A stretch of DNA of 33,879 nt from NCBI GenBank assembly GCA_938045325.1, contig CALINB010000024.1:1-33879 (forward strand), given 5' to 3'. Positions 1-33,879 of this stretch are shown here, in pieces. Under the pieces are notes generated by a model, which saw only the letters and a program-made list of their open reading frames with translations, was not told where the DNA came from and did no database searches. Made by a program: the position numbers and the translations under genes. Origin of the DNA: an uncultured Rhodospirillales bacterium. GTDB lineage: Bacteria; Pseudomonadota; Alphaproteobacteria; Rhodospirillales; CALINB01. Positions within the stretch are counted from its first letter, which is position 1. Each line of letters opens with the position of its first letter.

Positions 1-625
1 GGTGTTTGTCGCGCACGGCGCCGACCGTACGTTTAATGCGGTCCGGTGTCGCCCAAGCCATCGTGTCGGCCAGTGCGATGTCCTTGACGTCCAGATCGTG
101 TTCGTTCGAGACTTCAAAAATTTTATCGACCAGGCCGACGACCGTCTTTTCGGAAATATCGCCCTCGAAGCTGCAACCGAATGCGCACATCACCGAGCCA
201 CGCGTCACCGGCACGTTTTTCGATTTGTACATTTCGATCAGGCCCGGAAAGCTATCGAATTGTTCCTGCATGGTGCGGTTCTGGTTGCGTTTCAAGAACG
301 TTTCCGAGGCCGTCGTTTGTAATGTTCCTTTGACGTCGAGCTTGCGGGTATCGAGCGCATCGAGAAAACCGCGTTCGTTGAACCACAGGCCGGTGTAACT
401 GACGCCGGGTTTGACGGTGATGCCGGCGACGAGTTCCTTGATGTCGGCCATGCTCGGCACTTTTTTCGGGTTCACGAACGAGCCGACCTGGATTTGCTTG
501 ATGCCTGTCTCTGATAAAGCGTCGATCAGTTCGATCTTGCGGGCAAGCTCGATGGGCGCTTCACTTTGAAAGCCCTCGCGCGGCCCTTCTTCTTTTATAT
601 GTATTTGTTTCGGCATGTCGGACAT
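1..625 (-). CDS. HMG-CoA lyase-like DRE-TIM metallolyase (3' end beyond the window)
   Basis: Hydroxymethylglutaryl-CoA lyase family: metal-dependent retro-aldol cleavage of a 3-hydroxy-3-methylacyl-CoA, giving acetyl-CoA plus a keto product in the classical enzyme. About 208 N-terminal codons are present, and the C-terminus lies off the left edge. Visible family features are the start-of-barrel motif EGPREGFQ (residues 13-20; human-type enzymes read GPRDGLQ, so the usual Asp is Glu and Leu is Phe), GSFVNPKKVPSMAD after strand 2, CAFGCSFEGDI, and LADTMAWATP. The ATG at 625 is chosen because homology begins right after it; an in-frame ATG at 616 is the alternative. It is the last visible gene of a five-gene minus-strand operon, 14 bases after a MaoC gene. 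That context (CoA-transferase, hydratases, lyase) suggests it cleaves a hydroxyacyl-CoA made by the neighbours. The exact substrate is unknown, and citramalyl-CoA-like substrates are possible. Confidence 0.85.
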   Translation of the reverse strand, partial: MSDMPKQIHIKEEGPREGFQSEAPIELARKIELIDALSETGIKQIQVGSFVNPKKVPSMADIKELVAGITVKPGVSYTGLWFNERGFLDALDTRKLDVKGTLQTTASETFLKRNQNRTMQEQFDSFPGLIEMYKSKNVPVTRGSVMCAFGCSFEGDISEKTVVGLVDKIFEVSNEHDLDVKDIALADTMAWATPDRIKRTVGAVRDKH

Positions 626-639
626 GGTGAAAGCCTAAC

Positions 640-1122
640 TTATTCTTGTGGCGGGACAAACGGATAAGGCACCGGCTTGCCGTCTTTAAAGGGTAATGCG
701 ACGGTGGCGGTGCCCGGGGTCGATTCCTTGTCTTCGTCGTTGAGCAAGCCGATCTCGAATTCAACGAGGCCGAAATCGTCAGCTTTACGGGTACCGGTAA
801 CCCGGGCCCAGGCGCGCAGCGTTTCGTTCACTTGGTTCATGGCGCGGAACTGAAATTTGATTTTCCACAGCCAGCCGTGCGGCGCGCACCAGTCTTTGAG
901 GAGCTTCACCATAAACTGCTGTTTAAATGACCCATTAACCAGCAAGTTCGGCAGGTTCTCGTGTTCTTTGGTAAACGGCAGATCGTAGTGAATCTTATGC
1001 CAGTTTTCCATCGCCGCCGACCAGCGCATCAGGTGTGTCGTCGTGAGGGGGCCGACCGTAAGCGGGGTCAGTTCCATGCCCTCTGTGATATCTTCAAAAT
1101 AAATCTGTTTTTGCTCAGCCAT
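640..1122 (-). CDS. MaoC-like hot-dog hydratase/dehydratase subunit
   Basis: A 160-residue single hot-dog protein of the MaoC acyl-CoA hydratase family. The active-site strand reads NWHKIHYD (residues 40-47). The canonical hydratase-2 motif D-x-N-P-x-H is here N-W-H-K-I-H, so the His (45) remains but the usual Asp position is Asn. A glycine-rich helix start, LLVNGSFKQQF (61-70), follows as in the family. The stop of the upstream gene lies two bases before this ATG, so the two are very probably translationally coupled. The upstream gene encodes an FAS1-type N-terminal hydratase domain, and in many bacteria such half-size proteins form a heterodimeric hydratase. Likely role: adding water to an enoyl-CoA (mesaconyl-, itaconyl- or methylglutaconyl-type) inside this operon. 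Family assignment is firm; the substrate is inferred only from context. Confidence 0.8.
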   Translation of the reverse strand: MAEQKQIYFEDITEGMELTPLTVGPLTTTHLMRWSAAMENWHKIHYDLPFTKEHENLPNLLVNGSFKQQFMVKLLKDWCAPHGWLWKIKFQFRAMNQVNETLRAWARVTGTRKADDFGLVEFEIGLLNDEDKESTPGTATVALPFKDGKPVPYPFVPPQE

Positions 1123-1124
1123 TG

Positions 1125-1667
1125 TTAGGCGGCCTCTTTCGGGGGACGACGAATGTGTGTCTTGATCACGCGCATCAAGAGCTCGCCGTCTTCATTGCGG
1201 TATTCGGTTTCGATGAAGACCAACAGCATCGGACCCGAGCGGCTGTCTTTTTCAATGATGTCATTGTAACGGTTTTTCGCCGTGATCTTTTCGCCGTGGT
1301 TGGGATAGCGGAAGAACTCGACCTCGGAACCGGCGTTGAGCAATGCGTAATTATCAAGCGGCAGAGGCGGCAGGCCCTGAACGGTCGCACCGACGATGCC
1401 GTCGAAATCCGGGTTGGTCGCGTTTTCCTGGATCGGGTCCGGCGTGCCGAAATCGCGGCGGAAAATGTACATCGGCAGCAACGGCGGCGCGACGGGCGCA
1501 CCGTAGCGGCTGCTCTTCGTCAATTCTTCATCGTGGTAATTCGGATCGTCATCCATGATGGCTTGCGAATAACGGCGCACGGCACCGCGCTCGACGGCAT
1601 CGCAGGCAACCTCGATTTCCGATTCGAGGCCGATGCAGGCTTTCAGTTCGGGTGTGAGAAGCGACAT
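1125..1667 (-). CDS. FAS1-like dehydratase (MaoC N-terminal domain type)
   Basis: A 180-residue protein resembling the N-terminal MaoC dehydratase domain family. It shows the sequence YSQAIMDDDPNYHDEE (about residues 33-48) followed by YGAPVAPPLLPMYIF (54-68), the typical 'D-x-N-x-x-Y/H-D ... vaPP' pattern. The second half (NAGSEVEFFRYPNHGEKITAKNRY region) forms the strand that lines the hot-dog groove. It overlaps nothing but is separated from the following MaoC gene by only two bases, which supports a two-subunit hydratase. Because the classical catalytic His is normally carried by the partner subunit, this protein probably contributes the non-catalytic half of the fold and the acyl pocket. 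It lies 37 bases downstream of the CoA-transferase gene in the same operon. Confidence 0.75.
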   Translation of the reverse strand: MSLLTPELKACIGLESEIEVACDAVERGAVRRYSQAIMDDDPNYHDEELTKSSRYGAPVAPPLLPMYIFRRDFGTPDPIQENATNPDFDGIVGATVQGLPPLPLDNYALLNAGSEVEFFRYPNHGEKITAKNRYNDIIEKDSRSGPMLLVFIETEYRNEDGELLMRVIKTHIRRPPKEAA

Positions 1668-1704
1668 AGTGAAGACTCTTTTTTTGCTCTTTACGCTTTA
1701 AATT

Positions 1705-2937
1705 TTACTCTGCGGCTTTGGTTGTTTTTGGGATGCCGATGACATCATCCGTAACCAGTTTTTCTTGCGCAGCCTGATCGTAACCCAGCGATGCCAGTAC
1801 TTCTAAAGAGTGCTCGCCCAATAACGGCGGTGCTGCGATGGAATCATCGGATGTATCGGAAAATTTAATCGGTAAGCCGGCCATCTTTAATTCGCCTGCT
1901 TCCGGGTGCGTGACCGTGCGGATCATATTGCGGGCCAAAGCTTGTTCTTCTTCGGCGACCCGGTCGATGGAGTTGACCCGCGTAAACGGCACGCCTTCGG
2001 CATACATGCGTTCTTCCCAGTGCGCGACGTTCTTTTGCGCGAAAATATCGCTGAGTTTATCGATCAGCTCGTCACGATTTTCAAACCGTTTGCTGGCATT
2101 GCAATAGCGTTCGTCGTCAGTCCACTCCGGCTTTTCAATGGCCCGGCACACGCCCGCCCACATCACTTCGGTAAAGGACGCGACCGCCATCCAGTCGTCC
2201 TTCGCCATGAAGGCCTGATAGGGCACCATGCCTTGTCCGGACGAGCCCTTGCGGGTCGGCGGCGTACCGCGCGAGAAGTATGATGTGTAATGATTTGCCA
2301 TCATCGCCATTTGGCCTTCGAGCAAGGATGTGTCGACCCGCTGACCTTTGCCGGTGCGATGACGCGCTTCAAGCGCCATCATGATACCGATGGTGCCGAA
2401 CATGCCGGCACCAATATCGGCAACGGAAATACCCATTTTTGCCGGCGGTTGATCCGGATAGCCGGTCAAATTCATGCCGCCCGAGTAAGCCTGCATGATC
2501 GCATCGTTGGCACGCTCGTCCTTGCGCGGCCCGGTCGCGCCGAAACCGCTGATCGAACAGTAAATGAGTCTCGGATTGATCTTCGATAATTCATCGTAAC
2601 CCAATCCCAAACGATCTAAGACGCCGATGCGGAAATTATCGAGCAGGATGTCGGCTTCGGCGGCCAACTTGCGCATCACCTCGATACCGTCGGGTGATTT
2701 TAAATCAATGGCGAGGCTTTTCTTGTTGCGGTTTACCGCGGCGAAGTAGTGCGACACTTTATCGTTAAAGTAGGGCGGCCAATGGCGGCTTTCATCGCCG
2801 TGCCCGGCGCGCTCGACCTTGATCACTTCGGCGCCGTAATCGGCCAGCATCAAGCCGCAATAAGGCCCCGCCATGGCGAGGGCCACTTCGATCACTTTAA
2901 GCCCCTCTAATGGTTTGCTGCTGTCTGTTTGCGCCAT
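1705..2937 (-). CDS. CaiB/BaiF (class III) CoA-transferase
   Basis: A 410-residue family III CoA-transferase that moves CoA from a donor thioester to a free carboxylic acid. The N-terminal segment (LEGLKVIEVALAMAGPYCG, residues 10-28) and LADYGAEVIKVE (31-42) are typical of the CoA-binding Rossmann-like domain. DNFRIGVLDRLGLGYDEL (100-117) and GFGATGP (131-137) follow. The catalytic Asp is probably D202 in VDTSLLEG (201-208), equivalent to the Asp of formyl-CoA transferase that forms the aspartyl-CoA thioester. The protein ends in KAAE. In the operon it follows the carboxylase-like gene and precedes two hydratase subunits, so it likely activates the acid that the hydratase and lyase then process. 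Family confidence is high; donor and acceptor acids are not identifiable from sequence. Confidence 0.9.
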   Translation of the reverse strand: MAQTDSSKPLEGLKVIEVALAMAGPYCGLMLADYGAEVIKVERAGHGDESRHWPPYFNDKVSHYFAAVNRNKKSLAIDLKSPDGIEVMRKLAAEADILLDNFRIGVLDRLGLGYDELSKINPRLIYCSISGFGATGPRKDERANDAIMQAYSGGMNLTGYPDQPPAKMGISVADIGAGMFGTIGIMMALEARHRTGKGQRVDTSLLEGQMAMMANHYTSYFSRGTPPTRKGSSGQGMVPYQAFMAKDDWMAVASFTEVMWAGVCRAIEKPEWTDDERYCNASKRFENRDELIDKLSDIFAQKNVAHWEERMYAEGVPFTRVNSIDRVAEEEQALARNMIRTVTHPEAGELKMAGLPIKFSDTSDDSIAAPPLLGEHSLEVLASLGYDQAAQEKLVTDDVIGIPKTTKAAE

Positions 2938-3068
2938 TTCGTATCAATCCCTGTGCGGCAAGCGGCCTTGCCGGCATGACTTAACGTTTTTCAAAGAGAA
3001 CGTCTTGCCGACACTATAAAAAGCGAGAAGCTTTTAGGCAAATGGGCCGTTTAGGCAATATGGGGCTG

Positions 3069-4607
3069 TTAAACGAAGCTGGTCGGCCAGGTGCGCAGGT
3101 GGTGCTCGCCGATACCGCCCGAAAGGCGTTGGCGGTGAATGGCCAGGCGGTCGATGAGATACTGTCGCGTTTCGCGTGGATCGAGCACCTCGTGGACCTC
3201 GTAAAGTTCGGCGAGGCCCCAGGCGCCGGAGTCCTGTTCAATTTCCTTGGCGCGTTTTTCAAACTCTGCCGGGTCATCGTCTTTTTCGATGCCGTGCAGA
3301 ACCTTGACGCCGACTTGCGGGTCCATAAAGCCGACATCCGCACTCGGCCAGACCGCGTTTTCATCGGAATTTTTGCCACCGCCCATATTGATGTAGGCCT
3401 GGCCGTAAGCTTTGCGCAAAATGATATTGATCTTCGGCACGGTGACGAGCGTCAGTGCATTCATCCAGTTCATAATGTGCCCGGGTGCGCCTTTGCGTTC
3501 ACCCTCAATGCCGATCAAAAAGCCCGGCACGTCGACCAGCATCACAATGGGTATATTGTAGGAATCGAACATCACCAGCGCGTTGATAATTTTTTTACAC
3601 GCATCCGGATCGAGCGAGCCGCCTTTGAACTTCGGGTTGTTGCCGATAACGCCGACAACCTGACCGTCGATACGCGTCAGCGCCGTAACCACGGCCTTGC
3701 CGTATCGGGGCTTAATTTCGAACACGCTATCGATGTCGGCAATCGCCTCGATAACCTTTTTCATGTCGTAGGTTTTGCTCCGCTCTTCCGGCACGATATC
3801 GAGAATTTTTTTAATCGCCTCGTCCGATCCTTTCGGTACCGGCGCCGTCGGCGGCGCTTCCATATTGTTGCTCGGCAAGTACGAGAGAAACTTTTTAATC
3901 ACATCGAGGGCTTCTTCATCCGTGTCGACGGCGTAATCAACCAAACCGCTGACGGAGGTGAGAAGCTTCCAGCCGCCTAAATCTTCTTTATCGACCGGTT
4001 GGTTGATCGCGATGGAGGTCACGCGGCTTGATGCGACTGCCATGGTGGCGCCTTTGCGCATCACGCAAAAATCCGACATGCAGGCATACCAGGTCGATGA
4101 GCCGTAACACGCACCCAAGAGGGCCGACACCCAAGGCGCTTCACGCAGGCGCCGGTATTCGGTGGGGTCTTGGCAGATGATGGTGCGGCCCAGTGCGCCC
4201 ATGCGGTCGGGCATACGCGAGCCGCTGGATTCACCGAGGTAAATCATCGGGCAACCGCGTTTATTGGCGATGTCTTTCACGTGGCGGATTTTTTTCGAAT
4301 TGATTAAAGCACTCGAAGCGCCCAGCACGGTGAAATCGTTGACGATGGTACCGGCATGGCGGCCGTTGATGGTGCCGAACCCGCCGATCTTGCCGTCCGC
4401 TGGGGTTTTATGGCGCATTTCAGGCCGCGCCGACGTTGCCAGCTGGCCGTACTCGACGAAACTGCCTTTGTCGAACAGGTAGTCGATGCGCTCACGGGCG
4501 TTCAGCAGGCCCTCGTTTTTGCGCTTAGCGATTTTTTCCGGCCCGCCCATGGCGAGCGCCTTATCGCGGCGGTCTTTTAGTTCTTTCAGCAATTTCTCGA
4601 ACGGCAT
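3069..4607 (-). CDS. Acyl-CoA carboxylase carboxyltransferase (beta) subunit-like
   Basis: A 512-residue crotonase-fold carboxyltransferase related to propionyl-/methylcrotonyl-CoA carboxylase beta subunits. It has two homologous halves. The N-terminal half carries GESSGSRMPD (residues 125-134). The C-terminal half carries PGFLIGIEGE (361-370) and RKAYGQAY (398-405), corresponding to the family's PGF-G and RKAYGGAY elements that form the two oxyanion holes for acyl-CoA and carboxybiotin. Where beta subunits usually read GFLPGTQQE, this one reads GFLIGIEGE, so the acyl pocket may differ. No biotin carboxylase or biotin carrier gene is in the window, so the partner must be elsewhere, or the protein works as a decarboxylase-type transferase. 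It is the first gene of the minus-strand operon, and the 90-base gap to the divergent gene at 4698 should hold both promoters. Confidence 0.85.
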   Translation of the reverse strand: MPFEKLLKELKDRRDKALAMGGPEKIAKRKNEGLLNARERIDYLFDKGSFVEYGQLATSARPEMRHKTPADGKIGGFGTINGRHAGTIVNDFTVLGASSALINSKKIRHVKDIANKRGCPMIYLGESSGSRMPDRMGALGRTIICQDPTEYRRLREAPWVSALLGACYGSSTWYACMSDFCVMRKGATMAVASSRVTSIAINQPVDKEDLGGWKLLTSVSGLVDYAVDTDEEALDVIKKFLSYLPSNNMEAPPTAPVPKGSDEAIKKILDIVPEERSKTYDMKKVIEAIADIDSVFEIKPRYGKAVVTALTRIDGQVVGVIGNNPKFKGGSLDPDACKKIINALVMFDSYNIPIVMLVDVPGFLIGIEGERKGAPGHIMNWMNALTLVTVPKINIILRKAYGQAYINMGGGKNSDENAVWPSADVGFMDPQVGVKVLHGIEKDDDPAEFEKRAKEIEQDSGAWGLAELYEVHEVLDPRETRQYLIDRLAIHRQRLSGGIGEHHLRTWPTSFV

Positions 4608-4697
4608 AATGCTTCCTGATGTTTGCTCTGGTCACCGGTCCACTTTATAACCATGGATCACCAAGAACGCCAATTTTAACAACAAAGTGAGACCGCT

Positions 4698-5699
4698 ATG
4701 GCTCCCGTTATCATGACTTTCGGCTGCTACGATTACGACCGCACGCTTCCCATTATGGACGGCCGGGTGCCGGTCGAGGGCTGCGAAATAGCGCCCATTC
4801 GTTTGAAATCCGAAGCGCTTTTTCCGCGCGCCTTGCAGCGGGCCGAGTTCGATATCGCCGAGCTGTCGGTCTCGAGTTATCTGATGCAAACCTCGAAGGG
4901 GACTTCCGAATACATCGCCGTGCCGGCCTTCGTTTCGCGCGGTTTTCGCCACAGCGCGATTTACATCAACAAGAACAGCGGCATCGAGAACCCGAAAGAC
5001 CTCGAAGGCAAGCTGGTCGGCGTACCGGAATATCAAGTCACGATTTCCTTGTGGGTGCGCGGCATCCTGCAAGACGAGTACGGCGTCGATTTTCACAAGA
5101 TGAAATACCGCAACGGCGGCATGAATGTGGCGGGGCGTAAAGAACGGCTGCCGATCAACGTGCCCGACACGGTGGATGTCGAGCCGATCCCGCAGGATAA
5201 ATGTTTATCGGACATGTTGGCGGCCGGTGAATTGGATGCGGTGATCTCGCCGGAGAAACTCACCTGCTATTTGGAAAAAGATCCGAACGTGTCGTTACTT
5301 TTTAAAGATCCGGTGCCGGAAGAGAAAAAATATTTCAAAAAAACCGGGATGTATCCGATTTTTCATTTCATCGTTATCCGCAAGGCGATTGTCGAAGAGA
5401 ACCCGTGGGTGCCGGCAAACGTATTCAAGGCGCTCGTTGAAGCGAAAAAAATCGCCGTGCAGGAACTCGACGACATCGCCGAGTACTCGGCGCTGAAATT
5501 GACGCTGCCCTGGTTCGTGTCCGATCTCGATGAAACCCGCGAACTGATGGGTGACGACTACTGGCCCTATGGCGTCGAGCCGAACCGCAAGGAGCTTGAA
5601 ACCATGTGCCGCTATTCCCACGAGCAATATTTGTCGGAAAGACTTTTAACTGTCGACGAACTGTTCGCCCCCGACACGCTGACCATGCCGGGGAGATGA
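4698..5699 (+). CDS. 4,5-dihydroxyphthalate decarboxylase-like / periplasmic-binding-fold protein
   Basis: A 333-residue protein resembling 4,5-dihydroxyphthalate decarboxylase (Pht5 family), which has the two-lobed fold of ABC-transporter binding proteins. The N-terminus starts directly with MAPVIMTFGCYDYDRTLPIMDG and has no signal peptide or lipobox, so the protein is expected to be cytoplasmic. Family-typical stretches are AEFDIAELSVSSYLM (about residues 50-64), PAFVSRGFRHSAIYIN (75-90), LEGKLVGVPEYQVT and the C-terminal YGVEPNRKELET. No permease or ATPase gene is adjacent, which supports an enzymatic or sensing role rather than uptake. The last four bases overlap the next gene (ATGA), so the two are translationally coupled. 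Whether the substrate is an aromatic diacid is unknown, because many members of this family are uncharacterised. Confidence 0.7.
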   Translation: MAPVIMTFGCYDYDRTLPIMDGRVPVEGCEIAPIRLKSEALFPRALQRAEFDIAELSVSSYLMQTSKGTSEYIAVPAFVSRGFRHSAIYINKNSGIENPKDLEGKLVGVPEYQVTISLWVRGILQDEYGVDFHKMKYRNGGMNVAGRKERLPINVPDTVDVEPIPQDKCLSDMLAAGELDAVISPEKLTCYLEKDPNVSLLFKDPVPEEKKYFKKTGMYPIFHFIVIRKAIVEENPWVPANVFKALVEAKKIAVQELDDIAEYSALKLTLPWFVSDLDETRELMGDDYWPYGVEPNRKELETMCRYSHEQYLSERLLTVDELFAPDTLTMPGR

Positions 5700-6229
5700 C
5701 CGGCGCTATCGATATCCGCGAAAGCGTTTCCGGCAACGTTCCGGCGATTGAAAAAATTTATTCGGCGGCGTTTCCCGAAGAGGATTTGTTGCCGCTTGTC
5801 GTCGATCTTTTAGCATTAAGCAAAACGCCGACCGTTCTTTCCTTGGCGGCCTTCGAGGGAAGAGAAGTCGTCGGCCATATCGTGTTCACGGCGTGCCGTG
5901 TAACAGGAGCAGATGTTGATGTTGCGCTGTTGGGGCCGCTTTGCGTGGCACCGTCGCGCCAACGCCAGGGCATCGGCGGTGCGCTCATCGGTGCCGGGTT
6001 GGAGCGTCTGAAGAAGCAAGGTGTGAGCCGGGTCTTCGTGCTCGGTGATCCAGCGTATTACGGGCGCTTCGGTTTTACCTCCGATGATTATGTCGCGCCG
6101 CCCTATGAATTACCCAAAGAATGGCATGGTGCGTGGCAATCGCTGTGTCTGTACGAAGACACGTCCCGGCTGACCGGTACATTGGCCGTGCCGGAACCCT
6201 GGCGCCAACAGACTTTGTGGACGCCTTAA
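5696..6229 (+). CDS. GNAT-family N-acetyltransferase (YhbS-like)
   Basis: A 177-residue GCN5-related acetyltransferase. The start at 5696 is chosen because its ATG overlaps the upstream stop in an ATGA arrangement and homology begins within a few residues; the reading frame stays open further upstream but there overlaps the preceding gene. The acetyl-CoA loop is RQRQGIGGALI (residues 88-98, motif Q/R-x-x-G-x-G), preceded by the beta strand LLGPLCVAPS. The segment VLGDPAYYGRFGF (115-127) is characteristic of the YhbS-like subgroup. The acceptor substrate is not predictable. Coupling to the decarboxylase-like gene suggests joint regulation. Its stop codon (TAA) overlaps the stop of the convergent gene on the other strand by three bases. 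Confidence 0.85.
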   Translation: MTGAIDIRESVSGNVPAIEKIYSAAFPEEDLLPLVVDLLALSKTPTVLSLAAFEGREVVGHIVFTACRVTGADVDVALLGPLCVAPSRQRQGIGGALIGAGLERLKKQGVSRVFVLGDPAYYGRFGFTSDDYVAPPYELPKEWHGAWQSLCLYEDTSRLTGTLAVPEPWRQQTLWTP

Positions 6230-7323
6230 TCCTTAATTTCGCAGTCTTTGAGGACGTCGTAGTTCGGCTCGAAGCCAAGGCCGGGCCGATCCGGAATTTT
6301 AATAATGTTATCTTCCGGCGTCGGCGCGTCGACGTAAATCGCTTCGCCGACGGCTTGTATCCCTAAGTGAAACTCGACCCACATGCCGTTCATCAAGCCG
6401 GCAATGTGATGCATGTTGTGGATCGGCCAGCCGCCGCCGTTGGTGATCGGCATGTTGAAGGCTTGCGCCAGGTGGCCGATCTTGACGGTTTCGGTGTAAC
6501 CCGAACTCCACACCGGGTTCGGTTGAACGAGGTCGATGGCATGATTGCAGATCAACTCGCGGAAACGCCAGCGGCTCGGAATGTTTTGGCCGGCCGAGAT
6601 TGGCACCTTGGTCGAGGCGCGCAACTCGCCCATGTTCCAGGCATCAACCGCATACACCGGTTCCTCGAACCAGGTGATGTCGCATTCCTCGATCGCGTGG
6701 CAGAGTTTTTTCGCCGAGTGCGGGTCGGTCATGTAATTCGCGTCGATCATCAGGTCGCGGTCGGGGCCGATGATGTCGCGCACCGCGCGCACCCGTGCGG
6801 CATCCTCGCGCCAGCTTTCGGTGCCGTCGCTGACCACCATCTTCAGGCGCTGCGTGCCGGCCTTGACCTGCAGCTTGGCCGCTTCTTTGAGCTGATCCAG
6901 ATCGTATTGCGCGAATCCGAAGGTCACGTACATCTCGGCGTAATCCCGATGGCCGCCGCAGAGTTGCGCAATGGTGCGGCCTTCTTTTTTGCCGCGGATA
7001 TCCCAACATGCGATATCGATGGCGGCAAGCGCCGTGGTCACCACGCCGGTCATGGCGCGGTTGTTCATTTTCCACCACACCTCGTCGTGGATGCGTTCGG
7101 TTTCGCGCGGATCCAGCCCGACCAACACATCCTTGAAGTCCTTGTTGATCGCAGTGACGGTGGAGCGCCCGAGATAGGTGCCGCCGCCGATGCCGTGGCC
7201 TTTAATGCCCTCGTCGGTTTCCACTTCGCAAAACACGAAGTTGCGCGAGACGGTCGGTTTTTCGAATACCGGCACATCGACAGTGAGGTTATGGAACGAT
7301 GCCTTGATATCCGTGATTTTCAT
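6226..7323 (-). CDS. Mandelate racemase/muconate lactonizing enzyme family protein with altered active site
   Basis: A 365-residue enolase-superfamily member with the N-terminal capping domain (to about 125) and a C-terminal barrel. Metal ligand 1 is visible as D194 in LMIDAN and ligand 2 at E220/E221 in FEEP. At the third ligand position, where the family normally reads GEN or similar, the sequence is ISAGQN with Gln246. At the Lys-x-Lys site only K161 (RLKMVV) is present and the second Lys position is Val. The base-dyad Asp region reads VQPNP (N269), while a histidine pair (IHNMHH, 301-306) occupies the barrel-seven end. Such proteins abstract the alpha-proton of a carboxylate and then racemise or dehydrate it. 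The unusual residues could mean a diverged dehydratase. It stands alone on this strand, convergent with the acetyltransferase. Confidence 0.85.
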   Translation of the reverse strand: MKITDIKASFHNLTVDVPVFEKPTVSRNFVFCEVETDEGIKGHGIGGGTYLGRSTVTAINKDFKDVLVGLDPRETERIHDEVWWKMNNRAMTGVVTTALAAIDIACWDIRGKKEGRTIAQLCGGHRDYAEMYVTFGFAQYDLDQLKEAAKLQVKAGTQRLKMVVSDGTESWREDAARVRAVRDIIGPDRDLMIDANYMTDPHSAKKLCHAIEECDITWFEEPVYAVDAWNMGELRASTKVPISAGQNIPSRWRFRELICNHAIDLVQPNPVWSSGYTETVKIGHLAQAFNMPITNGGGWPIHNMHHIAGLMNGMWVEFHLGIQAVGEAIYVDAPTPEDNIIKIPDRPGLGFEPNYDVLKDCEIKD

Positions 7324-7384
7324 GGTGAGAGTCCCTCCCCGGTTGCGTATTGGTTTGAAAGCAACCTAATCACAGGGGCGCGGT

Positions 7385-7423
7385 TTGACAAGCCGGAGGG
7401 CGGGTTGGCCGGGTGTCTTGACA
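7385..7423 (+). promoter_or_regulatory. Divergent intergenic region with two TTGACAAG repeats
   Basis: The 196-base gap between two divergently transcribed genes contains TTGACAAGCC at 7385 and TTGACAAGTC at 7418, a 33-base (about three helical turns) spacing. Both include a consensus-like -35 hexamer TTGACA, but neither is followed by a good -10 at 16-18 bases. The pair could be a promoter element plus an operator, or a tandem regulator site. Function is inferred. Confidence 0.3.
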
Positions 7424-7519
7424 AGTCCCGCGCCAGGCTCCATGACAATGCCCGAATTCCAATCAAATTCTGACCGTAATGGTTCTGCAACAAGGGCCGG
7501 AGACGAGGGAGAACAGAGT

Positions 7520-8389
7520 ATGTCAGCAGAATTGAACAAGCGATTGAAAGACCGCCTCGCCAAGCGCGACGCCATGGTTGTGGCGGGGTGTCCGAATGCC
7601 TTGACCGCGCGCCTCGTTGAGGACCTCGGCTACGAGGCGATTTACGTCACCGGCGCAGGCGTGACCAACATGAACCTCGGCATGCCCGATCTCAGCTTTA
7701 TTACGCTTGATATGTTATGCGACGTCACCGCGGCGATGAGCGATTGCACCAACCTGCCGATCATCGTCGACGCCGACACCGGCTTCGGCAACGCGGTCAA
7801 CACGGAATACACGGTGAAGCGCCTCGAGCGCGCCGGCGCGAGCTGCATTCAAATCGAAGATCAGTTGTTCCCGAAAAAGTGCGGTCACTTCGCCGGGAAA
7901 GCAGTGGTCGAAAAAGAAGAATGGCTCAACAAAATCAAAGCCGCGGTCAACGCGCGCAGCGATGAAAACCTGATGATCATGGCGCGCACGGATGCGCGTG
8001 CCTGCACCAGCTTTGAAGACGCCGCCGACCGGGCACGCTCGGCCCATGAGGCGGGCGCGGACTTCCTTTTTGTCGAGGCGCCGCAGTCGCTGGAAGAAAT
8101 TAAAGAGATTCCGAAAATTGCCGATGCCCCCTTCATGATCAACTTGGTCTACGGCGGCAAGACACCGATCCTGAGCCGGGAAGAACTCGCCGAGATGGGT
8201 TATGCCATGACCTTGTACGCAAATGCCGGTTTGCAATCGGCCGTGCAGGGCATGAATAAAGTGTTGGGGCATATTTTGAAAACCGGCTCCATCGACGGTG
8301 TCTTGGATGATGTCTGCACTTTTGAAGTGCGGCAAAATACAGTCAATAAACCGTACTACGACGAACTCGAACAGAAATACGCGGAATAA
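7520..8389 (+). CDS. Isocitrate lyase/PEP mutase superfamily lyase (methylisocitrate- or dimethylmalate-lyase-like)
   Basis: A 289-residue member of the isocitrate lyase/phosphoenolpyruvate mutase superfamily. These enzymes cleave 2-hydroxy diacids or triacids to pyruvate or glyoxylate plus a carboxylate, or hydrolyse or transfer at oxaloacetate-like substrates. The ATG at 7520 is preceded at good spacing by GAGGGAG. Motifs are VDADTGFG (83-90, Mg-binding Asps 84 and 86), QIEDQ (111-115), the signature KKCGH (119-123, with C121 the usual acid/base of true lyases) and ARTDA (155-159). The presence of KKCGH favours a C-C lyase over a mutase or hydrolase. The short length fits the methylisocitrate/2,3-dimethylmalate lyase class rather than the long glyoxylate-cycle isocitrate lyase. 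It is followed 14 bases later by an MmgE/PrpD gene in the same operon, a pairing seen in methylcitrate-type pathways. Confidence 0.85.
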   Translation: MSAELNKRLKDRLAKRDAMVVAGCPNALTARLVEDLGYEAIYVTGAGVTNMNLGMPDLSFITLDMLCDVTAAMSDCTNLPIIVDADTGFGNAVNTEYTVKRLERAGASCIQIEDQLFPKKCGHFAGKAVVEKEEWLNKIKAAVNARSDENLMIMARTDARACTSFEDAADRARSAHEAGADFLFVEAPQSLEEIKEIPKIADAPFMINLVYGGKTPILSREELAEMGYAMTLYANAGLQSAVQGMNKVLGHILKTGSIDGVLDDVCTFEVRQNTVNKPYYDELEQKYAE

Positions 8390-8403
8390 GGGGAGAGATC
8401 ATC

Positions 8404-9810
8404 ATGGTTAGCCACGCAGCAGCGCGTCCGGAAAATATCTACACCAAAGGCATGGCGCATTTCGCCGCCAACCTGAAATTCGAAGACATTCCCGAGGAGG
8501 TCCGCCACCGTGCGAAGCTTCTCATCCTCGATTCGCTCGGTTGCGGTTTGTATAGCCACGATCTCGAATGGAGCACGATTTTGCGCGAGACCCTCACCGA
8601 GATCGACGATACGCGCGTCGCCACCGTCTGGGGTACCAAACAAAAACTTTCGGTTGTGCACGCCGCCCTTTGTAACGGCACGCAAATTCAAGGCTTCGAA
8701 ATCGACGACGTGCACCGCGCGGGTGCGCTGCATGTCGGCGCCGTTACCTTGCCGCCGGTGATGGCGGTCGCGGAAATGGGCAAGGGTATGAGCGGCAAGG
8801 AGTTTCTCGCCTCCGCGATTGCCGGTTACGAGCTCGGCCCGCGGGTCGGTTTGTGCATGGGCAAGCAACATCTGGAGCAGGGCTGGCACACGGGCGGTAC
8901 CATCGGTGTGTTCTCGGCGGCCGGCGGCGCGATTCGCGCACTCGGCCTCACACCCGACCAAGCCGTGCACGCCATCGGCATGGCCGGCACGCAGGCATCC
9001 GCCCTCATGGCGGCGCAATTCGGTGCCATGGTGAAACGCATGCATGCGGGCAAATCCGCCGAAAGCGGCTTTTACGCGGCGCTTCTTGCGAAGAAAGGCT
9101 TTACGGGTATCACCGACGTGTTCGAAGCCGAATACGGCGGCTACTGCACGACGCTCTCACGCTCGCTGGATTTGTTTGATCGCACGCAGTTGACCAAAGG
9201 CCTCGGCAAGGACTGGGAGCTGATGCGGATCTTGCTGAAATTTTATTCCTGCGTCGCCAGTAACCACACGACACTGGACGCCATTCAAAACATGCAAGCC
9301 AAACATCCGTTCGGCCCGAACGACGTCGAGAAGATTTTGGTCAAGGGATCGAAATCGACCGTCGAGCACGTCGGTTGGGAATACCGCCCCGATGGCGTGA
9401 CGGCGTCACAACTGAACCTTGGGTTCTGTATCGCGACGTTGTTGATCGAGGGCGAATGCTTCGTCAATCAGTTCTCCGAGGACATCATCGACAATAAGGA
9501 ACGCATGGAACTCGCCAAAGTCGTCGAGTGCATGGAAGACCCGGAAATTACTGATTTGGGTGCCGACATGCGTCACAAAGTGCACGTCGAAGTCACACTC
9601 AAGGACGGCACGGTCATGAACGACACCGTCGAGAAGGCGCGCGGCAGCGAAGTGAACTTCGCCCCCGAAGAGCAAATCATCGGCAAGTTCAAATCCTTGG
9701 CCGCCAAATGCCTGTCCGACAGCCAAGCCGATAACTTGGCCAATGCGGTCTTGGACATGGAGAACCTCAAGGACGCCCAAGAGATCACTAAACTGATGAC
9801 GCCCGCTTAA
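8404..9810 (+). CDS. MmgE/PrpD family protein (copy 1, 'KRMH' subtype)
   Basis: A 468-residue MmgE/PrpD protein, the family of 2-methylcitrate dehydratase and cis-aconitate decarboxylase. A strong SD (GGGGAGAG) precedes the ATG. Expected active-site stretches are FEIDDVHRAGALHVG (98-112), GWHTGGTIG, the Lys-His motif VKRMHAG and KFYSCVASNHT. The KRxH form separates it from the five tandem copies downstream, which have KPLH, and groups it with the copy at 30354. The protein ends in LMTPA rather than in the AAE tail of those copies. Cotranscription with the lyase at 7520 suggests a dehydratase or hydratase step on the same hydroxy-acid substrate. It belongs to a different subfamily from the 19-30 kb array and is not a recent duplicate of it. 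Confidence 0.85.
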   Translation: MVSHAAARPENIYTKGMAHFAANLKFEDIPEEVRHRAKLLILDSLGCGLYSHDLEWSTILRETLTEIDDTRVATVWGTKQKLSVVHAALCNGTQIQGFEIDDVHRAGALHVGAVTLPPVMAVAEMGKGMSGKEFLASAIAGYELGPRVGLCMGKQHLEQGWHTGGTIGVFSAAGGAIRALGLTPDQAVHAIGMAGTQASALMAAQFGAMVKRMHAGKSAESGFYAALLAKKGFTGITDVFEAEYGGYCTTLSRSLDLFDRTQLTKGLGKDWELMRILLKFYSCVASNHTTLDAIQNMQAKHPFGPNDVEKILVKGSKSTVEHVGWEYRPDGVTASQLNLGFCIATLLIEGECFVNQFSEDIIDNKERMELAKVVECMEDPEITDLGADMRHKVHVEVTLKDGTVMNDTVEKARGSEVNFAPEEQIIGKFKSLAAKCLSDSQADNLANAVLDMENLKDAQEITKLMTPA

Positions 9811-9819
9811 AGCGCCGTC

Positions 9820-9918
9820 CCCTCTCCCTAACCCTCCCCGACAAGGGGGGAGGGAATGAAGCGCGAATGACATAAATATTTTCTCCCCCTCGATGGGGGA
9901 GGATTAAGGTGGGGGTGA
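9820..9918. repeat. Intergenic C-/G-tract inverted repeats
   Basis: Two imperfect stem-loops lie between convergent genes. One has arms rich in CCCTCCCC and GGGGGAGGG around an acaa loop (about 9828-9854). The second has CTCCCCCT and GGGGGAGG around cgat (about 9883-9903) and is followed by a GGTGGGGGTGAGA tail. This differs from the cctcaggatgagg repeats elsewhere in the window. It may also terminate transcripts arriving from both sides. Confidence 0.6.
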
Positions 9919-9942
9919 GAACGAAAAACTGATGCTGCCAGC

Positions 9943-10563
9943 TTAAGAAAAGTTGCTTTTAAGCGCGCGTTCGCGAAAGCGGTTCATCAGGCTTCTGAAT
10001 TCCTGACGTGTCATGCCGTAGTCGGTTATAAAACCTTTTGTATTTGGAACGAATAATCGCCTGAATAAGTGCTTGATAGGATGTTGATCAGTTGAGGGCA
10101 GAACGTCGAACGTAACTGAATCAATAAAACCAGTAAGGCCCCAGGAATCAGGGTATCTCACACCAGGAAGGATGGCTAAAGGCCAATGACTTATATAATA
10201 AATTAAATAATTTAGGATTAGGAAAGTATCGTTTGAATCAAATTTTATTGGCCTGCGATTTAAATCTGAAATTTGATCCCATCTATAATATTTCGGTCGG
10301 CCAAAAACACGGCCAACAGTAAATCCTTTGTATTGAAGGTGGAGAAAATGGCGCTCCATAAACGGCGCCCTCGCGAAGAACGCTGCACAAATTAAAAATA
10401 CGAAAAGGGTAATCCAATACCATTCTGGATTGCTGCCTGTGAGGCTGCCCCCAGGCGGGCTAATCAGCATGATTGCGGCGATAACGGCAAAGACGGTCGA
10501 CCAGCCCCAAAAATAACTTTTCGTCGGTCGTAAGGTTAGGCTGTGTGGCAGATCGTCTGGCAC
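9943..10563 (-). CDS. Hypothetical small membrane protein (two TM segments, PH-like tail)
   Basis: A 206-residue protein not recognised as a named family. Two hydrophobic segments near the N-terminus (about 19-35 and 49-65) are followed by a soluble part. GFTVGRVFGRPKYYRWDQI (80-98) resembles the start of bacterial PH-like domains found in YdbT-type membrane proteins, but this is only a visual impression. The start codon is GTG, beginning two bases after the stop of the selenoprotein gene, so it should be translationally coupled to it. Its DNA is visibly AT-richer than its neighbours (for example 10190-10330), which suggests later acquisition or relaxed constraint. Position makes a role in the selenoprotein module possible, and an unrelated hitch-hiker is equally possible. 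Confidence 0.6.
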   Translation of the reverse strand: MPDDLPHSLTLRPTKSYFWGWSTVFAVIAAIMLISPPGGSLTGSNPEWYWITLFVFLICAAFFARAPFMERHFLHLQYKGFTVGRVFGRPKYYRWDQISDLNRRPIKFDSNDTFLILNYLIYYISHWPLAILPGVRYPDSWGLTGFIDSVTFDVLPSTDQHPIKHLFRRLFVPNTKGFITDYGMTRQEFRSLMNRFRERALKSNFS

Positions 10564-10565
10564 GC

Positions 10566-11084
10566 TTAGTTTTTCGTCAGCGTTTCCATCACCGGGGTGA
10601 ACGCCTTATCGGCGACGGCTTCGAGCTCTTGCGCCGTCATGCTTTGGATCGGATGTTCGACCCACACGATTTCCGGATCGATGCCGAGGGTTTTCGCTTG
10701 GGACGCGGCGGCCACTTTAAATTCCGTGGTGGCGACGACCATGCCGGGAATGCCGAGTTTGTCGAGGTTGTTGATGTCATGCAAACTGCACGACGTACAG
10801 GAGCCTCAATCCGCTAAGGCGACGACCGCGACGTCCGCCTCCTTGACAATCGATTGCACGATATCGGGCGCTGCCGGCTTGCTGTTGCTCGCCTTGCGGT
10901 AGCGTTTGATCTTCATGCCCTGTGCGGTGAACCGGCTTTCCAGGTAATCGATGAATTCATCGCTGCGCTCTTTCGAGATATCCAGCAGCGCGATGGTCTT
11001 GCCGTTGAGATCGTCCGGCATGGGCACGCTTTTACGCGCGGATGTCGGCGCCTCGCTGGTCGGGTCTCGTAAAACGGTGCTCAT
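10566..11084 (-). CDS. UGSC-family selenoprotein, TGA-encoded Sec93
   Basis: One 172-codon frame contains a single in-frame TGA (10808-10806, codon 93) that I read as selenocysteine. The residues around it are ALAD-Sec-GSCTSC, exactly the Sec-Gly-Ser-Cys signature that names the UGSC (seleno)protein family known from marine metagenome surveys. Homology-like sequence continues in the same frame on both sides: SDEFIDYLESRF before, LDKLGIPGMVVATTEF and ADKAFTPVMETL after. A hairpin meeting bacterial SECIS rules lies 12-30 bases after the TGA. The fold is a small alpha/beta domain with the redox Sec at a strand end; Sec93, C96 and C99 are the likely reactive centre. SD-like GGGGAA precedes the ATG at 11084. 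It lies 36 bases downstream of a thioredoxin-fusion gene. Standard gene calling would give two pieces (10806-11084 and 10566-10784). The catalysed reaction is unknown. The sel genes it needs lie outside the window. Confidence 0.88.
10776..10794 (-). promoter_or_regulatory. Bacterial SECIS element
   Basis: In the mRNA the 19 bases fold as GUCGUGCA-GUU-UGCAUGAC: eight consecutive pairs (one G-U) closing a GUU loop whose first base is G. The loop starts 19 bases after the UGA. This fits the described bacterial SECIS rule of a short stem, a G at the top of the apical loop and a UGA-to-loop distance of about 16-37 bases. A competing 6-bp hairpin nearer the UGA (10788-10802) has an 11-base distance and fits less well. 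Confidence 0.75.
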
Positions 11085-11120
11085 AATGTATTCCCCGTTG
11101 GTTGCGCGTGAAACAGTCTA

Positions 11121-12557
11121 TCAGAATTCCAAGGTTACCGGTTGGATTTCTTCGCGGTTCCGTCCGCCGCTCCAGCCGCCGATGATCGCCGAGATCTGGC
11201 CCGCCGGGCCGCCGCAGCGCACGACGAGGATGCCATGATCGCGCCAGTATTTGGGCACGTCGCGGTCCGCGTTTTCTTCGCCGATGCCTTCGCCGATGCC
11301 TTGCGCGCCGCGAATGAGGTCCTTGCCGGGCCGGGTGGTGTATTTATGCAGCGCTTCCTCGATTTCCGCGCGGCCCCAGCCGTCCTTTTGGAAAACCCGG
11401 TAGTGTTCGGGCGAGATGGCGAGGATGACATTCGCTTTTTCCGCCAGCTTCGGATGGCCTTCGTTGACGAGCTGCATCGCCATGGAGCGCGCCAGCTCGT
11501 CGGCCGTGCGCGCCTTGTGATCGATGATACCGGTAAGGCCGTGACCGTGATGTAGTGTCACCGCGTTACTGCCCGGCTTGCAGCCGCGCGCGACATGCAG
11601 CGGCGTCCAGTCTTCATCGGTTTCGTCTTCCGGAAAGCAGTAGGTGTACTTGCCCGGATTGCCGAACACGGCGCGATCAATCTCCTGTGGCCGGCCGCCG
11701 CCGACATTGCGCACGATGAGTTGTAGCGCCCTGCCAATCGTGGCATTGGCGCGGTTGCCTTGGCCCAAGCAGTTGCCCTTGGCGTTCATGCCGATGGCCT
11801 TGGTGATCGGCCCGTTCACCACAATCACCGGCCCCGCGAAGTTGAGCGTGCACAGCACCCCGTGCAGGGCGAACTTCGGCAAGAGAGCGGCTTCGAGGCA
11901 GGCCAGCACGACCGGCATGTATTCCGGTTTACAGCCGGCCATAACCGCATTGATCGCAACCTTTTCCACGGTGCATTCGATCAGGTCCGGCGGCACGATG
12001 CCGACGACCTCGTTCGGGTCGCGGTCCGTGCCTTGCAGCATGCGGATGATGCGGTCGTCCGTCGGCGGCACGATGGGAAGACCGTCGGTCCAGCCCATGT
12101 CGAATGCGTATTCGACGTCGTCATGCCAATCGCTGATATCATGGCCTTTGGACGTAAAAGTTTTTTCGCCGTAACGCGCTTCAAGCTTTTCGGCGATGAA
12201 CGGCTCGATGCTTTTCGAGCCGCAGCCGGGCTGGTTTTCCGGCAAGCCGTCGCCGAGTTTGTTAATGCCGCTGACCGCTTGCCACTCGTCTCTATTCCAT
12301 CCAAATGTGCGCGAGGTTTCCTTGCCGTTCTCGACGCGAATCAGCGTCGGCACGAATTCGATGTCGTGGCGAAAGGATTGCTCCAAGGAGCGGTCGTCGA
12401 TCACGCCGTCGAGATTGTCCGGAAATGTCGGGTCGTCTTGGCTGTAAACCGTAAGCGCGCCGGCGTCCGACAATTGTTTAAGCACCGGCTGCACCAACTC
12501 GCACGTCGGGCAATCGCGTTTCACGACCGCAATCAATCCGTCTTGTTGTTTTGGCAT
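11121..12557 (-). CDS. Thioredoxin-domain fusion protein associated with UGSC selenoprotein
   Basis: A 478-residue two-part protein. Residues 1-100 look like a thioredoxin fold with the redox motif CPTC (16-19) and a cis-proline FVPTL (68-72). The larger part (about 140-478) begins YAFDMGWTDGLPIVPPTDD (150-168), a conserved opening of an uncharacterised domain that I recall next to or fused with UGSC proteins. Further conserved-looking stretches are AINAVMAGCKPEYMPVVLA (201-219), VVNGPITKAIGMN (246-258), NRANATIGRALQLI and the C-terminal VVRCGGPAGQISAIIGGW (445-462). Cysteines at 112, 209, 236 and 448 could participate in thiol chemistry. It is probably cytoplasmic, with no signal peptide. 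Position directly before the selenoprotein suggests that its CPTC site keeps Sec93 reduced, or that the two form one reductase. The chemistry of the large domain is unknown. Confidence 0.75.
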   Translation of the reverse strand: MPKQQDGLIAVVKRDCPTCELVQPVLKQLSDAGALTVYSQDDPTFPDNLDGVIDDRSLEQSFRHDIEFVPTLIRVENGKETSRTFGWNRDEWQAVSGINKLGDGLPENQPGCGSKSIEPFIAEKLEARYGEKTFTSKGHDISDWHDDVEYAFDMGWTDGLPIVPPTDDRIIRMLQGTDRDPNEVVGIVPPDLIECTVEKVAINAVMAGCKPEYMPVVLACLEAALLPKFALHGVLCTLNFAGPVIVVNGPITKAIGMNAKGNCLGQGNRANATIGRALQLIVRNVGGGRPQEIDRAVFGNPGKYTYCFPEDETDEDWTPLHVARGCKPGSNAVTLHHGHGLTGIIDHKARTADELARSMAMQLVNEGHPKLAEKANVILAISPEHYRVFQKDGWGRAEIEEALHKYTTRPGKDLIRGAQGIGEGIGEENADRDVPKYWRDHGILVVRCGGPAGQISAIIGGWSGGRNREEIQPVTLEF

Positions 12558-12595
12558 CGTAGGTCCTCCCGGATGCCGTTATGGCATCGTTATTC

Positions 12596-14092
12596 TTATA
12601 ATTTAGAAAACGCCGCGGCGTTGCGCCCGGCCAGCTGACCGAAGGTCGAGCCGCAGACGAGGCCGGTGCCGGAGGCGTAGTTATTATAATAAATGCCGCC
12701 GACGATTTCGCCCGCGCAGTAAAGCCCGGGGATGACGTGTCCCCATTTGTCCTCGACCTCGGCTTCGGTGGTCGCTTTGAGGCCGCCGAAGCAGAACGTC
12801 ACGCCGGTGGTAACCTGGAAGGCCTCGAACGGCGGTTCGTCGAGTTTCTGCGCCCAGTTAGTTTTCTCGATGGCGAGGCCCTTGGTCGCCTTGCCGTCAT
12901 GCACGGAGGGATCGAACGGGATGTCGTCCTGGCACGCCGCGTTAAACTCGTGCGCGGTTTTCAGGAACGCTTCCGGGTTCACGCCTTCGAGTTGCGGTGC
13001 AAGCTCTTCCAAGCTGTTGGCCGTCGCCTTAGTGACGCGGGTGACCCGGTATTCGTCGCGCACCAACGGCATCACTTTTTGATCGAGAATTTGCCAGGCG
13101 AACTGTTTCGGCTGTTGCAGCACTTCCGCGCCGTACTTCGCATACGTGAAGCTGTGGAAATCCAGGCCTTCATCCAAGAACCGTTCACCGTTCGCGTTCA
13201 CCAAAATCGAAAACGGATAATTATGTTTTTGGAATAGATCGCCCATGGTGATGTCACCGTAGGTCGGCGCGTTCACATCCCATTGCACCGAATGGCATGC
13301 CGACCAGTGACCGGCCGGCATCGCGCCGATGTCCAGCGCCATGTTGATGCCTTGGCCCATGTTGTAGCGGGTACCGCGCACCTTCGCGAGTTCCCACTTC
13401 GGGCCTAAGTAGCGCACCCGCATTTCCGGGTTGGATTCGAAGCTGCCGCAGGCGAGGATCACGGCCTTGGCTTCGCACTTGATGTATTCCCGGCCGTGGC
13501 GGAACACGACGCCTTTAACGCGGTCGCCGTCGTAGATGAGTTCCCACGCCGTCGCTTCGTACACCACGGGGATGTTCCGCTCCTCGAGAATTTTATGCCA
13601 GGTTTCGACCATCTGTGTGCCGCCGCCCCAGACGCAGGCCGCAACGCCGCCGAAAATTTTGATCTTGCCGCCGACGGTGTAAGACTGGCGGCGCAGGTTC
13701 AGCGCAAAACGCATGCCGTATTCGCGCATACGAATAAGCGACTCGCGGCTTTGGCGCACCAGAATTTCGACCATGTCCGCATCGCAGCGGTAATCGGACA
13801 TGGTGAACAAATCATCGAAGTAACGGTCTTCGTCGTAAACGCCGACCTCGACGTTTTTGCGTTCTTCATCGGTGATGTCGACAACCAGCGGTTCCAAATC
13901 TTCCATGGTGGAATAGGGGAAACGCAACGCGCCGCCGGTAAAGGCGGTGTTGCCGCCGCGGTCATCAAGCGGGGCGGATTCCAGCATCAGGACCTTGGCG
14001 CCTTCGAGGTGGGCCGCCATGGCGGCGTTCGAGGCGGCATTGCCCGCGCCGATCACGATGACGTCGATATTTTTCAGGTCCAGATTTGCCAT
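12596..14092 (-). CDS. FAD-dependent oxidoreductase, TcuA/fumarate-reductase flavoprotein-like
   Basis: A 498-residue flavoprotein of the fumarate reductase/succinate dehydrogenase superfamily, closest by eye to FAD-dependent tricarballylate dehydrogenase (TcuA) proteins. The dinucleotide-binding motif VIGAGNAASNAA spans about 13-24, with the ribose-binding acidic residue E38. GGNTAFTGGALRF (46-58) is the FAD-contacting loop typical of the group. AVILACGSFESN marks the second FAD segment. GLYCAGEIVGG followed by YNNYASGTGLVCGSTFG marks the C-terminal FAD closure. No TcuB-type Fe-S electron-transfer partner is adjacent. It leads the minus-strand operon: 38 bases downstream is the thioredoxin fusion, then the selenoprotein. 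Substrate inference: a di- or tricarboxylate oxidised to its enoate, or the reverse. A direct electron link to the selenoprotein is speculative. Confidence 0.8.
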   Translation of the reverse strand: MANLDLKNIDVIVIGAGNAASNAAMAAHLEGAKVLMLESAPLDDRGGNTAFTGGALRFPYSTMEDLEPLVVDITDEERKNVEVGVYDEDRYFDDLFTMSDYRCDADMVEILVRQSRESLIRMREYGMRFALNLRRQSYTVGGKIKIFGGVAACVWGGGTQMVETWHKILEERNIPVVYEATAWELIYDGDRVKGVVFRHGREYIKCEAKAVILACGSFESNPEMRVRYLGPKWELAKVRGTRYNMGQGINMALDIGAMPAGHWSACHSVQWDVNAPTYGDITMGDLFQKHNYPFSILVNANGERFLDEGLDFHSFTYAKYGAEVLQQPKQFAWQILDQKVMPLVRDEYRVTRVTKATANSLEELAPQLEGVNPEAFLKTAHEFNAACQDDIPFDPSVHDGKATKGLAIEKTNWAQKLDEPPFEAFQVTTGVTFCFGGLKATTEAEVEDKWGHVIPGLYCAGEIVGGIYYNNYASGTGLVCGSTFGQLAGRNAAAFSKL

Positions 14093-14143
14093 GGTCTTTC
14101 CTCCCGGGGGTTTTGCTGGCGGCTCAGTGTTGATTTCATTGGT

Positions 14144-14219
14144 CTTTGGTTAACCCATGCGTCTCGAGTTGGCAAGATCACGCTATTGCCGTAATCTGGC
14201 CTCAACCAAAGCAACTCGA
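14144..14219. promoter_or_regulatory. Two interleaved inverted repeats in a divergent promoter region
   Basis: The 144 bases between divergent genes hold two perfect 8-bp dyads: CTTTGGTT (14144-14151) with AACCAAAG (14204-14211), and TCGAGTTG (14164-14171) with CAACTCGA (14212-14219). The right arms are directly adjacent while the left arms are 12 bases apart. They could be widely spaced operator halves controlling both transcripts. Regulator and function are unknown. Confidence 0.4.
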
Positions 14220-14236
14220 TCCAGGGAGTCCATGAC

Positions 14237-15175
14237 ATGGCTAAATCCAAGGCGGCACTTTATCGCGAGTATCTGAAAGAACCGGGGTTGCTTGTCTCGC
14301 CCGGTGTTTATGACGGCTACAGTGCGAAGCTCGCCGAGCAGGCCGGCTTTAAAGTGATCTCGACCACGGGTGCCGGTATCTCAAACGCATTTTTCGGCCA
14401 ACCGGACATCGGCCTGATGAGCCTGATGGAAAACGTCGATATCTGCCGCATGCTGGTACGCAGTGTGAACATTCCGGTCACGGCGGACGCGGAATCCGGT
14501 TACGGCAATGTGGTCTCGGTCTATCACGCGATCGAGTACTTCGAAGAAGCCGGTATCGTCGGCGTGAACCTGGAAGATCAAGGCGAAGGCAAGCGTTGCG
14601 GTCACATGGAAGGCAAACAGGTCGTCGACACGCCGTACATGTGCAAAAAAATCGAAGCCGCGTGTAAAGCGCGCAAGGATGAAGACTTTTTGATCATCGC
14701 GCGCACGGACGCGATTGCCGTCGAAGGCATCGACTCGGCCGTTTACCGTTTGCAGGAATACGTGAAAGCGGGGGCGGCGATGGTGTTCGCGGATGCGGTT
14801 GAAACCGAAGATCAAATCAAGAAGATCGTTGATAATGTTGACGCGCCACTTTCGGTCAATATGGGTTTCGCGATCCGCTCGCGCCCGACCACGCCGCTCA
14901 TTCCGTTCACACGGCTGGAGGAACTCGGTGTGAAACGCGTCTCGTTGGCGCGCATGCTGCCGGCGGCCGCCATCATGGGCATGAAACTCGCGCTCGAACA
15001 GATGCAAGAGGTGCTCAAGACCGGTGAGATGGTGGATCGGAAAGATTTGCTGGTCGGTATCGAGGACATCATGGAACTGATGAACTATCCGAAGATCCGC
15101 GGCATCGAAAAGGAATTCATGCTCGATGAAGAATTCGAACGCCGGTTTAAAAAACCAAAAGCCGCAGCGGAATAA
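14237..15175 (+). CDS. Isocitrate lyase/PEP mutase superfamily lyase, second copy
   Basis: A 312-residue paralogue, clearly diverged from the copy at 7520. Motifs are STTGAGISN (42-50), TADAESGYG (82-90, Mg site), NLEDQ (111-115), KRCGH (119-123; Cys121 conserved as in active lyases) and ARTDA. The C-terminal extension ending in KKPKAAAE is absent from the first copy. The sequence around VNMGFAIRSRPTTPLIPF (substrate specificity strand) differs completely from the first copy, where the same region reads MINLVYGGKTPILS. The two lyases therefore probably have different substrates. SD-like AGGGAG precedes the ATG. Downstream, after a palindromic repeat, comes an aconitase on the same strand, consistent with an isomerise-then-cleave route such as the methylcitrate or glyoxylate-type cycles. 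The exact substrate is unresolved. Confidence 0.85.
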   Translation: MAKSKAALYREYLKEPGLLVSPGVYDGYSAKLAEQAGFKVISTTGAGISNAFFGQPDIGLMSLMENVDICRMLVRSVNIPVTADAESGYGNVVSVYHAIEYFEEAGIVGVNLEDQGEGKRCGHMEGKQVVDTPYMCKKIEAACKARKDEDFLIIARTDAIAVEGIDSAVYRLQEYVKAGAAMVFADAVETEDQIKKIVDNVDAPLSVNMGFAIRSRPTTPLIPFTRLEELGVKRVSLARMLPAAAIMGMKLALEQMQEVLKTGEMVDRKDLLVGIEDIMELMNYPKIRGIEKEFMLDEEFERRFKKPKAAAE

Positions 15176-15198
15176 AATATTGCGGTTTAATTTTCCCC

Positions 15199-15325
15199 AC
15201 CCTTCGAGACGCGTCCGCCTAAACAAGGCGCCCGCTTCTCAGGATGAGGAAAAATTATATATCAAACCTCATGCTGAGGAGGCCGCATATTTAAAAATAA
15301 GCGGCCGTCTCGAAGCATGACGGGC
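15199..15325. repeat. Palindromic intergenic repeat, cctcaggatgagg family (copy 1)
   Basis: A compound inverted repeat between the lyase and aconitase genes. The left unit runs CCTTCGAGACG ... TCTCAGGATGAGG, and the right unit runs CCTCATGCTGAGG ... CGTCTCGAAGCATGA, so the outer CTTCGAGACG/CGTCTCGAAG arms pair across about 110 bases. The same sequence family recurs at 18921, 20478, 27188 and 30181. This kind of element is common in alphaproteobacterial intergenic DNA. Confidence 0.8.
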
Positions 15326-15351
15326 CAAAAGTCATAAAAGGGAGGCTTACC

Positions 15352-18069
15352 ATGACGGCGGGGCAGGACATCTTCGGCGCGAAGAAGACGCTCGAAACCA
15401 GTGGCGGGCGGGTATCGTATTTCGATATTCACGAGCTTGAAAAACAAAACGTCGGGCCGGTCTCGAAGCTGCCGTACTCGATTAAGGTTTGTCTCGAGAA
15501 TATGCTGCGCAATGTCGATGGGCGCATCATCGACAAGCAAACCGTCGTCGACTCCGCGAATTGGAAAGACACCCGTCACAACTTAACGTATCCGCTGCGC
15601 ATGTCCCGCGTCATGCTGCCCGACGCCGCCGGTATCCCGGCGTTCATGGATCTCGTTGCCATGCGCGAGAAGGTCGTCAAGCGCGGTCTCGACGGCAGCG
15701 GGGTGAACCCGGCCGTGCATACGGACCTCATCCTCGATCACTCGGTGATCGTGGATTATTTCGGCACGTCGGACGCGCTAACCAAAAACGTTGCGAAAGA
15801 ATACGAACGCAACGCCGAGCGCTACAGTTTTTGTAAATGGGTAAAACAGGCATTCGATAACGTCACCGTCATTCCGCCCGGCCTCGGCATTTGTCATCAA
15901 ATTAACCTCGAATATCTCGGCCGTGTCGTCATGAGCCGCCGCGACGGTAATGAAACGCTGGCGTATCCTGATAGTTTGGTTGCGTGTGACTCGCACACGC
16001 CGATGATCAACGGCATCGGCATTTTGGGCTGGGGCGTCGGCGGCATCGAAGCGGAAGTCACCATGCTCGGCCAGCCGTATTTCCTGCCCGCCCCTGAGGT
16101 GGTCGGCATGAAACTGACCGGCGAATTGAAACCCGGCGTGACGGCAACGGATCTCGTTCTTTCGATCACTGAGAAATTGCGCGAGGTCGGCGTCACCGCG
16201 GCGTTTGTCGAATACTTCGGACCGGGTGCAAAGCAGCTTTCCATTCCCGATCGCGCGACCATCGCCAACATGTCGCCCGAATACGGTGCGACCATGGGGT
16301 TCTTCCCGGTCGATGCGGTCACCATCGAGTATCTTAAGATGACCAACCGGGGCGGCGATCACGCCGATCTCGTTGAACGTTACACCAAAGAGAACGGCCT
16401 CTTTGCGAATGGGGGTGCCGATCCCGAGTTTACGAAATTGGTCGAATTCGATCTCGGCCAAGTGGAGGCGAGTCTCGCCGGGCCTAAGCGGCCGCAGGAC
16501 CGGGTGTCGCTTTATGACGTGAAGGAAAGTTTCCGCGACTACCTGCAAAAACCGAAAGACGAGCGCGGTTACGGCATGGACGCCAAAGAAGCCGCCCGCA
16601 CGGCGAAAGCGATCATCGGCAACAACGAAGTCGAATTGGGTCACGGCATGACGGCGATTGCCGCGATTACCTCGTGCACCAACACGTCCAACCCGAATTT
16701 GCTAATGGGCGCGGGGCTCTTGGCGCGTAAGGCGCGCGAAAAAGGGTTATCGGCGAAGCCTTGGGTCAAAACGTCGTTGTCGCCGGGCAGTCAGGTCGTC
16801 ACCGCGTACCTGACCAAAACCGGCCTGATGGAAGACTTGGAAGCCATGGGCTTTTATGTTGTCGGCTACGGCTGCATGACCTGCGGCGGCAAGTCCGGAC
16901 CGCTGCCCGAAGACGTCACCAAAGCCATCACCGATAACGATCTTGTCGCGACCGCCGTGCTATCGGCGAACCGCAACTTCGAGGGCCGCACTCATCCGAT
17001 GGTGAAAGGCGCTTATTTGGCGTCACCGCCGCTGGTGGTGGCCTTTGCGCTCGCCGGCCGTGCCGACTTCGATTTCGCCAATGAACCCATCGGCCAAGAT
17101 AAAAACGGCGAAGACGTTTTTCTCAAAGACATTTGGCCGAGTCCGGAAGAAATCCGCGACGCCGTCAACGAAGGCTTGAACGCCGAGATGTTTAGCGAGG
17201 CCTACGCAACCGCAACCGAGGGCACCAAAGATTGGGATGACCTCGAAGCCCCCACCGGGCAGTTGTTCGCGTGGGACCCGAAATCCGATTACATCCTCTC
17301 GCCGCCTTGGTTCGATTTGCATCCGGAAGATTATACCTGGCCGGACGAACTGAAGGGCGCGCGTGTGCTCGGCATGTACGGAGATTCGCTGACAACCGAT
17401 CACGTCACCCCGGGCGGCTATTTCCCGAAAGGCGGTGCGTCCGCGCAATATTTCGAGTCCATCGGTGTTGCGGAAAAAGATTTCAACACGGTCACCCAGC
17501 GGCGCGGCAATCACCATGTCATGGAGCGGGTCATCTTCGCTAACGTGCGCATCAAGAACCTTGTCGTGCCCGGCAGCGAAGGGGATGTGACGCGCAAGTT
17601 CCCGGAAGACGAACAGATGTTCATGTCCGAAGCCGCGCGTAAATACCGCGCGGAAGGAACCCCGATGATCGTCATGGGCGGAAAAGACTACGGCATGGGC
17701 TCAAGCCGCGATTGGGCGGCGAAAGGACCGGCGCTTTTGGGGATTTCCGCTATTATCGCGAATTCCTTTGAGCGCATTCACCGCTCCAACCTGATCGGCA
17801 TGGGGATCGTGCCGCTGCTGTTTAAGGAAGGCGAAGGTCACGAAGCGCTTGGCCTTACCGGTGAGGAATCCCTCGATCTTTCGAACTTGGACGCCGGCAT
17901 TACCGATGCCGCCCCCATCACCGTCACCGCGACCGCACCCGATGGTAAAGTTACAACGTTCGAGGTGTTGGCCGACGTGCGCTCACCGTATGAGACCGAT
18001 TGCCTGAAAAGCGGCGGCGTGTTGCTCAAGGTGATGAACGCGTATATCGCCGAAGCGGGTAACGCTTAA
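15352..18069 (+). CDS. acnA: Aconitate hydratase (AcnA-type), divergent
   Basis: A 905-residue single-chain aconitase of the AcnA/IRP class, interconverting citrate and isocitrate through cis-aconitate with a [4Fe-4S] cluster. The cluster cysteines are C442 in SCTNTS and C508/C511 in GYGCMTCGGKSGP, spaced as in Escherichia coli AcnA. The swivel domain has GDSLTTDHVTPGG and GKDYGMGSSRDWAAKG. ACDSHTP and RSNLIGMGIVPLLF are conserved. Several normally strict stretches differ: CMTCGGKSGP instead of CTTCIGNSGP, and GNHHVMERVIFANVRI instead of the usual GNHEVMMRGTFAN. That points to a divergent branch, perhaps with altered substrate, rather than the housekeeping enzyme. SD AGGGAGG precedes the ATG. 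Size and cluster residues argue against AcnD, but a 2-methylaconitate-type role cannot be excluded. Confidence 0.9.
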   Translation: MTAGQDIFGAKKTLETSGGRVSYFDIHELEKQNVGPVSKLPYSIKVCLENMLRNVDGRIIDKQTVVDSANWKDTRHNLTYPLRMSRVMLPDAAGIPAFMDLVAMREKVVKRGLDGSGVNPAVHTDLILDHSVIVDYFGTSDALTKNVAKEYERNAERYSFCKWVKQAFDNVTVIPPGLGICHQINLEYLGRVVMSRRDGNETLAYPDSLVACDSHTPMINGIGILGWGVGGIEAEVTMLGQPYFLPAPEVVGMKLTGELKPGVTATDLVLSITEKLREVGVTAAFVEYFGPGAKQLSIPDRATIANMSPEYGATMGFFPVDAVTIEYLKMTNRGGDHADLVERYTKENGLFANGGADPEFTKLVEFDLGQVEASLAGPKRPQDRVSLYDVKESFRDYLQKPKDERGYGMDAKEAARTAKAIIGNNEVELGHGMTAIAAITSCTNTSNPNLLMGAGLLARKAREKGLSAKPWVKTSLSPGSQVVTAYLTKTGLMEDLEAMGFYVVGYGCMTCGGKSGPLPEDVTKAITDNDLVATAVLSANRNFEGRTHPMVKGAYLASPPLVVAFALAGRADFDFANEPIGQDKNGEDVFLKDIWPSPEEIRDAVNEGLNAEMFSEAYATATEGTKDWDDLEAPTGQLFAWDPKSDYILSPPWFDLHPEDYTWPDELKGARVLGMYGDSLTTDHVTPGGYFPKGGASAQYFESIGVAEKDFNTVTQRRGNHHVMERVIFANVRIKNLVVPGSEGDVTRKFPEDEQMFMSEAARKYRAEGTPMIVMGGKDYGMGSSRDWAAKGPALLGISAIIANSFERIHRSNLIGMGIVPLLFKEGEGHEALGLTGEESLDLSNLDAGITDAAPITVTATAPDGKVTTFEVLADVRSPYETDCLKSGGVLLKVMNAYIAEAGNA

Positions 18070-18095
18070 CGTTTTAGCGAACGGTAAAAAACGCC

Positions 18096-18899
18096 ATGTT
18101 TAAAGCCTGGAACGAAAGCCAGCGCCGGAACGGGCCGTGGCACGTCGCTGTGCTGCTGATTCTCGGCATCGGTGTAGGTATTATCGGGCTTTATTATCTG
18201 CTCTCGAAGAATTTGATTTATTGCCCCATTGGGGATTCCAACCTTGCGTTCAGCCCCACGTATTCGGACCGTGGCGTGCTGTCCGAAGTCGGCGGGCTTA
18301 AGTTTTGGCTGCCGGCGAACTACGCGCAGTTCGAGCAAAATCAGAAAAGCGGCACGCACCCTTGGCTGGTGCTGCAGGGATTGCTGCCGGGTTTGCGGCC
18401 GTTGACGAAAAAGCTCGGCATTGTGGAGCGCGACAAACTCGACGATTGTGATTTTTATGTGCGTGACAAAGTCGTCGTTGCGTTGGTGCAGAAGAAACCG
18501 AAACCCTATTGGGCCGACCGGGGCGGCATCGATTCCTTGTCGCTGAAAATGGTTTTACAAGGCACCCAGGAACTCGACGGCCCGCACGGCCTCAAGGAAA
18601 TCCATCTTATGGCCTTGAAGGAGGGTTATAGCACCAACCCGTTCCCGCAATCGTGGATGTACTCGCACACGTATCCGGATAAAAGGCGGATTTTTTTGTA
18701 TTGCTGGCGCGATAAGCTTGGCGGGCGCGGCTGTTATTCACGCGCGGCTCCGTTGGATTTCACGCCCGAAACCAAGGCATCCGGCGTGTCGATGAAATAC
18801 TACTTTAATTACAGCGACCTCGCGCGCTGGCGTGAAATCGACAAGGAAGCCCGCGCGTTGGTGCGGGTGTTTTACGAGGCAGGGCAGGCCCGGCATTAA
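18096..18899 (+). CDS. Hypothetical single-pass membrane protein
   Basis: A 267-residue protein I do not recognise. A short polar N-terminus is followed by one hydrophobic segment (about residues 17-36, HVAVLLILGIGVGIIGLYYL), then a probably extracytoplasmic region of about 225 residues rich in aromatic and basic residues. Four cysteines (for example in IYCPIG, DDCDF, LYCW and GRGCYS) could form disulfides outside the membrane. No lipobox is visible. It begins 27 bases after the aconitase stop, so it may be cotranscribed. Codon use resembles the neighbours and the frame is uninterrupted, which supports a real gene. A repeat cluster follows it. Confidence 0.65.
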   Translation: MFKAWNESQRRNGPWHVAVLLILGIGVGIIGLYYLLSKNLIYCPIGDSNLAFSPTYSDRGVLSEVGGLKFWLPANYAQFEQNQKSGTHPWLVLQGLLPGLRPLTKKLGIVERDKLDDCDFYVRDKVVVALVQKKPKPYWADRGGIDSLSLKMVLQGTQELDGPHGLKEIHLMALKEGYSTNPFPQSWMYSHTYPDKRRIFLYCWRDKLGGRGCYSRAAPLDFTPETKASGVSMKYYFNYSDLARWREIDKEARALVRVFYEAGQARH

Positions 18900-18920
18900 G
18901 GTTCGCGTGTTTATTTGAAT

Positions 18921-19019
18921 ATCCTCATACTTCGAGATACCCTTTCGCCTCATCCTGAGGGGGCGCGTTAGCGCCTGTTTCGAAGGATAAGAGGCGAAGG
19001 GCCCCTCAGCATGAGGATT
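18921..19019. repeat. Palindromic intergenic repeat (copy 2)
   Basis: The outer arms ATCCTCAT (start) and ATGAGGAT (end) pair. Inside are ACTTCGAGA, CCTCATCCTGAGG, TTCGAAGGATAAG and CCTCAGCATGAGG. It lies between the hypothetical membrane protein and the first of the five tandem MmgE/PrpD genes. Confidence 0.8.
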
Positions 19020-19084
19020 TGCGGGTACTTTTTGAGCGGGCTGAAGTGTGCCAAAATAGTCACCTGATTATTAGGGAGGAAATT

Positions 19085-20470
19085 ATGGCGAAAACGGTCG
19101 CACAGGAACTCGCGGCCCGAATCAACGGGCTGCGTTACGAAGACTATCCGCAAGAGGCTATCGATTGGGCCAAGATCGCTGTGCTTGACACGCTCGGTGT
19201 GTCGCTCGCGGGCGCGCCCGAGGAAACCACGCAAATTCCGATGAAGGTATTGGGCGCAGCACAGCATGCCGGGCCGAGCCTGGTTTGGGGCAGCGGCACG
19301 CGCACCTCGCCGTTGGACGCCGCGTTGATTAACGGCGTCGCCGCGCACGCGCTCGATTACGACGATTGCCACGACACCATGGGCGGGCATCCCTCGGCGG
19401 CCGTGATCCCGAGCTGCCTGGCGCTGAGTGACGACGTTACGCTCACCGGGCGCGACTTCATCGAAGCTTTTATCGCCGGTTATGAGATGGAAACGCGCCT
19501 CGCGTCGGGCGTGCATTTCGAGCATTACATCAAGGGCTGGCATCCGACCGCGACCATGGGCACGTTTGGTGCGGCGGCGGCTTGCGGGCGCTTGCTCAAG
19601 CTTGATGAGAACACCCTGGCGACGGCTCTTGCGTTGTGCTGCTCGATGGCGGCCGGGGTGAAAGCAAACTTCGGCACTATGACCAAGCCGCTTCATGTGG
19701 GCCTTCTCAGCCGCAACGGTTTGTTCGCCGCCCTCATGGCCAAGGAAGGGTTCACCGCCAGCATGGAAGCGTTCGAGCACAAGCAAGGCTTCTTTATGGT
19801 CTACAACGGCGAAGGCACGTACGACATCGACAAGGTGTTGAGCAATTGGGGCAACCCGCTGCAAATTCTCGAGCCTGGCGTCGCCATCAAACAGTTTCCG
19901 TCCTGCGGCGGCACCCATTCCGCGGCCGATGCGGTGATCAAGCTCAAGAACGATCACAACCTTGCCGCGAATAATATCGAGAAAATCGAATCGAAAACCC
20001 ACGAGTGGCGTTTTAAGCACACCAACCGGCCCGATCCGAAAAGCGATCTCGATGCGAAGTTCAGCGTGCAGTATGTGATGTCGCGCGCCATGACGGACGG
20101 GGTGTTGAAGCTCGATCATTTCGAAAACGGCACCTTTGCCGAACCCGAAGTTCAACAAGTGCTCAAGCGCATCGAGTCGTCCTATCACAATGACGATGAC
20201 GACCGTTACAGCGCCTACGTCACCATCACGACGAAAGACGGCCGTAAGTTGGAGGAATACTTCTCGCGCGCCCGCGGCCGCGGCCCGGCCGTTGCCTTGT
20301 CGGCGGATGAGCTTAAAACCAAATTCGTGAATTGTGCATCGCGGGCCCTAACGGCCGAGCGGGTCGAGCAGTTGTACACGGCGTGCCAAACACTCGAAAC
20401 GCTGAATGATATGCGCGATCTAACGAGCTTAATGGAGACAGCGGCGGCAAACGTTCAAGCCGCGGAGTAA
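19085..20470 (+). CDS. MmgE/PrpD family protein (tandem array member 1)
   Basis: A 461-residue MmgE/PrpD protein. The ATG at 19085 has a strong SD (AGGGAGGA); an upstream in-frame ATG lies inside the repeat and is rejected. Active-site stretches are LDYDDCHDTMGGHPSAA (90-106), KGWHPTATMG, KANFGTMTKPLHVG and IKQFPSCGGTHSAAD. The last motif has Phe and Ser where most array members have Tyr/His and Cys, so its pocket is a distinct variant. It ends in VQAAE. By eye it is markedly more similar to the four other array members (20616, 25126, 27406, 28785) than to the copies at 8404 and 30354. Likely reaction: dehydration, hydration or decarboxylation of a hydroxy- or unsaturated di- or tricarboxylate. 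The substrate is unknown. Confidence 0.85.
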   Translation: MAKTVAQELAARINGLRYEDYPQEAIDWAKIAVLDTLGVSLAGAPEETTQIPMKVLGAAQHAGPSLVWGSGTRTSPLDAALINGVAAHALDYDDCHDTMGGHPSAAVIPSCLALSDDVTLTGRDFIEAFIAGYEMETRLASGVHFEHYIKGWHPTATMGTFGAAAACGRLLKLDENTLATALALCCSMAAGVKANFGTMTKPLHVGLLSRNGLFAALMAKEGFTASMEAFEHKQGFFMVYNGEGTYDIDKVLSNWGNPLQILEPGVAIKQFPSCGGTHSAADAVIKLKNDHNLAANNIEKIESKTHEWRFKHTNRPDPKSDLDAKFSVQYVMSRAMTDGVLKLDHFENGTFAEPEVQQVLKRIESSYHNDDDDRYSAYVTITTKDGRKLEEYFSRARGRGPAVALSADELKTKFVNCASRALTAERVEQLYTACQTLETLNDMRDLTSLMETAAANVQAAE

Positions 20471-20477
20471 GTGATTG

Positions 20478-20594
20478 TCATCCTTCGAGACGGCGGCTTT
20501 GCCGCCTCCTCAGGATGAGGTGTGAAAAATTCTCCTCATGCTGAGAGGTCGTACATCAAGTGTTTAAAAAGCGCGATCGTCTCGAAGTATGAGG
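20478..20594. repeat. Palindromic intergenic repeat (copy 3)
   Basis: A complete compound element filling the gap between array members 1 and 2. CATCCTTCGAGACGGCGG and CCGCCTCCTCAGGATGAGG form the left unit. CTCCTCATGCTGAGAGG and GATCGTCTCGAAGTATGAGG form the right unit. The right end reaches the SD region of the next gene. Confidence 0.85.
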
Positions 20595-20615
20595 GAAATA
20601 GAGGAGACGCAATCC

Positions 20616-21998
20616 ATGGGCATCGCCTTAGAAATTGCTAAACGCACAAACGCTCTTAAATATGAGACTTTCCCGGCCGATGCCATCCATTGGAGCAAGG
20701 TTGCCATCGCCGATGCGGTGGCCGTCTCGCTGGCCGGTTCGCGCGAAAATGCTTCCACCATTACCGCAAGCGTGCTGAACGCCGCCGCGATGCCGGGGCC
20801 GAGCCTGGTGTGGGGCACGAACGTGCGCACCCGCGCGCTCGAAGCCTCGTTGATCAACGGCACGTCGTGTCACGCGCTCGATTACGACGACACCAACAAC
20901 ACCAGCGGCGCGCATCCGACGTGCCCGATCCTGCCGGCCGCCATTGCGCTCGCCGAACAACTCGGCGCGTCCGGCAAGCAGATCATCGAAGCGTACGTTG
21001 CCGGGTTCGAAACCTTATCGCGGCTGTCCCAAGCGGTGCAGGTCGAGCACCACCATTACCGCAAGGGCTGGCATCCGACCGGCACACTCGGCCTGTTCGG
21101 CGCGGCGGCGGCCTGCGGGCGGCTATTAAGTCTATCGGACGAGCAACTTGCGACGGCCTTATCCATTTGCGCGTCCGAAGCCTGCGGCGTGAAATCGAAC
21201 TTCGGCACCTACGTGAAGCCGCTACATGCGGGGCTAGCCAACCGCAACGGGTTGTTTGCGGCCCTCATGGCAAAAGAGGGCTTCACCGCAAGTCCGGAAG
21301 CGTTCGAGCACAAGCAGGGTTTCTTCGCCGTCTATAACGGCCCCGGTCCGTTCGATGCAGACAAAGTGAAAGAGAACTGGGCCGACCCCCTCGAGGTCGT
21401 CGAGCCTTCCATGGGGATCAAGCAGTATCCCTGCTGCGGCAGTGTCATGCCGGTGATGGATCTCGCCATCAAAATGCGTAAGGAGCACAACCTCAAGCCC
21501 GATGACATTGTGCGCATCGAGCCGCAAACCCACGAGCGGCGCTTGGCCCACACCACCCGGCCCGATCCACGCAGTTCCTTGGATGCGAAATTCAGCGTCG
21601 AATACTGCACGGCGCGCGCCGTGCTTGACGGAACGATTGTGTTTTCGCAATTTGAAGGCGATGCCCATAACGATAAAACCGTGCGGAAGTTTATGGAGAA
21701 GATCACGGCAGTGCCGCACACCGACGACAACCACTACGGCGCGCACCTCATCGTGACTTTGAAAGACGGTACGGTTTTGAAGGAATACACGCCGAAAGCG
21801 AAGGGCCGCGGCCCCGATCATCCGTTAACCGCCGAAGAGCTTGAAAACAAATTCGTCATGTGTGCCGAACGCGCGTTGCCGCTCGAGCAGATTGAGTTGC
21901 TGTATCCGGCCTGTCAGGACTTCGAGGCCATCACCAATATTCGCGACTTCACCAAGCTGATGGAAGTTCATGCGGGCGCGCGCCAGGCCGCCGAGTGA
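20616..21998 (+). CDS. MmgE/PrpD family protein (tandem array member 2, most divergent)
   Basis: A 460-residue MmgE/PrpD protein, started at 20616 after GAGGAG. An in-frame ATG 27 bases upstream falls in the repeat arm and lacks an SD. It is the most divergent array member: the D-D-C-x-x-x-x-GGHPS region of the others reads YDDTNNTSGAHPTCP (90-104), KxNFGTMTKPLH reads KSNFGTYVKPLHAG, and the lysine motif is IKQYPCCGSVMPVMD with Val-Met in place of Thr-His. The His of the STH triplet, present in the four other members, is therefore lost. KGWHPTGTLG and the C-terminal QAAE are kept. These changes sit at positions expected near the substrate, so a different acid or a changed reaction is likely. 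It is the last gene before the decayed stretch at 22.0-22.4 kb. Confidence 0.85.
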   Translation: MGIALEIAKRTNALKYETFPADAIHWSKVAIADAVAVSLAGSRENASTITASVLNAAAMPGPSLVWGTNVRTRALEASLINGTSCHALDYDDTNNTSGAHPTCPILPAAIALAEQLGASGKQIIEAYVAGFETLSRLSQAVQVEHHHYRKGWHPTGTLGLFGAAAACGRLLSLSDEQLATALSICASEACGVKSNFGTYVKPLHAGLANRNGLFAALMAKEGFTASPEAFEHKQGFFAVYNGPGPFDADKVKENWADPLEVVEPSMGIKQYPCCGSVMPVMDLAIKMRKEHNLKPDDIVRIEPQTHERRLAHTTRPDPRSSLDAKFSVEYCTARAVLDGTIVFSQFEGDAHNDKTVRKFMEKITAVPHTDDNHYGAHLIVTLKDGTVLKEYTPKAKGRGPDHPLTAEELENKFVMCAERALPLEQIELLYPACQDFEAITNIRDFTKLMEVHAGARQAAE

Positions 21999-22018
21999 TT
22001 GAGGCCTAACGGCATGGA

Positions 22019-22255
22019 TATCAACCGTTTAACGTAGGGCTCGGCGCCGAAATCACCGGCCTCGATCTCGGTAACCCGCCCCCGATGCGGATAACGATGC
22101 AGATAACGATGCGGATACCGTCGAGGCCGTGCGCGCGGCCAAGTACGATTACACCTAAACCAGTACCGGCGAGCGCCGGAAGGATTTCGATGATGTGGCC
22201 GGTCCGTCGCAGGCACCGGGGCCGGTAATTATCAATTCTCGAATGAGTGCCCTTT
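22019..22255 (+). pseudogene. Decayed TauD/TfdA-type dioxygenase fragment
   Basis: Frame 22019-22081 reads YQPFNVGLGAEITGLDLGNP, which closely matches the N-terminal strand of TauD/TfdA alpha-ketoglutarate dioxygenases (pattern P-x-x-x-x-x-GAEITGLDL). The next family-like piece, DTVEAVRAAKYDY, lies in a different frame after the tandem repeat and runs into a stop codon; a further open piece ends at 22255. The metal-binding His-x-Asp region is absent. I read this as the front of a dioxygenase gene broken by frameshift, repeat expansion and deletion. The identification rests on about 20 residues, so it is tentative. Confidence 0.4.
22084..22119 (+). repeat. 12-base tandem repeat, three copies
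   Basis: GATGCGGATAAC, GATGCAGATAAC and GATGCGGATACC in succession, differing at one or two positions. In one frame they encode Asp-Ala-Asp-Asn units. It lies exactly at the frame change of the dioxygenase fragment, so slippage expansion may have helped break the gene. Confidence 0.7.
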
Positions 22256-22270
22256 AGCCCATCAGTAATT

Positions 22271-22318
22271 TAGGGCAATCCCCAGCTCCTTCGGCACCGG
22301 ATTAGGGAAATCCCGAGT
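22271..22318. promoter_or_regulatory. Pair of direct repeats with internal dyad (possible response-regulator sites)
   Basis: TTAGGGCAATCCCCAG (22271-22286) and TTAGGGAAATCCCGAG (22303-22318) match at 14 of 16 positions. They are 32 bases apart start to start, about three helical turns. Each has an AGGG-4 nt-CCC dyad, the style of sites bound by LuxR/FixJ-type response regulators. The nearest regulator gene is the hybrid histidine kinase downstream. Binding is inferred only. Confidence 0.35.
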
Positions 22319-22328
22319 CGGGCCATCC

Positions 22329-22364
22329 AAACCCTAGTCGGCCTTCGGTTTTCCTAGGTTTTTT
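22329..22364 (+). terminator. Possible Rho-independent terminator
   Basis: AAACC(C)TAG (22329-22337, one bulged C) pairs with CTAGGTTT (22354-22361) over eight base pairs around a 16-base loop, and the right arm runs into TTTTTT. The stem is AT-rich and the loop large, so the terminator is weak if real. It would end plus-strand transcription from the MmgE/PrpD gene at 20616. Confidence 0.3.
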
Positions 22365-22447
22365 GCGCTTTCTACCAATATGGGCGGTTTCCTCCGCTGC
22401 TTAAAACGGGCGTCAGCAATACCGCTGACTGACCGAATTGAGCCGAC

Positions 22448-22672
22448 GTGAACACACCGAACAACGCCATCGTACTGAAATCGCCCTTCACCCTTATCCT
22501 GGTGTGGGCGTTTTTGCTGAGCGGTTTTTGGGCGGCAATGTTAATGCCCGTTCACGTCTTCCTGGAAGCCGTGCTGGCCGTATTTGAATTTGTCAGTGTT
22601 CATATCCTGCAACCGTATGAAACGGCACCGGCAAAAAACATGCCGGTCGCGACCATCGGTATCCGGGGGTAG
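22448..22672 (+). CDS. Possible small membrane peptide
   Basis: A 74-residue frame with a GTG start. Residues 11-36 (SPFTLILVWAFLLSGFWAAM core) and about 38-58 are hydrophobic, suggesting two membrane helices and a short polar tail. No family is recognised and the upstream SD is weak (TTGAG). It converges with the histidine kinase gene, with ten bases between the two stops. Its composition is sensible for a membrane microprotein, but a chance frame in a decayed region is possible. Confidence 0.3.
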   Translation: MNTPNNAIVLKSPFTLILVWAFLLSGFWAAMLMPVHVFLEAVLAVFEFVSVHILQPYETAPAKNMPVATIGIRG

Positions 22673-22682
22673 CAAAACGAAC

Positions 22683-24935
22683 TTATTCAGAGGGGGTATT
22701 GGGTTCAGAGGGGTTATCGGACGCCAAGTATTTTTGGATGACCCGTAACGTTTCAGGGACATCAATCGGCTTGGTGAGGTAAGCCGCAAAACCAGCATCC
22801 TTGGCCCGCTCGACTTCATGCTTCATGGCCGCTGCGGTGATGGCGACCACGAGGATATCTTTTGTTGCGCTCATTTGTTTCAAAGCCTGTGTTGCATGAA
22901 TCCCGTCAATACCCGGCAGGCCGATATCCATTAAAATCAGATCGGGCTGCAACGACATCGCCATATCAATTCCCTGTTCACCGTCGGGCGCAATCAACAG
23001 CTCGATGCTGTCATGAACATCGAAGATTGATTTCATCAGCTCGACGTTTGTTTCATTGTCCTCGACATACAAAATACGATGGGTTCTGCCGCTTGGGCTG
23101 CTCTCGATCTGTCCGGCCTTTTCAATTTGATCGAGCCGCGTTTGATTGTCTGACGGTGAAGGGGCATCCCCGATGGGAAGTTCAACCCAAAAAACGCTGC
23201 CTTCATTCAGCTTGGAGTCAAATCCAACGGTGCCGCCCATCAGCTCGATCAGCTGTTTAGAGATTGTAAGGCCAATGCCCGTCCCTTCGGTTTCGGCGTT
23301 GTTTCGGCTTAACCGTTCAAACGGCTCGAAGACCCGTTTCTGATCTTTGTCCGAGATGCCCTGGCCGGTGTCACGAATGGAGATACGCAGCGTTTGGCCG
23401 TCCGTTTGCTCCGCGTCGATGGTGATGCTGCCGCCATCACGATTGTATTTCACGGCGTTCGACAGCAAATTGAGCATGACTTGTTTGACGCGTGTCAAAT
23501 CGGCCCGAATCAAGGGAAGCGATTTCTCCGATGACAGGTTATTCACGCTAATGGAGCGGGGTTCGGCCATTTTATTGGCGAGGGCAAAGCTTTCTTCGAG
23601 GACCGGTTTGGGACTGAAACTCTCAATCGACAAATCAAGTTTGCCGGCTTCGATTTTAGATAGCTCCAGAACCTGATTGATGAGATCCAAAAGATGCTGC
23701 CCGCCGTTGGTGATCATTTTCACCGCATCTTTTTGCTTATCCGTCAGCGGCTCTTTTGGATTGAGCGACATCAACTGCGCAAAACCGAGCACGGCGTTTA
23801 AGGGGGTCCGGAGCTCGTGGCTCATGGACGATAAGAAATCGGATTTTGCCCGGTTCGCGGCTTCGGCTTCTTGAAGAGCGGCATCAAGCCGTTGCAGGAG
23901 TTCGTTGCGGGCCTTGAGTTCTTGTTCGGTGCGCCGGAGTTCGGCGGCTTCCCGGGCGATGCGTTTCGATGCGGCTATCTCGCGAAAAGCGAGGATGACG
24001 AGAATGATGGCGATCAGGCTGATCAAGGCGGAGATACCGTAGGTATTCCGTATGCTCGCGACTGTGGTTTGCAAAACATCGGGACGCGCCGTTCCGATCA
24101 CGGAGACCAGCGGAAAATTGGCGAGTCTTTGGTAAGTCCACAGCCGCGGGATACCGTCGACGATGCTGGTTTGACGGTATAGTCCGGCCGGCGACTTCTT
24201 CAAATGCATCCACAGCTTGGATTTGCTGATATTCTTGCCGATGCCATCGAGACCCCGGTGCGATTTTCGTAAACGGATGCGCATGTCCAATCCGACCAGC
24301 GTTGCAGAACTGTTGGGGCCCATGCGCGTGGTGTTAAAAAATTCCAACAGCTGTGTTTCTTTTATGGCTGCGAAAATCACGCCTAAGAACTTGCCGTCGT
24401 TATCCGTAATGCGGCGCACCAAGCGGACCGTCACGAGGCCCGTATTGCGGCCCTTGCGCGCGAGAGAAATAAAGACGCTGTCTTGCGCGTTGGATCGCTG
24501 AAATTTGAAATAGCCGCGGTCCCGCGCATGGGTGCCGGGTTTCGCTTTGCGCTCCTTGCGCCCGTCACTGATCAGGACCGGAACGCCGTTCGCGTTCATG
24601 AGGGTTATATGAGAAAGAATATTTTTATTTGGCGGGATAGCTTTTAAGTGTTGTCGGATGGCCTCAAGGGAATGCTCTTTTAAATAGTTCCGCCGCAGGG
24701 TTTTAATATAATCGTCGGCATAACTGAGTGTGGATTCAACGCTGCTCGAAAAAAATACGGTAAGCCATTTTGCCCGCGCCGCCGCCTCATCAATAGCTGA
24801 TTGCTTTGTCTGTATATTAACCTGATAGGCGCTGCCCCAGACGACAGTCAGCAGTAGGAATAACCCGATCACTAAGATGACGGGCCTGAAGCGTTCAGCC
24901 GGCGTTTCTGTGTGCGTTATTGTTGTCTCGGGCAT
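22683..24935 (-). CDS. Hybrid sensor histidine kinase (Cache-like sensor, HisKA, HATPase, receiver)
   Basis: A 750-residue membrane kinase. TM1 is at about 18-37 and TM2 at about 300-318. The region between (about 40-298) is periplasmic and has the long helix plus alpha/beta layout of a Cache-type ligand sensor. A coiled-coil signalling helix (322-365) leads to the HisKA dimerisation domain with phospho-accepting H373 in SMSHELRTP. The ATPase domain has the N box at N493, G1 box DTGQGI (522-527) and G2 box GTGIGL (551-556). A C-terminal receiver (about 618-735) has acidic pair E625/D626, phospho-Asp D670 and K722. There is no DNA-binding output domain and no response-regulator gene nearby, so it must signal to a partner elsewhere. 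Cache sensors often bind organic acids, which would suit the neighbouring catabolic genes; this is inference. Confidence 0.9.
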   Translation of the reverse strand: MPETTITHTETPAERFRPVILVIGLFLLLTVVWGSAYQVNIQTKQSAIDEAAARAKWLTVFFSSSVESTLSYADDYIKTLRRNYLKEHSLEAIRQHLKAIPPNKNILSHITLMNANGVPVLISDGRKERKAKPGTHARDRGYFKFQRSNAQDSVFISLARKGRNTGLVTVRLVRRITDNDGKFLGVIFAAIKETQLLEFFNTTRMGPNSSATLVGLDMRIRLRKSHRGLDGIGKNISKSKLWMHLKKSPAGLYRQTSIVDGIPRLWTYQRLANFPLVSVIGTARPDVLQTTVASIRNTYGISALISLIAIILVILAFREIAASKRIAREAAELRRTEQELKARNELLQRLDAALQEAEAANRAKSDFLSSMSHELRTPLNAVLGFAQLMSLNPKEPLTDKQKDAVKMITNGGQHLLDLINQVLELSKIEAGKLDLSIESFSPKPVLEESFALANKMAEPRSISVNNLSSEKSLPLIRADLTRVKQVMLNLLSNAVKYNRDGGSITIDAEQTDGQTLRISIRDTGQGISDKDQKRVFEPFERLSRNNAETEGTGIGLTISKQLIELMGGTVGFDSKLNEGSVFWVELPIGDAPSPSDNQTRLDQIEKAGQIESSPSGRTHRILYVEDNETNVELMKSIFDVHDSIELLIAPDGEQGIDMAMSLQPDLILMDIGLPGIDGIHATQALKQMSATKDILVVAITAAAMKHEVERAKDAGFAAYLTKPIDVPETLRVIQKYLASDNPSEPNTPSE

Positions 24936-25057
24936 CCGAAAAATGTATAGCGTGAAGACCGGGCGGCCTCACGGCGTCTCCCCTTTAGTGTTTCCCCCGG
25001 CATTCCATTGGTAACTAAGCATGGATTTGGCAGGAAAATCACCTTGAAGGCGCCCGC

Positions 25058-25086
25058 TTGCGGGATGCCCGAAAATCCACCAAAAT
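25058..25086 (+). promoter_or_regulatory. Putative sigma70-type promoter of MmgE/PrpD array member 3
   Basis: TTGCGG (25058-25063), 17-base spacer, CAAAAT (25081-25086), 39 bases before the ATG at 25126. It sits in a 41-base block (25050-25090) that matches the block before array member 4 at 31 of 41 positions, including both hexamers and the spacing. That conservation is the main support. Confidence 0.45.
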
Positions 25087-25125
25087 GCCGTTAATTCGAT
25101 ATAATTTTCAGGAGAGGACCAGGAC

Positions 25126-26499
25126 ATGGGTGTCGCCAAAGAAATCGCCACGCGTATCAATGCGCTGAAATACGAAGATTTTCCCGAAGAAGCCGTCAAT
25201 TGGGCCAAGGTGGCCACCGCCGATACCATCGGTGTCGCGCTGGCGGGCTCGCTTGAAGAAACCACTAAAATTCCCGAACGGGTATTGAATGCCGGCCAAA
25301 ACACGGGGCCGGCGCTCATCTGGGGCCGGTCGGGGCGCACCAACGCGCTTGATGCCGCGCTGATCAACGGCACCGCGGCGCACGCCTTCGATTTCGACGA
25401 TTGCTCGATGTCCTTGGGCGGCCATCCGTCGGCACCGATGATCCCGTCGGCTTTGGCCATTGGCGAGGAAATCGATGCGACCGGGCGCGACTTTATCGAG
25501 GCCTATGTCGCCGGTTACGAAACGGAAACCCGGATCGCGCGCGGCGTGCATCTGCATCACTACAAAAAGGGCTGGCATCCGACCGCGACGCTTGGCGTTT
25601 TCGGTTCCATCGCCGCCTGCGGAAAGCTCTTGAAACTCGATGACGACACCTTGGCGACGGCGCTCTCGATTGCGGTTTCCATGTCGGCCGGCGTGAAAGC
25701 GAACTTCGGCACCATGGTAAAGCCGCTGCATGTCGGGCTCTCGTCGCGCAACGGTTTGTTCGCGTGTCTCATGGCCAAGGAAGGCTTTACCGCCAGCGAA
25801 ATTGCGTTCGAACACAAACAAGGCTTTTTCGAAGTCTTCAACGGCGAAGGCACCTATAACGTCGATAAGATCCTTGCCGACTGGGGGAAACCGCTCGATA
25901 TCATCGATCCGGGCATCGCGATTAAGGCGCATCCATGTTGCGGCAGCACCCATCCGGTCGCCGACTCGGCCATCGCGTTGCATGACAAACTCAACCTGAC
26001 CCTGGATCAGATCGAAAAGGTCGAAACGGTCACCCACGAGCGCCGCTTGATGCATACCAACCGGCCCGATCCGCGTGGCGAGTTGGATGCGAAGTTCAGT
26101 GTGCAGTATGTCGCGTTGCGCGGCCTCATCGACGGCAAAATCGTGCTCGAACATTTTGAAAACGATGCGTACATGGAACCGGGCATTCGCAAGTTACTGG
26201 AGAACGTCACGGCGACGGCGCATACCGACGACAACCATTACAGCGGCACCGTCACCGTCACCCTGAAAGACGGCTCAGTACACTCGGACACCACGCCGTT
26301 GTGTCAGGGCCGCGGCGACAACCTCATTCCGCCGGAACGCCTGAAAGCCAAATACGACGATTGCGCCGCCCGCGTCCTGCCGAAGGATCAGGCGGAGAAG
26401 GTGCACGCGGTGATTTGGGATTTGGAAAACGCACAATCCGTTCGCGCGCTGACCGATGCGATGGCGTTGCCCGCCGACGCGGCACAAGCGGCGGAGTAA
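25126..26499 (+). CDS. MmgE/PrpD family protein (tandem array member 3)
   Basis: A 457-residue MmgE/PrpD protein with SD CAGGAGAGG. Active-site stretches are FDFDDCSMSLGGHPSAP (88-104), KGWHPTATLG, KANFGTMVKPLHVG and IKAHPCCGSTHPVADSA. In the lysine motif, Ala-His replace the Gln-Tyr of member 4. It ends in AQAAE. It is most similar by eye to member 4 (27406), sharing the start MxxAxxxAxRINALxYExFP and an upstream promoter block, so the pair probably arose from one duplication that carried its promoter. The terminase-like gene and hipA fragment now separate the two. It is divergent from the histidine kinase gene across a 190-base gap, which may hold the kinase promoter too. Confidence 0.85.
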   Translation: MGVAKEIATRINALKYEDFPEEAVNWAKVATADTIGVALAGSLEETTKIPERVLNAGQNTGPALIWGRSGRTNALDAALINGTAAHAFDFDDCSMSLGGHPSAPMIPSALAIGEEIDATGRDFIEAYVAGYETETRIARGVHLHHYKKGWHPTATLGVFGSIAACGKLLKLDDDTLATALSIAVSMSAGVKANFGTMVKPLHVGLSSRNGLFACLMAKEGFTASEIAFEHKQGFFEVFNGEGTYNVDKILADWGKPLDIIDPGIAIKAHPCCGSTHPVADSAIALHDKLNLTLDQIEKVETVTHERRLMHTNRPDPRGELDAKFSVQYVALRGLIDGKIVLEHFENDAYMEPGIRKLLENVTATAHTDDNHYSGTVTVTLKDGSVHSDTTPLCQGRGDNLIPPERLKAKYDDCAARVLPKDQAEKVHAVIWDLENAQSVRALTDAMALPADAAQAAE

Positions 26500-26532
26500 G
26501 GCAGCGGCGTCTCCGCAGCGGCGTTTCGTACG

Positions 26533-26643
26533 TAAGGACATTTGATGGCTGCTGGTCCAAACGCCGTTTGGATTGTAGCTATAGGTTACATCATATGCCG
26601 GAGAGAGAGGCCAATTTCCCGAACGGTCCATCAGGAAGCTGAT
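26533..26643 (-). pseudogene. hipA C-terminal fragment
   Basis: The minus frame through 26643-26533 reads ISFLMDRSGNW, PLSPAYDVTYSYNP and GVWTSSHQMSL, an excellent match to the C-terminal half of HipA-type serine/threonine kinases (pattern I-x-F-L-M-D-x-x-G-x-W-x-LSPAYDVTY). Only about 37 residues remain: no kinase catalytic motif, no hipB, and both sides change abruptly to unrelated sequence. The upstream end overlaps the last codons of the terminase-like gene in another frame, so a recombination junction lies near 26643. Confidence 0.7.
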
Positions 26644-27164
26644 GAAGCATCCCCCAACACCTCCTCCAGCCAGCGCGCTGTCGCATCCAGTGGTTCGCTT
26701 GCGGGGGTTAACCGGGCCGTCATGTCGACGCGTTTACGGTCGACAAACAGGCCGAGGTGCCGGGCCAGCGCTTCAAGCGCGGGCAGTTTCGGATGCAGCT
26801 TAACCATAAAATGCCCACGCGCATCGTAACCCCAGGCGGCGATCAGGCGGCGGGCGCGTTCGGGCAGGCGGGCGATGTCGGCGGGGCCGCGAAAAGCCGT
26901 GGTCGCGATTTCGGCTGGATCGCAAAACGCAATCGCCGCCAGTTCCTCGATCACTTGATCTTGGATAATGCGGGTACGCCGTGACCGGTCTTCCATCGCT
27001 GCATCGAGAGCAGACTTTACGGCGGGCAGGCGTAAAAGTCTCGATCCGCTTTGCTGTGCCGACTTTTTCGCATACCCGGCGCGGACCGCCGCTTTTTTTG
27101 CATCGAGGTCGATCATGTATTCATCGACAAAACGGCGCTGCTTGTTATTGAGGCTGTCATTCAT
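26631..27164 (-). CDS. Phage terminase small subunit-like protein
   Basis: A 177-residue protein from the ATG at 27164. A TTG 12 bases further upstream would add four residues, and neither start has a convincing SD. The N-terminal part, LNNKQRRFVDEYMIDLDAKKAAVRAGYAKKSA (residues 5-36), with later SRLLRLPAVKSALDAA, is typical of terminase small subunits of the Terminase_2 family, a helix-turn-helix DNA-recognition domain. The C-terminal part (FVDRKRVDMTARL) could be the oligomerisation and tail region. No large terminase, portal or capsid gene is nearby, so this is a lone gene, a prophage remnant or a domesticated DNA-binding protein. Its last codons overlap a hipA fragment in another frame, suggesting that the natural 3' end was replaced. 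Confidence 0.7.
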   Translation of the reverse strand: MNDSLNNKQRRFVDEYMIDLDAKKAAVRAGYAKKSAQQSGSRLLRLPAVKSALDAAMEDRSRRTRIIQDQVIEELAAIAFCDPAEIATTAFRGPADIARLPERARRLIAAWGYDARGHFMVKLHPKLPALEALARHLGLFVDRKRVDMTARLTPASEPLDATARWLEEVLGDASSAS

Positions 27165-27187
27165 GGCTTTGGGCAAACGATGTTCAT

Positions 27188-27228
27188 GTGCCTCTCACGC
27201 TGCGAGAGGCTTTGCTCCTCAGCATGAG
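27188..27228. repeat. Palindromic intergenic repeat (copy 4, short)
   Basis: A shortened unit: GCCTCTCACGCTGCGAGAGGC is a near-perfect palindrome, followed by CTCCTCAGCATGAGGC, the family core. The CTTCGAGACG arms are missing, so it is a partial copy. It sits directly upstream of the terminase-like gene. Confidence 0.6.
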
Positions 27229-27250
27229 GCAAGATGTTTATTGGGGGCGG

Positions 27251-27282
27251 ATAATAAAAAAGCCGTTTCTACGGGAAACGGC
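27251..27282 (-). terminator. Rho-independent terminator on the minus strand without an obvious gene
   Basis: GCCGTTTC (27262-27269) and GAAACGGC (27275-27282) form a perfect 8-bp stem with a five-base loop. On the minus strand the stem is followed by TTTTTTATTAT. It is a textbook terminator shape, but no minus-strand gene lies just upstream of it (27283-27405 is non-coding before a plus-strand gene). It may be left from a lost gene or insulate the terminase-like gene. Confidence 0.65.
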
Positions 27283-27342
27283 GCGTAACAATGCGGATTT
27301 AAAGTACATGGTGATATTCGTGTGCATTTCAAGAGCGTCCGC

Positions 27343-27371
27343 TTGCCCGGTTGGCCGAAATCCCCCAAAAT
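27343..27371 (+). promoter_or_regulatory. Putative sigma70-type promoter of MmgE/PrpD array member 4
   Basis: TTGCCC (27343-27348), 17-base spacer, CAAAAT (27366-27371), 34 bases before the ATG at 27406. It lies inside the 41-base block (27335-27375) shared with the leader of array member 3. Confidence 0.45.
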
Positions 27372-27405
27372 GCCGGTCTTAGATATTCAAGGTGAGGATG
27401 CTTCC

Positions 27406-28779
27406 ATGACCATTGCCCAGGATTTGGCCGCGCGGATTAACGCGCTGACTTACGAAAACTTTCCCAGTGAAGCCGTGCATTGGGCGAAAATCGCCATTGC
27501 CGATACCATCGGTGTCGCTTTGGCGGGCGCGGTGGAAGACACCGCAAAAATCCCCGAGCGGGTGCTGGGTGCTGGAAACATGCCGGGATCGAGTCTGGTT
27601 TGGGGGCGGTCGTATCGCACGCGCGCACTGGATGCGGCGTTAATTAACGGGACCGCGTCGCACGCGTTTGATTTCGACGATTGCTCGAATACTTTGGGTG
27701 GTCATCCGTCCGCCCCCATTGTACCGGTCGCGTTGGCCATCGGCGAAGAGGTCGGTGCGACGGGTCAAGAATATGTCGAGGCCTATATCGCCGGGTTCGA
27801 AGCCGAAACCCGGGTCGCGCGCGGCGTACACATGCACCATTACACCAAGGGCTGGCATCCGACGGCGACGCTGGGCATTTTCGGCGCCATTGCCGCGTGC
27901 GGCAAACTCTTGAAGCTGAACGACGATCAGCTGGCGACCGCGCTCGCCATCGGCGTGTCGGAAGCCGCCGGGGTGAAGGCGAACTTCGGCACCATGACCA
28001 AGCCGCTGCATGTTGGTTTGACGGCGCGCAACGGTTTGTTTGCCTGCCTCATGGCGAAAGAGGGCTTTACCGCGAGCATGGAAGCGTTCGAGCACAAACA
28101 AGGTTACCTCGAAGTCTTCAACGGTGCGGGCACGTACGATGTCGCCAAGATGCTCGACGGCTGGGGCGAGCCGCTCGACCTCATCGAGCCGGGTGTGATG
28201 ATTAAACAATATCCCTGTTGCGGCAGTACGCACATGGCGATCGATGCGGCCGTGCCGTTGCATGCAAAACTATCGCCGTCGGTTGAGGATATCGAAAAAA
28301 TCGAAATCGAAACCCACGAGCAACGCCTCGAGCATACCAACCGGCCCGATCCGCTCGGCGAATTGGCGGCGAAGTTCAGCGTGCAGTATGTCGTATGCCG
28401 CGCATTGATTGACGGCAAGGTCGTTCTCGAGAATTTCGAGAACGAGGCCTATATGGACCCGGGCATGCGTTCGCTGCTGCCGAAAGTGACGGCGGCCTCG
28501 CACACGGATGATCCCTATACCGGCATCGTGACGGTCACGCTGAAAGACGGCAGCACGCATACGGAACAGGCGCGCACGCCGTTCGGGCGCGGCCCGGAAA
28601 ATCCGATGAGCGCCGATGAGCTTAAAGCCAAGTTCATCGATTGTGCGACCCGGGTCTTGCCTTCGGACGCGGCCGAGCGGTTGCATGCCGCCTTGTGGGA
28701 TATTGAAAATTTGAAATCCGTCGGTGAGATCACGACGGCGATGGAGCTTCCGCCGGGTGCAGCACAAGCAGCGGAGTAG
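27406..28779 (+). CDS. MmgE/PrpD family protein (tandem array member 4)
   Basis: A 457-residue MmgE/PrpD protein. The ATG at 27406 follows GGTGAGGATG; an earlier in-frame ATG lies upstream of the putative promoter block and is rejected. Active-site stretches are FDFDDCSNTLGGHPSAP (88-104), KGWHPTATLG with H151, KPLH (199-202) and IKQYPCCGSTH with K267. It has the most consensus-like pocket of the array and is a good reference for comparison. It ends in AQAAE. The stop is followed only five bases later by the start of member 5, so those two are cotranscribed and possibly form a hetero-oligomer; characterised family members are homodimers. The substrate is unknown. Confidence 0.87.
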   Translation: MTIAQDLAARINALTYENFPSEAVHWAKIAIADTIGVALAGAVEDTAKIPERVLGAGNMPGSSLVWGRSYRTRALDAALINGTASHAFDFDDCSNTLGGHPSAPIVPVALAIGEEVGATGQEYVEAYIAGFEAETRVARGVHMHHYTKGWHPTATLGIFGAIAACGKLLKLNDDQLATALAIGVSEAAGVKANFGTMTKPLHVGLTARNGLFACLMAKEGFTASMEAFEHKQGYLEVFNGAGTYDVAKMLDGWGEPLDLIEPGVMIKQYPCCGSTHMAIDAAVPLHAKLSPSVEDIEKIEIETHEQRLEHTNRPDPLGELAAKFSVQYVVCRALIDGKVVLENFENEAYMDPGMRSLLPKVTAASHTDDPYTGIVTVTLKDGSTHTEQARTPFGRGPENPMSADELKAKFIDCATRVLPSDAAERLHAALWDIENLKSVGEITTAMELPPGAAQAAE

Positions 28780-28784
28780 ATAAC

Positions 28785-30173
28785 ATGACGTTCGCGCAGG
28801 AATTAGCGGCTCGCGTTAATGCGCTCACCTATGACGCGCTGCCGGCGGACGCTATACATTGGGCGAAGGCGGGTATTACCGATTGTATCGGTGTTGCGTT
28901 AGCCGGCTGCCAGGAGGCCACCGCTAAAATTCCAATGAAAGTTTTAGGTTCCGCACCCCAATCCGGACAGAGCTTGGTGTGGGGAAGTGCTTTGCGGATA
29001 TCGGCGCTCGATGCAGCCCTTCTGAATGGTACGGCGGCGCATGCGCTCGATTTTGACGACTGTTCGAACACCATGGGCGGCCATCCCTCGACGGTTTTGG
29101 TGCCGGGGGCTTTGGCGCTGGGTGACGATATCGGTGTTTCGGGCCGCGATTTCATCGAAGCTTATGTCGCCGGGTTTGAAGCGCAGGCAGCACTGTCGCG
29201 GGTCGTGCATTGGCATCATTACGAGAAAGGCTGGCACCCGACGGCAACCCTCGGTGTGTTTGGCGCGACGGTTGCGTGCGGGCGGTTGTTAAAGCTTTCG
29301 GACGAACAAATGACCACGGCGTTGGCGCTGGCGGTCTCTGAAGCCGCCGGGGTGAAAGCGAATTTCGGGTCCATGACCAAGCCCTTGCATGCGGGCCTGA
29401 CGGCGCGCAACGGATTGTTTGCCGCGCTCATGGCGAAAGAAGGGTTCACCGCCAACGCTGAAGCGTTCGAACACAAGCAAGGCTATTTCGAAGTCTTTAA
29501 CGGTACGGGCACCTACGATCCCGCGAAGGCTTTCGATAGCTGGGGCGAGCGCCTCGACATCGTGCATCCGGCGATTTGCATCAAGCAGCATCCGTGTTGC
29601 GCGAGCACGCATTCGTGCATTGATGCCGCTTCCGTGTTGCATGAATCCCTGAAGGAGCAACTCGGTGATATCGAAAAGATCGAAACGAATACCCATAAGT
29701 TTCGATTGGCGCACACCGACAAGCCCGATCCGAAAAGCGAGTTGGACGCGAAATTCAGTGTGCAGTATTGCACGGCGCGGGCGTTACAAGATGGTTACGT
29801 TGCGCTCGAGCACTTTGAAAACGCCGCTTACGACGAGACGGCGGTACGCGCGCTCATGGCGAAAACCACGTCGGTTCTTCTCGATGCGGATGATGAGTTC
29901 CTCGGCATCGTGCGTGTGACGTTGAAGGACGGGTCCGTGTACGAGGAGCAGGCCAGCGTGCCCTCGGGGCGCGGCCCCGATAACCCGATGACGGATGAAC
30001 AGTTCAAGAGCAAGTTCGCGAGTTGCGCCAAGCGTACGTTGCCGCTTGACGCAATCGATCCGCTTTTTGGCGCACTCGACGGTTTGGAGAACCTTAAATC
30101 CGTTGCCGAAATCACGGCGCTTTTGGAAAAGCCGCTCCTGAATGTCAAAGGGGCCGCCAAAGCCGCTGAGTGA
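28785..30173 (+). CDS. MmgE/PrpD family protein (tandem array member 5)
   Basis: A 462-residue MmgE/PrpD protein, coupled to member 4. Active-site stretches are LDFDDCSNTMGGHPSTV (88-104), KGWHPTATLGVFG, KANFGSMTKPLHAG and IKQHPCCASTHSCID. The lysine motif carries His in place of Tyr and Ala in place of Gly compared with member 4. Residues MKVLGSAPQSGQSLVWGS near 51-68 resemble array member 1 (MKVLGAAQHAGPSLVWGS) more than its direct neighbour, so the array was not built by simple stepwise duplication of adjacent genes. It ends in AAKAAE. Downstream is a large palindromic repeat that could end the transcript. Confidence 0.86.
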   Translation: MTFAQELAARVNALTYDALPADAIHWAKAGITDCIGVALAGCQEATAKIPMKVLGSAPQSGQSLVWGSALRISALDAALLNGTAAHALDFDDCSNTMGGHPSTVLVPGALALGDDIGVSGRDFIEAYVAGFEAQAALSRVVHWHHYEKGWHPTATLGVFGATVACGRLLKLSDEQMTTALALAVSEAAGVKANFGSMTKPLHAGLTARNGLFAALMAKEGFTANAEAFEHKQGYFEVFNGTGTYDPAKAFDSWGERLDIVHPAICIKQHPCCASTHSCIDAASVLHESLKEQLGDIEKIETNTHKFRLAHTDKPDPKSELDAKFSVQYCTARALQDGYVALEHFENAAYDETAVRALMAKTTSVLLDADDEFLGIVRVTLKDGSVYEEQASVPSGRGPDNPMTDEQFKSKFASCAKRTLPLDAIDPLFGALDGLENLKSVAEITALLEKPLLNVKGAAKAAE

Positions 30174-30180
30174 ATAAAAA

Positions 30181-30347
30181 ACCCTCATACTTCGAGACGG
30201 CTGTCTTGTCCTGAGCTGCGTACCTCCCCTTCGGCTATGCTCAGGATGAGGCGCGCGAGTCGAAGGGGCAGCCCCTCAGCATGAGGGTTTTTATTTCTTC
30301 ATCCTGAGGAGCGTCCGCCAAGTTTTTGGTGGATGCGTCTCGAAGGG
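30181..30347. repeat. Palindromic intergenic repeat (copy 5, compound)
   Basis: ACCCTCATACTTCGAGACGG (30181-30200) pairs at its start with CCTCAGCATGAGGGT (30274-30288). Inside are TCGGCTATGCTCAGGATGAGG and GAGTCGAAGGGG. A second half-element, TTCATCCTGAGGAGCG ... GCGTCTCGAAGGG, follows to 30347. It separates the convergent genes at 28785 and 30354 and may serve as a two-way terminator. Confidence 0.85.
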
Positions 30348-30353
30348 TAACGG

Positions 30354-31721
30354 TCAGCTCTTACCCGTAAAATCGATTTTCGAGACGTCGTCGATTTTTT
30401 CGATGTCACAAAGTCTATCGAACAGGCGTGCCGCTTCCTTATCGCCGAGACGGTACGCGAGCTTCATGTATTTTTCGCGCAAATCATCGAGGCTGAACGG
30501 CCCGGTCGGCAGGCCTTTGAACGCGGGCGCATCGTGACTGATCGTGCGGCCGTCTTTTAATGTGACGTGCAATACGCTGCCGTAGGCGTATTCGAAACGC
30601 CGGTCCTGCGGCAGCTCTTTCAGCGTCGTGTTGCGACAGACTTCGCGGATCTTCGGATCGTTGACGCTTTCTTCCGAGAAGTTGCGCGGATCGAGCGGAT
30701 CTTTAAACAACGCAAGCGCGGTGCAAAATTGGGTGCTGTATTGCCCGAGCATGACGTCGGTGGGTTCCGGAATATCGTGATGGGATACAATCTTCTCGTT
30801 GCCCTCGATCACGATGCTCGCGACATCGTCGCCCGTGAAGCCGTGTTCGGCTTTCATATCAAGGATGCCTTGGATCGGCGTGTGCGATGTGATGTGCGCG
30901 GAATAGCGCTTGAACACGATGAACTGCGCGTCCCAGCGCTCGCCCAACTCCTTGGTTAATTCCTCAGCCTTGGCGTCGCGGGCATACACATTAATGAATC
31001 CGAATGTGCCTTCGAGCACGGTGTTGGGACCGGTAAAGCCGTCGCGTGCCAGGGTCGCCGCGAAGATGCCGCTTTCCGCGGCGCGGCCCAAGTGCAAGCG
31101 CTTAACCATGCCGCCGGTGCCGGACTTGGCGAATTCGAGCAAGCCCGAAGAGAGCGAACCGGCGATGCCGAGGCCGTTGGTGAGGTGTTCGGCATCCAAT
31201 CCCATCAGCTTGCCCGCGGTGATCGAGCCGCCGAAACCGCCGTTGATGCCGGGCGCGTGAAAGCCCAGCTCTTCGCACGATTGCTTACAGGCATTGCCGA
31301 TCCGGTTCAGCACTTCGATACCGCAAGTGAACGCGGTGATGATGTCCTTGCCCGATGAACCGAGTTCCTGACCCATCGCCATCGCAGACGGCACCATGAT
31401 CGCGCCCGGGTGCATGCCGACCGACGGCATGCGCAAATTATCAAGCTCGAACGAGTGCGACAGCGCGCCGTTCGACAGCGCCGCCATCGCCGGCTGCACG
31501 CGGTATCCCTCGGGCCCGAAGATGCTGCTTTTGCCGTCGCGGCCCGTCGTCGTCGCGTGCTTGATGATCATTTTGCTCCACGGCAGTTCCGAGCCGAAGG
31601 TGCAGGCGGCGACCGTATCGATGATGCAGAATTTCGTTCGCTCAACGATGTCCGCGGGGATCTGGTCGAAGGTTAAATCGGCGGCGAATTTGGCCAGGGT
31701 TTGCGTCTGATTGAGGGGCAT
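30354..31721 (-). CDS. MmgE/PrpD family protein (KRLH subtype, with leuCD-like genes)
   Basis: A 455-residue MmgE/PrpD protein. Active-site stretches are FELDNLRMPSVGMHPGA (91-107), GMVKRLHLG and FKRYSAHITSHTP. The usual second Asp of the DD pair is Asn (N95), and the lysine-region cysteines of the tandem copies are absent. It shares the KRxH form with the copy at 8404, but the two differ widely elsewhere. It begins 30 bases downstream of a leuD-like gene, so a three-gene operon (leuC-like, leuD-like, mmgE) is likely. Such a set could perform two successive dehydration/hydration steps on one hydroxy diacid. The protein ends in FTGKS, without the AAE tail. Confidence 0.85.
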   Translation of the reverse strand: MPLNQTQTLAKFAADLTFDQIPADIVERTKFCIIDTVAACTFGSELPWSKMIIKHATTTGRDGKSSIFGPEGYRVQPAMAALSNGALSHSFELDNLRMPSVGMHPGAIMVPSAMAMGQELGSSGKDIITAFTCGIEVLNRIGNACKQSCEELGFHAPGINGGFGGSITAGKLMGLDAEHLTNGLGIAGSLSSGLLEFAKSGTGGMVKRLHLGRAAESGIFAATLARDGFTGPNTVLEGTFGFINVYARDAKAEELTKELGERWDAQFIVFKRYSAHITSHTPIQGILDMKAEHGFTGDDVASIVIEGNEKIVSHHDIPEPTDVMLGQYSTQFCTALALFKDPLDPRNFSEESVNDPKIREVCRNTTLKELPQDRRFEYAYGSVLHVTLKDGRTISHDAPAFKGLPTGPFSLDDLREKYMKLAYRLGDKEAARLFDRLCDIEKIDDVSKIDFTGKS

Positions 31722-31751
31722 CGTGCAGGTTCCTTTTGTGGGATGAAACGG

Positions 31752-32378
31752 TTATTCGGCGCCGGGTTGATCGAGAAAAGCCGCCGATTCGTGGTGTTTT
31801 TTCTTAAATGAATCGATATCGGATTGAAATTCCTGGGTCCGCGCGACGGCATCGAGGCCGTTGAGCAGGCAGCGTTTCGATACCGGATTAACGTCGAACT
31901 TATAGACGTGATTATCCGGCCCGCGGACGGTTTGGTATTCGAGATCGATGGTCAGTTCGGCGCCGGGATTTTCATGCAATTGCTGGCGCAGTTTCACGAC
32001 TTCCTCTTGCTTCAACTTCACCGGCAGGACACCGTTCTGCAGGCAGTTGTTATAATGAATATCGCCGAAGCTTGATGCGATCACCGCGCGCGCGCCGAAG
32101 CTCATGATGGCATAGACGGCCGACTCGCGCGATGAGCCGCCGCCCCAGTTGCGGTCGGCAACGATAATCTTGGCATTGCGGAACGGCTCTTTATTGAGGA
32201 TGAACTCGGGGATTTCCGTGCCATCGGCGTTGAAGCGCAGGTAATGGAACAGAATTTTCGGGTAAAACGGATCGCCGACCGGGACCTTGTTAAATTCCGT
32301 CGGGCAGATTTGGTTGGTATCCACGTTGGGAATATCGATCGGGGCGGCAATGCCGGTTAGCGTTGTGAAAGCTTCCAT
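31752..32378 (-). CDS. leuD: 3-isopropylmalate dehydratase small subunit-like (LeuD family)
   Basis: A 208-residue swivel-domain subunit of a LeuCD-type hydro-lyase. The ATG at 32378 is chosen because it shares its A with the stop of leuC (TAATG); the frame is open further upstream but there overlaps leuC. Motifs are IPNVDTNQICPTEF (19-32), the counterpart of the LeuD VDTDQIIPxxF segment, RNWGGGSSRESA, and FGDIHYNNCLQNGVLPV. Normal LeuD proteins read GSSREHA; here the His is Ser, and the following residues VYAI replace PWAL. That loop shapes the substrate pocket, so isopropylmalate may not be the substrate. Alternatives are 2,3-dimethylmalate, citraconate/methylmalate or maleate-type substrates. 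The symbol indicates family, not proven function. Confidence 0.8.
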   Translation of the reverse strand: MEAFTTLTGIAAPIDIPNVDTNQICPTEFNKVPVGDPFYPKILFHYLRFNADGTEIPEFILNKEPFRNAKIIVADRNWGGGSSRESAVYAIMSFGARAVIASSFGDIHYNNCLQNGVLPVKLKQEEVVKLRQQLHENPGAELTIDLEYQTVRGPDNHVYKFDVNPVSKRCLLNGLDAVARTQEFQSDIDSFKKKHHESAAFLDQPGAE

Positions 32379-33799
32379 TAGGCGTCTCCTCGAAGAATTG
32401 TCCGCACATCCGTCAGTGTGCCTTTGATGGCCGCCGCCGCGGCCATGGCCGGGCTGACGAGGTGCGTGCGTCCGCCACGGCCTTGCCGGCCTTTGAAGTT
32501 GCGGTTCGAGGTCGAAGCACTTCGTTCGCCCGGCTGCAACTTGTCGCCGTTCAAGGCGGTGCAGAGCGAACAGCCCGGCGCGCGCCATTCGAAACCGGAT
32601 TGTTCGAATATTTTATCCAACCCTTCAGCTTCGGCCTGGTTTTTGATCGAGACCGAACCCGGCACGATCCAAGCGGGAATTTTCGCCTTGCCGTGTTTGG
32701 CGACTTCGGCCGCCGCGCGCAGGTCCTCGATACGCGAATTGGTACACGATCCGATAAACACTTTATCGATCGGAATATCGGCAACGGCCATGCCGGGTTT
32801 GAGTTCCATGTATTCGAGCATGTCCTCGATCTCGGCTTTCTTATCGGCACTCGGCGCATCATTCGGCGAAGGGACATGCGCGGTGATCGGTACAGCGGTT
32901 TCGGGATTGGTGCCCCACGTGACCGTTGGCGCGATGTCGGCGGCATCGAGTGAGACTTCGGTATCGAAAACCGCGTCATCATCCGAAGGCAGCGTTTTCC
33001 AATTCGCCACGGCGGCATCCCATTGCTTGCCCTTGGGCGCGAATTCGCGGCCTTCGACATATTCAAATGTTGTCTCATCCGGCGCGATCAATCCGGCCCG
33101 CCCGCCGGCTTCGATCGACATATTGCTGACCGTCATGCGTTGTTCCATGGTCATGTTGCGAAAGGCCGAGCCGGCGTATTCGAGGGCGTGGCCTGCGCCG
33201 CCGCCGTGGCCGATCTTCGCGATGATCGCCAAAATGACGTCCTTGGCATGCACGCCGAAGCCGAGCTCACCGTCGACGGTAATGCGCATGGTTTTCGGTT
33301 TGCGCTGCCAAATGGTTTGCGTGACCATAATGTGGAAGATTTCCGACGCTCCCGCGCCGAAGGATATATTGCCCAGTGCGCCGTGGGTGGATGTGTGTGA
33401 ATCGGCGCCTACCAGCAAAATGCCGGGAATCGAAACGCCCAGCTCCGGCCCGGCGACGTGTAAAATCCCCTGCTTGGGGTCGTCGATGCCGTAAAAATGA
33501 ATGTTGCTGTCGGTCGAGTTCTTGGCCAGCAGCTTGACCATGCCGCGAATTTTCTCATCGGGGATGGCATCGACCCCGGCATCGCGGATTTTCGGGTCGG
33601 TCGGCACGTAATGATCCGAAAATGAGAAGACTTTATCGGGCTCGGCGATGGTGCGGCCTTCACGCTCCAGCCGGTCAAAGGTATGGCGCGAGCCTTCATG
33701 GATCAGGCAGCGGTCAACATAAAGAAGCGTTTCGTCTTCTTCCTGGGTAATCACATGTTGATCCCAGATTTTTTCGAACATCGTTTTTGAAGATGCCAA
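32378..33799 (-). CDS. leuC: 3-isopropylmalate dehydratase large subunit-like (LeuC family)
   Basis: A 473-residue [4Fe-4S] hydro-lyase subunit. Cluster cysteines are C352 (GSCTNSR), C410 and C413 (GCSLC). ADSHTSTHGALG (132-143) and ASTSNRNFKGRQGRGGRTHLVSPAMA match the family closely. Where LeuC normally reads GCSMCLAMNPD, this one has GCSLCTALNGD, another sign of divergence. The start is a TTG at 33799, supported by a strong SD (GGGAGGA) five bases upstream; the first in-frame ATG (33781) would put the SD too far away. No leuA or leuB is present. Instead the operon continues into the leuD-like subunit and an MmgE/PrpD gene, so a catabolic role on another hydroxy diacid is more likely than leucine synthesis. 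Confidence 0.85.
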   Translation of the reverse strand: MASSKTMFEKIWDQHVITQEEDETLLYVDRCLIHEGSRHTFDRLEREGRTIAEPDKVFSFSDHYVPTDPKIRDAGVDAIPDEKIRGMVKLLAKNSTDSNIHFYGIDDPKQGILHVAGPELGVSIPGILLVGADSHTSTHGALGNISFGAGASEIFHIMVTQTIWQRKPKTMRITVDGELGFGVHAKDVILAIIAKIGHGGGAGHALEYAGSAFRNMTMEQRMTVSNMSIEAGGRAGLIAPDETTFEYVEGREFAPKGKQWDAAVANWKTLPSDDDAVFDTEVSLDAADIAPTVTWGTNPETAVPITAHVPSPNDAPSADKKAEIEDMLEYMELKPGMAVADIPIDKVFIGSCTNSRIEDLRAAAEVAKHGKAKIPAWIVPGSVSIKNQAEAEGLDKIFEQSGFEWRAPGCSLCTALNGDKLQPGERSASTSNRNFKGRQGRGGRTHLVSPAMAAAAAIKGTLTDVRTILRGDA

Positions 33800-33821
33800 G
33801 GATTCCTCCCATTTTTAGCCG

Positions 33822-33837
33822 ATTATACGGTATTATA
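33822..33837 (-). promoter_or_regulatory. Possible -10 elements for the leuC-like operon
   Basis: On the minus strand two TATAAT hexamers occur ten bases apart (33837-33832 and 33827-33822), just upstream of the SD and TTG start at 33799. No convincing -35 is visible at the matching distance. The short leader would be about 15-20 bases. Confidence 0.35.
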
Positions 33838-33879
33838 ATGTGTGCCGGGGTGGCGTGGCGCGACCCCCGGAAGATCAAA

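Follow-up and report, generated by a model that had tools for sequence, protein, structure and literature searches.

A UGSC-family selenoprotein with an obligate partner gene in an uncultured Rhodospirillales bacterium: a candidate two-component selenium-dependent reductase

In aquatic metagenomes, UGSC proteins rank with the most abundant selenoproteins, and no reaction has been assigned to them in the literature searched. A survey published in 2008 counted 255 selenocysteine (Sec)-containing and 21 cysteine-containing members, noted a fusion with a domain that it named Unknown_1, and regarded the family as thioredoxin (Trx)-like in fold (PMC2398784). The described systems with which UGSC is compared here are protein B of glycine, sarcosine and betaine reductase (GrdB, GrdF and GrdH; PF07355) and PrdB of D-proline reductase (TIGR04483). 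The Sec motif of GrdB is UxxCxxC (PMC13188914). The gene under study is located on a 33,879-nucleotide contig of an uncultured Rhodospirillales bacterium (CALINB010000024.1), which is referred to as the window. Its product agrees with the UGSC family of the 2008 survey (PMC2398784) in sequence, Sec motif and length; what is added here is an obligate partner, a Trx-bearing clade and the prediction of a fold that is not Trx-like.

The UGSC gene lies on the minus strand (10566..11084), extends from an ATG at 11084 to a TAA at 10566-10568, and contains only one in-frame TGA, codon 93 at 10806-10808, in the context VVALAD-U-GSCTSC. Reading through this codon gives a product of 172 residues, including Sec93. 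The initial annotation, which left the strand unstated, had correctly recognized the split frame and the Sec-Gly-Ser-Cys-Thr-Ser-Cys surroundings, and its assignment to the UGSC family also holds. The read-through protein matches Pfam UGSC (PF24696) with an E-value of 8e-39 and 133.9 bits (cutoff 25), passes NCBIfam NF041046 (129.1 bits, cutoff 125), and displays the U/C-G-S-C motif as U93-G-S-C96. That a standard annotation would report two hypothetical fragments, as had been supposed, need not be the case, since the NCBI model NF041046 covers UGSC. The window gene is almost certainly a real bacterial selenoprotein gene, whose product belongs to this named and catalogued family.

The host genome is a 2.5-Mb metagenome-assembled genome (MAG) of 385 contigs, 82% complete and 6% contaminated, in which the window is contig C24. 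The worry that the contamination might make the window a stray contig is countered by the genome itself, which holds four more UGSC copies, three of them with a TGA. Contig C319 carries a divergent UGSC pair, one with Sec and the other a Cys-containing fusion (CGTS), contig C193 a copy with UGSS, and contig C64 a Sec UGSC fusion (L077, L078 and L079, respectively).

The draft state of this MAG could also suggest that the TGA arose by nonsense mutation or sequencing error, or serves as a genuine stop, which would leave a dead gene or a product of only 92 amino acids. This is refuted in practice by the homologues, by the conservation beyond the TGA and by the Sec machinery, and we regard it as having a negligible probability. 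Across 59 distinct homologous domains from many genomes, codon 93 is Sec in 54, Cys in five and never any other residue, which is the pattern that the initial annotation had proposed to look for. In these domains, invariance is limited to U/C93, G94 and F122; C96 is replaced by serine in three of them and C99 is replaced in 17. Conservation is better after the TGA than before it: the window protein shares 36-40% of its residues with six homologues in the part preceding the TGA and 53-56% in the part following it. Among these six close relatives, substitutions after the TGA fall mostly at third codon positions, numbering 85, 27 and 316 at positions 1, 2 and 3, respectively. Within the host's class, UGSC is carried by 38 of 385 genomes, and nearly every copy has exactly one in-frame TGA.

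With regard to the decoding machinery, the host possesses a tRNA-Sec (selC) with a UCA anticodon (79.7 bits), selA (599 bits) and selB (461 bits) side by side on contig C291, and selD (277 bits), and thus all four genes listed for verification in the initial annotation. SelB was detected in 33 of the 37 other UGSC genomes, versus 2 of 39 genomes without UGSC (Fisher p 1.3e-14). Among the UGSC genomes without SelB, two (G326 and G363) also lack selA and possess UGSC copies of the Cys type only, G338 has selA and tRNA-Sec in a draft assembly in which SelB was not found, and G011 is a MAG only 77% complete. G246 is a Cys-type UGSC genome, yet it has kept the Sec machinery. The UGSC tree requires about four Sec/Cys changes. 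In four genomes (G057, G091, G123 and G341), selB and a UGSC gene are separated by about 7 kb or less.

A changed genetic code, in which UGA would be read as an amino acid other than Sec, would equally leave the frame open, and an open frame is not by itself evidence for Sec. Nevertheless, tRNA-Sec, SelA, SelB and SelD are present together with a SECIS-type hairpin, and the replacement seen in homologues is cysteine and not tryptophan, making such a code extremely improbable.

The hairpin (10776..10794, minus strand) has 8 bp and a GUU loop at 10784-10786. The initial annotation had placed an 8-bp hairpin with a G-first loop 19 bases after the TGA; this distance is right for the loop, which is opened by the G, whereas the stem already starts 11 nt after the TGA. 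For the 56 nt running from 10810 to 10755, the folding energy is -16.5 kcal/mol (z = -2.7); the loop is located 17-19 nt after the TGA in 51 of the 54 Sec copies. Standard pairs occupy 88.5% of the pair cells in 39 distinct sequences, compared with 11-47% for slid controls. The covariation score was 0.236 versus 0.112 and was reached by none of 500 shuffles, although related sequences can beat shuffles without any structure. As kinship alone can have this effect, more weight is given to the slid control and to a protein change that keeps the stem, namely Cys99-Ser-Leu101 to Trp-Ser-Phe (TGC AGT TTG CA to TGG AGT TTC CA). Compared with synonymous codon shuffles, the signal is modest (mean z -1.3). 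An Rfam scan of the window gave no family at the gathering score, to which no meaning is attached. The five Cys copies retain 7, 6, 3, 4 and 0 of the 8 pairs; the first two (L030 and L058, both on the minus strand) may be remnants of a recent change from Sec to Cys. The hairpin is a conserved SECIS-type element with compensatory changes. Together with the homologues, the conservation after the TGA and the Sec machinery, it bears out the earlier judgement that recoding is likelier than a nonsense mutation.

Upstream of the UGSC gene by 36 bp lies a partner gene (11121..12557, minus strand), which is an addition to the initial annotation, where it had been missed. It encodes 478 amino acids, with an N-terminal Trx-like domain (12183..12557, minus strand; CPTC at residues 16-19, and VPT) and a large domain (11154..12173, minus strand). 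The large domain, of about 340 amino acids, was examined in 50 sequences including that of the window: none of them matches Pfam or the PDB, and D30, G31, P33, G121, R148, N156 and E182 (domain numbering) are invariant. PDB profile searches with UGSC and with the partner returned nothing convincing. In an independent search, the large domain was found in exactly the 38 of 385 genomes that carry UGSC and in none of the remaining 347. Of 104 scored copies, 99 are same-strand neighbours of a UGSC domain or fused to one, as counted with a profile that was built from UGSC neighbours and could favour neighbouring copies; the observed scores lay far above the search threshold, and the search yielded no solitary copies of a distant kind. 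The other five copies may be explained by short contigs and by the limit on the number of copies scored. Three large-domain copies (G065:C161, G195:C14 and G080:C136) have no UGSC match on the same contig, where UGSC was possibly missed or the copy is truly solitary.

Partner relatives adjoin or are fused to UGSC in nearly all loci fetched, in three architectures: Trx-large followed by UGSC, large followed by UGSC, and a UGSC-large fusion, which is often accompanied by a further large gene. This fused form probably corresponds to the 'UGSC/Unknown_1' protein of the 2008 ocean survey (PMC2398784). The Trx part is confined to one UGSC clade (21 rows, SH-aLRT 99), which includes the window, and CxxC is kept in every Trx-bearing member examined with a complete N-terminus. 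The partner is therefore obligate, as a neighbour or in a fusion, and UGSC practically never occurs without it. Given this arrangement, UGSC very probably represents the small, Sec-bearing subunit, and the partner the large subunit, of one two-component enzyme.

The structural model of UGSC (pLDDT 85) displays a five-stranded, doubly wound alpha/beta domain, in which Sec93 is placed between the third strand (residues 85-91) and a helix (residues 94-109). The model of the partner, built from a shallow alignment (pLDDT 42), was used for the Trx part only. Foldseek matched the UGSC model with flavodoxin-like proteins, including the FMN reductase SsuE and flavodoxins, at a TM score of about 0.5. 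The fold of UGSC is thus predicted to be flavodoxin-like and not that of thioredoxin. As the flavodoxin-like fold is common, no homology is claimed from these matches; the topology of the model is shared with flavodoxins and SsuE, but the likeness is one of fold alone, with no convincing sequence relation or sign of flavin binding.

These observations bear on the possibility that UGSC is a conventional thiol/selenol redox protein resembling thioredoxin or peroxiredoxin, with Sec and C96 acting as a redox pair on peroxides or disulfides. The UxxC motif, the Trx domain on the partner and the Trx-like fold supposed in the 2008 survey (PMC2398784) would be in keeping with such a role. In Trx-fold selenoproteins, however, the redox motif follows the first strand, whereas Sec follows strand 3 in the predicted flavodoxin-like domain of UGSC. 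Moreover, the UGSC and Trx profiles have no relation (hhalign, P 0.15), C96 is not invariant, and the obligate partner of about 340 amino acids is not accounted for. We consider this role unlikely.

A relation to protein B is suggested by several comparisons. The window protein contains the UxxCxxC motif of GrdB, as U93-G-S-C96-T-S-C99, and UGSC shares with GrdB, GrdF, GrdH and PrdB a strand-Sec-helix unit followed by a GIP-type turn and a strand. Several UGSC members match the NCBIfam GrdB, GrdF, GrdH and PrdB models weakly, below the cutoffs of those families; the window protein itself has no PF07355 match at E 0.1 and does not match TIGR04483. The Sec domain of UGSC also aligns with that of short, PrdB-like selenoproteins that bear UPxC and come from the same class (e.g. 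L101 and L114), with Sec on Sec over 63 columns (hhalign, P 1.3e-5). Control values were 0.15 for the Trx domain, 0.15 on reversal and, among 60 column shuffles, 1.1e-3 at best; masking Sec and Cys weakens the alignment to 1e-3, about the best shuffled score. In contrast to UGSC, the short PrdB-like proteins have the motif UPxC and clearly match both PF07355 and TIGR04483. One of them, L114 (G000:C331:5670-5879), is encoded with an in-frame TGA in the host genome, and of 289 genomes sampled from the class, 31 have PrdB-like UPxC matches. From these profile similarities, the Sec domain of UGSC is likely, though not proven, to be related to GrdB and PrdB.

At the level of the whole system, UGSC has in common with glycine, sarcosine and betaine reductase protein B and with PrdB a weak profile similarity and an organization in two subunits. 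The partners differ: that of UGSC is not of the GrdE/PrdA type by Pfam, so that a pyruvoyl-type partner is not supported, and its large domain has no relation to the PrdB-like profile. A further difference from the Grd and Prd systems is that UGSC occurs in alphaproteobacterial catabolic neighbourhoods.

Taken as a whole, the explanation that we favour, with moderate confidence, is that Sec-decoding UGSC and its neighbouring subunit constitute a two-component, protein-B-like selenium-dependent reductase. UGA93 is translated as Sec with the aid of the downstream hairpin and the host SelA, SelB, tRNA-Sec and SelD. The selenolate of U93 would then attack a substrate bound to the large subunit, with reductive cleavage of a bond as in protein B, leaving a selenenylsulfide of U93 with C96 or C99; the CPTC domain of the partner would reduce this Se-S bond and close the cycle. 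The protein-B-like reductive chemistry, proposed by analogy, is put forward tentatively, with a chance that we judge to be slightly short of even. The variability of both C96 and C99, which means that UGSC has no universal resolving cysteine, counts against this mechanism.

The same variability, with only U/C93, G94 and F122 invariant, would suit a Sec that serves as a non-redox nucleophile in a lyase or transferase, for which a resolving cysteine is not strictly needed and in which the Trx domain merely keeps Sec reduced. General catabolic neighbours such as CoA transferases, amidohydrolases and luciferase-like monooxygenases could also fit. The Trx domain fused in one clade and the UxxCxxC motif in most members nevertheless point to a turnover in which the selenol is oxidized, and we find a non-redox role rather improbable.

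With regard to the substrate of the proposed reductase, the window contains genes for a TcuA-type FAD-dependent dehydrogenase, PEP-mutase/ICL family proteins, aconitase, MmgE/PrpD and a CoA transferase, a neighbourhood that points to organic acid catabolism and names no substrate. The dehydrogenase gene (12596..14092, minus strand) lies 38 bp upstream of the partner gene, probably in the same operon; it was rejected as a fixed third component, a relative being near UGSC in only 1 of 41 other loci. CoA-transferase III genes lie near UGSC in several loci; genes of this kind being frequent, no functional meaning was assigned to them. Between 19019 and 31721, the window has at least five MmgE/PrpD-like genes (19019-20470, 20589-21998, 25126-26499, 27322-28779 and 28785-30173), the first called by profile and the rest by similarity to it. 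Such a local expansion is unusual; aconitase, LeuCD and two PEP-mutase/ICL family genes lie beside it. Across loci, the neighbours of UGSC are varied catabolic genes with no common substrate. The presence of several UGSC paralogues per genome, in differing catabolic neighbourhoods, suggests a family with varied substrates.

As far as the accessible literature goes, the obligate two-gene unit, the Trx-fused clade, the revision of the fold and the link to protein B are undescribed, and part of this may already be published. The fold prediction argues against the thioredoxin fold that has hitherto been assumed for UGSC. The partner, its Trx domain and the likeness to protein B mean that an 'unknown selenoprotein' can be approached by expressing two genes, its electron donor being defined. 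More speculatively, UGSC and its partner might represent an undescribed class of two-subunit selenium-dependent reductases, a diversified cousin of glycine and D-proline reductase that would contain its own thioredoxin as electron donor. A new type of large subunit would stand in place of the pyruvoyl subunit, and different paralogues would act on different small organic substrates.
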